Source: an uncultured Gemmiger sp. | GTDB lineage: Bacteria > Bacillota > Clostridia > Oscillospirales > Ruminococcaceae | DNA length: 64,000 nucleotides | Assembly (NCBI GenBank): GCA_944388175.1 | Contig: CALXHR010000006.1 | Location: 33,654-97,653, forward strand | Direction: 5' to 3' | In this document: in pieces, positions 1 through 64,000 of the stretch | How the letters are laid out: every line of letters starts with the position of its first letter | Numbering within the stretch: the first letter of the stretch is position 1 | Made by a program: the position numbers and the translations under genes | The notes under the pieces: model-generated | Database searches by the model: none | Seen by the model: only the letters and a program-made list of their open reading frames with translations | What the model was told of the DNA's origin: nothing

Positions 1-116
1 ACACGCAGCAAAAGGTTTTCCAGCGCCACCGCCTTGACGCCCAGCGGCAGGGCGGCGGCGTTGACGTCGCGCAGCAGGCTGTCCTGCAGCGCCTTTACTT
101 TTTCGTTATCGTTCAT
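1..116 (-). CDS. Small phage protein, partial (N-terminus only)
   Basis: An ATG at 116 is preceded by an AGGAGG ribosome site five bases upstream and opens a frame that runs off the left edge. Thirty-eight residues are visible, beginning MNDNEKVKALQ and predicted helical. It follows the tail-tip gene after 12 bases, so it is probably the next gene of the phage late operon. That position often holds a small tail or holin-associated protein. The family is not recognised from this fragment. Confidence 0.6.
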   Translation of the reverse strand, partial: MNDNEKVKALQDSLLRDVNAAALPLGVKAVALENLLLR

Positions 117-128
117 GCGTACCTCCTG

Positions 129-1970
129 TCAAAATCTCTTTGTCCCGTTCACCCATACTTCCGCGTCACCGTCCCCGTTGATGTACACCTGAAATTTTGC
201 CTGCTGCGAGGCATTGTAGACGCGCAAGCTCCCGCCGCGCCAGTCCGAGCCCGCGGTCACATTCCACACCTGTTCGCCATTGGCGCCCGGCCCCAGCAGG
301 TAAAGGTTGCCCATGGCGGCATTCGCCCCGGAAGCAGCGATCGTCGCCGCTTCGCGCTGGGACCCGTCGCTGATTTTGCGCCAGATGCGCATCAGGCCGT
401 CCTTGATTTCGACCTGGTTCGAGCTGTCGCGGGAATAAAAATCCCCCGTGATGCTCACCGTGCCGCTCTCCGTCAGCTGAAAATTCTGGCTGTTCACCAC
501 CAGCGTATTGCCGGAAAACGTGATGCGGCCGCTGTTGATGGTCACGCTGGTGCTGTCGGCCGCAAACGCCGTGCGCACCTCGCCGTCCTTGACGACGGTC
601 AGCTCCAGCCCGTCCACCGTCTGTTCCAGGCGGGTCATGTCCCCCTGCACGTTGGAGACCTCGGTCGAAATGCCCGCTACCGTCTGGGACAAACGGGACA
701 CATTGCCCTGTACGTCCGCCACTTCAGACGTCAGGCCATCCACCGTCAGTTGCAGCTGCGCATAGTCGCCCTGCAGCTCGCTGGCCGTGACCTTGAGCCC
801 ATCGACGCCAAGTTGCAGTTCCAGCAGCTTGCCCTGCAGGTTTTGCCAGGTCTGGCTGTTGACGGCGGCGGTACCGTCCCGCCGGGCGTTGCCGGTGCAG
901 GTAAGCGTCATGCGCTGGCCGGTGATTGTGCGCTGCATGACGTAGGCCCGCAGGCTGCGGCCCCAGGCATCGGTAACCGCAATGATCCGCCCCGGCGCGG
1001 GCGCACCGGCCGTCAGCGGCAGGCTGACCTCCAGCGGGGTGTAGGTGACACCCTGCAGCTGCTCGTACAGTGCCTGGGCCACCGGGCGCAGCGCGTCGGC
1101 GCTGGCCGTCGTCAGCAGCAGGTTGCCCTGGATGACGAGGGCGTTGGTTCCGGTCTCATCGGGCGGGTAGAGCACGCCGACGTCGTCGTCGGACTGCTTG
1201 ATCTGCACCTTGTCGATGGGCGCAGTCTCGTAGTCCTCATACGAAAGCCCGCCCTGGAAATAGCCGTTCTGCGCGCGCCGGAACGTCCACACCAGGCCGT
1301 CCACGGTGCCCAGCACCGGCCCCAAAAGCCCCAGCGCCGTGGGCACGCCCATAGCGTCCGACCCCGGGCCGATGGTGTACCCCGCAAAGCCGGTGTACCA
1401 GGCGAATTCCAGCGCACCGGCCGGGGTCATGCGGGCAAACCGCCCCATGGCCTGTGCCGCCCACTGGATCAACTGCCGCCCGGTCAGGCTGTCGGCATAG
1501 AACGCCTGCACGGCATAGCCCGTGTTCAGCGCGCCGTCCAGCGCGCCGTCGGCCAGCGTTACGCCGCACTGGGCGCAGACGGTTTCCACCAATGCCCGGA
1601 GGGTCATGGGAAAACCGCCCTGCTGCTCCCGCAGCCAGGGCGAAAGGTCCTTGTCCAGCAGCATCATGCGGTCGTAGGCCGTGACCTTGACGACGTTGGC
1701 GCTGGTTTTGACCGGTTTTTCGGCCAGGAACACGCCCACCGTCTCCCGCGCGCCACTCTCTGTGTCAATGCGTGCCAGCGTGAGTTCGGCGCCCTGGGCG
1801 ACGTTCAGGCCGTTTTCCGGCGCCCACAGTTCGATCTCGGCACAGGCCGCACAGGCCGCGCCCGGGCACAGGTCGTCCTGGTCGCTGACCTGCTCGGTCA
1901 GTGTCACGCTGCGGATGGTGCTGCTGTCCAGCACGGCGCCGTCCGCCAGCGTGATCGTATGCAAAAACAA
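129..1970 (-). CDS. Phage tail-tip / baseplate protein with coiled coil
   Basis: This 613-residue protein starts at a TTG, with GAGGGGG just upstream as ribosome site. Residues 1 to about 365 resemble the N-terminal domain of siphophage tail-associated and baseplate proteins. Residues about 369-457 carry heptad-like repeats built on LxxTVxGLxxEVxxVQGxxxRL, predicted to form a trimeric coiled coil. The last 150 residues are Gly, Asn, Ser and Thr rich and probably a beta-structured receptor-binding head. Position after the tape measure fits the tail tip. The role is inferred from position and architecture, and the host receptor is unknown. There is an odd Cys cluster near residues 35-43 (CPGAACAAC). 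Confidence 0.8.
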   Translation of the reverse strand: MFLHTITLADGAVLDSSTIRSVTLTEQVSDQDDLCPGAACAACAEIELWAPENGLNVAQGAELTLARIDTESGARETVGVFLAEKPVKTSANVVKVTAYDRMMLLDKDLSPWLREQQGGFPMTLRALVETVCAQCGVTLADGALDGALNTGYAVQAFYADSLTGRQLIQWAAQAMGRFARMTPAGALEFAWYTGFAGYTIGPGSDAMGVPTALGLLGPVLGTVDGLVWTFRRAQNGYFQGGLSYEDYETAPIDKVQIKQSDDDVGVLYPPDETGTNALVIQGNLLLTTASADALRPVAQALYEQLQGVTYTPLEVSLPLTAGAPAPGRIIAVTDAWGRSLRAYVMQRTITGQRMTLTCTGNARRDGTAAVNSQTWQNLQGKLLELQLGVDGLKVTASELQGDYAQLQLTVDGLTSEVADVQGNVSRLSQTVAGISTEVSNVQGDMTRLEQTVDGLELTVVKDGEVRTAFAADSTSVTINSGRITFSGNTLVVNSQNFQLTESGTVSITGDFYSRDSSNQVEIKDGLMRIWRKISDGSQREAATIAASGANAAMGNLYLLGPGANGEQVWNVTAGSDWRGGSLRVYNASQQAKFQVYINGDGDAEVWVNGTKRF

Positions 1971-1982
1971 TCTGTCACCCCC

Positions 1983-2360
1983 TCAACACTGGATGATGTT
2001 GAACTTGAAATTGCGCCAGGTGCCGGTGGCCTTGCTCTTCCACGCCGCGCTGTACTGGCTCATATAGGCTGTGCAGGTCTCGGTGGCGTTGCTGCCGCCA
2101 AACACCGGGTGCGTGAACGCAAACGTTGCCTTGCCGGCGAACAGCCCCTTGAGGTAGGCGAGTTCTTCGTCGGTCAGGTGGCTGTAAGAAAACCCCCAGG
2201 TGCCGACTTTTTCCCGCATGACGATGCGGTGCATGACGCCGTCCTCGGTGCGGCCGCTGTCGCTGGCGTCGAGGTCGGTGAAAGAAAACGCAGCTTCGGC
2301 GTCCGGGGCCAGCAGGGGCTGGCCGTCGATCTGGTAGCAGTCTGTTTTGGTCCTTGCCAT
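1983..2360 (-). CDS. Small phage tail protein, function unknown
   Basis: This 125-residue protein has an ATG start with GGAGGGCATGAG upstream, one base after the tape-measure stop, so it is translationally coupled. The sequence is rich in aromatic residues (a WGFSYSHLTDEEL segment and a FAFTHPVFGG segment) and has no membrane segment. In siphophages the slot between the tape measure and the tail-tip protein normally encodes a distal tail or tail-completion protein. I do not recognise the family, so the assignment rests on position only. Confidence 0.7.
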   Translation of the reverse strand: MARTKTDCYQIDGQPLLAPDAEAAFSFTDLDASDSGRTEDGVMHRIVMREKVGTWGFSYSHLTDEELAYLKGLFAGKATFAFTHPVFGGSNATETCTAYMSQYSAAWKSKATGTWRNFKFNIIQC

Positions 2361-2361
2361 C

Positions 2362-4083
2362 TCATGCCCTCCCGGTAATCATTGCCTGTTTTGCCGTACA
2401 GCGCTGCACCGCCCGGCCAATGGTATCGTCGCCGATGTGGATGCCGTACACGGCTTCCAAAATCTGCCGCAGCGTTTTGTCGACCTGCTCCAGCGCGGCC
2501 AGCTCGCCGTCTAGGTTATCCTGCATGACGGCTGCCACCGCCTGCTGGATAGTCGCCAACGGCGCTTCGACGTTGGTGCCGCTGCGCTGGTCGCCCAGCA
2601 CGGCCAGAAACTCCCGGTTGGGCGGGATGACCGCGCCCCGGGCCAGCGCCGGCACCGCAATGCGCTGCGCATAGGCCATGGCCGGCGCGGCGCGGCGGCC
2701 TGCCAGCCACTGCCCGGCCGAAGCGATGGCCCCGGACGCCGCGCTGCCCGCGCCCGCGATCAGCGACAGAATGCCCTGTACCGCCGCGCCGATAGCCCCG
2801 GCCATGTTCTGCACAACGCCGACCAGCCCGCTCACGGCGTTTTGCACGGTGGCGGTGATGGTGCGCCACACCGTCTGCACGGTAGTGGCCAGGGCGTTCC
2901 AGGCGCTGTCCCACGTGCCACGCAGTGCGCCGCTCACAAAATCGGCCAGGCCGCGCAGCACGGCCAGCACCGCCGTGACCGCGCCGCTGATGAGGCTGAC
3001 GGCCGCCGACACCGCCGACGCAGCGGCGGCGAACACCTGCGTGAACACCGGGCCGAACGTCGCTGCCAGCCATGTGGCCAGCGGGGCCAGCACGGTGTTC
3101 CACAGCGTCAGCACCAGGTCCCCCACCGCGCCCAGCGCCAGCGTCAGCTGCTGCCACAGCGGGGCCAGGCAGTCGGCCCACAGCGCGCCCAGCACGGCGA
3201 TGGCCTGCTGCAAAATGGGCTGCGCCACGTTGTGCCACAGCGCCGTCAGCAGCGCCATCAGGTTTTGGAACGCCTGCCCCGCGCCGTCCAGCAGCGGCTG
3301 GCCGTAGGCGGCCCAGGCCGTTTGGATGCCGGCCATCAGGTCCTGCCAGGCTGTCAGCACCAGCGCCAGCGCCGGGCGCAGTACCGTCTGCACGGTCTCG
3401 TCGGCCAAAGCACACAGCCATTGGAACGCCTGCCCCAGCGCCGTGATTGCCGCCGCCAGCGCCCCGCCCGCGATGGGCGCGAACGCCTGCGAAAAACTGT
3501 TGACGATGCCGGGCCAGAACTCGGTGGCCAGGTACTGCGCCAGCGGGGCCAGCGTGCCCTGCCACAGCCGGGTCGCCGCGGCGCGCAGCGGTTCCCACAC
3601 AGCGGCGGCCGCCGCGCGCATCTGCGCCCAGGCCGCCTGCCAGGCCGCGATGGCCGGCGCGTAGTAGGTCTGCAAATAGTCCCAAAACTGTGCCCACAAC
3701 CCGCGCAGCGTTTGCAGCAGCGCCTGCCAGATGTTTTGTTGCCGGGCGGCGTCCTCGCGCGCGGCCTGTGCGCCTTTGCCGCTGGTTTTGCCGCCGTTTT
3801 TCCCGCTGGTTTTGCCGCCGTCGCTGCCGCTTTGGCTTTTGGCGGCTTCGGGCGCGGCCAGGCGTTCGATCTCGTCAAATTTGGCCAGCGTGCGCGCGGT
3901 TTTGGCGCCCTGGGCGGCGGTGTCGCGCAGGCTTTTGCGCAACTCCTCCAGCACGCTGCGGGCTTCGCTGCCCGCGTCGCCCAGCCCTTGCAGGGCTTGC
4001 GTCATCTTTTGCAGGGCGTCGGCCAGCCGCCCGTCCGGCGCTTTCAACTCCGAAATTTCCTCAAACGAAAGGTTCTGCGCCAA
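2362..4083 (-). CDS. Phage tail tape measure protein (short)
   Basis: This 573-residue protein starts at a TTG with AAAGGAGG upstream. An N-terminal helical segment (about 1-75) is followed by a Gly/Lys-rich linker near 85-105. A very long Ala/Trp/Leu-rich helical body with hydrophobic stretches follows, and the C-terminus contains VEAPLATIQQAV. This is the usual make-up of tape measure proteins, which set tail length and are threaded through the tail tube. It is short for the family, which implies a short tail if the length rule holds. It follows the Gp15-like gene by 21 bases. Confidence 0.88.
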   Translation of the reverse strand: MAQNLSFEEISELKAPDGRLADALQKMTQALQGLGDAGSEARSVLEELRKSLRDTAAQGAKTARTLAKFDEIERLAAPEAAKSQSGSDGGKTSGKNGGKTSGKGAQAAREDAARQQNIWQALLQTLRGLWAQFWDYLQTYYAPAIAAWQAAWAQMRAAAAAVWEPLRAAATRLWQGTLAPLAQYLATEFWPGIVNSFSQAFAPIAGGALAAAITALGQAFQWLCALADETVQTVLRPALALVLTAWQDLMAGIQTAWAAYGQPLLDGAGQAFQNLMALLTALWHNVAQPILQQAIAVLGALWADCLAPLWQQLTLALGAVGDLVLTLWNTVLAPLATWLAATFGPVFTQVFAAAASAVSAAVSLISGAVTAVLAVLRGLADFVSGALRGTWDSAWNALATTVQTVWRTITATVQNAVSGLVGVVQNMAGAIGAAVQGILSLIAGAGSAASGAIASAGQWLAGRRAAPAMAYAQRIAVPALARGAVIPPNREFLAVLGDQRSGTNVEAPLATIQQAVAAVMQDNLDGELAALEQVDKTLRQILEAVYGIHIGDDTIGRAVQRCTAKQAMITGRA

Positions 4084-4104
4084 AAGTTCCTCCTTTCTTT
4101 GTGT

Positions 4105-4680
4105 TTACGCGCCCAGCTTTGCCAAAAGCCGCCGCTTTTCGGCCTCGGCCGCAGGGTCGGGCGCGGGGCGCAGGTCGACGGTGGCGCGGTGGGCGCGGTA
4201 AAATTCCAGTTCCCAGGCTTCCAGCTTTTTGCCGCGGCGCAGCTTGTCGCGGATGGCCACCACCGTGGCGAACGTCCCGTCGCCGATGGCGTCAAAGCAG
4301 CTCAAAAAGCTCCACCAGTGCAGGTAGGGCAGCGCGCGCACATCGCGCCCGGCCGCCTGTTGGATGCCGGCAGCGATCAGCGGCGCGTCCTGCTGCCAGT
4401 CCATCAGGCGCGGGGCGGGGCCGGCGGGCGCGGGGCGGCCCGCCGCCAGAAACGCCGCCAGAAAATCCGTGGCGGCCGGCCAGTCCTGCTGCGGCATGGC
4501 CGGGAACTCGGGGTAAAACAGCCGCATGGCCACGTACCAGCGCTCGCCCCGGTCCAGGGCGGGGTCGGCGCTGCCGTCCAGCCAGCGCAGGATCTCCAGC
4601 ACGTCGCGGTAGTCGCTGTGGATGCGGTACACCTGCCCGCCCAGTTCGGCCTGCGCCGGCAGCGCCCAGGCGGCCGTCAC
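4105..4680 (-). CDS. Phage Gp15-like tail assembly protein
   Basis: This 191-residue protein overlaps the preceding gene by four bases (ATGA). It contains YRDVLEILRWL near the start and a central MRLFYPEFPAMPQ and LPYLHWWSFLSCFDAI core. That core resembles the Gp15 family of Firmicutes siphophages, encoded just before the tape measure gene and thought to be a tail chaperone partner. Order and overlap with the upstream 148-residue gene match the usual G/GT-type chaperone pair. No programmed frameshift site was looked for rigorously. Confidence 0.8.
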   Translation of the reverse strand: MTAAWALPAQAELGGQVYRIHSDYRDVLEILRWLDGSADPALDRGERWYVAMRLFYPEFPAMPQQDWPAATDFLAAFLAAGRPAPAGPAPRLMDWQQDAPLIAAGIQQAAGRDVRALPYLHWWSFLSCFDAIGDGTFATVVAIRDKLRRGKKLEAWELEFYRAHRATVDLRPAPDPAAEAEKRRLLAKLGA

Positions 4681-5123
4681 GCCTGCCCCCGCGCGGCGCG
4701 CGCCGCATCGGCCGCCGCTGCGGCGGCATCGGCCTGCGCCTGCAAACGGCGCTGCGCCCCGGCCTGCAAGACGGGGGTCAGCGCTTCCAGCAGGTTCTGC
4801 ACCACCCGCTTGCCGTTGGCCCCCACGCCGGCCAGGTTCACGCCGTCCAGCGCGCGGTCAAAGTCGTTTTCCGGGCCAAAAATCCCGGTCAGCAGCGCCT
4901 TGATGCGCGCATCGTACTCCGCCAGCAGGGCCAGCCCCTGCGCGCTGTCGTTTTCCGGCAGGGCGGCGGCCTTTTGCGTCAGTTCGCGGTCCAGCGCGTC
5001 CAGCTGCGGGGCCGCCGCAAAAAAGCGGTGGTAGAGGTTGGGGTCCGCCGGGTTAAAGCGCAGCACGCCGCGCCCGTTGACGCGGTATTCCTCGACGCCG
5101 GTATCGATGTTCAGTTGGTTCAT
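4677..5123 (-). CDS. Tail assembly chaperone-like phage protein
   Basis: This 148-residue protein has a beta-rich start (MNQLNIDTGVEEYRVNG), a helical middle with a GIFGPENDFDRAL segment, and an Ala/Gln-rich helical tail. Proteins of this type sit between the tail tube gene and the Gp15/tape measure genes in Firmicutes phages and act as tail assembly chaperones. The ATG at 5123 follows an AAAGGACAGG-like ribosome site. The gene is coupled to its downstream neighbour by an ATGA overlap. The function is inferred from position and shape. Confidence 0.72.
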   Translation of the reverse strand: MNQLNIDTGVEEYRVNGRGVLRFNPADPNLYHRFFAAAPQLDALDRELTQKAAALPENDSAQGLALLAEYDARIKALLTGIFGPENDFDRALDGVNLAGVGANGKRVVQNLLEALTPVLQAGAQRRLQAQADAAAAAADAARAARGQA

Positions 5124-5192
5124 AGCCTGTCCTTTCCTGTAAAAGCAGGGGCGGGGGCCGCCTGCGCAGCCCCCGCCCCGGGTGGTATTTCC

Positions 5193-5669
5193 TTATGCCT
5201 GCGGCGTAAACGTGCTGTCCGCCGGGTCAAACGTGCCCTTGGTTTTAACGCCGGTGTAGTGCACGTTGAAGGGGATCTGGTAGCCGGTGGTGTCGCCGCC
5301 GTAGCTGACGATCTCGATGTAGCATTCCTCGCGCACGGCGGGGTAGGCGCCGCTCTGCTCGTCCCAGAGTTTGACCTCGACGATATCGGTCTTGAGGTCG
5401 TCCAGCACCAGGTCGCCGTCCAGGATGGCCTGCAGCTTTTCAAACAGCGGGTCGCCGTCCTCGGCATAGAACGGCGTCACCTCGCCCTGTTTCTGGTAGC
5501 TGTCGATGACGACCGAAGTCTGGCCCAGGATGTTGGTCTTTTTTTCGACGTTGGCGCTCAGTTCGGGGGCGTACTCCTCCAGGTCGCGCCCCAGGCGCAC
5601 ATAGCGGGCCGTTTCCTCGCCAAAGGCGGCGTTGAGGTAGTGGGCCATGTACTTGCGTTGAATTTTCAT
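5193..5669 (-). CDS. Phage major tail tube protein
   Basis: This 158-residue protein begins MKIQRKYMAHYLN. It has the length, beta-rich pattern and acidic surface usual for siphophage tail tube subunits (for example a KLWDEQSGAYPAVREECYIE strand pair and an IVSYGGDTTGYQIPF segment). It overlaps the neck gene by four bases (ATGA at 5666-5669) and precedes the tail chaperone genes, which is the canonical slot. It polymerises into the tube through which DNA would pass. Confidence 0.82.
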   Translation of the reverse strand: MKIQRKYMAHYLNAAFGEETARYVRLGRDLEEYAPELSANVEKKTNILGQTSVVIDSYQKQGEVTPFYAEDGDPLFEKLQAILDGDLVLDDLKTDIVEVKLWDEQSGAYPAVREECYIEIVSYGGDTTGYQIPFNVHYTGVKTKGTFDPADSTFTPQA

Positions 5670-6121
5670 GCCGTGTCCTCCTTATAAAAATCAGTGTATT
5701 CTGCCAGCAGGCGCAGCGTATAGCGGGCGGTGCCGCCGGGGTCGGCGCGCTCCAGGCGGCCGTCCGCGGCGGCCAGCGTTTCGGGCGCGGCGGGGTCGCT
5801 GCCAAAGCGCGGCGCGCGCCCCGCGGCGCTTTGCGCCGCCACCCAGGCCTGCAGCGCCAGCAGCCGCCCGGCGTTTTGCGCGGCCTGCGCCGCGTCGCCG
5901 GGCGGCTGCGGCAGGCACAGGCGCAGCAAAAACTCGGCCCGGCAGCGCAGCGCCACACCGCCCAGCACGTCGGCGCGGCGGCGCAGCACCGTGACGCCGC
6001 GCGGCCATACGCCGCCGGTGCCGGGGGCGGGGCCGGCGTCCTCGGCACGCAGGGCCACGCCCTGCAACGCCGGCGCGCCGGCCAAAAATTCCAGCAGCGC
6101 CGGCAATGCGGTATCGTTCAT
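5666..6121 (-). CDS. Phage neck / tail terminator-like protein
   Basis: This 151-residue protein starts at ATG 6121 with AAAGGAG nine bases upstream. The alpha/beta pattern and the C-terminal YTLRLLAEYTDFYKEDTA fit minor capsid or tail-terminator proteins that cap the tail tube. It lies between the head-closure gene and the tail tube gene, as expected for a head-tail joining protein. A longer frame continues upstream through 6122-6679, but that stretch is the non-coding element described next and the frame of another gene. The family assignment is by position. Confidence 0.68.
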   Translation of the reverse strand: MNDTALPALLEFLAGAPALQGVALRAEDAGPAPGTGGVWPRGVTVLRRRADVLGGVALRCRAEFLLRLCLPQPPGDAAQAAQNAGRLLALQAWVAAQSAAGRAPRFGSDPAAPETLAAADGRLERADPGGTARYTLRLLAEYTDFYKEDTA

Positions 6122-6366
6122 GGTTTTCTCCTTTTTCATTCTTTCCGTGCGGGACGGTTGCCCCCCTATCGAATTTGTCCCCGCCGGCGGACATGCGCCG
6201 ACGACGGGGACACCGCCAGGGAAATTTTGCCCAAAATTGTGTGCGAGGAGCCCGCGACGAGTGCGCGGTTTTGGGCAAAATTTTGTCGAAAGGGAATCCA
6301 AAGGGGGAAACAGGCCCGTCAGGCACCGCCGTGCGGGACTGTTGCCCCCTTTGCACCCCCGCGCGC
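6122..6366. repeat. Non-coding insert with direct and inverted repeats inside the phage operon
   Basis: These 245 bases interrupt an otherwise tightly packed operon. Two 21-base direct repeats (6145-6165 and 6329-6349, one mismatch, core GTGCGGGAC) bracket it. Inside lies a perfect 15-base inverted repeat (6222-6236 with 6269-6283, core ATTTTGCCCAAAA) around a 32-base loop. A second GC-rich hairpin lies near 6176-6215. No reading frame with a ribosome site was seen apart from the start of the gene at 6121. It looks like a small dispersed repeat (MITE/REP-like) or a structured RNA. Copies elsewhere in the genome cannot be checked here. Confidence 0.6.
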
Positions 6367-6774
6367 TCAATTTGTCAGGCTGTGCGCGCCGGTGCCGCCG
6401 CCGGTCCACCAGGCGCCGGCTTCCACGTGGTGGGGCGCGCCGCCCAGCGTCATGGGCAGCACATACTGCACCACCGCCACGTCGTCCCGCGCGCCGGGCA
6501 CAAAGGCGGGCCAGTCGGCCCAGGCCAGCGCCGGGCCTTCGCCGGGGCACAGGCGGTCGCCGGGTTCCAGCGTGTAATCGGTGCCGTAGCGCGCCGCGGT
6601 TTCCGGCACCACCAGCAGCATGGCGGCGCCCACCTGGGTTCCGCCGGCGTCGGGCGTGCTGCGGCGGCCGTGCTGCCAAAACACCCCGCGCAGCACGGTG
6701 CGCACCACCCGCTGCGCGGCGGCGTCGCCGTGGTACAGCGTCACAGTCTGGGCGTACAGGCGGCTTTCACGCAT
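6367..6774 (-). CDS. Phage head-closure / minor capsid-like protein
   Basis: This 135-residue protein begins MRESRLYAQTVTLYH, a typical opening of small head-closure proteins whose N-terminal strand is followed by a beta-barrel core. It overlaps the upstream connector gene by eight bases. The central part (LLVVPETAARYGTDYTLEPGD) describes the usual short barrel seen in these neck proteins. It would seal the portal and connector after packaging. The gene ends at the repeat-bearing insert. The assignment rests on order and fold-like pattern. Confidence 0.7.
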   Translation of the reverse strand: MRESRLYAQTVTLYHGDAAAQRVVRTVLRGVFWQHGRRSTPDAGGTQVGAAMLLVVPETAARYGTDYTLEPGDRLCPGEGPALAWADWPAFVPGARDDVAVVQYVLPMTLGGAPHHVEAGAWWTGGGTGAHSLTN

Positions 6775-7138
6775 GGGGCAGCCACCGCCCGATCTGCAGA
6801 TAATACCCGGCTTCGTGCCGGTAGTGCGCGGCGCGCAGGCTCAACGTGGTGGCGCACAGCTCCGGCGGGGCGGCGTAGGTCTCGTGCACGCTGCCCACCG
6901 TCACGCCGGTCAGGCCGCGGGCTTCGTCCTCCTGCGCAAACTCATACATTGCGTCGGCCACGGCGCACAGGGCCATGTTCTCGGCCTCGTCGGGGTCCAG
7001 GCCGCGGCGCGGGGCCACGGCGTAGACGTCCCGCATATACGCCAGTTCGTCGGCCGCGCGCTGCGCAAAGCGGGGGAACGCTTCCTCGGGGATATCCTCG
7101 CCCAGGTAGGTGTCGCGGTAGTAGGTGTAATCGGGCAT
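6767..7138 (-). CDS. Phage head-tail connector protein (gp6-like)
   Basis: This 123-residue, all-helical acidic protein (MPDYTYYRDTYLGEDIPEEAF, then FAQRAADELAYMRDVYA) follows the major capsid gene by 12 bases. Size, helical content and position match the gp6/gp15-type adaptor that docks on the portal ring in siphophages. The ATG at 7138 and the overlap with the next gene point to coupled translation. The role is inferred. Confidence 0.75.
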   Translation of the reverse strand: MPDYTYYRDTYLGEDIPEEAFPRFAQRAADELAYMRDVYAVAPRRGLDPDEAENMALCAVADAMYEFAQEDEARGLTGVTVGSVHETYAAPPELCATTLSLRAAHYRHEAGYYLQIGRWLPHA

Positions 7139-7150
7139 AGGCGCGTCCCC

Positions 7151-8056
7151 TTACACCTTGAACTTGGCCAGCACCACCTTCGCTTCGTTGGAGAGCACCG
7201 CCACATAGAACTCGTCGGCGGTGATCTCGGTGGTGCGGGTCTTGGGCTTGCGCTCGGTCTCGATGTTGACGTCGCGCTTGCGGTAGATGGTCAGCGCCGG
7301 GATTTCGTCGTCGACCTCGGGGTCGGCTTCCAGCTTGACGATGGGGCAGGCGTAGCACGGGGTGCCGCCGGCGGCCTTTTCGCCGTCCTCGTCCCCCTCG
7401 GTGCCGCCCACGGTCACCACCGGCACCTTTTTGCTGGGCACCAGGCGGCAGCCGGCAATCATGCCGATCTCGCCGGTCAGCGCCACGCCGGGCTGGTATT
7501 TGTCGGCGCTGATGAAATCCGGGTCCTTGCGCAGCTGGGTAACCTGCTTGGGGTGCACGAACATCACCTTGTCGGAGCAGCCCATCTCCTCCTCAAACAC
7601 ATCGACGGCGTCGACGATGGCGTTGTAGTTGATCGTCGCGGCCGAGCCGTCGTAGGTCAGGCTGGCGCCCTGCAGCGCGTCCATGCAGTCGTTGTCAATC
7701 TTGGCGGCGATGGCCAGCGCCAGCTGGGTGTTGGCTTCGCCCACCGGGTTGCCGTAGCCCGAGAGCACGGCCTCGTCGGTCAGGCCGATGCCTTTCATCG
7801 CCTTTTTGATGGTGGCCTTGCGGGTGGAGGTGGTCATTTTTTCAATGGCGACCTCGCCGCCCTCGGCCACGTCGGCGGCGTCGCCGATGTAGGTGTACGC
7901 CGGCACCGTGATGGTGTCGCCGGGCACGCCGGCCAGCGTGTCGTCGATCTTGGCGAACGGCGCGACGCGCAGCTTTTTGGGGATGCGCGCCGACACCATG
8001 TCGGCCATGACTTCGGGGTCGATGAGGTCGGAAAGTTTGGTCATAATGTCTGCCAT
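7151..8056 (-). CDS. Phage major capsid protein (N4-gp56-like, HK97 fold)
   Basis: This 301-residue protein begins MADIMTKLSDLIDPEVMADM. A frame from 8161 exists, but the ATG at 8056 has AAAGGAG in front and fits the family. The sequence pattern (start of the shell domain at VAEGGEVAIEKMTTSTRKATIKK, FVHPKQVTQLRKDPDF, a C-terminal ITADEFYVAVLSNEAKVVLAKFK) matches N4-gp56-type major capsid proteins of Firmicutes prophages. There is no protease gene beside it and no obvious cleaved delta domain, so the shell may assemble without proteolysis. Confidence 0.85.
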   Translation of the reverse strand: MADIMTKLSDLIDPEVMADMVSARIPKKLRVAPFAKIDDTLAGVPGDTITVPAYTYIGDAADVAEGGEVAIEKMTTSTRKATIKKAMKGIGLTDEAVLSGYGNPVGEANTQLALAIAAKIDNDCMDALQGASLTYDGSAATINYNAIVDAVDVFEEEMGCSDKVMFVHPKQVTQLRKDPDFISADKYQPGVALTGEIGMIAGCRLVPSKKVPVVTVGGTEGDEDGEKAAGGTPCYACPIVKLEADPEVDDEIPALTIYRKRDVNIETERKPKTRTTEITADEFYVAVLSNEAKVVLAKFKV

Positions 8057-8078
8057 ACATTGGCTCCTTTCTCTGTGT

Positions 8079-8261
8079 TTACAGTTGGCTGCGCAGCGCG
8101 GCGTACCCGGCGGGGTCCTCACGCTTGAGGGCCAGGCGTTCACGGTAGCCCATGCGCGCAAAAGCGTCGCGGTCGGCGTTCACCGGCACGCTGCCGGTGC
8201 CGGCCGCGTAGGGCGCAGGCGCGGCGGCAGGGGCCGCCGCAGGGGTCGTAGTCTCTTCCAT
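8079..8261 (-). CDS. Small Ala/Pro-rich phage protein (scaffold-like?)
   Basis: This 60-residue protein starts at ATG 8261, overlapping the portal stop by one base (TGATG), and ends 22 bases before the capsid start. The first half is Ala/Pro/Thr-rich and the second half is charged and helical, with the motif RMGYRERLALKREDP. Between portal and capsid one expects a scaffold or protease. This peptide could be a reduced scaffold, or its C-terminal helix a capsid-binding relic of one. The function is not established. Confidence 0.6.
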   Translation of the reverse strand: MEETTTPAAAPAAAPAPYAAGTGSVPVNADRDAFARMGYRERLALKREDPAGYAALRSQL

Positions 8262-9589
8262 CAGGGGTTTTCTCCTTTCGGCATATACTGTTGGCGGATG
8301 CGCTGCAAATCCGCTTCGGTCTGCTGGGGCAGGCCGTAGTACCAGGCCAGCGCGCGCTCGGGCCGCAGCAGCCCGGCGTCCACCAGGTCGCGCTGCTCGG
8401 CCCAGACGCGGGCGCGGTCGTACAGCACGCCGTCGCCCCAGTCGATGCTGAACGCCGCCGCTCCGGGTGCGCAGCCTTCCAGCCCGTACAGTGCGCCCAG
8501 CGTGCCGCACAGCGCCACAGCCTGGCGGGCGGCGTCCTCCCACATGGCCTGCAAATCACGGATGGTCAGGTCGTAGTCCACCGCCGTCGCCGCCACCTCG
8601 GTGGCGGTGCGCGGCTGGGCTTCGGCTTCGGTCTCGCTCAAAATGCCGCGGCGCAGCCCCAGCAGGCTCTCGCACCCGCGCAGCAGGTCCTGCTTGCGGG
8701 CCAGGTAACTCTGCTCGCGCAAAGCGGGGTTGTAGACCGTGACGCCGACGTTGGCCGGGTCGTCCGGCAGGCCGACAAAAAAGTCGTCGCGCAGCGCGCG
8801 GACGCCTTTGGCGTCGGGGCGCAGCAGGTCCTCCGACGCAAAGACGCGGGACGCGCCGTTGGCGAACTCGGTGTTGAGCTGCTGCTCGCACCGCGCCAGC
8901 GCGTGCAGCAGGCCCACGGCCGGCGCATAGATGCTGACGGCGTCGGGGCTGCCGTCCACACAGTTGGCCAGCGGCGTGCGCAGCACCGCCAGCCCCACGC
9001 CCGGCACGCCGGGCAGAAACAGCTGCGGCACCAGGTCTGCGCAGGCGTCCAGCGTGGCCAGCGGCACGCAGCGCCCCAGTGCCTGGCCGTTGCGCTCAAA
9101 CAGCCGCGTCTCGATGGTCAGGCCGTCGGGGCCGGCCGTGCGGCGCTCCACCAGCGCGTAGCGTACGCCGCCCTTGCGGTGGCATTCCATCGTGCCCACG
9201 GCCTGCAGCGCGCCGTGGGCGTCGCGCGCCAGCGGCACGTAACAGTCCCGCCGGATGGGCACAAAATCCAGCGCGCCGTCCGCCACCACCGGTTTGAGCA
9301 GGCACTCGCCGCCGATGAGCGCATACTGCATCGCCGTTTTGCGCACGGCGTGCAGCGCGTCCAGGCTGCGGCGCAGCGCTTCGCCGGGCGCGCCTTCCAG
9401 CCGGGGCGCATACTCGGCAAAGACGGTGCGGCACAGCTTGGCCACAATCAGCGCCGCCAGCCGCGGGGCCGGGTCCTCGCCGGGGCGGGGCGCGCCATAG
9501 TACAGGTCCAGCCACTCGCGCAGGGCCGCGCGCATCTTGGGCGACGTCACATCGCTTTTGCCAAACGCTTGTTCCAGATAATTTTGCAA
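8261..9589 (-). CDS. Phage portal protein
   Basis: This 442-residue protein has a TTG start (9589) preceded by AAGGAG. The pattern is that of siphophage portal proteins of the A118/SPP1 style. It has an N-terminal AALREWLDLYYG segment, a middle beta region with CLLKPVVADGALDFVPI, and a helical crown and clip region (RTATEVAATAVDYDLTIRDLQAMWEDA). It forms the dodecameric ring at the capsid vertex for DNA entry. In complete phages the large terminase lies directly upstream. Here only 221 bases separate it from the ArpU-like regulator and no terminase is present. Confidence 0.88.
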   Translation of the reverse strand: MQNYLEQAFGKSDVTSPKMRAALREWLDLYYGAPRPGEDPAPRLAALIVAKLCRTVFAEYAPRLEGAPGEALRRSLDALHAVRKTAMQYALIGGECLLKPVVADGALDFVPIRRDCYVPLARDAHGALQAVGTMECHRKGGVRYALVERRTAGPDGLTIETRLFERNGQALGRCVPLATLDACADLVPQLFLPGVPGVGLAVLRTPLANCVDGSPDAVSIYAPAVGLLHALARCEQQLNTEFANGASRVFASEDLLRPDAKGVRALRDDFFVGLPDDPANVGVTVYNPALREQSYLARKQDLLRGCESLLGLRRGILSETEAEAQPRTATEVAATAVDYDLTIRDLQAMWEDAARQAVALCGTLGALYGLEGCAPGAAAFSIDWGDGVLYDRARVWAEQRDLVDAGLLRPERALAWYYGLPQQTEADLQRIRQQYMPKGENP

Positions 9590-9670
9590 AAACTCGCTCC
9601 TTCCCCGCAGCGGTCTGTCCGGGCGGCCCGGCGGCGCGCTGCGGTGCGCGGCCGGGCGTTGCGTGCAGGG

Positions 9671-9684
9671 GGTTCACCTCCTTT
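9671..9684 (-). promoter_or_regulatory. Orphan strong ribosome binding site
   Basis: On the minus strand AAAGGAGGTGAACC is an almost perfect Shine-Dalgarno site. No ATG, GTG or TTG at proper spacing opens a sensible protein before the portal start at 9589. It may be a scar of a deleted gene (terminase would be expected here) or a ribosome standby site. Confidence 0.45.
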
Positions 9685-9702
9685 GCGTGGTCTGCCCAAC
9701 GC

Positions 9703-9744
9703 AAAGGCCCGCAGGCGGGGGGTCTCCCCCATCTGCGGGTCTTT
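9703..9744 (-). terminator. GC-rich hairpin upstream of portal gene
   Basis: The 42-base palindrome pairs a 12-base outer stem (AAAG.CCCGCAG with CTGCGGG.CTTT, one mismatch) around an inner GGGGG/CCCCC stem. There is no long T-run on the minus strand. It lies between the operator-bearing promoter and the portal, so it could attenuate the structural operon or be a leftover terminator. Confidence 0.5.
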
Positions 9745-9753
9745 GACGATCTC

Positions 9754-9782
9754 ATATTACAACCTTTTGTTGTGAAATGCAA
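9754..9782 (-). promoter_or_regulatory. Promoter of phage structural operon with operator
   Basis: The -35 TTGCAT (9777-9782) and -10 TAATAT (9754-9759) are separated by exactly 17 bases and read toward the portal gene. The spacer contains the palindrome ACAAC-N5-GTTGT (9759-9773), whose edge touches the -10. The same palindrome occupies the promoter of the regulator gene at 10324-10338. Confidence 0.7.
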
Positions 9783-9810
9783 TGAAACGCTGCGAACGGT
9801 TTGCGAAACT

Positions 9811-10242
9811 TCAGGAAATAGTTTCCGCTTCGCCCTCCAGGTCCAGCGCCAGCACCCCGGCGCGGTGGATCTGGTAGATGCGGCGCATCACCAGGCCCAT
9901 CGCGTCGGCAATCTCGGCATAGCTTTGGCCCAAAATATACCGGCGGCGCAGCACTTCCTGCACGTCGGCCTGCGGCACCGCCGCCACAACGCGCAGCACC
10001 TCAAAGCGCCGTTCGACGCATTCCTCAATCTGCTGTTCCAGCTTTTTGCGCGTATCTTCGATACGTTCCACCGCGCGCGGCAGCCGGTCCGGGTCCGGCC
10101 CCGCCCCCGGCATGCCGGTCAGGCAGGCGGTCATGCGCACGGCGGCGCTGCGCATGGCTTCCAGCTCGCCTTCCAGCAGCTGTTCGCGGCGCACGGCGGC
10201 ACGGTACTGCCGCAGCCAGTTGATCTTTTCCGGGTAGGTCAT
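9811..10242 (-). CDS. ArpU/DUF1492-like phage late-gene regulator
   Basis: This 143-residue protein has its start at ATG 10242, with AGAAGGAGG six bases upstream. An earlier ATG at 10314 overlaps the -10 box, so it is not the start. The N-terminal half is a long helix (EKINWLRQYRAAVRREQLLE). The C-terminal RRYILGQSYAEIADAMGL region is a sigma-region-4-like helix-turn-helix. Such proteins precede the terminase genes in Firmicutes prophages and switch on late transcription. Here the gene sits alone in front of the portal operon and has its own repressible-looking promoter. Confidence 0.78.
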   Translation of the reverse strand: MTYPEKINWLRQYRAAVRREQLLEGELEAMRSAAVRMTACLTGMPGAGPDPDRLPRAVERIEDTRKKLEQQIEECVERRFEVLRVVAAVPQADVQEVLRRRYILGQSYAEIADAMGLVMRRIYQIHRAGVLALDLEGEAETIS

Positions 10243-10312
10243 AGCGTTCCTCCTTCTGCTCTGCTCCTCGTGTTCGCCCTTGGGGCCTGCGTCATCCTTG
10301 TCGGTACCTACC

Positions 10313-10341
10313 ATCTTAGTTTAACAACCATTAGTTGTCAA
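10313..10341 (-). promoter_or_regulatory. Promoter of ArpU-like gene with operator
   Basis: A perfect -35 TTGACA (10336-10341), a 17-base spacer and -10 TAAGAT (10313-10318) read toward the regulator gene. The palindrome ACAAC-N5-GTTGT (10324-10338) fills the spacer and overlaps the -35. Its outer bases extend the dyad (TT.ACAAC with GTTGT.AA). This is a typical place for a phage-type repressor to bind. No repressor gene is in the window. Confidence 0.78.
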
Positions 10342-10384
10342 TAGCATTTTGCGGACTGCCCGGAATTTTCTTTTTGCCGCACCA

Positions 10385-10416
10385 AAAAAGGGACTGCCAA
10401 AAAGCAGTCCCTTTTT
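10385..10416. terminator. Bidirectional intrinsic terminator
   Basis: A perfect 13-base stem (AAAAAGGGACTGC with GCAGTCCCTTTTT) with a 6-base loop is followed by T-rich sequence on the plus strand and preceded by A-rich sequence. It ends the permease gene at 10436 and marks the border of the phage module. Confidence 0.85.
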
Positions 10417-10435
10417 GTTTCTTTTTTGCACCGCG

Positions 10436-11653
10436 TCAATGCGTCAGCGCGGCATCCTCCTCGCGGTCGGGGTCCCCGTCCCCGGCGGGGCCCTCCGGCC
10501 AGGGCTCTGCGGCCAGGGGCTCGCCCTCGGCGTCGATGCCGCGGCGCTGCAGCAGCGCCGCCACGGCCTGGTGCAGCAAACCGTACAGCGTGGCGAACAG
10601 CGGCACGCCGATGACCATGCCCGGCAGCCCGAACAGCCCGCCGCCGACGACGATGGCAAACAGCACCCACAGCGACGAGATGCCGACCGACTGGCCCAGA
10701 ATTTTGGGCCCGATAAAGTTGCCGTCCAGCTGCTGGATGACGAGGATGAGCACCGCAAAGACCAGCGCCTGCAGCGGGTCGACCAGCAGCAGGATGAACA
10801 GGCTGGGGATGGCCCCGATGAACGGCCCGAACACCGGGATAATGTTGGTGATGCCCACAAACACGCTGATGAGCAGCGCAAAATCCAGCCCCAAAAGCGA
10901 CATGAGCACAAAGGTCAGCACGCCGATGATGGCGGAGTCAATGACTTTGCCCACATAGAAGCCGGTAAAATTTTCGTTGGTAAAGTGGCACAGGCGCAGC
11001 ACGTTTTCGGCCACGGGCGGCGGCAGCACCGCCCGCGTGATGGTGCGCAGCTGGTGCAGCAGTTTGCTCTTGCCCGAAAGCATGTAGATGCTGGACGCCA
11101 CCGCCGTGAACACCGCCACAAAGTTGGACGCCACGCCGCCCAGCGTGGCGACGATCTGCGGCATGGCGCTGCTGACGAGGTTGTAGGCCTGGCGCATCAG
11201 CGCTTCCGAATCTTCCAGCAGGTCCAGCACATGCTGCACCGGCAGGCCGTAGTCCTGCTGGACCATCAGCAGCGTGCGGCGCACTTCCTCCATGTAGCCG
11301 GGCAGGCTGGAAAACAGCATGGCAAAACTGCCGCCGATCTGCGGCAGCACCAGCCAGGCCAACAGCCACAGCAGCAGCAGCGCCGCCAGGTAGGCCAGCA
11401 AAATGGCCAGCCAACGCAGTTTGGGGGCGCCGCGCAGCAGCGTGTTGTGAAAAGTTTCGACCAGGGGGTCCAGTACAAACGCGATGACCACGCCCCCCGC
11501 AAACGGCGAAAGGATGCCCAGCAGCGTCTGCAGCCCGCCCACAAAGAAACTGAGATTTTGCAAAAACAGGTAAAACGCCGCCCCCGCAAAAATCAGGCAC
11601 AGCCAATCCAACATGGTGGCGGGCGGTTTTTCCAGCCAGAATTTTTTGTTCAA
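10436..11653 (-). CDS. AI-2E family transporter (PerM-like), copy 1
   Basis: This polytopic membrane protein of 405 residues, with about eight segments, starts at TTG 11653. The promoter at 11702-11730 would initiate near 11695, too close to the ATG at 11689. The central FVGITNIIPVFGPFIGAIPS and C-terminal GLFGLPGMVIGVPLFA motifs are the hallmark of the AI-2E/PerM family. Members act as autoinducer-2 exporters, cation antiporters or undefined permeases, so the substrate is unknown. The hydrophilic tail is acidic. The adjacent paralogue at 11742 lies in the same direction. Confidence 0.88.
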   Translation of the reverse strand: MNKKFWLEKPPATMLDWLCLIFAGAAFYLFLQNLSFFVGGLQTLLGILSPFAGGVVIAFVLDPLVETFHNTLLRGAPKLRWLAILLAYLAALLLLWLLAWLVLPQIGGSFAMLFSSLPGYMEEVRRTLLMVQQDYGLPVQHVLDLLEDSEALMRQAYNLVSSAMPQIVATLGGVASNFVAVFTAVASSIYMLSGKSKLLHQLRTITRAVLPPPVAENVLRLCHFTNENFTGFYVGKVIDSAIIGVLTFVLMSLLGLDFALLISVFVGITNIIPVFGPFIGAIPSLFILLLVDPLQALVFAVLILVIQQLDGNFIGPKILGQSVGISSLWVLFAIVVGGGLFGLPGMVIGVPLFATLYGLLHQAVAALLQRRGIDAEGEPLAAEPWPEGPAGDGDPDREEDAALTH

Positions 11654-11701
11654 CGTCCTTGCCCCTTTCCCTGCCGGCGGGCGCCGCATTCTCCTTTGTT
11701 T

Positions 11702-11730
11702 ATTGTACCGTGCGGCGCGCCGTCAAACAA
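11702..11730 (-). promoter_or_regulatory. Promoter of permease copy 1
   Basis: TTGTTT (11725-11730), a 17-base spacer and TACAAT (11702-11707) lie in the gap between the two permease genes, so copy 1 can be transcribed independently of copy 2. Confidence 0.6.
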
Positions 11731-11741
11731 GGGACAAGTTG

Positions 11742-12890
11742 TTAAATTTCTTCCACCGACGGCAGCGGGTTGCCGTCGGCGTCGATGCCGCGGGCCTGCA
11801 GCCCGGCCCCCACCGCCTGTTTGAGCAGCGTCACCGCCACCGCCAGCGTCGGCACGCCGATGACCATGCCCGGCAGCCCGAACAGATCGCCGCCCACAAT
11901 GATGGCCAGCAGCACGCCCAGGCCCGGCAGGCCGGTGGCCCCGCCGATGATGTGCGGCGCAATGAAGTTGCCGTCGATCTGCTGCACCACCAGGATAATC
12001 AACACAAATTCCAGCGCCTGCAGCGGGGATTCCAGCAGCAGGATGACCGCCCCCGGCACCGCGCCGATGAACGGCCCCAGCAGCGGGATGATGTTGGTGA
12101 CGCCGACGAGCACCGCAATCAGCGGCGCATAGTCCAGCCGGAACAGCGACATCAGGATAAACGTCTCGACCCCGACGAGCAGCGCGTCGACGAGCTGGCC
12201 GCCGATGTAGCCGCTGAACGTGCGGTTGGCCATGGTGCATACCGAGAGTACATTGCCCACCCGGCGCGGCGGCAGCGCCGCGCGCAGGCAGGTGCGCACC
12301 GTGTGCAGCAGCATCTCTTTGCCGGTCAGCAGATAGATGCTGACCGCCAGCGTCACAAAGCCGTCCATGGCGGCCCCGGCCACGCCGGCGGCCGCGCCGG
12401 CCGCCGCCTGCGCCGCCGCGCCCGAGATGCCCTCAAACCACTGCTCCAGCCGGATGGTCAGCAGTTCCACATAGCTTTCCAGCGTGGCGGTGTCCAGGCC
12501 AAAGGTCGTCTGCACCCAGGCCAATGCGTCCTGGATGGCGGCTTCGTAGATGCCCAGCTTGCCGACAAAGGACTGCACGCTGGACACCAGCTGCGGCACC
12601 ACCAGCGCCACCAACAGCCCCACGACGCCCAGCATCAAAATATAACTCAACAGCACCGCCAGCGGCCGCTTGCCGCCAAACAGCTTTTTGGCAAAAAAGC
12701 GGGTGGGAATATCCAAAATATACGCCAGCACAATGCCCCAGGCAAACGGCGTCAGGATGCCCAAAAACGCGCCGATGCCGCCGGCCACGGCCGGCAGCTG
12801 CATCGCAATGCCAAAAATGACGGCCACCCCGACCGCCAGGGTCAGGAAATCGCCGATGGTGCGGGGGGTGCGTTGGAACCAGTGTTTCAA
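11742..12890 (-). CDS. AI-2E family transporter (PerM-like), copy 2
   Basis: This 382-residue integral membrane protein is a paralogue of its neighbour. TTG 12890 is chosen because AGGAGG lies eight bases upstream; the ATG at 12947 lacks a site. The family signature VGVTNIIPLLGPFIGAVPG and LFGLPGMVIGVPTLA are present, with an Ala-rich stretch (about residues 170-190) in the membrane-associated helical domain. The transported substrate cannot be told from sequence. Tandem copies of this family are common in Clostridia. Confidence 0.88.
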   Translation of the reverse strand: MKHWFQRTPRTIGDFLTLAVGVAVIFGIAMQLPAVAGGIGAFLGILTPFAWGIVLAYILDIPTRFFAKKLFGGKRPLAVLLSYILMLGVVGLLVALVVPQLVSSVQSFVGKLGIYEAAIQDALAWVQTTFGLDTATLESYVELLTIRLEQWFEGISGAAAQAAAGAAAGVAGAAMDGFVTLAVSIYLLTGKEMLLHTVRTCLRAALPPRRVGNVLSVCTMANRTFSGYIGGQLVDALLVGVETFILMSLFRLDYAPLIAVLVGVTNIIPLLGPFIGAVPGAVILLLESPLQALEFVLIILVVQQIDGNFIAPHIIGGATGLPGLGVLLAIIVGGDLFGLPGMVIGVPTLAVAVTLLKQAVGAGLQARGIDADGNPLPSVEEI

Positions 12891-12952
12891 GAAAAAACCC
12901 TCCTGTCGGGGCGCGCCGCCCCGGTCTTTTTGTGGGAAACCCATCATATCGT

Positions 12953-12961
12953 ATTATAGCA
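12953..12961 (-). promoter_or_regulatory. Extended -10 promoter of permease copy 2
   Basis: The minus strand reads TGCTATAAT, an extended -10 element. No good -35 is seen at 16-18 bases. It lies 62 bases upstream of the TTG start. Confidence 0.55.
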
Positions 12962-13062
12962 CATCTCCCGGCAAGATGCCACTGCCGGACGTGTCGAGCC
13001 GGCTGGTATATTTTGAAAACCCGCGCCGCGCACCACAAAGAAAAAATTTTCCTCCCGCCGGG

Positions 13063-13091
13063 TTGACAACGCCCGCCGGGCGTGCTATAGT
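13063..13091 (+). promoter_or_regulatory. Promoter of feo operon
   Basis: A perfect TTGACA (13063-13068), a 17-base GC-rich spacer and TATAGT (13086-13091) are followed eight bases later by the first iron box. The transcript would carry a leader of about 230 bases before the first feoA. Confidence 0.8.
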
Positions 13092-13098
13092 GTTTTCG

Positions 13099-13112
13099 TT
13101 AGATAAGGCTAA
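13099..13112 (+). promoter_or_regulatory. Iron box 1 (TTAG-N6-CTAA)
   Basis: The site TTAGATAAGGCTAA sits at the expected transcription start of the feo promoter. TTAG...CTAA dyads of this layout are the known operator type of DtxR/IdeR-family metal repressors. Flanking G and C extend the palindrome. Confidence 0.7.
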
Positions 13113-13153
13113 CCCATAAACGGGCCACTTCTGCCGCGCCCGTTCCCCTATGG

Positions 13154-13188
13154 CCGCACCGCTGCCCCCGGGCGCACGGTGCGGTTTT
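13154..13188 (+). terminator. Hairpin with T-run in feo leader (possible attenuator)
   Basis: CCGCACCG (13154-13161) pairs perfectly with CGGTGCGG (13177-13184), and TTTT follows. It lies between iron boxes 1 and 2, about 145 bases before the first feoA, where it could end transcripts prematurely. Promoter-like sequence after it is not clear. Confidence 0.5.
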
Positions 13189-13201
13189 ACCGGGGCGCGT
13201 G

Positions 13202-13215
13202 TTAGCCGTTGCTAA
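13202..13215 (+). promoter_or_regulatory. Iron box 2 (TTAG-N6-CTAA)
   Basis: TTAGCCGTTGCTAA is the most symmetric copy: the dyad extends to GTTAGC/GCTAAC. It lies in the leader, 87 bases downstream of box 1. Confidence 0.65.
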
Positions 13216-13285
13216 CCTTTTGCGGGGTGCTTTGCCGCGTACCCGCGCACTGCGGCCAGAAGGCCGCTGATTTTCGGCCCTGCAG

Positions 13286-13299
13286 TTAGTGGACGCTAA
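13286..13299 (+). promoter_or_regulatory. Iron box 3 (TTAG-N6-CTAA)
   Basis: TTAGTGGACGCTAA ends 32 bases before the feoA start. The three boxes are spaced 103 and 84 bases start to start, roughly 10 and 8 helical turns. Confidence 0.6.
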
Positions 13300-13331
13300 T
13301 TTACAGAGCCGCCGGAAAGAGGGTGCAAACC

Positions 13332-13544
13332 ATGCCGTTGACGATGGCGAAGCCGGGCGAGATGCTGACCATCCACAAGATCACCGGCCGCGACGAGGTG
13401 CGCCAGCACCTGGCCGAGTTGGGCTTTGTGGTGGGCGAGCGCGTCTGCGTTGTGAACGAACTGGGCGGCAACCTGATCGTCCAGGTCAAAGAAAGCCGCA
13501 TTGCGCTGAGCAAAGCGCTGGCCGCGCGCATCCTGGCCGGGTAA
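13332..13544 (+). CDS. feoA: Ferrous iron transport protein A (first copy)
   Basis: This 70-residue SH3-like protein starts at ATG 13332 with AGAGGG eight bases upstream. A GTG at 13323 overlaps that site and is less likely. Family features are the opening GEMLTIHKITGRDEVRQHLAELGF, the RVCVVNEL strand and GNLIVQVKESRIALSKALAARI. FeoA is a cytosolic accessory protein of the FeoB iron transporter. It is the first gene of the iron-box-controlled operon. Two FeoA copies ahead of FeoB are common in Clostridia. Confidence 0.9.
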   Translation: MPLTMAKPGEMLTIHKITGRDEVRQHLAELGFVVGERVCVVNELGGNLIVQVKESRIALSKALAARILAG

Positions 13545-13607
13545 AGCAACGCGGCGCGGGGCCTGCGCGGCCCCGGTCCCAGAAAAAAAGTGGAGGAGGC
13601 AATTTGT

Positions 13608-13829
13608 ATGAAAACACTCAGAGACCTCAAGGTCGGCCAGACCGCCACGGTGGTGCGCCTGCACGGCGAAGGCCCCGTGCGGCGGCGCATCCTGGATATG
13701 GGCCTGACCAAAGGCACGCAGGTTTACCTGCGCAAAGTCGCGCCGCTGGGCGACCCGCTGGAGTTGACGGTGCGCAACTATGAGTTGAGCATCCGCAAAG
13801 CCGACGCCGAAATGGTAGAGGTAGAGTAA
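13608..13829 (+). CDS. feoA: Ferrous iron transport protein A (second copy)
   Basis: This 73-residue protein starts at ATG 13608, preceded by GGAGGAGG. It has the FeoA core: LKVGQTATVVRLHGEGPVRRRILDMGL, then LRKVAPLGDPLELTVRNYELSIRKADAEMVEV. It is closer to the consensus family than the first copy (complete GPVRRRILDMGL segment). It is 63 bases after feoA1 and 37 bases before feoB, hence one transcript. It probably modulates or scaffolds FeoB. Confidence 0.93.
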   Translation: MKTLRDLKVGQTATVVRLHGEGPVRRRILDMGLTKGTQVYLRKVAPLGDPLELTVRNYELSIRKADAEMVEVE

Positions 13830-13866
13830 CTGCGAGCGCGCGACCGCGCAGAAAGGGGTATACATT

Positions 13867-16056
13867 ATGGCGATCAAAATCGCACTGGCCGGCAACCCGA
13901 ACAGCGGCAAGACGACGCTGTTCAACGCGTTGACCGGTTCCAACCAGTTCGTCGGCAACTGGCCCGGCGTCACGGTAGAAAAGAAAGAGGGCAAGCTCAA
14001 AGGCCACGACGACGTCATCATCCAGGACCTGCCCGGCATTTATTCGCTTTCGCCCTACACGCTGGAGGAAGTCGTCGCGCGCGGCTACCTGGTGGGCGAA
14101 AAACCGGACGCCATCCTCAACATCATCGACGGCACCAACATCGAGCGCAACCTCTACCTGACGACCCAGCTCATCGAGTTGGGCATCCCGGTGGTCATGG
14201 CCGTCAACATGATCGACCTGGTGCGCAAAAACGGCGACGCCATCGACCTCAAGCGGCTGAGCAAAGAGTTGGGCTGCGAAGCCGTGGCCATCAGCGCACT
14301 GAAAGGCGAGGGCAGCCATCAGGCCGCCGAACTGGCCGTAGCCGCGGCACAGCACCGCCGCGCCGGCGAGCTGCCGCATGTGTTCACCGGCAGCGTTGAG
14401 CACGCCATCGCCCATATTGAGGAATCCATCCAGGACCAGGTCGACGCGCGCTTTTTGCGCTGGTACGCCGTCAAGCTGTTTGAGCGCGACGACAAAGTGC
14501 AGAAAGAACTGGGCCTCGACGCCGAGCTGCTGGCCCACATCGACGCGCACATCGCCGACTGCGAAAAAGAGATGGACGACGACGCCGAGAGCATCATCAC
14601 CAACCAGCGCTACGCCTACATCAACACCGTCGTGGGCCGCGCGGTACGGAAAAAGGCCCGCGTCGAGCACATGACCGCATCCGACAAGATCGACCGCATC
14701 GTCACCAACCGCATCCTGGCGCTGCCGATCTTTGCGGTGGTCATGGCGCTGATCTACACCGTCGCCATGGGCAGCACCGGCTTCTCCTTCGGCACCATGG
14801 CCACCGACTGGACCAACGACGTGCTGTTTGGCGAGGTCGTGCCCCCGGCCGTCTCCGGTTTTCTGGAATCCGTCGGCTGTGCGCCGTGGCTCAGCGGCCT
14901 GATCGTGGACGGCATTGTGTCCGGCGTCGGCGCGGTGCTGGGCTTTGTGCCGCAGATGCTTGTGCTGTTCCTGATGCTCTCCATCCTGGAGGATATCGGC
15001 TACATGGCGCGTGTCGCCTTTATCATGGACCGCATCTTCCGCCGGTTCGGGCTTTCGGGCAAGAGCTTTATCCCCATGCTGGTCGGCACCGGCTGCGGCG
15101 TGCCCGGCGTCATGGCGTCCCGCACCATTGAGAATGAGCGCGACCGCCGCATGACCATCATGACCACCTGCTTTATCCCCTGCAGCGCCAAAATGCCCAT
15201 CATCGGCCTGTTTGCGGGCGCGCTGTTCGGCGGGTCCGGCCTGGTGGCGACCTCGGCCTACTTCATCGGCATGGCGGCCATCATCGCGTCGGGCATCATG
15301 CTCAAAAAGACCAAACTCTTTGCGGGCGACCCGGCCCCCTTCGTCATGGAACTGCCCGCCTACCACATCCCGGCGTGGGGCAACGTGCTGCGCGCCACGT
15401 GGGAGCGCGGCTGGTCCTTCATCAAGCGCGCCGGCACCGTGATTTTGGCTTCCACCATTGTGCTGTGGTTCTTGCAGGGCTTCGGCTTTACCGACGGCGC
15501 GTTCGGCATGGTCGAGGATAACAACACCAGCCTGCTGGCGTCCATCGGCGGCGCGGTCAGCTTTGTCTTTGCGCCGCTCGGCTTTGGGGACTGGCGCTCG
15601 ACCGTGGCCACCGTCACCGGCCTGATCGCCAAAGAGAACGTCGTCGCCACCTTTGCCGTGCTGTTCGGCTTTGCGGGCGAAGTGTCCGAGAACGGCGACG
15701 AAATCTGGAATGTGATCGCCGGGCATTTCACGGCGCTGACGGCCTACAGCTTCATGATCTTCAACCTGCTGTGCGCCCCCTGCTTTGCCGCCATGGGCGC
15801 CATCAAGCGCGAGATGAACAACCCCCGCTGGACGGCCATCGCCATCGGCTATATGTGCCTGCTGGCGTACTGCACCTCGCTGGTGGTCTACCAGCTGGGC
15901 GGCCTGGCCACCGGCGAAGTGACGTTCAACTTCTTCACCGTCGTGGCGGTGGCGCTCGTCGGCCTGGTGCTGTGGCTGCTGCTGCGCCCCAATAAGTACG
16001 AGAACGTGAACGAGACCGCCTTTGACGCCAAGACGATCGTCTCCGCCAAGACCTGA
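13867..16056 (+). CDS. feoB: Ferrous iron transporter FeoB
   Basis: This 729-residue GTP-dependent Fe(II) importer has a cytosolic G domain with GNPNSGKT (residues 9-16, G1), DLPG (54-57, G3), NMID (114-117, G4) and SALKG (143-147, G5). A GDI-like helical spacer and the membrane domain follow. That domain holds the two gate repeats and conserved cysteines in GTGCGVPG and FIPCSAKMP. The length is close to the usual 700-770. AGAAAGGGG precedes the ATG. It lies between feoA2 and a Cys-rich small protein, so the whole FeoAAB unit is intact. Confidence 0.97.
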   Translation: MAIKIALAGNPNSGKTTLFNALTGSNQFVGNWPGVTVEKKEGKLKGHDDVIIQDLPGIYSLSPYTLEEVVARGYLVGEKPDAILNIIDGTNIERNLYLTTQLIELGIPVVMAVNMIDLVRKNGDAIDLKRLSKELGCEAVAISALKGEGSHQAAELAVAAAQHRRAGELPHVFTGSVEHAIAHIEESIQDQVDARFLRWYAVKLFERDDKVQKELGLDAELLAHIDAHIADCEKEMDDDAESIITNQRYAYINTVVGRAVRKKARVEHMTASDKIDRIVTNRILALPIFAVVMALIYTVAMGSTGFSFGTMATDWTNDVLFGEVVPPAVSGFLESVGCAPWLSGLIVDGIVSGVGAVLGFVPQMLVLFLMLSILEDIGYMARVAFIMDRIFRRFGLSGKSFIPMLVGTGCGVPGVMASRTIENERDRRMTIMTTCFIPCSAKMPIIGLFAGALFGGSGLVATSAYFIGMAAIIASGIMLKKTKLFAGDPAPFVMELPAYHIPAWGNVLRATWERGWSFIKRAGTVILASTIVLWFLQGFGFTDGAFGMVEDNNTSLLASIGGAVSFVFAPLGFGDWRSTVATVTGLIAKENVVATFAVLFGFAGEVSENGDEIWNVIAGHFTALTAYSFMIFNLLCAPCFAAMGAIKREMNNPRWTAIAIGYMCLLAYCTSLVVYQLGGLATGEVTFNFFTVVAVALVGLVLWLLLRPNKYENVNETAFDAKTIVSAKT

Positions 16057-16082
16057 CCCATCCTGCAAGAAAGGAGCCTGCC

Positions 16083-16280
16083 ATGCTGGAATTTCTGGCG
16101 ATGAACTTCAACCTGCCCACGCTGCTGATTGCAGCGGTGGTATTTGGCGGTACCGGCTGGCTGTTGTACCGCACGCGCAAGGCAGGCGGCAGCTGCGGGG
16201 GCTGCCCCGGCGGTTGCCCCCACTGCACGGGCGGCTGCCACGGCTGCGGCCACTGCGCGCACGAGAAAAAGCCGGTCTGA
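16083..16280 (+). CDS. FeoB-associated Cys-rich membrane protein
   Basis: This 65-residue protein has one N-terminal membrane helix (about residues 11-28). A cytosolic tail follows with seven cysteines in CxxC-type spacing, plus three or four histidines. Small proteins of this type follow feoB in many Firmicutes and are thought to take the place of FeoC, perhaps receiving or sensing Fe(II). The start ATG has AGAAAGGAG eight bases upstream, 26 bases after feoB. It is the last gene before a strong terminator. Confidence 0.88.
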   Translation: MLEFLAMNFNLPTLLIAAVVFGGTGWLLYRTRKAGGSCGGCPGGCPHCTGGCHGCGHCAHEKKPV

Positions 16281-16298
16281 CCGGCCCGTATACAAACG

Positions 16299-16343
16299 CC
16301 CCAGGGGGCGCAGGCGGTACCTCCTGCGCCCCCTGGGGTTTTG
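16299..16343 (+). terminator. Strong terminator of feo operon
   Basis: A perfect 16-base stem (CCCCAGGGGGCGCAGG and its complement) with a loop of 8 bases is followed by TTTTG. It also separates the operon from the convergent aconitase gene. Confidence 0.9.
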
Positions 16344-16357
16344 TTTGGGGATATGGG

Positions 16358-18604
16358 TCAGTTGTGTTTGTAGTAGTTAATCAGGCAGCCGTCGGCCAAA
16401 ATCTGGCGCTCGGCGTCGGTCAGCGCGCCCAGGCGCACGGCAAAACGCACGATGCCGCCGTCCGACTTGACGGCCACGGCCTCCAGTTCGTCGGCCTTGT
16501 TCAGCAGCGCCGCGCGCACGCCGGGCAGGTAGACGTAGTCGCCGTTGTCCAGCACGTTGGGCGTGTCCAGCAGCAAGGGCAGCATGCCCCAGTTGATGCA
16601 GTTGGAGCGGTAGCGCTTGGTGGCGTACTCGCACGCAAAGTTGGCCGCACCGCCCAGCACGCGCTGGCAGCTGGCGGCCTGCTCGCGCGCAGAGCCGTCG
16701 CCCGGTTTGTTGGCAAAGATGGCCGAGCCGATGTTGGTGGCCGCGGCGTCGGGGTGGTAGCCGGCCTTGGCCAGTTCAGCGTAGACGTCGGCGACTTCCT
16801 GCGGCAGGTCGCCGGCGCGGCGGGCGGCGTCCAGCGCCTGCACGGCCTTAGCGGCCGGCACATAGGCCGGGTCCTTGCGGGAGAGCGTGAACTCCGCCAG
16901 GCGCAGCGGGTTGGAGCGGAAGGACGACGTCTCGCCCGAGGGGATCAGCTCGTCGGTGGTGGTGACGGGGTCGGTGATATAGCTGACGATCTTGACGAGC
17001 AGGTCGTCGCTGAGGGCCGGCTGCTCGGGCCAGTCCTTGATGTTGGGGCCGAACTTGAGCGCGTAGTCGGGTTCGGGGCGGCCCCAGCCGTTGTAGACGC
17101 GCTTTTCGTAGACGCCCGCGTCAAAGTGGTAGGCGGGGGCGGTGTACTCGCTCTCGCAGACTTCGCTGGCCGCCGTCAGCACGCCGCCGTGGGCCGCCGT
17201 GGCCGCAATGGAGCGCGCGTCCATCAGCGCCACGGCGCTGATCTGCCCTTCGCCGGGCTTGGAGCCCTCGCGGTTGGGGAAGTTGCGCGTGGTGTGGCGG
17301 ATGCTGAACTCGCCGTTGGCCGGCGTGTCGCCCGCGCCGAAGCAGGGGCCGCAGAAACACTCGCGGAAGATGCCGCCCGCCGATACGATATCGGCCACCG
17401 CGCCGTTTTTGACGAGTTCCAGGTAGGTGGGCATGCTGTCGGGGTAGACGCTGAACTTGAACACGCCGTTGCCGCAGCTTTTGCCGCGCAGAATTTCCGC
17501 CACGGCGCAAATATTCTCATACGTGCCGCCGGAACAGCCGGCCACGACGCCCTGCTCGACATAGATGCTGCCGTCGGGGCGCACCTTACTGACCAGATCC
17601 ATGCGCACCTTGCCGCCCAGCTGCTCGTTGGCGCGGGCCTCGACCTCATGCAGGATGTCTTTGGCGTTGGCCTTCAGCTCGCGGATGGGGTAGGCGTAGC
17701 TGGGGTGCATCGGCAGGGCGATCATGCACTCGACGGTGGAAAGGTCCAACTCAATGCAGCCGTCGTAGTAGGCCACAGCGGCGGGTTTGAGTTCCTTGTA
17801 GGCTTCGGGGCGGCCGTGCTGGGCGAAATATTCTTCCGTCACGGCGTCGGTCTGCCAGATGCTGGACCAGCAGGTCGTCTCGGTCGTCATGACGTCGATG
17901 CCGTTGCGGTAGTCCGCCGACAGGTTGGCCACGCCGGGGCCGATAAACTCCATGACTTTGTTTTTGACATAGCCGTTGGCGTAGGTGGCGCCCACCAGCG
18001 CCAGCGCTACGTCGTGCGGGCCGACGCCGGGGCGCGGTTTGCCGGTCAGGTAGACAGCCACAACGCCGGGGTAAGCCATATCGTAGGTGCGGCCCACCAG
18101 CTGTTTGGCCAGCTCGCCGCCGCCCTCGCCCACGGCCATGGTGCCCAGCGCGCCGTACCGGGTGTGGGAATCCGACCCCAGGATCATGCGGCCGCAGCCG
18201 GACATCATTTCCCGGTTATAGCTGTGGATGACGGCCATGTTGGGCGGCACATAAATGCCGCCGTATTTGTGCGCGGCCGAGAGGGCGAACTGGTGGTCGT
18301 CCTCATTGATGGTGCCGCCGACGGCGCACAGGCTGTTGTGGCAGTTGGTCATGACGTACGGCAGGGGGAATTTTTCCATGCCGGAAGCGCGCGCCGTCTG
18401 GATGATGCCGACGTAGGTGATATCGTGGCTGGTCATCGAATCAAACTTCATGCGCAGCGCTTTGTCGTCGCCGCTGGTGTTGTGCGCCTGCAGGATGGCA
18501 TAGGCGATGGTGCCGCGGCGCGCTTCGGCTTCACTCACACCGGCCGGGGCCGACGGCTGCAGCGCGCCGTCGACCAGGTAGACGCCCTGGGGATGCAGTT
18601 TCAT
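16358..18604 (-). CDS. acn: Aconitate hydratase (AcnA-type family)
   Basis: This 748-residue protein starts at ATG 18604 with GGAGGG seven bases upstream. The [4Fe-4S] ligands are visible: AGCSGGTYEN (Cys about 356) and CGPC (Cys about 417 and 420). The spacing is close to that of mitochondrial aconitase. A swivel domain with SSFRSNP near 550 supplies the substrate-binding arginine. It converts citrate to isocitrate in the oxidative branch toward 2-oxoglutarate and glutamate. The gene is divergent from citrate synthase, supporting a shared pathway. A related homoaconitase or uncharacterised hydratase is the alternative. Confidence 0.88.
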   Translation of the reverse strand: MKLHPQGVYLVDGALQPSAPAGVSEAEARRGTIAYAILQAHNTSGDDKALRMKFDSMTSHDITYVGIIQTARASGMEKFPLPYVMTNCHNSLCAVGGTINEDDHQFALSAAHKYGGIYVPPNMAVIHSYNREMMSGCGRMILGSDSHTRYGALGTMAVGEGGGELAKQLVGRTYDMAYPGVVAVYLTGKPRPGVGPHDVALALVGATYANGYVKNKVMEFIGPGVANLSADYRNGIDVMTTETTCWSSIWQTDAVTEEYFAQHGRPEAYKELKPAAVAYYDGCIELDLSTVECMIALPMHPSYAYPIRELKANAKDILHEVEARANEQLGGKVRMDLVSKVRPDGSIYVEQGVVAGCSGGTYENICAVAEILRGKSCGNGVFKFSVYPDSMPTYLELVKNGAVADIVSAGGIFRECFCGPCFGAGDTPANGEFSIRHTTRNFPNREGSKPGEGQISAVALMDARSIAATAAHGGVLTAASEVCESEYTAPAYHFDAGVYEKRVYNGWGRPEPDYALKFGPNIKDWPEQPALSDDLLVKIVSYITDPVTTTDELIPSGETSSFRSNPLRLAEFTLSRKDPAYVPAAKAVQALDAARRAGDLPQEVADVYAELAKAGYHPDAAATNIGSAIFANKPGDGSAREQAASCQRVLGGAANFACEYATKRYRSNCINWGMLPLLLDTPNVLDNGDYVYLPGVRAALLNKADELEAVAVKSDGGIVRFAVRLGALTDAERQILADGCLINYYKHN

Positions 18605-18679
18605 GGTCGTTCCCTCCATTTGTTTTGGCGGCAGGCGGTACGGCCGCACCGCCCTTGCCGCATACCTATCTATAAGAAC

Positions 18680-18708
18680 ACTATACCCGCTTTGGGCGGG
18701 GTTGTCAA
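18680..18708 (-). promoter_or_regulatory. Promoter of aconitase gene
   Basis: A perfect TTGACA (18703-18708), a 17-base spacer with a CCCGCCCAAAGCGGG hairpin-like dyad, and TATAGT (18680-18685). The dyad between -35 and -10 could bind a regulator. Confidence 0.8.
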
Positions 18709-18778
18709 CGCGATGCGGCTTTTCGCTTAATAAAATAAAGTCTGCGCAAGTGCTTTTTAAACATTTCTTAACTTTGTA

Positions 18779-18807
18779 TTGACGAAATCGCAAAAACGCT
18801 ATAAAAT
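18779..18807 (+). promoter_or_regulatory. Promoter of citrate synthase gene
   Basis: TTGACG (18779-18784), a 17-base A-rich spacer and TAAAAT (18802-18807). It lies back to back with the aconitase promoter; the two -35 boxes are 70 bases apart. Confidence 0.7.
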
Positions 18808-18862
18808 AAAACTACTCGCCCCCCTTCCGGGCGGCAAAACCAAAACGAAAGAGGGCACGCCG

Positions 18863-20236
18863 ATGTATTACCCCGATGTGCCGGCGCTGGAGCCGGAAGA
18901 ACTGGAACTGCTCTGCCATGAATACCTGGAGCACAACGCCCACCTGGACCCGGCCCTGGCCGACCGCATGGGCGTCAAGCGCGGGCTGCGCAACCCGGAC
19001 GGCACCGGCGTGCTGGCGGGCATCACCAACGTGTCCAGCGTCATCGGCTACGACAAAACGCCCGACGGCGCCGTTGTGCCTATCCCGGGGCGGCTGGTCT
19101 ACCGCGGCATCGACATCGACACGCTGGCGGCCGAAGCCGACAACCACGACCGCTTTCTGTTTGAGGAAGTCGTCTGGCTGCTGCTGTTCGGCGCGCTGCC
19201 CGACCGCGACCAGCACGCCAAGTTCTGCAAATTGCTGGAACATCACCGCGAGCTGCCGCGCGGCTTTGCCGACGATATGATTCTGAACTCGCCCTCGCCC
19301 AACATCATGAACAAGATGGCGCGCAGCGTGCTGGCCATGTACAGCTACGACGAACACGCTGAGGACCTGAGCCTGCCCAACATCCTGCGGCAGAGCGTCA
19401 ACCTGATTGCCGAACTGCCGACGATGATGGTCAACGCCTACCAGATCAAGCGCCGCGTGTACGACCGCGCCAGCATGTACTTCCACCTGCCGACCGAGGG
19501 GCAGAGCACCGCCGAGCATATTTTAAGTACCTACCGCGCTGACCAGAAATTCACCCGCGCCGAAGCGCGCCTGCTGGACCTGTGCCTGCTGGTGCACGCC
19601 GACCACGGCGGCGGCAACTGCTCGACGTTCACCTGCCGCGTGCTGTCCAGCTCCGGCACCGACACCTACTCGGCCATTTCGGCGGCCATCGGCGCGCTGA
19701 AAGGCCCCAAGCACGGCGGCGCCAACCTCAAGGTCATGCACCAGCTGGATTACATCCTGGAAAACGTCCAAAACCCCGCCGACGACGAGGAAGTGCGCGA
19801 GTTTTTGCGCAAAATCCTGCGCAAAGAAGCCGGCGACGGCAGCGGGCTGATCTACGGCATGGGCCACGCGGTGTACACCGTCAGCGACCCGCGCGCGCAG
19901 ATTTTAAAGAACCACGCCCGCCGCATGGCCTACGAAAAAGGCTTTGACGAGGAGTTCGAGATGCTGTGCAGCATCGAGCGGCTGGCCCCCCAGATTTTTG
20001 CCGAGGAAAAGCACGGCCCCAAAAAGGTGTGCGCCAACGTGGACCTGTTCAGCGGGCTGATCTACCGCATGCTGGGCATCAGCGAGGACCTGTACACCCC
20101 GCTGTTCGCCATTGCCCGCGTGCCGGGCTGGTGCGCCCACCGCGTCGAGGAAGTCGAGTTCGCCAACCGCATCATCCGCCCCGCCTACCAGTACGTGGGC
20201 AAACCGCAGCCCTATGTGACATTGGCCGAGCGGTAA
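18863..20236 (+). CDS. gltA: Citrate synthase
   Basis: This 457-residue enzyme condenses acetyl-CoA with oxaloacetate. The family signature GMGHAVYTVSDPR is present with its catalytic His and Asp-Pro-Arg, as is the first catalytic His in KGPKHGGAN and the HADHGGGN segment. ATG 18863 is chosen because AGAGGG lies ten bases upstream and the promoter lies inside the longer frame from 18779. Together with aconitase across the divergent promoter it feeds 2-oxoglutarate synthesis. Isocitrate dehydrogenase is not in the window. Confidence 0.95.
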   Translation: MYYPDVPALEPEELELLCHEYLEHNAHLDPALADRMGVKRGLRNPDGTGVLAGITNVSSVIGYDKTPDGAVVPIPGRLVYRGIDIDTLAAEADNHDRFLFEEVVWLLLFGALPDRDQHAKFCKLLEHHRELPRGFADDMILNSPSPNIMNKMARSVLAMYSYDEHAEDLSLPNILRQSVNLIAELPTMMVNAYQIKRRVYDRASMYFHLPTEGQSTAEHILSTYRADQKFTRAEARLLDLCLLVHADHGGGNCSTFTCRVLSSSGTDTYSAISAAIGALKGPKHGGANLKVMHQLDYILENVQNPADDEEVREFLRKILRKEAGDGSGLIYGMGHAVYTVSDPRAQILKNHARRMAYEKGFDEEFEMLCSIERLAPQIFAEEKHGPKKVCANVDLFSGLIYRMLGISEDLYTPLFAIARVPGWCAHRVEEVEFANRIIRPAYQYVGKPQPYVTLAER

Positions 20237-20299
20237 ACAGCGCGGCGCGCGCCCTGGCACACAACACAAAAAAGTAACAATTTAAGGCCGCGCACCGTC

Positions 20300-20327
20300 T
20301 TGCTTTTACCCGCGGTTCATGTATAAT
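20300..20327 (+). promoter_or_regulatory. Promoter of pckA
   Basis: TTGCTT (20300-20305), a 16-base spacer ending TG, and a perfect TATAAT (20322-20327). The same TTGCnn-16-TATAAT form recurs at 22113 and 28952. Confidence 0.75.
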
Positions 20328-20408
20328 AAAAGTATCGTGGGGGACAATGGCCGGTAACCCCCATCTGCATCTGCCCGGCAAATGTAATAGAGAAAGAGGT
20401 ATAAGTAT

Positions 20409-22013
20409 ATGGCAAAGCTGGATCTTACCAAATACGGCATTACCGGCACGACTGAGATCGTGTACAACCCCTCATACGAGGAACTGTTTGCCGAGGAGAC
20501 CAAGCCCGGCCTGGAAGGCTATGAGAAGGGCCAGGTCAGCGAGCTGGACGCCGTCAACGTTATGACGGGCATCTACACCGGCCGCTCCCCCAAAGACAAG
20601 TTCATCGTCATGGACGACACCTCCAAGGACACCGTGTGGTGGACCAGCGAGGGCTACAAGAACGACAACAAGCCCGCCAGCCAGGAAGCCTGGGCCGCCT
20701 GCAAGAAGCTGGCCATCGAGGAACTTTCCAACAAAAAGCTGTACGTGATGGACGTGTTCTGCGGCGCCAACAAGGACAGCCGCATGGCCATCCGCTTCAT
20801 CATGGAAGTGGCCTGGCAGGCGCATTTCGTCAAGAACATGTTCATCCAGCCCACGGCCGAGGAACTCGAGAACTTTGAACCGGACTTCATCTCCTACAAC
20901 GCGTCCAAGGCCAAGGTCGAGAACTACAAGGAGCTGGGCCTCAACTCCGAGACGGCGGTCGTCTTTAACCTCACCGACCGTGAGCAGGTCATCCTGAACA
21001 CCTGGTACGGCGGCGAGATGAAGAAGGGTATGTTCAGCATGATGAACTACTACCTGCCGCTCAAGGGCATGGCGTCGATGCACTGCTCTGCCAACACCGA
21101 CATGAACGGCCAGAACACCGCGCTGTTCTTCGGTTTGTCCGGCACCGGCAAGACCACGCTGTCCACCGACCCCAAGCGCCTGCTGATCGGCGACGACGAG
21201 CACGGCTGGGACGACAACGGCATCTTCAACTTTGAGGGCGGCTGCTACGCCAAGGTCATCGACCTCGACAAAGAGTCCGAGCCCGACATCTACAACGCCA
21301 TCAAGCGCAACGCCCTGCTGGAGAACGTCACGCTGGACGAGAATGGCAAGATCGACTTCCACGACAAGAGCGTGACCGAGAACACCCGCGTCAGCTACCC
21401 CATCGACCACATCGAGAAGATCGTGCGCCCCGTCTCGGCCGGTCCCGACGCCAAGAACGTCATCTTCCTGTCCGCCGACGCGTTCGGCGTGCTGCCCCCG
21501 GTCTCCATCCTGACCCCGGAGCAGACCGAATACTACTTCCTCTCCGGCTTCACCTCCAAGCTGGCCGGCACCGAGCGCGGCATCACCGAGCCCACGCCGA
21601 CCTTCTCGGCCTGCTTCGGCCAGGCTTTCCTGGAGCTGCACCCCACCAAGTACGCCGAGGAACTCGTCAAGAAGATGCAGAAATCCGGCGCGAAAGCCTA
21701 CCTGGTCAACACCGGCTGGAACGGCACCGGCAAGCGCATCTCCATCAAGGATACCCGCGGCATCATCGACGCCATCCTGGACGGCTCCATCCTGAAAGCC
21801 GACACCAAGACCATCCCCTACTTCAACTTTGAGGTTCCCACCGCCCTGCCCGGCGTTGACCCCGCCATCCTGGACCCGCGCGACACCTACGCCGACGCGG
21901 CCGAGTGGGACGCCAAAGCGAAAGACCTGGCTTCCCGCTTCCAGAAGAATTTCGTCAAGTACGAGAGCAACGAAGCCGGCAAGGCCCTGGTTTCCGCCGG
22001 CCCGCAGCTGTAA
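20409..22013 (+). CDS. pckA: Phosphoenolpyruvate carboxykinase (ATP)
   Basis: This 534-residue protein has all ATP-PEPCK motifs: GRSPKDKF (58-65), the P-loop GLSGTGKT (242-249) and the metal-binding LIGDDEHGW (259-267). AGAAAGAGG precedes the ATG. It interconverts oxaloacetate and PEP. In fermenting gut anaerobes it often runs toward oxaloacetate, fixing CO2 and making ATP, which would supply citrate synthase next door. The direction is inference. The C-rich (TTC, AAC, AAG) codon use is stronger than in neighbours, consistent with high expression. Confidence 0.97.
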
Positions 22014-22057
22014 CCCGGCTGCGCCCCGCGCGCTGACCGCCGCCTGAAAACCGCACC

Positions 22058-22100
22058 ATCCCCGCCCCGGAAAAAAATTTCCCGGGGCGGGGATTTTTTT
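22058..22100 (+). terminator. Terminator of pckA
   Basis: ATCCCCGCCCCGG pairs with CCGGGGCGGGGAT around an A/T loop, followed by TTTTTT. Confidence 0.92.
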
Positions 22101-22112
22101 GCGCAAACCCGC

Positions 22113-22140
22113 TTGCTTTTCGCTTGCCGGCGTGTATAAT
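22113..22140 (+). promoter_or_regulatory. Promoter of MATE exporter gene
   Basis: TTGCTT (22113-22118), a 16-base spacer and TATAAT (22135-22140), just after the pckA terminator. Confidence 0.75.
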
Positions 22141-22197
22141 ATGGTGTTGCGCGGCCCGGTGGGCCGCGTGATTCTTTGCGTACAGAGGGTTTTGGGT

Positions 22198-23676
22198 ATG
22201 ACGAAAGATCTGACTTCCGGCGCGCCGCTGCGCGTCATCGCGCTGTTTACGCTGCCGCTGGTGCTGGGCAACCTGTTCCAGCAATTTTACGCGCTGGCCG
22301 ACACCATCATCGTCGGGCGGTTTGTCGGCGTGGGGGCGCTGGCCGCCGTCGGCGCGACGGGCGCGGTCAACTACCTTATCATCGGCTTCTGCACCGGCAT
22401 CTGCAGCGGGTTTGCCATCCCCATCGCGCAGCAGTTCGGCGCGCGTGACATGCCCGCCATGCGGCGCAGCATCGCCAATGCGGCCTGGCTGTGCCTAGGC
22501 TTTGGCAGCGTGCTGACGGTGGCCACCGTGGCGCTGACGCGGCCCATCATGCAGCTGATGCAGACCCCCGCCGATATTTTGGACGACGCCTGCCTGTACA
22601 TCGGCTGGATTTTTGCGGGCATCCCGTTCGTGTTTTTGTACAACATGGTCAGCGCCATCATGCGCGCGCTGGGCGACAGCAAAACCCCGCTGTATTTCCT
22701 GGTGCTGACAAGTTTGCTCAACGTCGGGCTGGACCTGTATTTTATCATCCAGTTTGACATGGGCGTGCTGGGCGCGGCCGTCGCCACCGACCTTTCGCAG
22801 GCAGTGTCCGGCGTGGCGAGCTTTGTGTACATGCGCCGCCGTTTCACCATGCTCAAAATGCAGCCGGGCGAGACCCGTTTTGACCGCGCCATCTGCCGCC
22901 GCCTGTGCACCATGGGCCTGCCCATGGGCCTGCAGTGCAGCATCACGGCCATTGGCAGCGTCGTCATGCAAAGCGCCGTCAACGTGCTGGGGTCCACGGC
23001 GGTGGCCGCCGTCACGGCCGCCGGCAAGACCCAGAACCTGCTGACCGTCCCGCTGGAAAGCATCGGCACCGCCATGGCGACCTACGCCGGCCAGAACCTC
23101 GGCGCGGCGCAGCTGGGCCGGGTACGCCGCGGCGTGCGGTGCGCCCACGGCATTGCCATCGTCTACTCGCTGGCGGCGCTGGTGGCGCTGCACTACTTTG
23201 ACATTTATGTCATCGCGCTGTTCCTGGACACCTCGGCCGAGGTCACCATCGTCGAGATGGCGCGCGACTATATGTTCTGGAACAGCCTGTTCTTTATCCC
23301 GCTGGGCATGTTGATCGTATGGCGGTACAGCATCCAGGGGCTGGGGCATTCCAGCCTGGCGATGCTGGCCGGCGTGGCCGAAATGGCCGCCCGCATCGCC
23401 GTGGCGCTGGCGCTGGTGCCGACGCTGGGCTATTTTGGGGCCGAGCTTTCCAACCCGTCGGCCTGGGTGGCGGCCTGCCTGCTGCTGTGCCCGGCCTACC
23501 GCTGGACGCTGCGCCAGCTGCAAAACGACCTGAGCGCCCGCCGCCTGGCCGCACTGCACAAAATGGGCCTGCGCGTCCTGCCCGCGCTGCCCAAAAACAA
23601 CACCGCTTGTTTTACGCCGTACATGTGTGCTATACTGAAAAAGAGACCGCCGCAAACCCGCAAAAAAGGAGCGTAA
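22198..23676 (+). CDS. MATE family multidrug exporter, copy 1
   Basis: This 492-residue, 12-helix protein has its start at ATG 22198, with AGAGGG eight bases upstream. MATE features are LFTLPLVLGNLFQQFYALADTIIVGRFVG at the N-terminus and the mirrored second half (LCTMGLPMGLQ). Family members export drugs or organic cations against Na+ or H+. The last 23 residues or so (from ACFTPYMCAIL) are encoded by the promoter DNA of the next gene, so the tail is probably a stop-codon readthrough extension without function. Confidence 0.9.
   Translation: MTKDLTSGAPLRVIALFTLPLVLGNLFQQFYALADTIIVGRFVGVGALAAVGATGAVNYLIIGFCTGICSGFAIPIAQQFGARDMPAMRRSIANAAWLCLGFGSVLTVATVALTRPIMQLMQTPADILDDACLYIGWIFAGIPFVFLYNMVSAIMRALGDSKTPLYFLVLTSLLNVGLDLYFIIQFDMGVLGAAVATDLSQAVSGVASFVYMRRRFTMLKMQPGETRFDRAICRRLCTMGLPMGLQCSITAIGSVVMQSAVNVLGSTAVAAVTAAGKTQNLLTVPLESIGTAMATYAGQNLGAAQLGRVRRGVRCAHGIAIVYSLAALVALHYFDIYVIALFLDTSAEVTIVEMARDYMFWNSLFFIPLGMLIVWRYSIQGLGHSSLAMLAGVAEMAARIAVALALVPTLGYFGAELSNPSAWVAACLLLCPAYRWTLRQLQNDLSARRLAALHKMGLRVLPALPKNNTACFTPYMCAILKKRPPQTRKKGA
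23607..23636 (+). promoter_or_regulatory. Promoter of siroheme reductase gene (inside MATE 3' end)
   Basis: TTGTTT (23607-23612), an 18-base spacer with ACATGT dyad, and TATACT (23631-23636). It lies within the last coding codons of the MATE gene. Confidence 0.6.
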
Positions 23677-23677
23677 C

Positions 23678-25216
23678 ATGGACGAACAATGGCTGACCCG
23701 ATACCGCAGCGAGATTGAACAGTTTACCGCGGCAACCAAAGCGTTTGACCGCGGCGAGTTGCCCCGCAAGGACTACAAGGGCATTTCGGGCGGGTTTGGC
23801 AGCTACGCCCAGCGCGACGCTTCGCGCCACATGCTGCGCCTGCGCCTGCCCGGCGGCCGCCTGACGCTGCCGCGCCTGCGCTTTTTGGCCGAGGTCACGC
23901 AGCGCTACGGCATCGACCCCGTTAAGCTGACGACCTGCGAAGCCATCCAGCTGCACAACCTGACGCCCGACCTGCTGCCGGTGTTGATGGAACACGCCAT
24001 CGGCTGCGATATCATCACCCGCGGCGGCGGGGGCGACAACCCGCGCAACGTCATGGCCAGCCCGCTGACCGGCGTGCAGCCCGGCGAAGCGTTCGACGTC
24101 ATGCCCTGGGCCGAAGCCGCCAGCGACTACCTGCTCTCGATCTGCCGCGACATCCGCATGCCGCGCAAACTCAAAGTCGCATTCTGCAACGGCGTCGACG
24201 ACTGCGTGCACGCCGCGTTCCGCGATATGGGCTTTGTGGCGCAGCCGGACGGCACCTTCCAACTGTATATCGCCGGCGGCCTGGGCAACGAGCACCGCAT
24301 GGGCGTGCTGGTGGTCGAAGCATTGTTGCCGCGCGACGTGCTGTACGCCATCCGCGCCATGGTGGATACCTTCTGCGCCCACGGAAACTATGAGAACCGC
24401 GCCAAAGCCCGCACCCGCTATATGCAGCAGACGCTGGGCCCCGACGGGCTGCGCCGCGCCTTTTTGCAGAACCTCGAGGCCGCCAAACAGCGCGGCGGGC
24501 TGGACCTTGTGCTGGAGCCGCCGCGCGTGACCAAGACCGGCAGCGGCGTGCTGCACGACGCGCGCGCCATCCCGCAAAAACAGCCGGGGCTGTACGCCGT
24601 GGCCTACCACCCCATCGGCGGCTGCCTGCCGGCGGGCAAGCCCGCCCAGCTGGCCGAACTGCTGGCCGCCCTGCCGGGGGCCGAGTGCCGCGTGGGCCCC
24701 GACGAAACGCTGTATATCCTGAACCTGACGGCGGTGGAAGCCGCCCGCGCGCTGCAGGCCACCGACGACGGCGCCCAAACGCAGTTTGAGAGAAGTGTTG
24801 CCTGCATCGGCGCGTCGATCTGCCAGCAGGGCGTGCGCGACAGCCAGGCGGCGCTGCGCCGCTGCGTCGAAGCTGTGCGCGCCGCCAACCTGCCCGACGG
24901 CGCGCTGCCGCGCATCTGCATCTCGGGCTGCCCTTCCAGCTGTGCGGCGCACCAGGCGGCCGCGCTGGGCTTCCAGGGCTGCGTCAAGCCGGTGCCGGGC
25001 GGCAAACCGGTGCCGGCGTTCCGGCTGTTTGTGGGCGGCTGCGACGCCCTGGGCCGGGAACGCTTTGGCGAACCGCTGGGCTTTGTGGCCGAGGACCAGC
25101 TGCCCGATTTGCTGGTAGCGCTGGGCCGCGCCGCGGCCGACGCCGGCTTTGGCTGGGACGCCTGGCGCGCCGCGCAGCCCGACGCACTGGCAGAGATTGC
25201 CCGGCCCTACCTGTAA
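23678..25216 (+). CDS. Nitrite/sulfite reductase (siroheme, 4Fe-4S)
   Basis: This 512-residue protein has two ferredoxin-like half domains and, near the C-terminus, the siroheme-[4Fe-4S] cysteines CIGASIC and CISGCPSSC (Cys-x5-Cys and Cys-x3-Cys). AAAGGAG precedes the ATG, which follows the MATE stop by one base. It reduces sulfite to sulfide or nitrite to ammonia using ferredoxin or a separate electron donor. No flavoprotein subunit or sulfate-activation genes lie nearby, so substrate and role (assimilatory sulfite or nitrite use) are open. It ends at a clear terminator. Confidence 0.88.
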   Translation: MDEQWLTRYRSEIEQFTAATKAFDRGELPRKDYKGISGGFGSYAQRDASRHMLRLRLPGGRLTLPRLRFLAEVTQRYGIDPVKLTTCEAIQLHNLTPDLLPVLMEHAIGCDIITRGGGGDNPRNVMASPLTGVQPGEAFDVMPWAEAASDYLLSICRDIRMPRKLKVAFCNGVDDCVHAAFRDMGFVAQPDGTFQLYIAGGLGNEHRMGVLVVEALLPRDVLYAIRAMVDTFCAHGNYENRAKARTRYMQQTLGPDGLRRAFLQNLEAAKQRGGLDLVLEPPRVTKTGSGVLHDARAIPQKQPGLYAVAYHPIGGCLPAGKPAQLAELLAALPGAECRVGPDETLYILNLTAVEAARALQATDDGAQTQFERSVACIGASICQQGVRDSQAALRRCVEAVRAANLPDGALPRICISGCPSSCAAHQAAALGFQGCVKPVPGGKPVPAFRLFVGGCDALGRERFGEPLGFVAEDQLPDLLVALGRAAADAGFGWDAWRAAQPDALAEIARPYL

Positions 25217-25231
25217 CGTTCTTCCTTTCGG

Positions 25232-25280
25232 CCGCCCCGTGGCCCGGCGCTTGGCGCCTGCCGCCGCGGGGCGGTTTTTT
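25232..25280 (+). terminator. Terminator of siroheme reductase gene
   Basis: CCGCCCCG (25232-25239) pairs with CGGGGCGG (25267-25274), followed by TTTTTT, with an inner GC-rich stem. Confidence 0.85.
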
Positions 25281-25302
25281 GCCCCTATAAAAAGGAGCCC
25301 CT

Positions 25303-25818
25303 ATGCAAAAAGTCCTCATCGTCGGCAGCCCCGGTGCGGGCAAAAGCGTGCTGGCGCGCCGCCTGCACGCCGCGACCGGCCTGCCGCTATACTACCTCGA
25401 CTGCCTGTGGCACCGCCCCGACGGCAGCCATGTCTCGGCCGCGGAATTTGACCGCGCGCTGGCGCAGGTGCTGGCACAGCAGCGCTGGATCGTCGACGGC
25501 AACTACCTGCGCACGCTGCCCGTGCGGCTGGCGGCCTGCGACACCGTGCTGTGGCTGGACCCGCCGGTCGAGGTCTGCCTGGCGGGCGCGGCTGCGCGCA
25601 TCGGCCGCCCGCGCCCCGACCTGCCCTGGGTCGAGCGCGCGCTGGACCCCGAATTTGCGCAGTATATCCGGGATTTCCCGGCGCAGCAGCGCCCGCAGCT
25701 GGCCGCGCTGCTGGCGCAGCGCCCGGCGCAGGTGGCGCTGCACCGCTTTGCCGCGCGCGCCGACGCCGACCGCTGGCTGGACACCCTGCCCGCCGCCCCG
25801 AAAGGAGCCGACCTGTGA
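25303..25818 (+). CDS. P-loop nucleotide kinase-like protein (topology-modulation type)
   Basis: This 171-residue protein has a Walker A GSPGAGKS at residues 8-15, LPLYYLDCLWHRPDG, and WIVDGNYLRTLPVRLAACDTVLWLDPP with a Walker B-like end. This is the pattern of small AAA/adenylate-kinase-like proteins annotated as DNA topology modulation protein FlaR-like. The real substrate of the group is unknown. AAAGGAG precedes the ATG. The stop overlaps the GTG of the next gene (GTGA), so the two are translated together. Confidence 0.82.
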   Translation: MQKVLIVGSPGAGKSVLARRLHAATGLPLYYLDCLWHRPDGSHVSAAEFDRALAQVLAQQRWIVDGNYLRTLPVRLAACDTVLWLDPPVEVCLAGAAARIGRPRPDLPWVERALDPEFAQYIRDFPAQQRPQLAALLAQRPAQVALHRFAARADADRWLDTLPAAPKGADL

Positions 25819-26780
25819 AACGACCGCTTTGCCTGCTGGCCGCACTGCTGCTGGCCGCCCTGTGCGCCTGCGGGGCCGCGCCTGCCCCTGCCGAAAGCCC
25901 CGCCCCGGCCGCATCGGCGGTGAACCCCGCCACAACGCTGACCTTTACCGATGACCTGGGGCGGGAGGTCACGGCCCCCGCGCCGCCGCAGCGCGTGGCG
26001 GCGCTGCTGGGCAGCTATGCCGACGTCTGGTGCCTGGCCGGCGGGCAGGGCACGCTGGCGGCCGCCGCGCACGACGCCTGGACGGATTTTGCCCTCGCTT
26101 TGGGCGACGGCGTGGCCGACCTGGGCGGCCTGCTGGAGCCCAACCTGGAAGCCCTGATCGCCGCCGAGCCGGATTTTGTCATCGCCAGCAGCAACACGGC
26201 CGCCCATTTGGAACTGCAGGGCGCGCTGGCGGAGCTGGGCATCCCCGTGGCGTATTTTGATGTGAACAGCTTTGCCGACTACCTGGCCATGCTGCAGACC
26301 TGCACGATGCTGACGGGGCGCGACGACCTGTACCAGCAAAACGGCCTGGACGTGCAGGCGCAGGTGGACGACGCCAAAGCCCGTGCCGACGGCAGCGCCC
26401 CCACCGTGCTGGTGCTGCGCGCGGCCGGCAGCAGCTGCAAGGTCAAAAACAGCCGGGGCACCGTGCTGGGCGAACTGCTGGCCGATCTGGGGGCCGTCAA
26501 CATTGCGGACAGCGACACCCAACTGCTGGAGGATTTAAGTCTGGAACGCATCCTGGCCGACGACCCCGACTGCATTTTTGTGGTCTACCAGGGTGACGAC
26601 GAAGCCGCCGCCCAGCGCACGCTGCAAGCCGCGCTGACCGCCAACCCCGCCTGGAACACGCTGACCGCCGTGCAGCAGGGCCGCTTTTACGTCATGGACA
26701 AACAGCTGTTCCACTTAAAACCCAACGCCCGCTGGGGCGAAGCCTACCGGCAGGCGGCCGACCTGCTGTACGGCGGCTGA
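25815..26780 (+). CDS. ABC transporter substrate-binding lipoprotein (Fe-siderophore/cobalamin type)
   Basis: This 321-residue protein has a GTG start at 25815 with AAAGGAG eight bases upstream. A signal peptide ends in a lipobox-like LCAC (lipidated Cys19), followed by an Ala/Pro linker. The mature part has the class III binding-protein layout: TFTDDLGREVTAPAPPQRVAALLG, then LLEPNLEALIAAEPDFVIAS, a long backbone helix, and a second lobe with AVQQGRFYVMDKQLFH. The family binds haem, Fe-siderophores or cobalamin outside the cell. No permease or ATPase gene is adjacent, so it is an orphan here. Confidence 0.9.
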   Translation: MKRPLCLLAALLLAALCACGAAPAPAESPAPAASAVNPATTLTFTDDLGREVTAPAPPQRVAALLGSYADVWCLAGGQGTLAAAAHDAWTDFALALGDGVADLGGLLEPNLEALIAAEPDFVIASSNTAAHLELQGALAELGIPVAYFDVNSFADYLAMLQTCTMLTGRDDLYQQNGLDVQAQVDDAKARADGSAPTVLVLRAAGSSCKVKNSRGTVLGELLADLGAVNIADSDTQLLEDLSLERILADDPDCIFVVYQGDDEAAAQRTLQAALTANPAWNTLTAVQQGRFYVMDKQLFHLKPNARWGEAYRQAADLLYGG

Positions 26781-26800
26781 CCTACCCCGCAAACCACTGC

Positions 26801-26842
26801 GCCCCCGCCGGGGTTACCCCGGCGGGGGCGTTTGCTGTTTTT
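26801..26842 (+). terminator. Terminator of binding-protein gene
   Basis: GCCCCCGCCGGGG pairs with CCCCGGCGGGGGC (loop TTA) and T-rich DNA follows. It also faces the convergent cardiolipin synthase gene. Confidence 0.88.
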
Positions 26843-26866
26843 CACAACCAATATGGGGCGGCGCGC

Positions 26867-28429
26867 TCAGCACAGCGGGGCCAGCAGGCGCAGCACGGCG
26901 CTGCGCATCGTGCCCAAAAAGCCGGTGCGGCAATCCTCCAGCCCCAGGCGTTTGCTGGCGCGCTCAATCTCCGCCAGGTCGGCGCGGATATCCTCCAGCA
27001 CGCGGCCGCCGTACAGCAGGGCGCTGCACTCAAAATGCAGGTACAGGCTGCGGTAGTCGAGGTTGACGGTGCCCACGGCGGCCACACGGTCGTCGCACAG
27101 CCAGGTCTTGGCGTGCAAAAAGCCCGGCGTGTAGCTGTAGATGCGCACGCCCGCCTGCAGCAGGTTGGCAAAGTAGCTGCGCGTCAAAAAGTAGATGGTG
27201 GGTTTGTCGGGCGTGCCCGGCGTGTAGATGCGCACATCGACGCCGCGCTTGGCCGCCAGCCGCAGCGCCGTCAGCAGGTCGTTGTCCAAAATCAAGTAGG
27301 GCGTGCAGAGGTACAGCCGTTCCTGCGCCTGCGCGATCAGGTCCAGGTAGACGTTTTTGGCCACGGTCTCGCGGTCGGCGGGGCTGTCGGCAAAGGGCTG
27401 CACCAGGCAGTCGGTGGGCTGGGGGGCCGGCTCGGGCAGCATGGCGGGCAGGTCCAGCGGCTCCTCGGGGTAGCGGGCTTTCCAGAACGTCAGAAAGATG
27501 TTGGCAAAACTGCGCGCGGCGGGGCCTTCCAGCCGGACGCCGCTGTCTTTCCAGTAGCCGAACCGCACAAGCTTGTTGATATACTCGTCGGCCAGGTTGA
27601 CGCCGCCCGTAAAGGCGACGCGCGCGTCGACGACCATGATTTTGCGGTGGTCGCGGTTGTTCATGACCAGGTTGAACAGCGGTACAAACGGGTTGAAGGA
27701 GAACGCGCGGATGCCCTCGGCGCGCAGGGTGTCGGCGTAGTTGTGCGGCAGCAGGCTCAGGCAGCCCGCGTCGTCGTAGATCACGCGCACGTCAACGCCC
27801 GCGGCCGCCTTGCGGCGCAGAATCTCATGGATGCGGCCCCACATCTCGCCCATGCCGATGATAAAGCTTTCCACATAAATGCTGTGCTCGGCGCTTTCCA
27901 GCGCGGCCAGCATATCGGGGAACATCGCTTCGCCGCTGGCGTAGTAGCGCACGGCGGTGCCGTCAAACACCGGCGCGGGGGCAAAGTCCCGCACATAGCG
28001 CGCGGTTTCGGCCGCGCGGGGGTCGCGCGCGGCCAGTTTTTGCTGGGCGGCGGGGTCGGCGGTGCGCAGCGGGGCCAACACGGCTTCGGCGCGTTCCAGG
28101 CGGCGGCGCAGCGGCAGCGCGGGGCGTTTGTCGCCCCACAGCAGGTAGAGCAGCCCGCCCTGCACCGGCATGATGGCGAACAGAATCATCCAGCTGATCT
28201 TGAACTCCGGCACGGTGGAATCCTGCCGGATGAGCGCCAGGCACATCACGACGCTGAGCGCGATGCCCACGGCGTTGAGCCAGGTCGCGTATTCGCTCAG
28301 GCGCGAAAACAAGATAAAAAACCATACCAGCTGCGCCAGCAGCAGCACGCCGGTGACGACCAGGCGGCTGAACACCAGCGAAAGGATGCGGCGCACCACA
28401 TGGCGCCAGGTAAATTTGTGGCGGGTCAT
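26867..28429 (-). CDS. cls: Cardiolipin synthase
   Basis: This 520-residue protein has two or three N-terminal membrane helices and two phospholipase D motifs. The first is HRKIMVVD (His261, Lys263, Asp268) and the second is HAKTWLCD (His439, Lys441, Asp446). ATG 28429 has AAAGAGG in front. The longer frame from 28510 would cross the terminator of the upstream small gene and is rejected. It joins two phosphatidylglycerol molecules into cardiolipin at the membrane. Length and motif spacing are normal for Firmicutes Cls. Confidence 0.94.
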   Translation of the reverse strand: MTRHKFTWRHVVRRILSLVFSRLVVTGVLLLAQLVWFFILFSRLSEYATWLNAVGIALSVVMCLALIRQDSTVPEFKISWMILFAIMPVQGGLLYLLWGDKRPALPLRRRLERAEAVLAPLRTADPAAQQKLAARDPRAAETARYVRDFAPAPVFDGTAVRYYASGEAMFPDMLAALESAEHSIYVESFIIGMGEMWGRIHEILRRKAAAGVDVRVIYDDAGCLSLLPHNYADTLRAEGIRAFSFNPFVPLFNLVMNNRDHRKIMVVDARVAFTGGVNLADEYINKLVRFGYWKDSGVRLEGPAARSFANIFLTFWKARYPEEPLDLPAMLPEPAPQPTDCLVQPFADSPADRETVAKNVYLDLIAQAQERLYLCTPYLILDNDLLTALRLAAKRGVDVRIYTPGTPDKPTIYFLTRSYFANLLQAGVRIYSYTPGFLHAKTWLCDDRVAAVGTVNLDYRSLYLHFECSALLYGGRVLEDIRADLAEIERASKRLGLEDCRTGFLGTMRSAVLRLLAPLC

Positions 28430-28493
28430 ACACACCTCTTTGCCAAACAGGAACGCGCAGCCAACCGCCAGGGCGTTGGCCGCACAGAAACAG

Positions 28494-28537
28494 AAAAAGA
28501 AAAACAGCACCCAGCCGCGGTTGCGGGCGGGGTGCTG
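28494..28537 (-). terminator. Terminator of 51-residue gene
   Basis: On the minus strand CAGCACCC pairs with GGGTGCTG, followed by a TTTTTCTTTTTC run. Confidence 0.8.
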
Positions 28538-28549
28538 CCTGTACGTGCT

Positions 28550-28705
28550 TTAGGCGCGGCGGTCAATCGCCGCCATGCAGTCGTCCATCGTGCGGAACGT
28601 CACCGCGCAGTCCGAGCCGATGAACCAGCGTTCCTCGCCATTGCAGACGATCTTGCGGATCAATTTGCCGTGGTATTCCGTCTGGATGTAAATCCCGTTG
28701 GGCAT
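28550..28705 (-). CDS. Small conserved-looking protein, 51 residues, unknown function
   Basis: The ATG at 28705 has GGAGGGATC upstream and opens a 51-residue frame: MPNGIYIQTEYHGKLIRKI near the start, CNGEERWFIGSDCAVTF in the middle, and MDDCMAAIDRR at the end. The gene has its own promoter (28787-28815) and its own terminator, so it is a complete transcription unit. The pattern of three strands then a helix suggests a compact fold. Three cysteines are present. I do not recognise the family. Confidence 0.72.
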   Translation of the reverse strand: MPNGIYIQTEYHGKLIRKIVCNGEERWFIGSDCAVTFRTMDDCMAAIDRRA

Positions 28706-28786
28706 CCCGATCCCTCCCCCAAAATATAGTGCGCGCGCCAGTTGGCTGCCCCATATTCAGGGTTTGCCGCGACAGGCTTTACCCAG

Positions 28787-28815
28787 ATTATGCCACATTT
28801 TGCCCGTTTGTGCAA
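28787..28815 (-). promoter_or_regulatory. Promoter of 51-residue gene
   Basis: TTGCAC (28810-28815), a 17-base spacer and CATAAT (28787-28792), giving a leader of about 75 bases. Confidence 0.6.
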
Positions 28816-28951
28816 GTGCCAATTCGCCGTTCTTTGGGGTGGTTTGGGCACATTTTTTGGCACAACGCACAAATCGTTTGCGCCAAAGGCCGCCGCACGG
28901 GCGGCGCGCTGGCAAAAACCGACAAAAGCCCGCCAATTTCGCAAAAAAATC

Positions 28952-28979
28952 TTGCCAGGCGCGTCGGTTTGTGTATAAT
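28952..28979 (+). promoter_or_regulatory. Promoter of transketolase genes
   Basis: TTGCCA (28952-28957), a 16-base spacer ending TG and TATAAT (28974-28979). The interval 28706-29178 otherwise holds the divergent promoter and the transketolase leader. Confidence 0.78.
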
Positions 28980-28985
28980 ATAAAG

Positions 28986-29178
28986 TAGTAGAATTATGGG
29001 CGGTAGCCCCTTTGCGCGGCGCCCAAACGTCCTGCAGGCGCGGCAGCGCACGGCGGGGGCGCGGTGTTTTGCGGCTTTGTTTTGCGCCGCGCCCTGCGCA
29101 AAGCGCAGGTGACATAAGAAAGCAAGGGAACCGCGCGGAATACCGCCTGATTTTTATACAGACCGGAGGAGCTTGACT
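28986..29178 (+). other. Long structured 5' leader of transketolase mRNA
   Basis: About 190 bases separate promoter and start codon. Two good hairpins are visible: GGGCGCGG (29057-29064) with CCGCGCCC (29087-29094), and CCTGCGC with GCGCAGG around AAA (29093-29109). They share two bases, so they are mutually exclusive at the edge. No known riboswitch consensus was recognised. Confidence 0.45.
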
Positions 29179-30048
29179 ATGACAAAGATGGAAACGCTGC
29201 AGTTGAAGCTGACGGCGACCCGCGTGCGCATGGGCGTGATTGAAGCGACCCACGGCGCAGGTTGCGGCCACCCCGGCGGCAGCCTGTCCTGCGCGGATGT
29301 ACTGACCTACCTGTATTTCCGCGAGATGCGCATCGACCCCGAGATGCCGCAGGCAGAAAACCGCGACCGCTTTGTGCTCAGCAAAGGGCACTGCGCGCCG
29401 GCGCTGTACGCCACCCTGGCCGAGCGCGGGTTTTTCCCGGTGTCGGACCTGCCGACGCTGCGCCACTCCAACAGTTACCTGCAGGGGCACCCCAACATGA
29501 ACACGGTGCCCGGCGTCGATATGAGCACCGGCAGCCTGGGGCAGGGCGTCTCGACGGCCTGCGGCATGGCGCTGGCCGCCAAACAGCTGGGCAGCGATAT
29601 CAACGTCTACACCCTGCTGGGCGACGGCGAGATCGACGAAGGCGAATGCTGGGAAGCGTTCATGTTCGCCAACCATTACAAGCTGGACAACCTGTGCATC
29701 ATGATCGACGTCAACGGCCTGCAGATCGACGGCCCCACCAACAAGGTCATGACCACCGAACCGCTGGACCGCAAGATGGACGCCTTTGGGTTCAACACCA
29801 TTGTGTGCAATGGCAACTCGTTTGTCGAGCTGGAGCAGGCGTTCAAGATGTTTGATCTGTCGCACGGCAGCGGCAAACCCACCTGCTTTTTGCTGCGCAC
29901 CACCAAGGGCCTGGGCGTAAGCTACATGCAGGACGCCGTGGACTGGCACGGCAAGGCCCCCAACGACGAAGAGTACGAGCAGGCCATGCAGGAACTGCGC
30001 GAGGCCCACGAATCTTTGGAAAAGGAGATCGAGCTCAACAATGGCTGA
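29179..30048 (+). CDS. Transketolase, N-terminal (thiamine-PP binding) subunit
   Basis: This 289-residue protein starts at ATG 29179 with GGAGGAG in front. It carries the thiamine diphosphate motif GDGEIDEGECWEA and a following N in IDVNG (GDG-X-N), plus GHPGGSLSCADVL and SKGHCAPALYA early. Firmicutes and archaea often encode transketolase as two proteins, so the split is not a frameshift. With the next gene it shuttles two-carbon units in the non-oxidative pentose phosphate pathway. The stop overlaps the next start by eight bases. Confidence 0.95.
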   Translation: MTKMETLQLKLTATRVRMGVIEATHGAGCGHPGGSLSCADVLTYLYFREMRIDPEMPQAENRDRFVLSKGHCAPALYATLAERGFFPVSDLPTLRHSNSYLQGHPNMNTVPGVDMSTGSLGQGVSTACGMALAAKQLGSDINVYTLLGDGEIDEGECWEAFMFANHYKLDNLCIMIDVNGLQIDGPTNKVMTTEPLDRKMDAFGFNTIVCNGNSFVELEQAFKMFDLSHGSGKPTCFLLRTTKGLGVSYMQDAVDWHGKAPNDEEYEQAMQELREAHESLEKEIELNNG

Positions 30049-31006
30049 GATGAAAATGATCGCCACCCGCGTCAGCTACGGCGAGACGCTGGTGGAGCTG
30101 GCCCGCCAGGGCGCCGACGACCTGGTCGTGTTGGACGCCGACCTGGCCGCCGCTACCAAGACCGAGATCTTCCGCAACGAATACCCCAACCGCCATTTTG
30201 ACTGCGGCATTGCCGAGCAGAACATGATGTGCGTGGCCGCCGGCATGAGCACGATGGGCTATGTGCCGTTTGTTTCCAGCTTTGCGATGTTCGCCGCCGG
30301 CCGTGCGTTTGAGCAGGTGCGCAACACCATCGCGTACCCCCACCTCAACGTCAAGATCGCCGCCACCCACGCCGGCCTTTCGGTGGGCGAGGACGGCGCG
30401 TCCCACCAGTGCTGCGAGGATATCGCCCTCATGCGTTCCATCCCCGGCATGGTGGTGCTTTCGCCCGCCGACGCCGTCGAAGCGCGCGCCGCCGTCATTG
30501 CGGCGTACAACTACAACGGCCCGGTCTACCTGCGCCTGTCGCGCCTGGCCTCGCCGGTGTTCCATGACCCCGAGACCTACCGGTTCCAGATCGGCAAGGG
30601 CGAAAAACTCACCGACGGCTACGACGTGGCCGTCGTGGCCACCGGCCTGATGGTCAGCGAAGCGCTGCGCGCCGCCGTCATCGCCAAGCGCCAGGGCATC
30701 AACGTGCGCGTCATCAACCTGCCCACCATCAAGCCGCTGGACGAAGAGATCATCCTGACCGCCGCGCGCGAATGCCGCCGCATCATCACCGTCGAGGAGC
30801 ATAACATCATCGGCGGCCTGGGCGAAGCCGTCTGCAGCCTGCTGAGCGAAAAGCTGCCCTGCCCGGTGCGCCGCATCGGCGTGCAGGACCAGTTCGGCCA
30901 CTCCGGCCCGGCGGCCGAAGTGCTGCGCGACTACGGCCTTTCGGCCGAAGCCATCGCCAACGCCATCCGCGAGGTTGTGCGCCCCGAACAACCGGAACAG
31001 AACTGA
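30041..31006 (+). CDS. Transketolase, C-terminal subunit
   Basis: This 321-residue protein corresponds to the Pyr and C-terminal domains. It has the cofactor-activating glutamate in CGIAEQNM, the phosphate and substrate loop THAGLSVGEDGASHQ, and a C-terminal domain with TVEEHNIIGGLGEAV. Translation is coupled to the N-terminal subunit (overlap 30041-30048). The two halves form one active enzyme. It ends before a strong terminator. Confidence 0.95.
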   Translation: MAEMKMIATRVSYGETLVELARQGADDLVVLDADLAAATKTEIFRNEYPNRHFDCGIAEQNMMCVAAGMSTMGYVPFVSSFAMFAAGRAFEQVRNTIAYPHLNVKIAATHAGLSVGEDGASHQCCEDIALMRSIPGMVVLSPADAVEARAAVIAAYNYNGPVYLRLSRLASPVFHDPETYRFQIGKGEKLTDGYDVAVVATGLMVSEALRAAVIAKRQGINVRVINLPTIKPLDEEIILTAARECRRIITVEEHNIIGGLGEAVCSLLSEKLPCPVRRIGVQDQFGHSGPAAEVLRDYGLSAEAIANAIREVVRPEQPEQN

Positions 31007-31026
31007 CCGGCGCTGCCGGAAATTAG

Positions 31027-31071
31027 GAAGCTGCCTGTTTTGTTGGGTTTCCCGCCAGGCAGCTTCTTATT
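31027..31071 (+). terminator. Terminator of transketolase operon
   Basis: GAAGCTGCCTG pairs with CAGGCAGCTTC around an 18-base loop; TTATTGT follows. Confidence 0.82.
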
Positions 31072-31098
31072 GTACCCATGCGATCAAGGAGCTTACCG

Positions 31099-32193
31099 AT
31101 GGAACGCATCCCCCCGCCCGCCGCGCCGCGCGCCTGTGCGCGCTGGGTACTGGCCACCCTGGCGCTGACGCTGCTGCTGTTGTGCCTGTTTGCCGTGCCC
31201 ACCGCGTACATCGACCCGCTGTTCCACTACCACGCCCCGCTGGAACAGTACCAATACCCCATCACGAACGAGCGATACCAGAACGACGGCATCACGCGGC
31301 ATTTTCCCTACGACGGCATCATCACGGGCACTTCGGTGACAGAAAATTTCAAAACCTCGGAAGCCGACCGCCTGTTTGACGCCACCTTCATCAAGGTGCC
31401 GTACGCCGGCGGCCGCCACAAAGAAGTCAACGACAACCTGCGCCGTGCCTATGCATCCGGCCACGAAATCCGCTATATCATCCGCGGGCTGGACTCGGAG
31501 CTGATGATCGTGGACAAGGACGCGTACAAAGAGGACTACGACTACCCCGACTACCTGTACAACGACATCCCGTTCGACGACGTCCACTACCTGTTCAACA
31601 AGACGATCTTTTTTGACTACACGCTGCGCGTGCTCGACTACACGCGCCAGGGCAACCGCACGACGACGTTTGACGAATACGCCAACTGGAGCGACGCGTT
31701 CACCTACGGCGCAAAGACCGTGCTGGCCCCCTACCTGTTTGCCGAGGAAGAACCCCCGGTCTCGCCGCTGACCGCGGAGGACCGCCGCATGATCGAGGAA
31801 AACCTGCAGCAGAACGTCATCGCCCTGGCCCGGGAACACCCCGAGACAACGTTTTACCTGTTCTTCTCCCCGTTCAGCATCGTGGACTGGGGCCGCCAGT
31901 ACAACCTGGGCCGCGTCGGCCGCCAGCTGGACGCCGAGCAGGTCGCCATTGAGTTGCTGCTGCAGGTGCCCAACATCCGGCTGTACTCCTTCAACAACAA
32001 CTTTGACCTCATCTGCGACCTGGACAACTACAAGGATTACGAACATTATGGCGAGTGGGTCAACTCCTGGATTCTGGAGCAGCTGTGCCGCGACGAATAC
32101 CGCCTGACCCGGGACAATTACCAGGCCTATCTGGACGAAATCCGGGCGTTTTATACCTCATTCGATTACGCTTCCCTCAATCCTGTCAACTAA
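31099..32193 (+). CDS. Membrane-anchored SGNH/DltD-like partner of acyltransferase
   Basis: This 364-residue protein starts at ATG 31099 with AAGGAG in front. One N-terminal membrane helix (about residues 18-40) is followed by an extracellular domain. A GIITGTSVTENF segment near 75-86 sits where SGNH-type proteins carry block I, but other SGNH blocks are not clear. It precedes an MBOAT gene by nine bases. In such pairs the membrane enzyme passes an acyl group outward and the extracellular partner transfers it to a wall or capsular polymer. The target is unknown. Confidence 0.7.
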   Translation: MERIPPPAAPRACARWVLATLALTLLLLCLFAVPTAYIDPLFHYHAPLEQYQYPITNERYQNDGITRHFPYDGIITGTSVTENFKTSEADRLFDATFIKVPYAGGRHKEVNDNLRRAYASGHEIRYIIRGLDSELMIVDKDAYKEDYDYPDYLYNDIPFDDVHYLFNKTIFFDYTLRVLDYTRQGNRTTTFDEYANWSDAFTYGAKTVLAPYLFAEEEPPVSPLTAEDRRMIEENLQQNVIALAREHPETTFYLFFSPFSIVDWGRQYNLGRVGRQLDAEQVAIELLLQVPNIRLYSFNNNFDLICDLDNYKDYEHYGEWVNSWILEQLCRDEYRLTRDNYQAYLDEIRAFYTSFDYASLNPVN

Positions 32194-32202
32194 GGGGCCG
32201 CT

Positions 32203-33666
32203 ATGCTGTTCAATTCTTACCTGTTCCTGCTTTTGTTTCTGCCGCTGGCCCTGCTGGGCTATTTTGCGCTGAACCGCCTGGGCCGGCGCCGGGCCGCCGA
32301 CCTCTTTTTGATCGGCATGTCACTGTGGTTTTACGCCTACCTGGCCCCCGTCTACCTGTGGGTTTTGTGCGGCAGCGTCGTGGTTAACTTTGCGTTTTCC
32401 CGGTGGCTGGCGCGCCGTTTCCGCCGCCCGCCCACCCACAAACTGCTGCTGGCGGCCGGCATCCTCTGCAACGTGGCGGTGCTGTTCTATTTTAAATATT
32501 TCAACTTTTTCTGGGAGAATCTCAACACCGCGCTGGGCCGCTCCTTCACGCTGCAGCACATCGCGTTGCCGCTGGGTGTCAGCTTTTTCACCTTCCAGCA
32601 GATCGCCTACCTGGTCGATTCCTACCGCGGGCAGACCGCCGGGTATTCTTTTGGGGAGTATACGCTTTTCGTCGTCTTTTTCCCCAAGCTGTCCCAGGGG
32701 CCGATCGCGCTGCACGGCGAACTGATCCCCCAGTTCCGCGACCCGGCCCGCCGCCGCCCGCAGGCGCAGAACCTTGCGCGCGGGCTGTATGTTCTGGCGC
32801 TGGGCCTGTTCAAAAAGGTCATCCTGGCCGATACGTTCGCCAAAGCGGTGGACTTTGGTTTTGCCGATATCCCGTCGCTCTCCTCGCTGGAAGCGCTGCT
32901 TGTCGCGCTGTCTTACGCCTTCCAGCTCTATTTCGATTTCAGCGGTTACTGCGATATGGCGCTGGGCATTGCCGCCATGTTCAACATCGACCTGCCCCAG
33001 AACTTTACCTCGCCCTACAAAGCGCTCTCCATCCCGGATTTCTGGGGCCGCTGGCACATCACGCTGACGCGCTTTCTGCGCACCTACATTTATTTCCCGC
33101 TGGGCGGCAGCCGCAAGGGCACGGCGCGCACCTACTGCAACATTCTGGTCGTGTTTCTGGTCAGCGGGCTGTGGCACGGCGCCAACTGGACCTTTGTGGT
33201 GTGGGGCGCGCTGCACGGGCTTTTGAACTGCCTCCACCGCGCCCTGCGCAAACCCTGGGCGCGGCTGCACACGGTCACCCAATGGCTGCTGACTTTCCTG
33301 TCGGTCGTTGTGCTGTGGGTGTTTTTCCGCGCCGACACGCTGGGCGACGCCGTCGCCTTTTTGAAAGAATGGTTCCGCTGGTCCAGTTTTACCATCCGGC
33401 CGGAGCTGTACGCCTGCTTTGATTTGCAGGAACTGCTGCTGGCAGAACGGATGCTGCCCGGCCTGCGCACGCTGGCCGCCCAAATGACCGGCTGCAACCT
33501 GTGGCTGTTCCTCTTCGGCGCGTTTTTCATCGTGCTCAACCTGCCCAACAACCGCGAAATCCGCTTCCGCCCCACATTGGGCACGGCGCTGGCCACCGCA
33601 GGGCTGCTGTTCTGGTCCATCGTCTCGCTGGCTGACGTCTCCGTTTTCCTGTACGCGAACTTCTGA
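32203..33666 (+). CDS. MBOAT family O-acyltransferase (AlgI/DltB-like)
   Basis: This 487-residue polytopic membrane protein has the MBOAT hallmarks FFPKLSQGPI, IPDFWGRWHITLTRFLRTYIYFPLGG and the catalytic histidine in GLWHGANWTFVVWGALHG. It would take acyl groups from a cytosolic donor and pass them across the membrane. It is co-transcribed with the upstream SGNH-like gene, which points to O-acetylation of an exported glycan. The polysaccharide locus 4 kb downstream is a possible target (inference). Alginate genes are absent, so AlgI is only a family name here. Confidence 0.92.
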   Translation: MLFNSYLFLLLFLPLALLGYFALNRLGRRRAADLFLIGMSLWFYAYLAPVYLWVLCGSVVVNFAFSRWLARRFRRPPTHKLLLAAGILCNVAVLFYFKYFNFFWENLNTALGRSFTLQHIALPLGVSFFTFQQIAYLVDSYRGQTAGYSFGEYTLFVVFFPKLSQGPIALHGELIPQFRDPARRRPQAQNLARGLYVLALGLFKKVILADTFAKAVDFGFADIPSLSSLEALLVALSYAFQLYFDFSGYCDMALGIAAMFNIDLPQNFTSPYKALSIPDFWGRWHITLTRFLRTYIYFPLGGSRKGTARTYCNILVVFLVSGLWHGANWTFVVWGALHGLLNCLHRALRKPWARLHTVTQWLLTFLSVVVLWVFFRADTLGDAVAFLKEWFRWSSFTIRPELYACFDLQELLLAERMLPGLRTLAAQMTGCNLWLFLFGAFFIVLNLPNNREIRFRPTLGTALATAGLLFWSIVSLADVSVFLYANF

Positions 33667-33713
33667 CCAGGGGCGCGCTGCCAAAAAGCGCCCTGCAAAA
33701 CTGTACGCAAAAA

Positions 33714-33759
33714 ATCGCCCCGCCAAGGAAGCGGTACCGCTTCCTTTGCGGGGCGATTC
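33714..33759. terminator. Long bidirectional terminator
   Basis: AATCGCCCCGC and the adjoining AAGGAAGCGG pair with their complements around a TA loop. The stem is about 22 bases with T-rich exit on the minus strand and A-rich entry on the plus. It separates the convergent MBOAT and MATE genes. Confidence 0.85.
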
Positions 33760-33830
33760 GTCTCGATGCACCTGTTTCCGGCGTTAACGCTGTCGAGTTC
33801 CCCTTCTGCAATGCGCCGCTCTGCTTCCCT

Positions 33831-35195
33831 TTACGGGGCGGCCGTATCGCCGCGGCGCAGGTTTTTGAAAAACTTTGCCAGCGGGATCACGCCCGCCAGG
33901 TCCGCGATCACCCACCCGATGGGGATGGACACCCAGATGCCCGCCGCGCCCAGCGCCGGGATGGCCGACAGCGCATAGGCCAGCACGACGCGCAGCCCCA
34001 GCGAGATGACCGTGAGCACCACCGACATGCCGGGGCGCTCGATGGCGCGGTAAAAGCCGTACAGCAAAAACAGCAGCGCAATCAGGCAGTAGAACGCGCC
34101 CTCGGTGCGCAGGTACTGCACGCCGGCGGCCAGAATTTCCGTCTCGCCGGGCTGCACAAACAGCAGCATCAGCGGCCGCGCCAGCACAAACACCACGGCG
34201 CTGACCGCCGCGCCGAACGCCATGCTGACCGCCACGGCGCTGCGCGTGCCGCGGCGGATGCGGTCATACTGCCCGGCGCCGTAGTTCTGCGCCAGAAACG
34301 TCGAGAACGCGTTGCCGAAATCCTGCACCGGCATATAGGCGAAGGAATCCACCTTGACCGCCGCGGCAAACGCCGCCATGATGGCCGGGCCAAAGCTGTT
34401 GACGCGCCCCTGCACCAGCAAAATGCCAAAGTTCATGATGGACTGCTGCGCGCCGGTGACGAACGCCAGCCGGAACACATGCGCCGCGCAGCGGCCGTTC
34501 CAGCGCATTTCGGCGCGGGGCACGCGCAGGTCCGGCCGGGTGGCCAGCGCATAGACGCACAGCCCCACGCCGGACAGCCACTGCGACACAATGGTGGCCC
34601 ACGCCGCGCCGGCCACGCCCAAGCCCAGCCCCAGCACAAACGCCAGGTCCAGCACGATGTTAAGCGCCGCCGCCACGCCCAAAAACGCCAGCGGCCGCAC
34701 CGAATCCCCCACGGCGCGCAGCAGGCAGGCAAAATAGTTGTACAAAAACGTGCCGCCGATGCCGGCAAAAATCACCAGCAGGTAGGTGCGCATCAGGTCC
34801 CAGATTTCGGCCGGGACCTGCAGCAGCCACAAAATCGGGTCCAGGAACACAAACGCCCCGACGCTTAACACGACGGCCGCCGCGCCGATCAACACAAAGG
34901 AGAGGAAGATTTCCCGCCGCATCTGTGCGTGCTCGCCGCGCCCGTAGGAGATGGACACCGCCACGCCGCTGCCCATCGAAAGCCCCAGCAAAATCGACGT
35001 CAAAAACGTCATCAGCGTATAGGCGGAGCCGACGGCCGCCAGCGCGTCGGCCCCCACGAACCGCCCGACGATGAGCGTGTCGGCCACGTTGTACATCTGC
35101 TGCAAAAGGTCGCCCAGGATCATCGGCACCGCAAAGCGCAGCAGCGTCGGCGTGATGGGCCCGCGCGTCAGCATGCGGGCTTCGGTTTTTGGCAT
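33831..35195 (-). CDS. MATE family multidrug exporter, copy 2
   Basis: This 454-residue protein has 12 predicted membrane helices. It has the typical start TRGPITPTLLRFAVPMILGDLLQQMYNVADTLIVGRFVGADALAAVG and the second-half repeat from about residue 240 (AFVTGAQQSIMNFGILLVQG). AAAGGGG lies upstream of ATG 35195. It exports cationic compounds, substrate unknown. It is only distantly similar to the copy at 22198, so it is not a recent duplicate. It is transcribed alone. Confidence 0.93.
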   Translation of the reverse strand: MPKTEARMLTRGPITPTLLRFAVPMILGDLLQQMYNVADTLIVGRFVGADALAAVGSAYTLMTFLTSILLGLSMGSGVAVSISYGRGEHAQMRREIFLSFVLIGAAAVVLSVGAFVFLDPILWLLQVPAEIWDLMRTYLLVIFAGIGGTFLYNYFACLLRAVGDSVRPLAFLGVAAALNIVLDLAFVLGLGLGVAGAAWATIVSQWLSGVGLCVYALATRPDLRVPRAEMRWNGRCAAHVFRLAFVTGAQQSIMNFGILLVQGRVNSFGPAIMAAFAAAVKVDSFAYMPVQDFGNAFSTFLAQNYGAGQYDRIRRGTRSAVAVSMAFGAAVSAVVFVLARPLMLLFVQPGETEILAAGVQYLRTEGAFYCLIALLFLLYGFYRAIERPGMSVVLTVISLGLRVVLAYALSAIPALGAAGIWVSIPIGWVIADLAGVIPLAKFFKNLRRGDTAAP

Positions 35196-35280
35196 ACGGT
35201 CACAGTCCCCTTTCCCCGGCGCACAGCGCGCCGGTTTTTATTATAGGCCGCAGCCGCCGCCAATGCAAGGGGCACGCGCA

Positions 35281-35309
35281 TTGAAATCCCCGGCGGGCTG
35301 TGCTACAAT
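35281..35309 (+). promoter_or_regulatory. Promoter of deacetylase-formyltransferase pair
   Basis: TTGAAA (35281-35286), a 17-base spacer and TACAAT (35304-35309). The same TTGAAA-17-TACAAT form drives the polysaccharide operon at 52644-52672. Confidence 0.72.
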
Positions 35310-35358
35310 GGGGTGTAACTTGCCGGGGCGCCGCGCCCCGCGCTGCGGGGAGGGCCGT

Positions 35359-36198
35359 ATGAACACCATTGCCATCCGTTTTGATATCGACACCCACAAG
35401 TGCATCCGCGACGGCGTGCCGCGCCTGCTGGCCCTGAGCGAGCGCTACGGGGTGCCGTTCACGTTTTTCCTCAACACCGGCCGCGCCATCGACCTGCGGG
35501 ATTCCCTGCAGGCGCTGTTCCGCCCCGGGCCGGCGGACGCCGCGCCGCACCTGAGCGCCCGCGCCAAGCTGGGCACGGCCGACTACCTGTACTGCGCGGT
35601 ATGCAACCCGCCACTGATGCGCTACCGCGCGCAGATCGACGCGCTGCTGGCCAGCCGCTGCGAAGTGGGCTTGCACGGCGGCCGCAACCACGCGCTGTGG
35701 GCGCGGGACTTTGCCCGCTGGGACGCCGCGCGCGTCTGCGACGAGCTGGACTTTGCGCTGCGCAACCTGCGCAGCGTCGCCCCCGGCGCACAGCCCTGTG
35801 GCTTTGCCAGCCCCTGCTGGGCGGCGACCGACGACTTTTTGGCGTTGCTGCGGCAAAAAGGCTTCCGCTACAGCGCCGACCTGCACGCCTACGGCCTGCC
35901 CGTACCGGTGCGCGCCGGCGGGCCGCTGCCGCTGGTGGGCGTCAACCTGCTGGGCGAGCCCGGCGGCGTCGCCTGGTTTGAGACCTGCGTCGCCCAGGGC
36001 CTGCCGACGGAAGAGATCGTGCGGCGCACGATGCAGTTTGTGCAGGAGCACCCCGTGACGGTGCTGTACGGCCACCCCTATTTTGCCGGATGCGACCCCC
36101 GCGCGCTGGCCGCCCTGGAGGGCGTGTTGGCCAGTGCGCAGCAGGCCGGCTGCCGCTTTGCAACCCTGCAGGAATTGACGGAGGTATGCGATGCCTAA
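35359..36198 (+). CDS. Polysaccharide deacetylase-family protein (ArnD-like)
   Basis: This 279-residue protein has an NodB-type barrel. The metal-binding acid cluster is in RFDIDTHKC (residues 6-14), the histidine pair in GLHGGRNHAL, and the late YGHPYF. This layout is nearest to ArnD, which removes a formyl group from an aminosugar lipid. It overlaps by eight bases a formyltransferase gene, which supports action on an N-formylated or N-acylated sugar. GGGGAGG precedes ATG 35359. The exact substrate is not known. Confidence 0.8.
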   Translation: MNTIAIRFDIDTHKCIRDGVPRLLALSERYGVPFTFFLNTGRAIDLRDSLQALFRPGPADAAPHLSARAKLGTADYLYCAVCNPPLMRYRAQIDALLASRCEVGLHGGRNHALWARDFARWDAARVCDELDFALRNLRSVAPGAQPCGFASPCWAATDDFLALLRQKGFRYSADLHAYGLPVPVRAGGPLPLVGVNLLGEPGGVAWFETCVAQGLPTEEIVRRTMQFVQEHPVTVLYGHPYFAGCDPRALAALEGVLASAQQAGCRFATLQELTEVCDA

Positions 36199-36952
36199 CG
36201 TTGCCTGGGTACTGCGCGACGGCTACGACGCGCGTTTTCTGCTGGCCTGGCTGCAACAGGCCGACCTGCCGTACCACGTGACGCCGGTGCTGGAGACCGG
36301 CGCCCTGGCGCGCCGAAAAAAGCTGCGCCGCGTCGTCAAAAGTTACGCCTGGTACCAGTACCCGGCCATGGTGCTGGACCTGGGCGCGCTGTGGCTGTAT
36401 GACAAAGTCCTGACCGGGCGGATGCAAAAGCAGCTGGGCCGCTTTGCGCCGCCGGCCCCGGCGCCCTACACCATCGACGACATCAACGAACCGCGCGCCA
36501 TCGAGCATCTGCGCGCCCTGGCGCCGGACGTGATCCTGGTGTACGGCGTGGGCATCCTGACCCGCGCGACGCTGGACGCCCTGCCGTGCGAAGTCTACAA
36601 CATCCACAGCAGCGTGCTGCCGTATTACAAAAACGTCCACTCGGATTTTTGGGCCTACTGCCACGGCGACCTTGACAAGATCGGCATCACGATCTTCAAG
36701 CTGGACACCGGCATCGACACCGGCAACATCGCCCTGCAGCGCGCCGTGCAGCAGGTGTGCCCCGGCGCGCCGCTGACGCTGGCCGGGTACAAGTGCGAGA
36801 ACCTGCGGCTGATCTGCCGCCTGCTGCCGGAGTTTCTGGCCCAGTATTTTGCCGGCACGGTGCAGCTGCGCCGCCAGCCGGAGGTGCAGTCCACCGGCAA
36901 GACCCCCCGTTTCCGCGACTTATGGCGCTACCTGACGATGCCCAAACCCTGA
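36191..36952 (+). CDS. Sugar formyltransferase-like protein
   Basis: This 253-residue protein has the 10-formyl-tetrahydrofolate transferase signature. YNIHSSVLPYYKN carries the Asn and His of the active site, and LDTGIDTGNI carries the catalytic Asp region. The N-terminal part (YVLRDGYDARF-like start, basic membrane-proximal stretch) is unlike methionyl-tRNA formyltransferase and closer to sugar or natural product formyltransferases. Coupled to the deacetylase upstream. It may make N-formyl sugars for a surface glycan. Confidence 0.82.
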   Translation: MPNVAWVLRDGYDARFLLAWLQQADLPYHVTPVLETGALARRKKLRRVVKSYAWYQYPAMVLDLGALWLYDKVLTGRMQKQLGRFAPPAPAPYTIDDINEPRAIEHLRALAPDVILVYGVGILTRATLDALPCEVYNIHSSVLPYYKNVHSDFWAYCHGDLDKIGITIFKLDTGIDTGNIALQRAVQQVCPGAPLTLAGYKCENLRLICRLLPEFLAQYFAGTVQLRRQPEVQSTGKTPRFRDLWRYLTMPKP

Positions 36953-36963
36953 ACATACAGCGC

Positions 36964-37007
36964 AAGCCCCCGGCCCCCTGCTTTGGCAGGGGGCCGGGGG
37001 CTTTTGG
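36964..37007 (+). terminator. Terminator of formyltransferase pair
   Basis: AAGCCCCCGGCCCCCTG pairs perfectly with CAGGGGGCCGGGGGCTT (loop of 6), then TT. It also faces the end of the convergent polysaccharide operon. Confidence 0.92.
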
Positions 37008-37019
37008 GCCGGGGCGCGC

Positions 37020-38030
37020 CTATTTCCCGTAGGAATCCCGGCGCGCCGTCCGGCCCAGGCGGGCGGCCGCCAGGCTGTAGGCGATGTACCCGCAGACATA
37101 ATACACATAAAACGCATGCAGCAGCATGCTGGGCGCGCGCTCGCGCACGGCCAGGCGGACACTGTCCGCCAGCGGCCCCACAAGGGTGGCCGCATACAGC
37201 ACAAACCAGTACTTGCGCCGCGCAAAGCGCCGGTTGACGGCGTCGGCCGCCCGGGCCGAGAACCCGCTCTCCTGCTGGTGGAACAGGTTGTTGACCACGC
37301 GGAAACGCAGCTTGCTCAAATAGGTGCGCAGCCCCGCCTTGACATGGTGGCGGATATCGTCGCCCGGGATGCAGCCGCAGCAGCCGGTGGCCTGGATGAT
37401 GCGGTTGGTCATGGCGCAGACAAAGCGGATATCGTCCCATTCCTGCGGGAACTGCTGTTTGACCCACGCCAGGTCAAACATCGTCGTGCCGCCGTCCCCG
37501 ATGGGGGCCGGGTCCCCGGGGCGGAAACGCAGCAGCCCGGGGCGGGGCGGGCGGTTGGCCGGGTTGCCGCAAAACGTGCGGTAGACGCCCTTTTGCAGCC
37601 GGTTGACAAAAAAGCTGAACGGGTCGCCGCAGGCGCAAAGATACGCCGCCGCCAGCCCGGCGTCCGGCCCCGGGTGCTGCACGTCGCAGACGATGCAGTG
37701 CACGTCGGGGTACTGCGCAAACAGGGCCAGGCGCTGTTCCAGCTGGTCGGGGCGCAGCCATTCCTCGTCGGTGTCCTGCTCGACGATATAGCGCCCGGCG
37801 GCCCGCCGCATGCCGATGACTTTGGCCGGCTCCGGCAGGCGCTGGGGGTTGTCCAGCACCGTCGCGCCGTAGCGGCGGGCGATGGCGCGCGTGTCGTCGG
37901 TGCTGCCGCCGTCAATGACCAGGATTTCGACCTCGTCGGCGATGGTCTGGCGGCGGATGCTTTGCAGCGCCGTCTCGATGGTATCGGCGGCGTTGTACGC
38001 CGGCATGATGATGGAGACCCGTGGCGTCAT
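37020..38030 (-). CDS. Glycosyltransferase family 2
   Basis: This 336-residue protein has a GT-A fold start VSIIMPAYNAADTIETAL, the nucleotide-binding VIDGGSTDDT, and EQDTDEEW in place of a classic DxD. A C-terminal hydrophobic helix (about 290-315) probably anchors it to the membrane. It is the last gene of the polysaccharide operon, six bases after the 2-epimerase. It adds a sugar to the lipid-linked repeat unit. The sugar is unknown; ManNAc or GlcNAc is possible given its neighbour. Confidence 0.87.
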   Translation of the reverse strand: MTPRVSIIMPAYNAADTIETALQSIRRQTIADEVEILVIDGGSTDDTRAIARRYGATVLDNPQRLPEPAKVIGMRRAAGRYIVEQDTDEEWLRPDQLEQRLALFAQYPDVHCIVCDVQHPGPDAGLAAAYLCACGDPFSFFVNRLQKGVYRTFCGNPANRPPRPGLLRFRPGDPAPIGDGGTTMFDLAWVKQQFPQEWDDIRFVCAMTNRIIQATGCCGCIPGDDIRHHVKAGLRTYLSKLRFRVVNNLFHQQESGFSARAADAVNRRFARRKYWFVLYAATLVGPLADSVRLAVRERAPSMLLHAFYVYYVCGYIAYSLAAARLGRTARRDSYGK

Positions 38031-38036
38031 GGTGCG

Positions 38037-39155
38037 TTACCCCTCCCGGCAGGCTTGCAGCGTATCGGCAATGACCTTTGCCGGCGACTGTTCCGGGCAC
38101 ACCGGCGCGCGGCGGTAGGTCTCGTAGCGGGCCGTAAACGCGTCGACCGCCCGCAGGTCGCCGCCGTACATCACCACGTTTTGGCCCAGGCCGTCCTGGC
38201 GCTCGGTATGGGTGCGCAAAATCAGGCAGGGCTTGCCCATGTAGGCCAGTTCCTCCTGGTTGCTGCCGCCGTCGGTGATGACGAACGCGGCGCCGTCCAG
38301 CAGTTTCATAAAGTCAAAATATTCCACCCGCGGCAGCAGCGTAAACTGCGCGTTGGCGCGCAGCGGCGCCAGCAGGCCCATCTGGTCCAGCGTTACCTCG
38401 GTGGGTTTATGCAGGATCAACACACAGCGCCGCTTTTGCGCCTGGGCGGTCATGCGCTCCACCATGGCCTGCACAAGTTTTTTGTTGGCCAGGTTCTCCT
38501 GCCGGTGCATCACAAACACAAAATAGTCCCCGCCGCACAGCGCCTGCACGGCCGGGTCCCGGCAGGGTTCGCGGCGGGACCACGCCAGGCTGTCGATGAT
38601 GGTGTTGTACACGGTGTCGACGACCTGCCCTTTGGCGTGCGCTTTTTGCAGGTTCTGCACGGCCTGCGCGCCGGGGGCAAAATGCAGCACCGCCTTGCGG
38701 CTGGTCAGCACGCGGTCAATCTCCTCGGGGAAAGGGTTCAGCCAGTTGTGGCTGCGCAGCCCGGCTTCCACATGCGCCACGCGCATGCCCAGCTTGGCGC
38801 CCAGGTAGGCGCCCATCATGGTCGAAACGGTATCCCCGTGCACCACCAGCACGCTGCCGCGCAGCGCGGCGGCGCCAAACGCCTGTTCCATGCGCGCCGC
38901 TGCGCCGCGCCAGGTGGCGGCGTACCACTGCAGCAGCCCGGCCGCCGTTTTGCGGATGCTGCGCTCATCGCTGAGCTCCAGGTCCACCTGGCCGCCGTTC
39001 AGCGCGCGCAGCACCGTGCTTTTTTTCAGGTCGTTCTGCCCGGAAGCCACAATGCGGCACGGCACGCCGCGCGCGCGCAGTTCCCGCAATACGGGGAACA
39101 GCTTGATGAGTTCCGCCTCGGTGCCGATGAAAAAGTACAGTTCGCGTTGTTGCAT
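38037..39155 (-). CDS. wecB: UDP-N-acetylglucosamine 2-epimerase
   Basis: This 372-residue protein has a GT-B-like fold. Family residues are in VVHGDTVSTMMGAYLG, RVAHVEAGLRSHNWLNPFPEEIDRVL and VITDGGSNQEELAYMGKP. It interconverts UDP-GlcNAc and UDP-ManNAc. ATG 39155 has AAAGGGGG upstream. The protein lacks the canonical GTE start motif (it has FFIGTEAELI), so a related hydrolysing epimerase or a variant is possible. No UDP-ManNAc dehydrogenase (WecC) was recognised beyond the Ugd-like gene. Confidence 0.85.
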   Translation of the reverse strand: MQQRELYFFIGTEAELIKLFPVLRELRARGVPCRIVASGQNDLKKSTVLRALNGGQVDLELSDERSIRKTAAGLLQWYAATWRGAAARMEQAFGAAALRGSVLVVHGDTVSTMMGAYLGAKLGMRVAHVEAGLRSHNWLNPFPEEIDRVLTSRKAVLHFAPGAQAVQNLQKAHAKGQVVDTVYNTIIDSLAWSRREPCRDPAVQALCGGDYFVFVMHRQENLANKKLVQAMVERMTAQAQKRRCVLILHKPTEVTLDQMGLLAPLRANAQFTLLPRVEYFDFMKLLDGAAFVITDGGSNQEELAYMGKPCLILRTHTERQDGLGQNVVMYGGDLRAVDAFTARYETYRRAPVCPEQSPAKVIADTLQACREG

Positions 39156-39177
39156 CGCTTGCGCGCCCCCTTTGGTC

Positions 39178-40437
39178 TTACAGCCGGTCTGCCGCCACGC
39201 CGGGCAGGTTGAGCAGGAACACCCCAAACAGCACCCCGCCCATAATATACAGCATCTGCGCAATATCCTGGTGGAACAGCGCCACCAGCACCACAATCAG
39301 CGCAAAGCCGCCGCCCAGCGTCAGCGTCATAAAGCGGGTCTGGGCCTTGGCGGTCAGGTAATTCATCAGGATGGTGATAAACGTCACCGCCACCACAAAA
39401 AAGCTGATGGGCAGCAGCAGCGGGATGGCCGCGGTGTACCGCTCGCCAAACAGCAGCGGGAACACCCACGGGCCAAACAGGTTCATGCCCACGGCGCACG
39501 CCGCCGAAACGCCGCCGCCATACAGCATGGCTTTGGCAAACAGGCCGCGGGTATCCTCGCCCCGGGCCTGGCGCTCGGCCACCATGGGGAACAGCACCGC
39601 CACCACCGCCGTGGCCACATACATGGCGATCTTGCCAATGACCATGCCGGAAGAATAGATGCCCACCTGCACGTCGTCGGCGGCAAAGGCGCGCACCAGC
39701 AGGATATCGCCGTTGGACAGCAGCGTCGTCATGATCTGCACGCCGAACGCCTTTTTGCAGTAGGCGCGGATTTCGCGCCCGTTCAGCCGCACGCCGTCGC
39801 CCAGCGGGGCGCGGCGGCAGTCGCGCAGCGCGTGCCAGCCGTAGCCGATGCACAGCACCGCGCCCAGGCCCAGCGCGGCCAGGCTGCCGTACAGCCCCAG
39901 GCCCAGCGCCACCAGCAGCACCGAGCCCGCCAGCTTGCACAGCGACAGCAGCAGCGTGGAAAACCCGTACTGGAAAAACCGTTTGAGCCCCTGCAGCACG
40001 CCGTTGGTGATGGCGTACAGGCACCCGACGGCCACCACCGCCAGCGTGGCCACAATGTAGGCTTTGTTGCCGATGTTGAGCACCGCGCCGATGAGCGGCG
40101 TGGCCAGCACGCCCACCGCCAGAAACACCGCCGCCGTGGCCCCGGCCGCGCGCAGCAGTTTTTGCAGTAGCAGGCGGACGCGCCCGGTCTCCTGCCGGGC
40201 CGCATAGTCGGCGGCCTGCCGCGTGGCGATCAGCTGCAAAATGCCCGAGGGCACCGCCGCCACCGTGGAAAGCGAGAGCAGCGTGTTGAGCATGCCGAAA
40301 TCCGCGACCGACAGCAGGTTGCCCATGACGATCTGGTACAGGTAGTTGCAGACGTTGCCCGCCATCATCATCACAAACAGCACCAGGCTGCTTTTTTCAA
40401 ACTCGCTGATTCTGTTGCCCGTGTTGTGTTGGCTCAT
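39178..40437 (-). CDS. Polysaccharide flippase (Wzx/RfbX-like)
   Basis: This 419-residue protein with 12 to 14 membrane segments belongs to the MATE/MVF-type lipid flippases. It starts ISEFEKSSLVLFVMMMAGNVCNYLYQIVMGNLLSVADFG, a classic Wzx-type opening. It would turn the undecaprenyl-linked repeat unit to the outside. AAGGAA precedes ATG 40437. It belongs to the same minus-strand operon as the glycosyltransferases. Confidence 0.9.
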   Translation of the reverse strand: MSQHNTGNRISEFEKSSLVLFVMMMAGNVCNYLYQIVMGNLLSVADFGMLNTLLSLSTVAAVPSGILQLIATRQAADYAARQETGRVRLLLQKLLRAAGATAAVFLAVGVLATPLIGAVLNIGNKAYIVATLAVVAVGCLYAITNGVLQGLKRFFQYGFSTLLLSLCKLAGSVLLVALGLGLYGSLAALGLGAVLCIGYGWHALRDCRRAPLGDGVRLNGREIRAYCKKAFGVQIMTTLLSNGDILLVRAFAADDVQVGIYSSGMVIGKIAMYVATAVVAVLFPMVAERQARGEDTRGLFAKAMLYGGGVSAACAVGMNLFGPWVFPLLFGERYTAAIPLLLPISFFVVAVTFITILMNYLTAKAQTRFMTLTLGGGFALIVVLVALFHQDIAQMLYIMGGVLFGVFLLNLPGVAADRL

Positions 40438-40463
40438 ACGTTTTCCTTAACGGCGCTGCGCCG

Positions 40464-42122
40464 TCATTCCCCCAATTTAATCAGCAGTACATCGTCGCGC
40501 AGGTAGATGCACCCCTGCGCGGGGAACGTCTCCATCCCCGCAAGGATCGCCTGGCTTTCCCCGGCCCAGGCCACGCCGTTTTCGGCCAGGAACTCCGGCG
40601 CCGTGTCGGGATAGACCGAATCGCCCGGGTTCATAAATTCCATCTGGATGCCCAGCTCCTGCTCGATATATGTCGAGAGCACCAGGTTGTAGGTCAGCGC
40701 GGTGTCCCAGCTGTAGCGGCCCACGCCGGTGATATCGTCGCACAGGGCGAACCCTTCGCGGTAGGGCGAGTAGTTCTTTTCGATATCCCCCACCAGCACG
40801 ACGCGGGTCTGCGCCGCCGTGTAGCCGGGCGTGCTCTCGATGCGTTCCACAATGCGGTTGGTCAGCGCAATGCCGGATTCATACAGCGCGTAGGCTTTCA
40901 TATACGAGACGTTGGCCAGGTAGACCCCGCTCACAATCGTGACGACCGACAGCGCCGCGACCAGCAGCGCATACCCGGTAAACGCGGCCGCGCGCCGCGC
41001 CCCGGCCGCGATCCAACCGCGCAGATCCGGCTGTTCGGCCAGCGTCTGCGCCAGCATAAGGAACAGCAGCCACGGGATGACAAAGGCAAACTGCATCAGC
41101 GTGTGGCTTTTGTAAAACATCCCGATCAGGTTCATGGCCAGCGGCATGCACACCAGGTCCACCGCCAGCACCAGCAGCCGCAGCGGCTGCTGCCACAGCC
41201 GGTTATGGATGAGCAACGCCACCGCCGCCGCCACCGTGCAGACAGCCGCCAGCGCAAACAGCGCATACAGCAGCGTATTTTCCTGGAAATAACTCAGGTC
41301 GTTCCATGGCGAGAAATACTCCCCCACCAGGCCGACGGCCTCGCCGATACGCTCAAGAAAGGTCGGCCCTTCCCCTGCTACCAGATGGTTTACGCGCCCC
41401 TCGGCCGCCGGGTCGCGCCATAGCAGCCAGGAGGACAGCCCCAGCGTCCCCGCCAGGCCCGCCGCCACAGTAAACAAAAAGCGAAAATGATCTGCCAGCA
41501 ACTTCCGTTCGTCCTGCCGGCGGGCGGTAAAAATCCGCACGATCTGCACCAGCAGGAACAGCGCCACCGCAAAGTTGACGTACGACGCATAACTCCCCGA
41601 AGAAAGCAGCAAACAGAACGCCGCGCCCAGCCAGCCAAAGCGATATCGCTCAAACAGGTAGACCGCCAGGCAGGCGAACAGCAGCGCCCCCGCGTACTGG
41701 TGCGCGCTGCTCAGGTACAGGTTGGAGGAGATCGCCGTCGGCGAGGTGACCAGGATGCCGTTGACCAGCACGATCAGCGCCGTATAGCGGATGTGCAGTG
41801 TCTCGCACACCAACCAGGCGCTCACCGCGTAGAGCAGCAGCGTCAAAATACCTTCCAGCCAGGGCATCTGCACGCAGGCCACCATCGCCTGCCATACCGG
41901 CGCCAACCAGCGGGAACCGGACGCCCCGGTGGAAAAGCTGATCCGCTCCCAGTACATGGCCGCGGCATCGTGGTTGAACATCACGTTGGTGTAACAGAAA
42001 AAGTGCGCCGCCACCCCGATGAGAAAGGTGGCCGCCAGCGACACCCGCAGCGTATACGGGATGCGCCGCCACGAAAACGAGGGGTCCAGGACCTTTTGCC
42101 CGGTAAGCGACCATGACGTCAT
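40464..42122 (-). CDS. GtrII-like membrane glucosyltransferase
   Basis: This 552-residue protein has about 10-11 membrane segments and an extracellular C-terminal domain. The motif HFFCYTNVMFNHDAAAMYWERISFSTGASGSRW in the first loop holds the acidic and arginine residues seen in GtrII-type (glucosyltransferase domain) proteins. These use lipid-linked glucose to decorate glycans outside the cell. AAAGGA precedes the ATG at 42122. Modification of the exported glycan is likely; a polymerase role is the alternative. Confidence 0.83.
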   Translation of the reverse strand: MTSWSLTGQKVLDPSFSWRRIPYTLRVSLAATFLIGVAAHFFCYTNVMFNHDAAAMYWERISFSTGASGSRWLAPVWQAMVACVQMPWLEGILTLLLYAVSAWLVCETLHIRYTALIVLVNGILVTSPTAISSNLYLSSAHQYAGALLFACLAVYLFERYRFGWLGAAFCLLLSSGSYASYVNFAVALFLLVQIVRIFTARRQDERKLLADHFRFLFTVAAGLAGTLGLSSWLLWRDPAAEGRVNHLVAGEGPTFLERIGEAVGLVGEYFSPWNDLSYFQENTLLYALFALAAVCTVAAAVALLIHNRLWQQPLRLLVLAVDLVCMPLAMNLIGMFYKSHTLMQFAFVIPWLLFLMLAQTLAEQPDLRGWIAAGARRAAAFTGYALLVAALSVVTIVSGVYLANVSYMKAYALYESGIALTNRIVERIESTPGYTAAQTRVVLVGDIEKNYSPYREGFALCDDITGVGRYSWDTALTYNLVLSTYIEQELGIQMEFMNPGDSVYPDTAPEFLAENGVAWAGESQAILAGMETFPAQGCIYLRDDVLLIKLGE

Positions 42123-42221
42123 ACCAAAATCCTTTCTTGCGCGCCGCAGCGCGGCGCCGTTGCAAATACTGTATTACTGTACCATACCGCCCGGGCTTTG
42201 TAAACCCGGGCCGCGCCCCCC

Positions 42222-43265
42222 TTAAAACAGGGTAATCAGCGCGCAGAACGCGGCGGGTGCGCCGCACAGCAGGTACGCCGGCGCTTCGCCCCAGCGGCGG
42301 GTGCGCAGCAGGCGCAGCCCGCCCCACACGGCCAGTTCCAGCGGCACCACAAAAAACAGCGATGCCGAAACAAAGCACGCCGCCCAGCACACAACCAGCA
42401 GCACCCGCCACAGCGCGCGCCGCTGCGCCGCGTCGCCGGCCCGGTCCAGCGCAATGAGCAGCCACAAAATCAGCGGCGTCACAAGGGACGCCATCAGCGC
42501 CTTGCCGGTCCACCCGTTGACGAGCATCCACCACTCGCCACTGTGTTCGCCCATGCTCTCGGCCGCCATCCACACAAACACCTGGAAATACAGCAGCCCC
42601 AGCAGCGCTTTTTTGCGGCTCTGCGCAAAAAAGCAGCGCAGCAGCCGGTACGCCACCCAGTAGGCCAGCGGCATCTCAAACAGCGGCAGCACGGTGCGGA
42701 ACAAAATCGCCGGGTGCACGCCGGTCAGCACCGCCAGCATCGAGCTGTACACCGGCCAGCTGGCAATGACGTATTTCTGGTTGTAAAACGGCGGCTGCCA
42801 GGCCCCCGTGCTGGGCGCGTAGCGGTTGACGGTATCGGTGTACCAGCTTGTCACCGCGGTGCCGCAGTACGTCTCGTCGTCCCAGTTGCCGTAAAACGTG
42901 TTCAGCACGGTGTTCAGCGTCTGCAGGGCAATCAACGCCACCGCCGCGGCCAGCAGCAGTTTTTCCACCCGGTCCCAGCGCAGGGCCGGGCCCTCGGGCT
43001 GCGGCCAGCCCGTGCGGCGCGCGCGCAGCCAGCCCCAAACCGCCAGCCCGCCGCACACCGCGCACCACAGCGCGGTCATCACCCGCAGGCTGCCCTGCGT
43101 CACATGGAACACCATCGCCAGCGCTTCAAACACGCAAAAACTGGCAAACAGCCCGCCCAGCATCGTCAGGCGCAGGCTTTTGCCGCCGGTCAGCAACCGG
43201 CCCATACCAAAGGGGATGCCCAGCAGCACCGCTGCCAGCACAATCCCTGTCCAAACTGCGGTCAT
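42222..43265 (-). CDS. Polytopic membrane protein (DUF6077-like), probably glycan assembly
   Basis: This 347-residue protein has eight or more hydrophobic segments and a loop with NWDDETYCGTAVTSWYTDTVNRYAP. Acidic residues in such a loop recall GT-C-type enzymes. It ends abruptly in a hydrophobic stretch (CALITLF). It overlaps the upstream 275-residue gene by four bases (ATGA). The pattern resembles DUF6077 membrane proteins of Clostridia, but I am not certain. A polymerase or GT-C transferase role is inferred from context. Confidence 0.65.
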   Translation of the reverse strand: MTAVWTGIVLAAVLLGIPFGMGRLLTGGKSLRLTMLGGLFASFCVFEALAMVFHVTQGSLRVMTALWCAVCGGLAVWGWLRARRTGWPQPEGPALRWDRVEKLLLAAAVALIALQTLNTVLNTFYGNWDDETYCGTAVTSWYTDTVNRYAPSTGAWQPPFYNQKYVIASWPVYSSMLAVLTGVHPAILFRTVLPLFEMPLAYWVAYRLLRCFFAQSRKKALLGLLYFQVFVWMAAESMGEHSGEWWMLVNGWTGKALMASLVTPLILWLLIALDRAGDAAQRRALWRVLLVVCWAACFVSASLFFVVPLELAVWGGLRLLRTRRWGEAPAYLLCGAPAAFCALITLF

Positions 43266-44089
43266 GCGTTGTGCGCTCCTTCCGTGCGGCGGTACAGGAT
43301 GTACGTCTCGTCGTAGGCGTTTTCAACCTGGTCCGGTTCGGCGCCGACGCGGTATACCTCGGCATAGCCGTACGGCGCCAAATCGCCGGTATAGTCGCCG
43401 TTTTCGGCCAGCACGATGTACTCGTACCCGCCCTCAGCCGCCGCGGCCCCCAGCGCGTCCAGGTCGACGGCGCCCTCGTCCGTTTCCAGCGTCTCATAGA
43501 TCGTCACGGCCGCCTGCGACGCCTGGTTCACCTTGGTCCAGGCGTAGGGCTGCTCGATCTCGGGGCGGTACTGCCGCACCCACAGGTTCAGCGGCGTGGG
43601 GAACACCGCCTTAGTCGCCCCGCTTTCCGCCACAATGGCGTCGCACAGTTCCATCACGGAACCCGGCACTTTGTACCAGTTGGTTATGCGGTTCTGCCAG
43701 GTGTGGCGCAAACTCTGGAACCCGTTCACCGTCGCCAGCACCCCCAGCGGCAGCACCACGGCGGCCAGCAGGCGCAGCGCCCGGGGGCGCAGCCAGTCCA
43801 CCAGCAACACGCTGGCGGCCGCCATCAGCAGCGAAGCGGGGATCAGCCAGAAAAACCGCAGCGAGCGCGTCTCCTCATACTTGGTCACCAGGAAATGCGC
43901 CACCACCGGGTTGAGCAGCAGCACCAGCAGCACCGCGGCGGGCACCACCACATAGCGGCGCAGCGCGCGGGACGCTTCGTCCCGGCGTTTCCACGCCAGC
44001 AGCACCACCACGGCGCAGCACAGCACAAAGTAGATCACCCGCGGCCGGTCGACCCAAAAATAGGCCAGCAAACTGCGCATCGAAACCAT
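43262..44089 (-). CDS. Membrane protein with C-terminal extracytoplasmic domain, unknown
   Basis: This 275-residue protein has four membrane segments (about residues 15-145) with a loop KYEETRSLRFFWLIPASL. A soluble domain of about 130 residues ends with ENAYDETYILYRRTEG. This looks like the C-terminal half of a GT-C or polymerase-type membrane enzyme, and the neighbouring 347-residue protein looks like the N-terminal half. The gene order is reversed relative to such a fused protein. The ATGA overlap implies stoichiometric translation. Confidence 0.6.
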   Translation of the reverse strand: MVSMRSLLAYFWVDRPRVIYFVLCCAVVVLLAWKRRDEASRALRRYVVVPAAVLLVLLLNPVVAHFLVTKYEETRSLRFFWLIPASLLMAAASVLLVDWLRPRALRLLAAVVLPLGVLATVNGFQSLRHTWQNRITNWYKVPGSVMELCDAIVAESGATKAVFPTPLNLWVRQYRPEIEQPYAWTKVNQASQAAVTIYETLETDEGAVDLDALGAAAAEGGYEYIVLAENGDYTGDLAPYGYAEVYRVGAEPDQVENAYDETYILYRRTEGAHNA

Positions 44090-44114
44090 AGGCAGCCCAA
44101 CTTTCCTTGCAAAC

Positions 44115-45347
44115 TCAATCGCGGCGGAACAAATCCCGCGTGTACACTTTCGGCTTCACATCGTCCAGGCAGCTGTCGTAGCGGTTGGCGATGATGGCCT
44201 GGCTTTGCGCCTTGAACGCCGCCAGGTCGTTGACGACCCGGCTGCCGAAAAAGGTCGAACCATCCTCCAGCGTCGGTTCATAGATGATGACCTCGGCGCC
44301 TTTGGCCTTGATGCGCTTCATCACGCCCTGGATGGAGGATTGCCGGAAATTGTCCGAGTTGGCTTTCATCGTCAGCCGGTAGACGCCCACCACAACGGCG
44401 TGCTCGCGCGCGGGGTCGTAGTCGCTGTTGGCCCCGTAGGCGCCGGCGATCTCCAGCACGCGGTCGGCGATAAAATCTTTGCGCGTGCGGTTGCTCTCGA
44501 CAATCGCTTCAATCAGGTTTTCCGGCACGTCGGCATAATTGGCCAGCAGCTGCTTGGTGTCTTTGGGCAGGCAGTAGCCGCCGTAGCCGAAACTGGGGTT
44601 GTTGTACTGGTCGCCGATGCGCGGGTCCAGGCAGACGCCGCGGATGATATCCCGGGTGTTCAGGCCCTTGCTCTCGGCGTAGGTGTCCAGCTCGTTAAAA
44701 TAGCTCACGCGCAGCGCCAGGTAGGTGTTGGCAAACAGCTTGACGGCCTCGGCCTCGGTAAAGCCCATAAACAGCGTGTCGATGTTCTCTTTCAGCGCCC
44801 CCTCCTGCAGCAGCGCGGCAAAGGTGTGCGCCTTGGCCGTCAGCGCGGCGTCGGCCAGGTCGGTGCCCACAATGATGCGGCTGGGGTAGAGGTTGTCGTA
44901 CAGGGCTTTGCTCTCGCGCAGGAACTCGGGGCTGAACAGGATGTTCTTGCTGCCGGTTTTGGCGCGGATCTGCTCGGTATACCCCACGGGGATCGTCGAT
45001 TTGATGACCATCGTCGCCTGCGGGTTGACTTTCAGCACCAGGTCAATGACCGCTTCGACGGCCGACGTGTCAAAGAAATTGCGCTTGCTGTCGTAGTTGG
45101 TCGGCGTGGCAATGACGACGAAATCCGCCGTGCGGTAAGCGCTCTCGCCGTCCAGCGTGGCGGTGAGGTCCAGCGGCCGCTCGGCCAGGTATTTCTCGAT
45201 GTATTCGTCCTGGATGGGCGACTGCCGCCGGTTGATCTTGTCCACTTTTTCGGGCAGGATATCCACCGCCGTCACATGGTGGTGCTGCGCCAGCAGCGTG
45301 GCGATGGAAAGCCCCACATAGCCGGTACCGGCCACTGCAATGTTCAT
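44115..45347 (-). CDS. ugd: UDP-glucose 6-dehydrogenase
   Basis: This 410-residue protein starts at ATG 45347 with AAGGAG seven bases upstream. NAD binding AGTGYVGLS (6-14), the substrate segment [24 protein letters not shown] and the catalytic cysteine in [14 protein letters not shown] are all present. It oxidises UDP-glucose to UDP-glucuronate. It lies four bases from the epimerase gene that converts the product to UDP-galacturonate, so an acidic sugar in the polymer is likely. Confidence 0.94.
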
Positions 45348-45351
45348 GCTG

Positions 45352-46404
45352 TTACTCCTTTTGCATGTAAAACGTTTTGTACCACTCGGCAAATTTGCGC
45401 AGGCCCGCGCGCAGCGGCGTCGACGGCTTAAAGCCGAAATCGCGTTCCAGCGGGGCGGTGTCGGCGTAGGTCACCGGCACGTCGCCGGGCTGCATGGGCA
45501 CCAGTTCCCGGTGGGCCGCAAAGTCGTAGTCCGGCGGCAGCACCCCGGCGCGCACCAGTTCCTGCTGCAAAATTTCCACAAAGTCCAGCAGGTTTTCGGG
45601 GTGGTTGTTACCGATATTATACAGCTTATAGGGCGGCACCGGCAAGCCGTCGGGCCCGGTACCGCGCTGCGGCGGGCGGCGCAGCACCCTCACGATGCCC
45701 TCGACAATGTCGTCGATGTAGGTGAAATCGCGCTGGCAGTGGCCGTAGTTGAAAATCTGGATGGTCTTGCCGGCGCGCAGCTTGTCGGTAAAGCCAAAGT
45801 AGGCCATATCGGGCCGGCCCGCCGGGCCGTACACCGTAAAGAACCGTAGCCCCGTGCAGGGGATATCGTACAGTTTGGCGTAGGCGTGGGCCATCAATTC
45901 GTCGGCCTTTTTGGTGGCGGCGTACAGGCTGACCGGGTTGTCCACCTTGTCGTCTGTGGAATACGGCACCTTGGCGTTGGAACCGTACACGCTGGACGAG
46001 CTGGCGTAGACCAGGTGTTCCACGCCGCCGGCCCCACCGTCGTACGAGTGGCGGCAGGCTTCCAGAATGTTATAAAACCCGATCAGGTTGGACTGGATGT
46101 AGGCGTCCGGGTTCTGGATGGAGTAACGCACCCCCGCCTGCGCCGCCAGGTTGACGACCGCCTGCGGGCGGTACTGCGCAAACAGGCCCTGCACCAGCGC
46201 TTTGTCGGCCAGGTCGCCTTTGACGAACACAAAGTTCGGGTACGGCGTCAGTTCGTCCAGCCGCGCCTGCTTGATGCGCACGTCATAGTATTCGTTGAGG
46301 TCGTCCAGCCCGACGACGCGCAGCGCGGGGTCGTCCCGCAGCAGGCGTTTGGCCAAATTGGCGCCGATAAACCCGGCCGCGCCGGTAATCAAAATCGTTT
46401 GCAT
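45352..46404 (-). CDS. UDP-glucuronate 4-epimerase-like (NAD epimerase/dehydratase)
   Basis: This 350-residue SDR protein has [15 protein letters not shown] (NAD binding), the active-site Ser triplet in [10 protein letters not shown] and YAATKKA (Tyr-x3-Lys). [17 protein letters not shown] and the RDFTYIDDI segment are typical of GlcA 4-epimerases. It would make UDP-GalA from UDP-GlcA supplied by the next gene. A related UDP-Glc 4-epimerase is the alternative, but the pairing with ugd favours uronic acid. Confidence 0.88.
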
Positions 46405-46413
46405 GCGTCCTCC

Positions 46414-47592
46414 TCATTCCTGCACCGGGGGTGCGGTATACCAGTCGTCCGGCAAAAGGGGCGCGGGGCTGCACGGGCCGTCGGCGTACACCGGCGGCGT
46501 CTGCCCGGCCAGCAGCGCCCGGGCCAGCGCCACAAACCGCTCCGCCGCCACCTGGGCGTTCCAGGTATCGGCCAATGTGCGGTATGCGGCCTGCCCCAGC
46601 CCCTGCGCGCGCGCCGGGTCCTGCAGCAGGCGTTTCACCGCCGCGTACAGCCGCCCGGCGTCGCCGCCGGGGTAGATCAGCCCGTTCTCGCCGTCGCGGA
46701 TCAGGTAGGGCGTCGCGCCCGCCGCGTGGGACGCCACCACGGCGCAGCCGCTGTCCATCGCTTCGTTGAGCACCGCGCCCCAGCCTTCCTGCTTGTTGGA
46801 CGTAAACAGAAAGATCGCCGCCTGTTCCATCCGCGCGCGCACTTCGGCCGCGGGCAGCGCGCCCGTCATCGTCACGCAGCCCTGCAGCCCGGCCTGGGCA
46901 ATCTGCTGCTGCAGCGCCGCCTGCTGCGGGCCGCTGCCCACGATATCCAGGTGGAAGCGCAGCCCGTCCGCCCGCAGCCGCCGGGCCGTTTCCACCGCCT
47001 GTTCGGGGTGTTTCCAGCCCAGCAGGCGGCCGGCCCACAGCAGCGTGGCCGGGTCCCTGGCGGGCGGCGCGCCGCCGGGGCGCGGCGTCACAGGCGGGAA
47101 ATACCCCCAGCGGAACGTTTTGCCGGTATAATCGGCATAGCGGGCGATATCCGCCGCGGTGTAGGCGCTGCTGCACAAAAAGTACAGCGGCCGCCCCTGA
47201 AACCGCACAAAATGCTTCCACGCGCGCACGCGGTCCTTGAGGGCGCGCGGCAGGCCGCCGTCGTCCCGCTTGAAAAACCGTTCGCAGTACTGGAACGTCA
47301 GCCGCCCCTGCCGCAGCCGCCGCGCCAGGATCGACGTCGGGGCCGAGCCGACGATGACGACGTCGCTTTGCGCCAGGCAGGTTTCGGCCCGGCGGCGCTC
47401 CGCGTCCGACGCGTAGGCGCACAGCACAAAGGGGTACTGGCGGTCCATATCGGCATAGCCCAGTTCCAGCCGGCTGGGGGGGACGCCCTCCCGGCTGATG
47501 AAGGTGTAATGGACCCCCGGCTGCGCGGCCAGCGCCTGCGAGAGCGGCAGCTGGTGGTGGTTCATAAAGTTGGAAACAAAGGTGATGTTCAA
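46414..47592 (-). CDS. Glycosyltransferase (GT4/GT-B) in polysaccharide operon
   Basis: This 392-residue GT-B protein has a Rossmann start MNITFVSNFMNHHQLPLSQAL and the donor-site segment TSNKQEGWGAVLNEAMDSGCAVVAS (E-x7-E type). LLWAGRLLGWKHPE marks the domain boundary. It overlaps the upstream transferase by four bases. It transfers an unknown sugar to the lipid-linked repeat unit on the cytoplasmic side. Confidence 0.87.
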   Translation of the reverse strand: MNITFVSNFMNHHQLPLSQALAAQPGVHYTFISREGVPPSRLELGYADMDRQYPFVLCAYASDAERRRAETCLAQSDVVIVGSAPTSILARRLRQGRLTFQYCERFFKRDDGGLPRALKDRVRAWKHFVRFQGRPLYFLCSSAYTAADIARYADYTGKTFRWGYFPPVTPRPGGAPPARDPATLLWAGRLLGWKHPEQAVETARRLRADGLRFHLDIVGSGPQQAALQQQIAQAGLQGCVTMTGALPAAEVRARMEQAAIFLFTSNKQEGWGAVLNEAMDSGCAVVASHAAGATPYLIRDGENGLIYPGGDAGRLYAAVKRLLQDPARAQGLGQAAYRTLADTWNAQVAAERFVALARALLAGQTPPVYADGPCSPAPLLPDDWYTAPPVQE

Positions 47593-48869
47593 CGCGTTCC
47601 TCCCGCCCCGCGGGCGTCCTGCACGCTGCGGTAGATGCGCAGCAGCTCCGCGCCGGAATCCTCGCGCAGGTACATGGCGCGGATGGTCCGGCGCGCGGCG
47701 TCCGAAACCCGTGCCGCCAGCGCGGCGTCGCCCAACAGCCGCAGCACGTAGTGGGCCAGCAGTTCATACTCCTCATACCGGTAGAGGTACCCGTTCTCGC
47801 CATGGTGCAGGTACTCCGGCACGCAGCCCACGCTGGCCGAAACGCTGGGTGTGCCCACCAGCATCGCTTCGCGCAGCGTCGTCGAGAGGTTCTCGATGGC
47901 CGAGGGCATGATGAACACCTGGGCGCGGCGCATCTCCTGCGCCATCTGGTCCGAGGTCAGCACCCCGGGAAATTCCAGGCAGTCCAGCACGCCCAGTTCT
48001 TTTGCCAGGCGGTGCAGGTAGCGGAAATACGGCGGCGTGCGCCAATGGTCCAGCCCGGCAAAGCCGATCGCCCCCGGGATGCGCAGTTTGACGTCGGGGT
48101 ACTGCGCGCGGACCAGCGCCAGCGCCCGCACGGCCATGTGCAGGCCCTTGTAGGGCGTGCGGCCCGCGTTGCAAAAAATCGTGTGCGGCACGCAGCCCTC
48201 CGGCGTCCAGGGCTCGCCCTGGAACGCCGCGTTCATCGGCAGCATGTGCCGGGCCATGGGCACTTCGGGCGCGATCTGGCCAAACAGCCCCGCGCACCAG
48301 TCGTTGTCGGTGACGATGCAGTCCACCCGGCGGGCCAGTTCCCGCTCAAACGGTGCCTGCGCCTGCATTTTGGCGGCGTCGCGGCGGTATTTTTCCACCA
48401 CCGGCTTGTATGGCAACGGCTGCGCGGCACGCAGTTCCGCCAGCGGCAGCCCGCCGTTGGGGTATTTGGCAATGGCCGTAATGACCCCCTGCGTGTACAG
48501 CACCGCCGGCACGCCGGGCGCGGCGTCCAGCAGGTCCAGCGCGTCGGTGAACTCGCTGCCCCAGATCTGGATCACATCGGGGTGCGCGGCTTCCACCACC
48601 TGGCGCCACAGCGCCACATTGCCGCGCGGCGCGCGCGCGCCGCGGTGGGCGCGCCCGCCGGGGATGCAGTAGTAAGTCACGCCGTCCTGCTCGGCCGTGC
48701 GCAGCGCCGGGATGTCCGCCTGGGTGGCGATCGACAGCCGCGGCGCGTCCGGCGCGGCCAGCAGCTGGCGGCGCGTTGCGTCCACCCAGCTGCCGCTCTG
48801 CGCGCGGGCAAAGCCCAGCGCCGCGCACGCGTCGCCCAGCGGGGCGTTGGTCATCCACAATACGTTCAT
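47589..48869 (-). CDS. Glycosyltransferase (GT4/GT-B) in polysaccharide operon
   Basis: This 426-residue protein has a GT-B fold. The N-terminal domain contains CIPGGRAHRGARAPRGN and DVIQIWGSEFT. The donor-binding part has FIMPSAIENLSTTLREAMLVGTPSVSASVGCVPEYL with the conserved glutamate pair. It is close to exopolysaccharide GT4 enzymes (CapM or GtfA kind). The stop and next start overlap (ATGA). Substrate unknown. Confidence 0.87.
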   Translation of the reverse strand: MNVLWMTNAPLGDACAALGFARAQSGSWVDATRRQLLAAPDAPRLSIATQADIPALRTAEQDGVTYYCIPGGRAHRGARAPRGNVALWRQVVEAAHPDVIQIWGSEFTDALDLLDAAPGVPAVLYTQGVITAIAKYPNGGLPLAELRAAQPLPYKPVVEKYRRDAAKMQAQAPFERELARRVDCIVTDNDWCAGLFGQIAPEVPMARHMLPMNAAFQGEPWTPEGCVPHTIFCNAGRTPYKGLHMAVRALALVRAQYPDVKLRIPGAIGFAGLDHWRTPPYFRYLHRLAKELGVLDCLEFPGVLTSDQMAQEMRRAQVFIMPSAIENLSTTLREAMLVGTPSVSASVGCVPEYLHHGENGYLYRYEEYELLAHYVLRLLGDAALAARVSDAARRTIRAMYLREDSGAELLRIYRSVQDARGAGGTR

Positions 48870-48905
48870 CTTGCTCTCCCGTCGTGTTGCGGCCGGCGCG
48901 CGGCC

Positions 48906-50054
48906 TTACAGCCCCAGCTTTTCGATCTCGGCCAGCCAGTTGCGGTAGTCAAACAGGTCCTGCGGGTGTTTGGGGGCGGCGGCCCCGGCATGCTGCGCCG
49001 CGTAGCGCAGCACGGTCTGCGCCACGTCGCCTTCGGCCAGGTACAGCCCCGGCACCTTGCCCTGGTATTCGCGCAGGTCGCTGATATCGCTGGCAATCAC
49101 ATCGGTGCCCACGGTGACGGCTTCGGCAAACTTTGTCGGGAACCCGGCGTTGTTGGTGCGGGTGTCGTCCCGGATTATCAGCGAGCAGTCGGCGCTTTTC
49201 AGGTAGGCCAGGCTTTCGGTGTGGGGCAGGCGGCCCAAAAACTGCGCGCAGTCCGGCTGGGGGCGGCCCTGCCACGCCGGGTTGCAGCGCACAAACGCCT
49301 GCCAGGTCGCGCCCACCACCCACAGCCGGCAGGGGTACTGCCGGTTGGCGGCCTGCACGGCGGCCAGCATCTCGGCCAGTTTGTCTTTGCGGCCGGGGCT
49401 GCCGGCGTAGACAAACGTCACCTCCGGCCCGCGCGGCACGGGTTCGCAGCGCCATTTGGCGTCCTGCACGTCCACCAGCGGGGGGATCAGCGCCACATGG
49501 GGGCGGCCGCGGTAATACCGCTGCAGATACCGGCTGATGACGATCATGCCGTCCAGCCGCTTTTGCAGCACCCGCATGCGCAGCGCGGTATCGGCCCCCT
49601 TGATGGGTTTCAGCAGCGGGGCGACTTCGCGCACGTTATACCACTCGGTACAATCGGCCAGCAGCTTGCAGCCGGTGCGGCGGCACAGCCCCCGCAGCCG
49701 CCCCAGCGCCACCGCCGGGTAGTTGTAGCACAGCAGGGCCTGCGCCCCGCCCATGGCCTGCAGCACCTGCCGCACCGGGGCGGTATCGGCCAGGTAGGCC
49801 GGCCACTGCGCCACGCCGCGGGGGTAGGGCACGGCGTAGGTTTCAAAACCCTCGTACTCCGCGCGGGTCTGCAGCACCGGCAGGCGGTCGGCCGCGCGGC
49901 GCACACCCAGCAGCACCACGCGGTAACCGCCGGCGCGCAGCATCTTGGCCACCGCCAGCACGCGGTGGGCGGCGGCGTTTTTGTCGGGCAGTTCAAACCC
50001 GCCGATATACAGGATCGTCTTTTCGCTTTTGGGCGTCTCGCTGTACAACGCCAT
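48906..50054 (-). CDS. Glycosyltransferase-like protein (GT-B)
   Basis: This 382-residue protein starts at ATG 50054, three bases after AAGGAG. The nearby TTG at 50048 has better spacing and may be the real start. An N-terminal ILYIGGFELPDKNAAAHRVLAVAKML segment and VTFVYAGSPGRKDKLAEML at the domain hinge identify a GT4-like transferase. The donor motif is weaker than in its neighbours (TNNAGFPTKFAEAVTVGTDVIAS). It lies seven bases after the preceding gene. Confidence 0.82.
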   Translation of the reverse strand: MALYSETPKSEKTILYIGGFELPDKNAAAHRVLAVAKMLRAGGYRVVLLGVRRAADRLPVLQTRAEYEGFETYAVPYPRGVAQWPAYLADTAPVRQVLQAMGGAQALLCYNYPAVALGRLRGLCRRTGCKLLADCTEWYNVREVAPLLKPIKGADTALRMRVLQKRLDGMIVISRYLQRYYRGRPHVALIPPLVDVQDAKWRCEPVPRGPEVTFVYAGSPGRKDKLAEMLAAVQAANRQYPCRLWVVGATWQAFVRCNPAWQGRPQPDCAQFLGRLPHTESLAYLKSADCSLIIRDDTRTNNAGFPTKFAEAVTVGTDVIASDISDLREYQGKVPGLYLAEGDVAQTVLRYAAQHAGAAAPKHPQDLFDYRNWLAEIEKLGL

Positions 50055-50061
50055 CCACTCC

Positions 50062-51171
50062 TTACGCTTGCGGGCGGTTGCGCACCGCCGCTTCGATCTC
50101 CTGCAGATAGGCATCCACCACGATCTGCCGGTCAAACTCGTTTTCCACCTTGCGGCGGGCGGCCAGGCCCATATCGCGGCGGCACTCCCACGGCAGCGCC
50201 AGGAACTTTTCCAGCTGGGCCGTCAGGTCGTCGCTGTCCTTCTGGCGGCAGACAAACCCGTTGACGCCGTCCTCGACGATCTCGCGGCAGCCGCTGCGGT
50301 CGGTGGTGATGATGGGCCGCCCGCAGGCGGCGCTCTCCAGCAGCACGTTGCTCATACCCTCGGGGTAGTAGGTCGGGTGCACGGTGCAGGCGCTGATTTT
50401 CTGGAACGGCAGCACGCTGGGCTGCTGGCCGTGCCAGCGCACGACGCCCGCGGCTTCCAGTTCCCGCAAAATGCCGCGGTAGCGCTCGTCGTCGCAGCCG
50501 CCCACGATGTGGAACACCGTCTCGGGGTGGCGCGCATGGACGCGGCGCGCAGCTTCCAGGTACTGGTCGATGCCTTTTTCCTGCATCACGCGGGAAATAA
50601 ACAAAAAGTCCACGGTCTCGCCCTGCGGGTAGGGCAGCAGCGCAAAGCGGCGGGTGTTGACGCCGGACCCCGGCAACAGGTGGTGGTGCCCCGGGGCCAT
50701 GCGGCGGGCGTTGAAAAACGCTTCGTTCTCCCGGTTTTGGAAAAACACGCACGCCGCTTTTTTGACGCCCCGTTTGTACAGCGCAACCGTCAGCACCTGC
50801 AGGGGGCCCGGCGTTTCGACCGGGGTGCCCAGGCCACAAACGTTGACCAGGTAGGGGATGCCGCGCCTGGCGCACGCCATGCCGCCGTAGACGTTGGGTT
50901 TGATGTTGTAGGTCAGCACCACGTCGGGGGTTTCGGCGTCCAGCACCGCGCCGTAGGCGCGCCACAGCGCGAGGTCCTGCAGCGGGTTTTTGCCGTGGCG
51001 CGCCACAGCCAGCGGCAGCACGCGGCAGCCCAGCTGCGCCAGGTCGTCGGCATGCTGTTTGACCTCGCAAACGGCCGCCACCTGCCAGCCGCGGGCCAGC
51101 ATCGCTTCAATGACTTCCCGCCGCAGATTATAGACGTAGGTCGAATCGTTGGCCAGCAGTAAAATTTTCAT
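50062..51171 (-). CDS. Glycosyltransferase (GT4, N-acetyl-sugar transferase-like)
   Basis: This 369-residue GT-B protein begins MKILLLANDSTYVYNLRREVIEAML. The middle part has VLTYNIKPNVYGGMACARRGIPYLVNVCGLGT, a signature seen in enzymes adding the second sugar (PglA/TuaC-like, GalNAc or GlcNAc). The donor site is LLESAACGRPIITTDRSGCREIVEDGVNG. It overlaps the phosphoglycosyltransferase gene by four bases, fitting the second step of repeat-unit assembly. Confidence 0.9.
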   Translation of the reverse strand: MKILLLANDSTYVYNLRREVIEAMLARGWQVAAVCEVKQHADDLAQLGCRVLPLAVARHGKNPLQDLALWRAYGAVLDAETPDVVLTYNIKPNVYGGMACARRGIPYLVNVCGLGTPVETPGPLQVLTVALYKRGVKKAACVFFQNRENEAFFNARRMAPGHHHLLPGSGVNTRRFALLPYPQGETVDFLFISRVMQEKGIDQYLEAARRVHARHPETVFHIVGGCDDERYRGILRELEAAGVVRWHGQQPSVLPFQKISACTVHPTYYPEGMSNVLLESAACGRPIITTDRSGCREIVEDGVNGFVCRQKDSDDLTAQLEKFLALPWECRRDMGLAARRKVENEFDRQIVVDAYLQEIEAAVRNRPQA

Positions 51172-52550
51172 CGTTCGCCCTCCTGCGTCTGCGCGGCATC
51201 GGCCTGCGCGGTCGTCTGCCCTTCGGCCACGCCCTCGGTGCTCTCGGGCACAAACAGGATTTTGATCGTCGCAAAAATAATGCGCAGGTCCTCCATAAAA
51301 CTGGGGTGGGCGATGTACATCAGGTCCATCTGCAGCTTGTCGTAGGGGGTGGTGTTGTACTTGCCGTACACCTGGGCGTAACCGGTCAGGCCAGCCTTGG
51401 CCTGCAGGCGCAGCGCAAACTCCGGCAGCGTCTGCTCATACTGGGCGGCGATCTCCGGGCGCTCGGGCCGCGGGCCCACCAGCGACATATCGCCTTTAAG
51501 GATATCCAGCAGCTGGGGCAGTTCGTCAATGCGCACTTTGCGGATAAACTGCCCCACCGGCGTGATGCGGTCGTCCTTTTCGCCGGTCGAAAGCCGGGCC
51601 ACGCCGTCCTTCTCGGCGTCGACGCGCATGCTGCGGAACTTGTGCACAAAAAACGGCTTGCCGTCCTTGGTCAGGCGGCGCTGTTTGTAGAACACCGGCC
51701 CGCCGTCGTAGGCTTTGATGGCGATGGCCACGCCCACCATCAGCGGCGAGAGCACCAGCAGCGCCACGCCCGAGACCAGCAGGTCGAACGCGCGCTTGAG
51801 CAGCAGGTATTCCGGCGCCGGCTCGTACCGCGTGACCTGCAGCATCGGCAGATGGAACAGGTGCACCGGCTTGGCGCCGCTGATCAGCAAATCGCCGATG
51901 CGCGGCAGCACATACGCCTGCACGCCGTGCGCCACACAGTGTTTGAGCAGGATGTTGCGCTCATGGCTGTGGATGCCGCACAAAAACACGGCTTCGATGC
52001 CCTGCAGCATCTGCATGCCGCCGCCCAGGCATTCCTCCACCGTCGCGGTGGCGGCGACGTCGAATTTTTTGTCCAGCCCATACTGGCGGATCAGGTGTTC
52101 CATGCCGGCGCGGCGGTCGTAGATCACGGCCGTGCGCCGCGGCGGAAACACCGCAAAATACCACCGGTGCGCCGCCCACGACCACAGCGCCGCGGCGGCG
52201 ATCTGCACCGCCGCGCACAGCGCCAGCGGCCATACCGGCGGGATATCTTTGTTGAGCAGCCAGATCACCACATACAGCACCGCGTCCGACAGCACCACCG
52301 ACAACCCCTGCGAGTAGACCATCTCGTGGATGCGGTACAGCGAGACCTTGAACGCGTCATAGATCCGCCCGTACACCAGGTACAAAACGGTAAAGATCGC
52401 AATGACGACCCAGTTGCCGCGGTTATAAAACGGCGAGCGGATGTTGTCGGCATACGCCAGGTACCAGCACGCCCCAAAAGCGGCCGTCATCACGGCCACG
52501 TTGATCAATTTCACCAGCCGCAGCGCGGCGCGGTAGCCCATTCCGTCCAT
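51168..52550 (-). CDS. Initiating polyprenyl phosphoglycosyltransferase (WcaJ/CpsE-like)
   Basis: This 460-residue protein has four N-terminal membrane helices and a CoA-binding-like middle domain. The catalytic domain has KRAFDLLVSGVALLVLSPLM, FVHKFRSMRVDAEKDG and DELPQLLDILKGDMSLVGPRPERPE. It attaches the first sugar phosphate to undecaprenyl phosphate and thereby starts the repeat unit. It is the first gene of the operon behind the promoter at 52644-52672. No Wzz, Wzd or Wze tyrosine kinase regulators lie next to it in this window. Confidence 0.93.
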   Translation of the reverse strand: MDGMGYRAALRLVKLINVAVMTAAFGACWYLAYADNIRSPFYNRGNWVVIAIFTVLYLVYGRIYDAFKVSLYRIHEMVYSQGLSVVLSDAVLYVVIWLLNKDIPPVWPLALCAAVQIAAAALWSWAAHRWYFAVFPPRRTAVIYDRRAGMEHLIRQYGLDKKFDVAATATVEECLGGGMQMLQGIEAVFLCGIHSHERNILLKHCVAHGVQAYVLPRIGDLLISGAKPVHLFHLPMLQVTRYEPAPEYLLLKRAFDLLVSGVALLVLSPLMVGVAIAIKAYDGGPVFYKQRRLTKDGKPFFVHKFRSMRVDAEKDGVARLSTGEKDDRITPVGQFIRKVRIDELPQLLDILKGDMSLVGPRPERPEIAAQYEQTLPEFALRLQAKAGLTGYAQVYGKYNTTPYDKLQMDLMYIAHPSFMEDLRIIFATIKILFVPESTEGVAEGQTTAQADAAQTQEGER

Positions 52551-52643
52551 ACGTCACCCCTGTGCCCGGCCCGGCGCACCGCGCCGGGCTGCCTGCTGTG
52601 CGCCGCGCCAAAGTGTGCGCAGGCGCGCAAAGATTTTCATTTT

Positions 52644-52672
52644 ATTGTACCACAGCGCGCCCGGTATTTCAA
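52644..52672 (-). promoter_or_regulatory. Promoter of polysaccharide operon
   Basis: TTGAAA (52667-52672), a 17-base GC-rich spacer and TACAAT (52644-52649), leaving a leader of about 85 bases before the first gene. Confidence 0.75.
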
Positions 52673-53022
52673 CCAAGGGAACGCGTTGTTTGCCCCGCCC
52701 CTTTCCCGCGCGTTTCCCTGTGGGGGCTCCCGTGCCCTAAAAGCAGCCTTACGGAAAGTGCCGGCAGGGCCGTTTCCGTCTGCAACATCCCGGGACGCCG
52801 CAAAAGAGTGCGCCCTTTGTGGCGGGAATCGCCGCGCAGGCGCAGGAATCCGTACGGAATGATTGCCCATAAACGCAGCCAGAGCCTGCTCCCGGTAAAT
52901 GATCCGGTGGCAGGCTCTGCACTTTAGGCGTCCAGCACTTTGCTGGGGGCTATTTTCCGGTAAAACGTCTCGGGCAAGGCTTTCCGCTTACACGCCGGGC
53001 AGGGTCCTTCTTGCCGCATCGT
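52673..53022. other. Intergenic region between polysaccharide and pilus loci
   Basis: No gene was seen in these 350 bases. An inverted repeat CAGAGCCTGC/GCAGGCTCTG (52880-52919), with an inner CCGG/CCGG stem, lies downstream of the sortase gene. It is probably its terminator, although the T-run is poor. A smaller ACGGAAA/TTTCCGT dyad lies near 52752-52780. Confidence 0.5.
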
Positions 53023-53781
53023 CTACGCTTCCCGATACGCATGCACCACATATCGCGCAAGGCCGCTTCCGTATGCGCTCCAGCATGTGGAAAGGGTAAG
53101 CACCTGCGCACCGTCCGGCGCCTTGATGCCGGTGTCGTACTCCGACGCTTCCCTCAGCCCTTGTAAAAAAGCGTCATATTCTTCCCCCGCCGTGCGGTCT
53201 GTTCGGTAAAGCGCTTCCTGGTCGGTGGCTGTATGGCAGGAGAAAATGCGGTATGTCTCGGCGCCCTCTGGCGTGTACAGAGTAAAATACGGATATTCGC
53301 GGTAAAAATCCTCGTCGGTGTAGCGCAGCAGCCCGCTGAACATGCTGCCGTCGTGCAAATTGTGGCCGTAGATCACACGGTACAGCCCTGCTTCACCGCC
53401 AGCCGACGCGGCAAAAAACAGGCATCCCGCCGGGGAGTCGCCGCCGTCAAAGCCGCGGTGCAGGTAGGTCTGGTTATCAGTCGCCTGCACAACCGGCAGC
53501 GACAGGTCCAGCCCCGGCATTTCCAGCCATGCGGCAGTGTCCGGGTTGATGGCCTGCAGCGCCGCAAAGTCGATTTCCCCGGCCGGTTCCTCTTCCGACG
53601 CAACGTGCGCGGCGACCTGCCGCAGCTCTGTATAAAGGCGGCTGCTCTTACAATACTGGTACTGCGCATAACCGAACGCCCCCAAAAATCCCAGCCCCGC
53701 CAGCAGCAGCGCGGTGCTCAGCACCAGCCACAGCCGGGAAGGCGGCCGGAGCAGGCGTGCTCTCGTTTCCTCTGTCATCAT
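53023..53781 (-). CDS. Sortase, class B type (second sortase)
   Basis: This 252-residue protein has an N-terminal membrane anchor (about residues 18-40) and a sortase barrel. The catalytic His is in VIYGHNLHDG, the Cys in VLTLSTC and the Arg in LARYVV. Length and TLSTC are typical of class B-like sortases. It overlaps the upstream adhesin gene (ATGATGA), so the two work as a pair. The adhesin ends in VQTGD, presumably its substrate motif. Whether it polymerises or only anchors is unknown. Confidence 0.9.
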   Translation of the reverse strand: MMTEETRARLLRPPSRLWLVLSTALLLAGLGFLGAFGYAQYQYCKSSRLYTELRQVAAHVASEEEPAGEIDFAALQAINPDTAAWLEMPGLDLSLPVVQATDNQTYLHRGFDGGDSPAGCLFFAASAGGEAGLYRVIYGHNLHDGSMFSGLLRYTDEDFYREYPYFTLYTPEGAETYRIFSCHTATDQEALYRTDRTAGEEYDAFLQGLREASEYDTGIKAPDGAQVLTLSTCWSAYGSGLARYVVHAYREA

Positions 53782-55673
53782 CTGTCACGCAACCCCAATC
53801 GTAAATAGGCCGGTATGTGTGCACGCCGGTGGTAATAAAGCGCCGTCCCTGCCGCGCCGCAAAGGCAGGCGATTCCCAACGCCAGCCATACCCACATCCA
53901 GGGGTTGTCGCCCGTCTGGACGCGGTCCGGCGGGGTATTGCCCGGCGGGGTATCCTCCGGCGGCGGCGTGCTGCCGGGCGGCGGGGCGGAGGGCGTTGGG
54001 CTCGGCGGCGGCGTCTTGGGCTTGTCCTCCATCTGGATGGTATGGTAACCGTGGTCCGGGATGCTCCCGTCCGCGTTGAACACAAAGGTAATATCCGCCG
54101 CCGTCTCGTAACCATCGGGCGCGCTTTCTTCATGCAGCACATACGTGTGCCCCGCCACCAGCGCGGCGCCGCCCTCCGTCCAGCCGGTGATGACATACGG
54201 CTCGGCGCCGGTGGTCCAGCGGGCGACCTGCGTGCCGGCCGTAAGGTCGGTCAGTGTCAGCACCGCGCCGGGCAGCGGGTCGCCGTTTTCGTCCACCTTG
54301 GCAAATTTCACCTCCAGCGGCGCGTCGGTCACAACCAGCGTATCGCCCTCCAACGCGCCGGTATCTCCATCCAGCTGGAAAGTCAGGTCCTCCCGCAGCG
54401 TAAACGGAATATCCAGGCTGACTGCATAGCCGGCCGGGGCCAGCGTCTCGTGCAGCAGAAAGCGGCCGGGGTTGAGTTCCACCTCGTGCGGCGTCTCGCC
54501 CGAGGTCCATTGGTCGATCAACGTCTGCGCGCCATCGGTGGACAGTACATACAGCTCGAGCTTCGCGCCGGGAAGTTCGTCGGTTCCTGTCAGCGCCCGC
54601 TTGCTGATGGAAACCGTTCTGGTGGTGGAATTGGTAAAGGTAAATGTTTTACCGTCCTCGCTGGACGTCAGCGTTGCGGTATAGTCCTCCAGGCCGGTCA
54701 TGTCCTCCTCCAGCCAGCAATCGGTCATACCGCTGCGGATTGTGAACTTGGCGGTTGCATTGTCCCCCGCAAGCGTGCGGGTCGCCGTCTTTTTTACACC
54801 GTTCTCCGTGTAATGCAGGATAATGGTCGCGTCGGGATGTTCCTGCCCGCCGGTCTGCCAGACCTTCCTGACCAGAATATCGCCATAGGTGCTGATCGCC
54901 CCGGTCATGTCCGCGGCCGACTCCACCATGTGGATCGGGAATACCCAGTCGTCACTGCCCGGCACATAGTAGCCGGGGACGCCGGGGATGCGGATTTCCT
55001 GGATTACTTCGCCCAGCGTGATACCGAGCGAGAAATACCCGGGGCCGGCATAGGTGTCCGCCCCGATGCCGTTTGGAAAGTACAGGTACAGCGCCTCGCC
55101 CTTTTGCGCAAACGAGACCCCGCCCTCCGAGTAGTTGATGCGGAAATCATCGGGGCAAAAGTCGAGCAGCCAGCCGATGCCCAACCGCAGATAACTGCTG
55201 TCGGCCGTGGTGTTTTCGACCATCAGCGAGGAATCGTCCAAGATGCCCGTTGCGCCGGGCGCGACCGTCTCGCCATTTAAGTAAGCGGTACCGTTGGGGT
55301 AGGTCACATGGGTCGAGGCCGCCTCGTCCAACTGTGTTGGGTCGTCCGCCGCATAGGCGCGGCCGCACAGCGCAAAACTGAAATTCAGGGAAGCCGTATC
55401 CCCTACCTGCATTTCCAGCGGCTTTCCGCTCTGTTGCATTTCCTGCAGTTGCGCGGGGGTATATTCCTGTCCGTTGACTGTCAGTGTGATCGACCGGACG
55501 TATTGCATCAGGTCGATCTCCCCGTAAGCCGCCGGGTCGTAACCGGGGTAATAGTAGGGATCCTGTGCGGCCTGCGCGTGCGCAGGCAGGGCAAAAAGCG
55601 CACACAAAAGCAGAAATCCCCCAAAGGCCACCCCCTTTTGCAGCAGGCCCCGTATTCTCTTTTCGATTGTCAT
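53778..55673 (-). CDS. Sortase-anchored SpaA/Cna-B-type surface protein
   Basis: This 631-residue protein starts at ATG 55673 with AAAGGA upstream. A signal peptide ends near ALPAHAQA. A ~270-residue N-terminal domain is followed by a Cna-B-like domain (ILVRKVW...) and two SpaA-type domains with LHETLAPAGY and LHEESAPDGY. Each of these keeps the glutamate that drives Lys-Asn isopeptide bonds. A Pro-rich wall-spanning linker leads to the sorting signal VQTGD, a hydrophobic helix and a basic tail. It is probably an adhesin or pilus subunit served by the overlapping sortase. Confidence 0.9.
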   Translation of the reverse strand: MTIEKRIRGLLQKGVAFGGFLLLCALFALPAHAQAAQDPYYYPGYDPAAYGEIDLMQYVRSITLTVNGQEYTPAQLQEMQQSGKPLEMQVGDTASLNFSFALCGRAYAADDPTQLDEAASTHVTYPNGTAYLNGETVAPGATGILDDSSLMVENTTADSSYLRLGIGWLLDFCPDDFRINYSEGGVSFAQKGEALYLYFPNGIGADTYAGPGYFSLGITLGEVIQEIRIPGVPGYYVPGSDDWVFPIHMVESAADMTGAISTYGDILVRKVWQTGGQEHPDATIILHYTENGVKKTATRTLAGDNATAKFTIRSGMTDCWLEEDMTGLEDYTATLTSSEDGKTFTFTNSTTRTVSISKRALTGTDELPGAKLELYVLSTDGAQTLIDQWTSGETPHEVELNPGRFLLHETLAPAGYAVSLDIPFTLREDLTFQLDGDTGALEGDTLVVTDAPLEVKFAKVDENGDPLPGAVLTLTDLTAGTQVARWTTGAEPYVITGWTEGGAALVAGHTYVLHEESAPDGYETAADITFVFNADGSIPDHGYHTIQMEDKPKTPPPSPTPSAPPPGSTPPPEDTPPGNTPPDRVQTGDNPWMWVWLALGIACLCGAAGTALYYHRRAHIPAYLRLGLRDR

Positions 55674-56011
55674 CAAGGGTCCTTTCACCAATTTGACATT
55701 TTCGCTTTTCTTGGGTTTTATCGTTGCAACGCCAAGATTCCCTCTTGGCATTCTTGCGTTCCGGATTTGCGAATCCCTGGCAGCCTGCTCTGGATAAACA
55801 AGTGTTCCTCTGCCTAATCACGCCGTATATCCGGTTCCCTTTCCGGGGTCCCGGCTCGCTTAGGCTCTTCCTGCTTGCCCGCTCGATGTTGGCAATGATC
55901 CCTATTCCCCAATCTATTGTGCGGGAACCACACGAAATCGCGGCATACGCCCACATCAAAATTGCCTGCCAGCCATTCGTTTCAAACGGCAGGCAGGCAT
56001 TTTCAACCGCA
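55674..56011 (-). other. Intergenic leader with two closed RNA domains and a terminator-like hairpin
   Basis: Transcribed toward the adhesin gene. A hairpin TGCCTGCC/GGCAGGCA (55963-55999) ends the preceding pilin gene. Then come two stem-closed domains: D1 55812-55865 (GCCTAA/TTAGGC) and D2 55727-55798 (TTTATC/GATAAA). D2 encloses GGATT-CGCA-AATCC and GCCAAGA-GGGAA-TCTTGGC hairpins. No open frame fits. D2 contains GGAACGCAA after a hairpin, faintly like class I c-di-GMP riboswitches, but other conserved parts are missing. Confidence 0.5.
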
Positions 56012-56758
56012 TTACTGCTGGTTGTCCTGTTTGGTATTACGTTTTTTTGCCACGATCAGCACCGCAATGGCAACCGCCGCCGCAACCAGCACCACCGCCA
56101 GCAGCGTCAACGGCAGGGCGTCGCCGGTCTGCGGGATGATGCCCAGCAGCGGGGCCGCCGTGGGCGTAGCCTGCACGGGGTCAGGCTCCGGTGTGGGGGT
56201 GGGGGTGGGCGTCGGGGTAGCGGCCTGGCCGCCGTCCGTAGCGGGCGTCGGGGTCGGCGTCGGCGGGGCGTAGGTGTTCAGGAACGCCAGCTCGGTGCTC
56301 TTGTTCTCCTGGGCGGGGTTCTGGATACCGGCGTCGTACGCCGTCACCGTATAGGCAAGCGTCAGGTTGCCGTCCGCGTCCTCGGTATTCGTCACCTGCA
56401 CCTGCACGGCATAGACCGTATCGTCATAGGTCATATGGCTGGTCTCGCCGGCCGTCTGGCGGATGAGGTAAAAGTAGTCGCCCGGCGCGGTATAGTGGAT
56501 GGCAAAGCTGCCGCTCTCGCCGCCGCGCAGCAGCAGGCTGCCTTCCTCCGGCATCGGTGTATCGGCGTCGGCGCCGTCGGGCAGCGCAATGGTTACTTCA
56601 AACGCTTCGGCGTGGTCACCGTTCAGCTTGACCGTTACGGGGATCTGCGCGTCGCATTCGTACCCGGCGGCAAGCGCCCGCACAGGCATCAGCAGCAAGG
56701 CCGCGAGCAGCACGGGAAGGACCAGCAATCCGCTCAGTTTCCGTATCGCTTGGTTCAT
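56012..56758 (-). CDS. Basal minor pilin, FctB-like, proline-rich tail
   Basis: This 248-residue protein starts at ATG 56758 with AAGGAGG ten bases upstream. A signal peptide ends near RALA. One Spy0130/FctA-type Ig domain (IPVTVKLNGDHAEAFEVTIALPDG ... YLIRQTAG ... ELAFLNTY) is followed by a Pro-Thr repeat tail, then IPQTGD, a membrane helix and a basic end. The proline-rich tail and canonical LPXTG-like motif resemble FctB, the pilin that fixes streptococcal pili to the wall. It lies just downstream of the pilus sortase, as in the FCT locus. Confidence 0.88.
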   Translation of the reverse strand: MNQAIRKLSGLLVLPVLLAALLLMPVRALAAGYECDAQIPVTVKLNGDHAEAFEVTIALPDGADADTPMPEEGSLLLRGGESGSFAIHYTAPGDYFYLIRQTAGETSHMTYDDTVYAVQVQVTNTEDADGNLTLAYTVTAYDAGIQNPAQENKSTELAFLNTYAPPTPTPTPATDGGQAATPTPTPTPTPEPDPVQATPTAAPLLGIIPQTGDALPLTLLAVVLVAAAVAIAVLIVAKKRNTKQDNQQ

Positions 56759-56837
56759 GGGTTTGGTACCTCCTTCAAAATGGGCAGGGGTGGGGCGGGC
56801 GCGCGGCCGCGCCCCGGCCCCGGTCCACATTGGTGTT

Positions 56838-57584
56838 CTAGCTCATGCGGTCCAGCCGCCCAAAAATGACCACCCGGCCATTGGTTTGCGCCTCCGCACA
56901 GGTCGAAAGCCCGATCACCTTGTCCTGCGGCGTCACGCCGATCTCCCGGCTTTGCACCGCGATCTCATCCACATAGTACAGCAGTTCGCTCACGTCGCCC
57001 GGCGGCTGGCCGTGCGGGTCGTAGACCGTGCTGTCGAAGGCGTCCACCTGCACGCAGGCGAAAATCTCAATGGCATAGGTCGCGTCGGGCAGGTAGAGCG
57101 TCCCGGTGGGGTGCGTGGTAAAGTAATCGGTGTTGACAAACTCGACGACGTCGCCGAACATACCGCCGTTGTCCATATGGTGGCCGTACACAAGGGTGTA
57201 GGGGTCGGACAGGTCGCGGGCGTTGTCGCTGTCCAGGAAGATGGACCCGGAGAGCGAGAACTCGCCGTAGACGTCCTTGTTGACGTACTCCATGTCGGTC
57301 TCGCCGATGACGACGGGGTAGTCGATATGCGTATCGTCGATGGTCAGCCAGCCCAGCACGTCGGGGTTGATGGCCGCCAGCTCCTCCAACGTCGGGTTGG
57401 AGTCGGGGTCCCCCGCCGCAGGCTTGAACTGCAGCAGATCGCTGTCCAAAAAAGCGCCGTTGAACACCATGGCGGTGTCCCACAGGGCGTAGCCGCCGTA
57501 CAGCAGCATCAGCACGATCAGCGCCGCTGCAAAGATACTGACCAAACGGTCGCCGGCACGCGCCAGCCTGGCCGCAGTGTGCAA
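56838..57584 (-). CDS. Pilus sortase, class B fold (SrtC1/Spy0129-like)
   Basis: This 248-residue protein starts at TTG 57584 with AAAGGAGG nine bases upstream. It has an N-terminal membrane helix, and the catalytic set is visible: His in YGHHMDNGGMFG, Cys in IGLSTC and Arg in NGRVVIFGR. Position between the backbone pilin and the FctB-like pilin matches the S. pyogenes pilus sortase, which despite its SrtC name has a class B fold and cleaves xVPTG-type motifs. Substrates here are predicted to be VSPTG and VAPTG. Confidence 0.91.
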   Translation of the reverse strand: MHTAARLARAGDRLVSIFAAALIVLMLLYGGYALWDTAMVFNGAFLDSDLLQFKPAAGDPDSNPTLEELAAINPDVLGWLTIDDTHIDYPVVIGETDMEYVNKDVYGEFSLSGSIFLDSDNARDLSDPYTLVYGHHMDNGGMFGDVVEFVNTDYFTTHPTGTLYLPDATYAIEIFACVQVDAFDSTVYDPHGQPPGDVSELLYYVDEIAVQSREIGVTPQDKVIGLSTCAEAQTNGRVVIFGRLDRMS

Positions 57585-57743
57585 GGGGGCGGGCCTCCTT
57601 TCGAGGGCGTAGGTAGGTGGTCAAAACGGGGACCTTGCGCCCCGGCCCGGCCCGCGCCGGGCTTTTGCGGCCCGGGCAGGCCGAGGGGGGGGCGAAGATC
57701 CGAAGTTTCAGCAGTCAGGGGGTAAGATCGTTACGGGGTGAAA

Positions 57744-58853
57744 TCAGTCCTCGCGGCGCTTACGCAGGAAGACGAAGCAGCCGGCGGCCGCCACGACGAC
57801 CAGCAGGGCGTACGGGGCAATGTCCATCACGATGCCGGTGGGGGAAACAGCGTTACGGTTGTTGGTGCAAGTGGTGGCAACCGCATTATCCTCAACCTTG
57901 CCACCCTCAACCGTCAGCTGCGCGCCGTCAGTGTTCTGGTCGTTATCCACGTCAAAGGAAACTTCATAGCCCTTATCGGTAGAAGAAGCAGCATCTTCCT
58001 TGATGGTGTAAGCACCCGCATCCAGGCCCTTGATGGTGATGGTCTGCCCGTGCGTCAGCGTAAAGGTGTTGCTCGTTTTGCTCAGCGTAACAGCCGGGGT
58101 GTTATCGCTGTAGTTGCCGGTGAAGGTTTTGCCCTCGGGCAGGGTTTCGATCGTGAACGTGAAGGTGTCGCTGTGGTCACCCATGGAGCCAGCGACCGTC
58201 TTGGTGACCTTCAGGTCGCCAGCCTTGGACTGCAGGTTTTCGTCGAGCATGTAGTAGTTGGTCCAGGTGTCGATTTTTTTGCCGTCTTTCTTGACATAGG
58301 CGCCCGTAATGACGCATTCGTCACTTACGTTCTCGACCATCAGGTACAGGTCCATGGACCCCGTCTTGTCCACATAGTCATCGCTCGGCAGGGTGCCTTC
58401 GTCGATCTGGTACTTATAGATGCCGGGGTTCTCGAACGTATCCGTCGGCAGGGTCAGGGTAACGGTAGCGGTAGCGATGTTATACTGCTCGTTACCAATC
58501 GTCTCTTCAGAGGGGGTGCCGAAATCCGCGCTCGCAATGCTGCCCGCGGTCGTAACGCCAGTGCCAATGCCGGGGTTCACATCATATTCCTGCTTAGCAG
58601 TACCGCCATCCACGAGGGTCTCGTTGGTGACATCCGTGACCGGATTGATCGCAAACGTGAAGTTTGCATCCGAAGGCATGTTGACGTTGGTCGGCATGAC
58701 CAGTTCTTTTTCGATGGTGATCTCGGTCAACTCCGTGCCGGGCGTACCGGTGGTGCCATTCGTCGCCGAAGCCGGCACGGCGGTGAGGGACGCCAGCATA
58801 GCGGTGGCGACGAACGCGGTCGCAATGCGGCCAAGGTTCTTTTTCAGGTTCAT
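57744..58853 (-). CDS. Backbone pilin, FctA/Spy0128-like
   Basis: This 369-residue protein starts at ATG 58853 with AAAGGAAG upstream. A signal peptide ends VPASA. It has two Ig-like domains: the first starts EITIEKELV, and the second has VTKTVAGSMG, YTIKED and TTCTNNR. These keep the Lys-Glu-Asn pieces for self-made isopeptide bonds. The sorting signal is VSPTG, followed by a hydrophobic helix and RKRRED. It is the likely pilus shaft. Spy0128 has two such domains, similar length and EVPTG, so the match is close. Confidence 0.9.
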   Translation of the reverse strand: MNLKKNLGRIATAFVATAMLASLTAVPASATNGTTGTPGTELTEITIEKELVMPTNVNMPSDANFTFAINPVTDVTNETLVDGGTAKQEYDVNPGIGTGVTTAGSIASADFGTPSEETIGNEQYNIATATVTLTLPTDTFENPGIYKYQIDEGTLPSDDYVDKTGSMDLYLMVENVSDECVITGAYVKKDGKKIDTWTNYYMLDENLQSKAGDLKVTKTVAGSMGDHSDTFTFTIETLPEGKTFTGNYSDNTPAVTLSKTSNTFTLTHGQTITIKGLDAGAYTIKEDAASSTDKGYEVSFDVDNDQNTDGAQLTVEGGKVEDNAVATTCTNNRNAVSPTGIVMDIAPYALLVVVAAAGCFVFLRKRRED

Positions 58854-58895
58854 ACTCGGGTCTTCCTTTCGTAAAATAAATAACGTACGTGTGTA

Positions 58896-58924
58896 TTTAC
58901 ATCGGCGTGGCGCCTGATGTACAA
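58896..58924 (-). promoter_or_regulatory. Candidate promoter of backbone pilin with inverted repeat
   Basis: TTGTAC (58919-58924), a 17-base spacer and TGTAAA (58896-58901). The dyad TACATC-N12-GATGTA (58898-58921) overlaps both boxes and could be an operator. It lies 43 bases upstream of the start codon. Confidence 0.45.
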
Positions 58925-59493
58925 ATGGGTTGCCGCATCCGCGGCGGGTGGGCGTTGGCCTTGCGGCAACGTTCCGGGGCATTGGCCGTTTGCCTTGCCC
59001 TGTAGGGCGGGGTCTTGACCCCGCCGTGGGCGTTTGCCTTGCGGCAACGTTTCCGGGTCGTTTCCCGTTTGCGTCGCATTGTAGGGGCCGCATGTATGCG
59101 GCCCGCAAACGTTGCGGTGGTGGGTGTTTTCGGGTCGGCCGGGCGTTCGCCTTGCCCTGTAGGGCGGGCGATTTCGCCCGCCGAACCGATGATTTTTTTA
59201 AAATTTTCAATGTGCGGCGGGGGCAAGACCCCGCCCTACAATTTGGGGTGGACGCATACGCAACCCGGGGGACGGTCGGCCGGGCGTACCCGGCGGGCCG
59301 CATACATGCGGCCCCTACAAACCGGGGTAAACACCGGGCAAACCGGGGAACGGGTGATAACGGGGTGAACCCCGGGGCAAACACCGGGCAAACCCGGCAA
59401 CGGGTGGTAACGCGGGGTTGGCGGCGGGCGTGAACGCCCGCCCTACAATTTGGGGTAAACGCGTATATGTCCCATGGGACGGTCGGCCGGGCG
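58925..59493. repeat. Cluster of six REP-like palindromes (TGTAGGG hairpins)
   Basis: No gene is seen in this stretch. Hairpins occur at 59006-59025 (GGCGGGGTC arm), 59085-59104 (GGGCCGCAT arm) and 59163-59182 (GGCGGGCG arm), each preceded by TGTAG. They occur again at 59215-59239, 59295-59314 and 59421-59440 with the same three arms in the opposite orientation, each followed by CTACA. A 45-base tandem duplicate (around AACACCGGGCAAACC) lies at 59325-59420, and GCCTTGCGGCAACGTT is repeated at 58958 and 59036. Such units are dispersed repeats of gut Clostridia genomes (inference). Confidence 0.75.
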
Positions 59494-60426
59494 TCACAAA
59501 TTGCTGCGGCGCGCTACCGTGATGACCTTGCCCTTGACCTCGCTTTGTTTGACCGCGCCGAAATACCGGCTGTCGCGCGCGCCTTCGCGGTAATCGCACA
59601 GGACGAAAAACTCGTCCGCGGCCAGGGTCAGCGGGTAGGCGGGGCCGTTTTCGTACTTGGGCGTAGTGTAGAAGATGTTGTTCTCCAACACGGTGCTGCC
59701 GTTGACGACGAGCGTCGCCTGGTCGGTGACTTCGACGGTATCGCCGCCGCGGGCCACGATGCGCCCCACGTACTGCTGGCCGTCTTTTTCAAACACCATG
59801 ACGTCGCCGTTGGCCCAATCGTCGGCCAGGCGGTAGTACAGCAGCAGGTCGCCGGCCGAGATGCGCGGCGCCATATCGTCGTTGTGCATCGGCGTGACGC
59901 CGAACGCAAACCCCAGCAGCCCCGCCAGCATCACAATGATGGCGGCGAGCTTGACCAGGAACGCGGCGATGTCCTCGGCGTCGGCGCAGCGGCGGCGCCG
60001 CTGGGCAATGACCTCGGCCGGGGTAAGCGGCGCAGCGGGCGCGCCCTTGCCGCGCCGTTTGGCGGGCGTTTCGGCGGGTTTGGCCGCGGGCGGCGCGGGC
60101 CGGGGCCGCGGGGTGGGCTGCGCCGTTGCCGGCTTACCCGCAGGGGCGGGCGGTTCCGGTTGGGGCGCAGGCGGTTTTGCGGGTTGTGGGGCCGCGGGCG
60201 GCGCGCTTACTTTGGGGAAGCTGCGCGTGATGCGCGTGTCGCCGCTGGTGCGGCGGATGCGCTGCCCGGCGGCCGCCCCGTCAGGCGGGGCGGGTTGCGT
60301 GGGTTGCGGGGCCGCGGCGGGTTGCGGGGCCGCGGCGGGCTTAGGCGGTACCGGCCTGTCGCTGATGTTGGCGTGCGCCGGGCGCCGAATCGTCCCCTGC
60401 GGGCGCTGCGGTTCAGCCATAGGCAT
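59494..60426 (-). CDS. sipA: SipA-type signal peptidase-like pilus assembly factor (catalytically dead)
   Basis: This 310-residue protein has about 150 Pro/Ala-rich cytosolic residues, a membrane helix (about 151-177) and a type I signal peptidase fold. The catalytic Ser of the S-M-x-P motif is replaced by Asp (DDMAP, Asp184). The general-base Lys is Gly (YVGRIVARGGD, Gly221). Streptococcal SipA has the same Asp and Gly replacements and is needed for pilus polymerisation. Start at ATG 60426 or 60420; the frame overlaps the upstream gene. The long N-terminal extension is unlike SipA of streptococci. Confidence 0.85.
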   Translation of the reverse strand: MPMAEPQRPQGTIRRPAHANISDRPVPPKPAAAPQPAAAPQPTQPAPPDGAAAGQRIRRTSGDTRITRSFPKVSAPPAAPQPAKPPAPQPEPPAPAGKPATAQPTPRPRPAPPAAKPAETPAKRRGKGAPAAPLTPAEVIAQRRRRCADAEDIAAFLVKLAAIIVMLAGLLGFAFGVTPMHNDDMAPRISAGDLLLYYRLADDWANGDVMVFEKDGQQYVGRIVARGGDTVEVTDQATLVVNGSTVLENNIFYTTPKYENGPAYPLTLAADEFFVLCDYREGARDSRYFGAVKQSEVKGKVITVARRSNL

Positions 60427-60640
60427 CACCGCCGGGGCGGCCCGTCAGGCGGGCAAGCTGTTGGTCCCGCTCGTCCAGCAGGGCCTGGTAGTAGGCGGCC
60501 TGCTCGTCATACACCTGCTGGTACATGCGCTGCAAGGCTTCGAGCTGCTTCCAGACGTCGCTTTCGTCCACCCCGCCAAAGGTTTTTTTGCGGAATTTCA
60601 TGGCGGAGAGCGCCTGCGCGACGTCCTGCATGGTACGCAT
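60413..60640 (-). CDS. Small coiled-coil protein with DivIVA-like motif
   Basis: This 75-residue protein has an ATG at 60640 (a second ATG at 60631). Six bases separate it from the adhesin stop. After a basic KFRKK comes TFGGVDESDVWKQLEALQRMYQQ, which matches the DivIVA/GpsB N-terminal pattern (F-x-G-G-x-D-x-x-D-V-x-x-x-L) that binds membranes and forms a coiled coil. A helix follows with YQALLDERDQQLARL. It overlaps the sipA gene by 8-14 bases. It may position pilus assembly at curved or septal membrane. Function not known. Confidence 0.65.
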   Translation of the reverse strand: MRTMQDVAQALSAMKFRKKTFGGVDESDVWKQLEALQRMYQQVYDEQAAYYQALLDERDQQLARLTGRPGGDAYG

Positions 60641-60646
60641 AGGCGG

Positions 60647-63600
60647 TTACCCCTGCCAGCGGCGGCGACGGCGCGCCACGACGCTGCCCAGCAGCGCCGC
60701 ACCGGCCAGGAACGCCGCGCCTACCATAAGCGCGAACGGCGCGGTGTGGTCAGACTCCAGCCCGGTGGGGGCGACAGCCTTGCGCTGGTTGGTGAAGGTG
60801 ACGGTGCCGACATCCTCATAAGTGCCGCTTTCGGGGATAGTGATTCGGGCGATGCCCCCCGATCCATCAAAGCACTTGCCAATCATCTCATCATTGAGGT
60901 TATCGCTCTCGAACGTGGGCCCCAAAAGCGTGTAACCGGTACCCTTGTCGGTTTCCGTGACGGTGATCTTGTACTCGCCTTTCAAATTGCCGAAGGTGAC
61001 CGACTTATCGCCGCGGAGCTCAAAGGTTTTCGCGGCCTTGTTGATTTTCCCGTCTACTTCCGCATCCGTCGAGCTGATGGTGATCTTTTCCATAACGTCG
61101 GGAGTGACGTCGTTACCATTCTTGTCGGTCACATTAAAGCTGAACTTGAACCAGTCGTTCTTGCTGCCCATGCTTTCGGTGACCTTTTTTTCGATGGTCA
61201 CGGTCTTGTAGGTTTCGTAAATGTTTGTAACTTTGACATTACCAGCATCATCCGCCGTCAAGGTGACTGTCGAAGAACTCCCGATGAAGTTGTACTCGTC
61301 AAAATAGGCTTCCGGGAAACCATTCTCGATCGCCGTCGTATCTTCCGACACCGTGTAGGTGCCGACAGGCAATCCCCGAATGGTCAGCGAGTTTGCACCC
61401 GTTACAGACACCCGGGCCGAATAGACGCCGTTCACCTCGATGAAGTTGACCGTATTCTGCGTGCCGCCTTCGACAGTGAATTCAGCGTTGTTCGCAAGCT
61501 TGGCCGTATCGACGCCCGCGCCTGCCGTAACGATGAAGGTGAAGGTTGTGTTGTTGGCTGCGTCCGCCACTGCGTTTCTCACAGAGTCACTGCCGTCGCA
61601 GTAGACCTCCTTCTTGATGGTCAGGTCGTTGTTGTCGCGGGTGTAGGCGTTGGTGATGTTGACGGTATTGTTGCCGTCCAGCGTGACCGTAACGTCCTTC
61701 TCAAGGCCGGTGGTTGTGACCGCATACCCGTCTACGTTCTGGCCGCTTTCGGTGACCGTGTAGGTACCCGGCACAACATCCTCGATGGTAACGGTATAGG
61801 TGCCGCCCTCCCCCGGTGTAACATCTTCCAGCATTGCCGAGTAGCTGGCGGAAGGATTCTCGGTATCGGTCAGCGTAAAGGTCAGGGCGCTGACCAGCGC
61901 CGCCAGCTTCTGCGGCTCGTCCTCCAAACCGGTGATGACCTTGTGGATCGTCACCGTTGTCGTGGTCGGCGTGTAGGTGTTGGTGAAGGTGACGGAACGG
62001 GATTGCCCCGCCGGCAAATCAAACTGTTGTGTCGTAACTGCTTCGCCCGTAAGCGTCGTTTCACCACCCGTGACCTGGTAGCTTGTCGCCTGCTGGTAGT
62101 TTTCAACCGCACCGCCAGTCTCGGTTACGGTCAATTTTTGTGAACTGTTGGGGCTAAGCTCCGTATAAGTAAAGTCGACACTCGCCGTAAAAGTCTGGCC
62201 CTGCCGGGTAAAGTCTGCCGCCGCGAGAGTTTCTGTACGCTCCCCAATCTGGAACGTCACGGAATAATCCTGCGGAATGGCATCCAGCCCCGTAACCTTT
62301 TTGGTGACAGTGACGCGGGACTCGGTGTTTTCCAGCGGCAGGGGGTCTTTACTGAAATACACATTGTCCAGGCAGTTGCCCAGCGAGATCGAGCCCATAC
62401 CACTCGACACCGAAACGAAGAAGAAGCGGGTCAGGTACTGGTCTTCGGGCACGGTGTACGGCGTGCCGCCGTTCTCGCTGTCGTAGTGTCCCCAACCGCG
62501 CACATTCGACGTATTATCATTATCTCTGTAATACGGCTTGTCGCGCACGTTGTCGAGAACGTAGGCGCCAGATTCTTCGTTTTCGATCCGCTGTAAAACT
62601 CGGCGGATCGCATTCGCGGTGCTGCCAGCGTTTTTCAGCTCCTTTGCCCAGTAGTCGGCGTTTTCTGCCGGCATAATGACCATTGCCATCTCGTCCCAGA
62701 GGTCCGGGGCATCCCAAGTGCCATCTTGTCCACGGCGCTGGCGGGCCACATGGTCGAACTGCCAGTTCAGCGTCGTACCGGGGATGGTCATAACGTCCTG
62801 ATACAGCGTACCGACGGCTTCACAGTTCAACTCGGCAAACTGTTCGCCTTCCGAAGCAACGGGAACACCGTAGTTTTGAACCGTTTGACTATTCCCACTG
62901 GGTCGAATGATCTCAATGTCCTGGCCGGGTTTGTTTTGAAGGGAACCGGGGCCGGTCGTTTTCCAAATCAGGCCCTCCACGCCCATCTCGTACTGCTTAT
63001 GACCGGCAGGAGATTCAAAGCTGCCGTTTTGCAGTTCGATATAATATGGTACCTGCACGGGGTCTGCTTCGTAGGTCTGCGTGCTGTCCCCCGTGGTCAC
63101 TGTGGCGGTGACTTTATACCAATAGCGCTCGTCGTCTTGCACATTGGCTGCATTGGGGGAGGCATCCTGTACGACGTCGACGTAGACGCCATTCTCGGCC
63201 ATGTTATAAATGTAGTTGCCTTCACTGCCAGAGACAGCAATGCGTTCGACCGGTATCCAATCGCTTGTACCGTTCAGGCTGCGCTGCCACGTGTAGGTGA
63301 TCACTGCATCGTCCGGGATGGACACAGTATCCTGGAAACGCGCAGTGAACCGGCCGTCATCTGCGACGGTCTCCTCGATATAGAGGTCGCCTTCCTGCTC
63401 GGCTTCCTTTTCGGTGCGGGTATAGATGAGGTAGAGGTTGGCGGTTTGGGTGCCACTATCCCCCCCTATCCAACGATCCAAATACGTCAGGGACCGCTGC
63501 TGGCTACTGCCGTTATAGAAGTTGTAGTAGTAGTAGTGGTTGCCTAGCCAATCTGTTTCGGAACTCGCACGCAGCGAAGTCACGACACTGCCGCCTGCGT

Positions 63601-64000
63601 TATCCATGCGCGCTTCTTTATAGGTGTAAACATCAGTGTCGGTTTTATAACTGCCGACAGCCCAGTCCGCAAAGGTCAACGTATTGTTGTTGGTCAAACT
63701 TATCTCTTGCGGGATGAGCTCTCCAAGACTGATGACCGCGCCGTCCTCATCCACACAGTAGACTGTCACATCAAAGTAGCTGCCCCAGTAGATGCGGGAG
63801 GCACCGCCTTCCGCATAGGTGCTGATCCCGTCGTTCACCGCCTCGGGTGCGTTCGCTGCCGGAGCCTGGTTGGGCTTGGCGGCCTGCACGTCGCCGGAAG
63901 TGCTGTCAGAAGTCACGGTGCTGTCGCTGGACGTGCTGTCAGAAGCCGCGGTACTCTCGCTGGACGTGCTGTCAGAAGCCGCGGTGCTGTCGCTGGACGT
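60647..64000 (-). CDS. Tip adhesin / large pilin (partial, N-terminus beyond window)
   Basis: At least 1117 residues are visible; the frame is open to the right edge. Next to the edge there is a Ser/Thr/Asp repeat, then an N-terminal region, and a jelly-roll-like domain (NGSFESPAG to GTLYQDVMTIPGTTLNW) resembling carbohydrate-binding modules. Four Ig-like pilin domains follow, each starting with a Lys strand (VTKKVTG, IHKVITG, IKKEVYC, IEKKVTES), with TVTE/TVSE glutamates and FTNTY/VTNIY-type ends. The C-terminus is VAPTG, a hydrophobic helix and RRRRR. Its position before sipA matches the Cpa tip adhesin. Confidence 0.88.
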   Translation of the reverse strand, partial: TSSDSTAASDSTSSESTAASDSTSSDSTVTSDSTSGDVQAAKPNQAPAANAPEAVNDGISTYAEGGASRIYWGSYFDVTVYCVDEDGAVISLGELIPQEISLTNNNTLTFADWAVGSYKTDTDVYTYKEARMDNAGGSVVTSLRASSETDWLGNHYYYYNFYNGSSQQRSLTYLDRWIGGDSGTQTANLYLIYTRTEKEAEQEGDLYIEETVADDGRFTARFQDTVSIPDDAVITYTWQRSLNGTSDWIPVERIAVSGSEGNYIYNMAENGVYVDVVQDASPNAANVQDDERYWYKVTATVTTGDSTQTYEADPVQVPYYIELQNGSFESPAGHKQYEMGVEGLIWKTTGPGSLQNKPGQDIEIIRPSGNSQTVQNYGVPVASEGEQFAELNCEAVGTLYQDVMTIPGTTLNWQFDHVARQRRGQDGTWDAPDLWDEMAMVIMPAENADYWAKELKNAGSTANAIRRVLQRIENEESGAYVLDNVRDKPYYRDNDNTSNVRGWGHYDSENGGTPYTVPEDQYLTRFFFVSVSSGMGSISLGNCLDNVYFSKDPLPLENTESRVTVTKKVTGLDAIPQDYSVTFQIGERTETLAAADFTRQGQTFTASVDFTYTELSPNSSQKLTVTETGGAVENYQQATSYQVTGGETTLTGEAVTTQQFDLPAGQSRSVTFTNTYTPTTTTVTIHKVITGLEDEPQKLAALVSALTFTLTDTENPSASYSAMLEDVTPGEGGTYTVTIEDVVPGTYTVTESGQNVDGYAVTTTGLEKDVTVTLDGNNTVNITNAYTRDNNDLTIKKEVYCDGSDSVRNAVADAANNTTFTFIVTAGAGVDTAKLANNAEFTVEGGTQNTVNFIEVNGVYSARVSVTGANSLTIRGLPVGTYTVSEDTTAIENGFPEAYFDEYNFIGSSSTVTLTADDAGNVKVTNIYETYKTVTIEKKVTESMGSKNDWFKFSFNVTDKNGNDVTPDVMEKITISSTDAEVDGKINKAAKTFELRGDKSVTFGNLKGEYKITVTETDKGTGYTLLGPTFESDNLNDEMIGKCFDGSGGIARITIPESGTYEDVGTVTFTNQRKAVAPTGLESDHTAPFALMVGAAFLAGAALLGSVVARRRRRWQG
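63893..64000 (-). repeat. Ser/Thr/Asp repeat inside adhesin coding sequence
   Basis: Tandem units of about 33-36 bases encode variations of STSSDSTAASD. Three to four copies are seen and the tract continues beyond the window. A likely extended stalk or glycosylation target, and prone to copy-number change. Confidence 0.75.

Follow-up and report, generated by a model that had tools for sequence, protein, structure and literature searches.

The DNA analysed here (termed the window) is a stretch of 64,000 nucleotides from an uncultured Gemmiger sp. that carries on its minus strand an FCT-like pilus operon with a class B sortase. The sipA-like gene in the focus of this work belongs to this operon, together with genes for pilins and further surface proteins (Table 1). 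The gene for the large adhesin-like protein is cut by the end of the contig, which stops where the window stops. In the FCT region of Streptococcus pyogenes the gene order is cpa, sipA, fctA, srtC, fctB (PMC4049620, in excerpt). The window operon resembles that order with one gene added: an adhesin-like gene, sipA, a major pilin gene, a class B sortase gene and a further pilin gene follow each other in both, and the sorting signals are of the PTG type. Elsewhere in the genome a second pilus locus (L003/L159) has its own copy of the gene pair formed by the sipA-like gene and the small ORF at 60413..60640, with the same Asp/Gly replacement, the small ORF and a cytosolic N-terminus of 205 residues (automatic start call). 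This means that the pairing is not due to chance. REP-like palindromes of the TAGGGGCCGCAT..ATGCGGCCC and TGTAGGGCGGGGTCTTGACCCCGCC types are clustered at 58948-59494, in the interval that separates the sipA-like gene from that for the major pilin. Genome-wide, the TAGGGGCCGCAT..ATGCGGCCC pattern is matched 69 times in forward and 85 times in reverse orientation, and its reversed control not at all, with up to 2 mismatches allowed and some sites counted on both strands.

Table 1. Features of the pilus operon and of the sipA-like gene (positions within the window)
Feature	Position	Strand	Basis
SpaA-domain surface protein/pilin	53778..55751	minus	PF17802
FctA-domain pilin, sorting signal IPQTG	56012..56830	minus	PF12892, C-terminus
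Class B sortase	56838..57584	minus	TIGR03064, 177 bits (cut-off 153.75)
Major pilin candidate, DUF7601, sorting signal VSPTG	57744..58853	minus	Pfam, C-terminus
SipA-like pseudo-signal-peptidase, coding sequence	59494..60426	minus	PF10502, SipA 4n31 profile match, AlphaFold core, Foldseek
Gly221 codon, position of catalytic Lys	59764..59766	minus	Alignment
Asp184 codon, position of catalytic Ser	59875..59877	minus	Alignment
Juxtamembrane segment PLTPAEVIAQRRRRCADAED, proposed docking helix	59971..60030	minus	Frozen motif, helix model
Pro/Ala-rich cytosolic N-terminal extension, 133 residues	60022..60420	minus	Composition, charge; boundary chosen by us
Mini-DivIVA-like protein, 75 residues	60413..60640	minus	Sub-threshold Pfam DivIVA, hhalign, model
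Large ancillary pilin/adhesin-like protein, sorting signal VAPTG	60647..64000	minus	DUF7601 above, SpaA below cut-off

The reading frame of the sipA-like gene spans 59494-60429 on the minus strand, stop codon included, and offers two candidate ATG codons, at 60426 (MPMAEP, giving 310 residues) and at 60420 (MAEPQ, giving 308 residues). Third-position GC of its core is 0.89 and coding-like. An S26 domain is found in residues 159-303 (PF10502, 65.3 bits against a cut-off of 22.9). When the PDB was searched with a profile of 14 relatives, streptococcal SipA (4n31) was matched with 148 bits (2e-42), whereas no true signal peptidase exceeded 63 bits. The AlphaFold model, which covers the last 184 residues with a mean pLDDT of 91, retrieved 4n31 at rank 1 in Foldseek (E 1.3e-13, 42% identity, 1.7 A), with signal peptidases ranking below. 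Since 4n31 outscores the signal peptidases in the profile search and ranks first in the structural one, the window protein is assigned by profile and predicted structure to the SipA-type factors, closer to SipA than to the catalytic signal peptidases. An earlier sequence-only reading had called the product a dead signal peptidase akin to SipA and had proposed alignment and structure prediction as a check; both analyses bear it out, with neither Ser nor Lys at the dyad columns of an S26 fold and with a model closest to 4n31. With type I signal peptidases (TIGR02227, SpsB, LepB) the window protein shares the fold, and it differs from them in the missing dyad and in reaching at most 63 bits to solved members. 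The NCBIfam equivalog model for signal peptidase I (TIGR02227) nevertheless scores the dyad-less protein with 90.2 against a cut-off of 47 (59497-60420), so that model-based annotation would probably name it an active enzyme. The standard family model thus counts dyad-less SipA-like proteins as signal peptidase I.

At the two catalytic columns of the alignment the Ser and Lys of active type I signal peptidases are absent from the window protein, and it is classified as non-catalytic from its sequence. Asp184 and Gly221 stand in their place, exactly as numbered by the sequence-only reading from the ATG at 60426, and the window protein has Tyr where S. pyogenes SipA has Lys83. The same Asp/Gly replacement in an S26 fold is seen in S. 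pyogenes SipA/LepA (4n31, 4k8w), and it had been put forward as an argument for conserved function. The shared pair is real, but the argument drawn from it carries less weight than that reading gave it. We surveyed 112 distinct S26 proteins, with rows of identical last 160 residues merged, and term those beside a mini-DivIVA-like ORF linked. Ser/Lys is kept in 50 unlinked rows and in one linked row (L133). The remaining 61 proteins show D/G (38), D/C (6), G/G (4), S/G (4), A/G (2) and, once each, D/A, Q/G, D/L, T/R, N/G, S/R and Y/T, and seven further S26 proteins from another family show D/L (6) and D/A (1). None of these non-Ser/Lys proteins retains Lys, and Asp is favoured yet the pair drifts; Asp is over-counted in the set from the genome-contig scan, as one of its two search patterns required Asp at the Ser position. 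Because of this drift across SipA-like relatives the Asp/Gly pair was rejected as a functional signature and is itself not the evidence for conserved function, for which the resemblance to SipA in profile and fold as a whole is better evidence. The loss of the dyad is ordinary for the SipA family, and the linkage to a partner gene is the new part.

The operon setting recurs in other genomes. In a scan of named genomes, which may have left out the record of the window itself, the six closest matches belong to Subdoligranulum, Gemmiger and Candidatus Egerieicola, and the order mini-DivIVA, SipA, pilin, class B-type sortase, FctA pilin was found in all ten loci with a mini-DivIVA gene (L076-L085). 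In Ruminococcus-type loci of the same scan SipA adjoins the sortase and a mini-DivIVA gene is absent. Counting L076-L119 as the SipA loci, with L120-L131 not counted as such, 42 of the 44 have a sortase gene on the same strand no more than 3.5 kb downstream; in the other two (L107, L109) the sortase frame overlaps by 131 and 154 nt. Among seven sortases taken from different loci class B was the best family for every one, and six pass the class B cut-off. Where SipA immediately precedes the sortase, the sortase frame is in many loci longer, mostly 415-550 residues, and in Ruminococcus albus AR67 (L105, 8383-9750) the class B sortase beside SipA has a C-terminal FILTED domain (NF052597). The idea that plasmids serve as a reservoir of the gene pair was rejected: three lepB records were S26-similar, the one opened (H1) contained no pilus locus, and the plasmid records gave no match to the small protein.

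Directly upstream of the sipA-like gene lies the small ORF for 75 residues, the stop codon of which overlaps the ATG at 60420 (ATGGCTGA). Within the genus its product shares 78-84% identity with eight other copies and only 32% with the copy in L011. The Pfam model of DivIVA matches eight of eleven members of this small family, all below the cut-off (best 6.6e-4), and for the 75-residue protein the score of 15.4 bits stays under the gathering score of 28 for PF05103. Comparison by hhalign with genuine DivIVA from related genomes gave an E-value of 2.6e-4, a probability of 42% and a score of 24.4, to be compared with 16.7 for the best of 40 column shuffles, so that the similarity of the profiles exceeds chance. 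The predicted structure (pLDDT 86) consists of a short helix, a loop and a long helix. This is the topology of DivIVA itself. With this model Foldseek returned no match at E<=0.001, and none of the eleven listed hits was DivIVA or GpsB; neither of the two was found by a profile search of the PDB with the small protein. Genome searches with its profile gave weak matches to coiled-coil proteins of greater length, next to which no S26 gene was found; of nine such matches that were scanned five are DivIVA above the Pfam cut-off and four are not. The small protein thus shares with the N-terminal domain of GpsB/DivIVA the F..xFGGxxxxDV register and the helical model, and differs from it in having 75 residues only and in lacking a significant Pfam or fold match. 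With moderate confidence we consider that it is probably a minimal DivIVA/GpsB-type domain. In L023/L154 (G078:C1) a Ser/Lys S26 gene adjoins an ORF for a coiled-coil protein with FKAGLCSGYDEAQILDYLRQL that looks DivIVA-like by eye and has no match to the A4 profile.

Genes of the mini-DivIVA kind are rare and patchy in their distribution. Searches by sequence or profile gave matches to the small protein in 8 of 61 relatives. On the level of the order 10 of 394 genomes contain a match, five of them of the SipA-linked kind; on the level of the class it is 11 of 391, with three S26-linked (G000, G1172, G1249), and on the level of the phylum 5 of 398, with two S26-linked (G000, G679). Within single families the matches amount to 1/10 in that of G679, 1/13 in that of G1172 and 8/130 in that of G1249.

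Strong matches to the mini-DivIVA-like protein are located directly upstream of an S26 gene wherever neighbouring DNA is present; L008 ends at a contig edge and its neighbour beyond the match is missing. The two frames overlap in 26 of 28 pairs, a number that partly reflects our start rule, which accepts a start as far as 30 nt ahead of the small ORF's stop and so favours overlap; L047 has a gap of 8 nt and L049 has no called start. On the S26 side the linkage is accompanied by a short motif, [VI][IL]xx[RK][RKMFI], e.g. TPAEVIAQRRRR, within the 32 residues before the membrane helix. It occurs in 20 of 21 linked proteins (the miss is L048) and in none of 91 unlinked ones, and shuffled segments match the expression at 5% and 2%. 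As the expression was composed after viewing the derivation loci, L133, L138 and L139 included, it was frozen and then tried on newly drawn genomes. There the motif was present in all seven linked proteins, six of which are one lineage related to L139 of the derivation set. It was absent from all 28 assessable unlinked proteins, which were drawn from 29 of 42 listed places (the 29th, L171, is cut at a contig edge; 12 were not fetched; L168, the window, was left out). Collapsed to lineages this gives 2/2 versus 0/28 (Fisher 0.0023). In the core model residues 10-47 of 184 form one helix that comprises the juxtamembrane and the transmembrane part (H10-47, AlphaFold), which means that the motif is predicted to extend the transmembrane helix into the cytosol. 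The linkage is neither universal nor bound to a lost active site. Among the 112 proteins 41 dyad-less ones have no small ORF beside them, so that the partner would not be needed for SipA function generally, and the linked protein of L133 keeps Ser/Lys, so that the partner is not tied to the loss of catalysis.

The Pro/Ala-rich extension behaves differently. Counted from MAEPQ to the chosen boundary it contains 37 Pro and 30 Ala, carries a net charge of +14 and is followed by some 17 juxtamembrane residues up to the membrane helix. Relative to S. pyogenes SipA, this extension and the juxtamembrane motif would be additions of the window protein. Taking as start the first start codon met when reading on from 30 nt upstream of the small ORF's stop, eight of the nine linked proteins in the window's genus have a cytosolic part of 108-205 residues and the ninth, L011, has one of 39; for 18 of 19 linked proteins outside the genus it measures 33-75 residues, L049 having no called start. 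Among 63 unlinked S26 rows its median is 38, and five exceed 100 residues, with a maximum of 228; a long N-terminus as such is therefore not unique to the window's lineage. The sequence of the extension varies freely within the genus, although a string T[RH]ITRSF recurs in five of nine linked proteins (L002, L003, L007, L009, L012) and is absent from L005, L006, L011 and L013. Being confined to the genus among linked proteins and freely varying, the extension probably does not serve as the principal site of partner binding and was rejected as a conserved one. As judged from these sequence comparisons it is the juxtamembrane helix and not the extension that tracks the small partner ORF.

For the distribution of linkage a tree was calculated from 91 S26 proteins on the extracytoplasmic part only, with the motif columns excluded; of the Ser/Lys rows the sample took in only the first 14, and of the 29 new unlinked rows only the first 8; L171, with its upstream DNA missing, was labelled unlinked in the tree and in the clade test. 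The 28 linked rows require six changes on this tree, or five without L171, and a single clade of linked proteins is rejected (p-AU 7e-20, L171 as unlinked). Among four phylogenetically independent pairs, motif and linkage agree in 3.8 cases on average and oppose each other in none, for which the sign test gives p 0.125; four pairs cannot reach significance. Gemmiger formicilis (L087) has a SipA with neither mini-DivIVA nor motif. A natural experiment is offered by L149 (G679:C45:36000-50000), where one pilus operon contains a pair of S26 genes. There a 244-residue protein that matches the mini-DivIVA profile (E 3.5e-10) and has no Pfam match at 0.001 is followed by a Ser/Lys S26 protein with the motif, and the second S26 protein, SipA-like with Ser/Arg and without the motif, is encoded away from the DivIVA-like gene. 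Two nearby ORFs of L149 resemble a response regulator and a sensor kinase by eye.

According to the excerpt of PMC4049620, S. pyogenes SipA is essential for pilus polymerisation and had no detected peptidase activity, its variants D61A and D61S were without effect, and in pull-downs the recombinant protein bound neither pilin nor sortase. GpsB is described as an adaptor that binds membrane-proximal Arg motifs, with the ligand motif SRxxR(R/K), in the cytosolic mini-domains of wall enzymes (PMC6335420, in excerpt). This ligand motif is absent from the juxtamembrane segment of the window protein, which has an Arg cluster only, so that an interface with the mini-DivIVA-like protein would differ from that of GpsB. 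Two further reports place the signal peptidase SpsB of S. aureus enriched at the septum (PMC11898559) and the deposition of E. faecalis pili away from new septal wall (PMC10107303). Among the open-access papers searched, none combines GpsB, DivIVA, sortase and pili; the text joining DivIVA, pilus, sortase and signal peptidase concerns, in the part available, SpsB and not such a gene pair.

Computation gives the kinship with SipA, the lost dyad, the operon with its class B sortase and the co-occurrence of mini-DivIVA and motif. We think it fairly likely that the window protein is a SipA-type pilus factor which has lost its dyad, aids the class B sortase and docks via its juxtamembrane helix on the mini-DivIVA-like protein. 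The membrane-anchored signal-peptidase fold without dyad would help the class B sortase to polymerise pilins, and its cytosolic end would dock on the 75-residue protein through the helix continuous with the transmembrane segment (TPxEVIxxRRRR). The mini-DivIVA-like protein may dimerise by its coiled coil and sit on the inner face of the membrane, and SipA, sortase and pilins could thereby be gathered at particular membrane sites. The Pro/Ala-rich extension would be a lineage-specific, flexible and basic tether that is dispensable for the core function of the family. Docking, dimerisation, membrane placement and spatial control are what we infer by analogy with the known adaptors. Because the putative adaptor also pairs with at least one Ser/Lys S26 protein in a pilus operon (L149), a wider scheme can be put forward tentatively: a minimal DivIVA-type adaptor might partner pilus-linked S26 proteins in general, the pair might recruit class B sortase assembly to chosen membrane sites, and SipA might be the non-catalytic form of a general S26-placing device.

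The window protein could instead be an ordinary SipA orthologue, with the small ORF and the motif hitch-hiking with the operon and not binding each other. The 41 dyad-less proteins without the small ORF would fit such a history, as would the number of only four independent pairs and the fact that operons can move as blocks. Yet the linked proteins are scattered on a tree from which the motif columns had been left out, the motif does not occur in L086, L087 and L092, which are unlinked rows close by, and of two S26 genes in the single operon of L149 only the linked one has it; hitch-hiking appears rather unlikely to us. That the protein still works as a peptidase via another pair of residues is highly improbable: the fold is kept, including the cleft-bearing domain (the model is close to 4n31), but no Ser/Lys is found at the dyad, the position of SipA Lys83 is occupied by Tyr, the replacement residues drift and no activity was seen with SipA itself (PMC4049620, in excerpt). 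Decay of a signal peptidase gene into a pseudogene would account for the lost dyad and the low complexity of the extension, and hardly for open frames in two paralogous loci of the window's genome and in L076-L081, six loci from named genomes that are 78-84% identical, for conserved synteny or for the coding-like third-position GC (0.89); we give this explanation very little credence. The protein belongs to the SipA kind, as a variant that probably has a DivIVA-type partner together with a matching cytosolic helix. A recurrent companion gene of SipA and a matching short cytosolic segment would offer a concrete partner and a concrete site; if this is true, division-type scaffolds would be linked to pilus building, and the recurrence of the pair in other bacteria suggests that such scaffolds may direct where pili are built.

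As to the site of contact, the first reading had regarded the extension as a novelty that may bind the small coiled-coil protein. The neighbour stands as a likely partner, but binding through the extension is improbable. The string T[RH]ITRSF in five of nine linked proteins of the genus speaks for it, and TRxxR loosely recalls the GpsB ligand motif SRxxR(R/K) (PMC6335420, in excerpt), yet the string is lacking in L005, L006, L011 and L013, and the N-termini are short in L011 and in 18 of 19 linked proteins outside the genus. In L010, L048, L049, L082 and L138 it is the mini-DivIVA-like frame that may carry an N-terminal basic/Pro-rich stretch while the N-terminus of SipA is short, as if the tether had switched between the partners.
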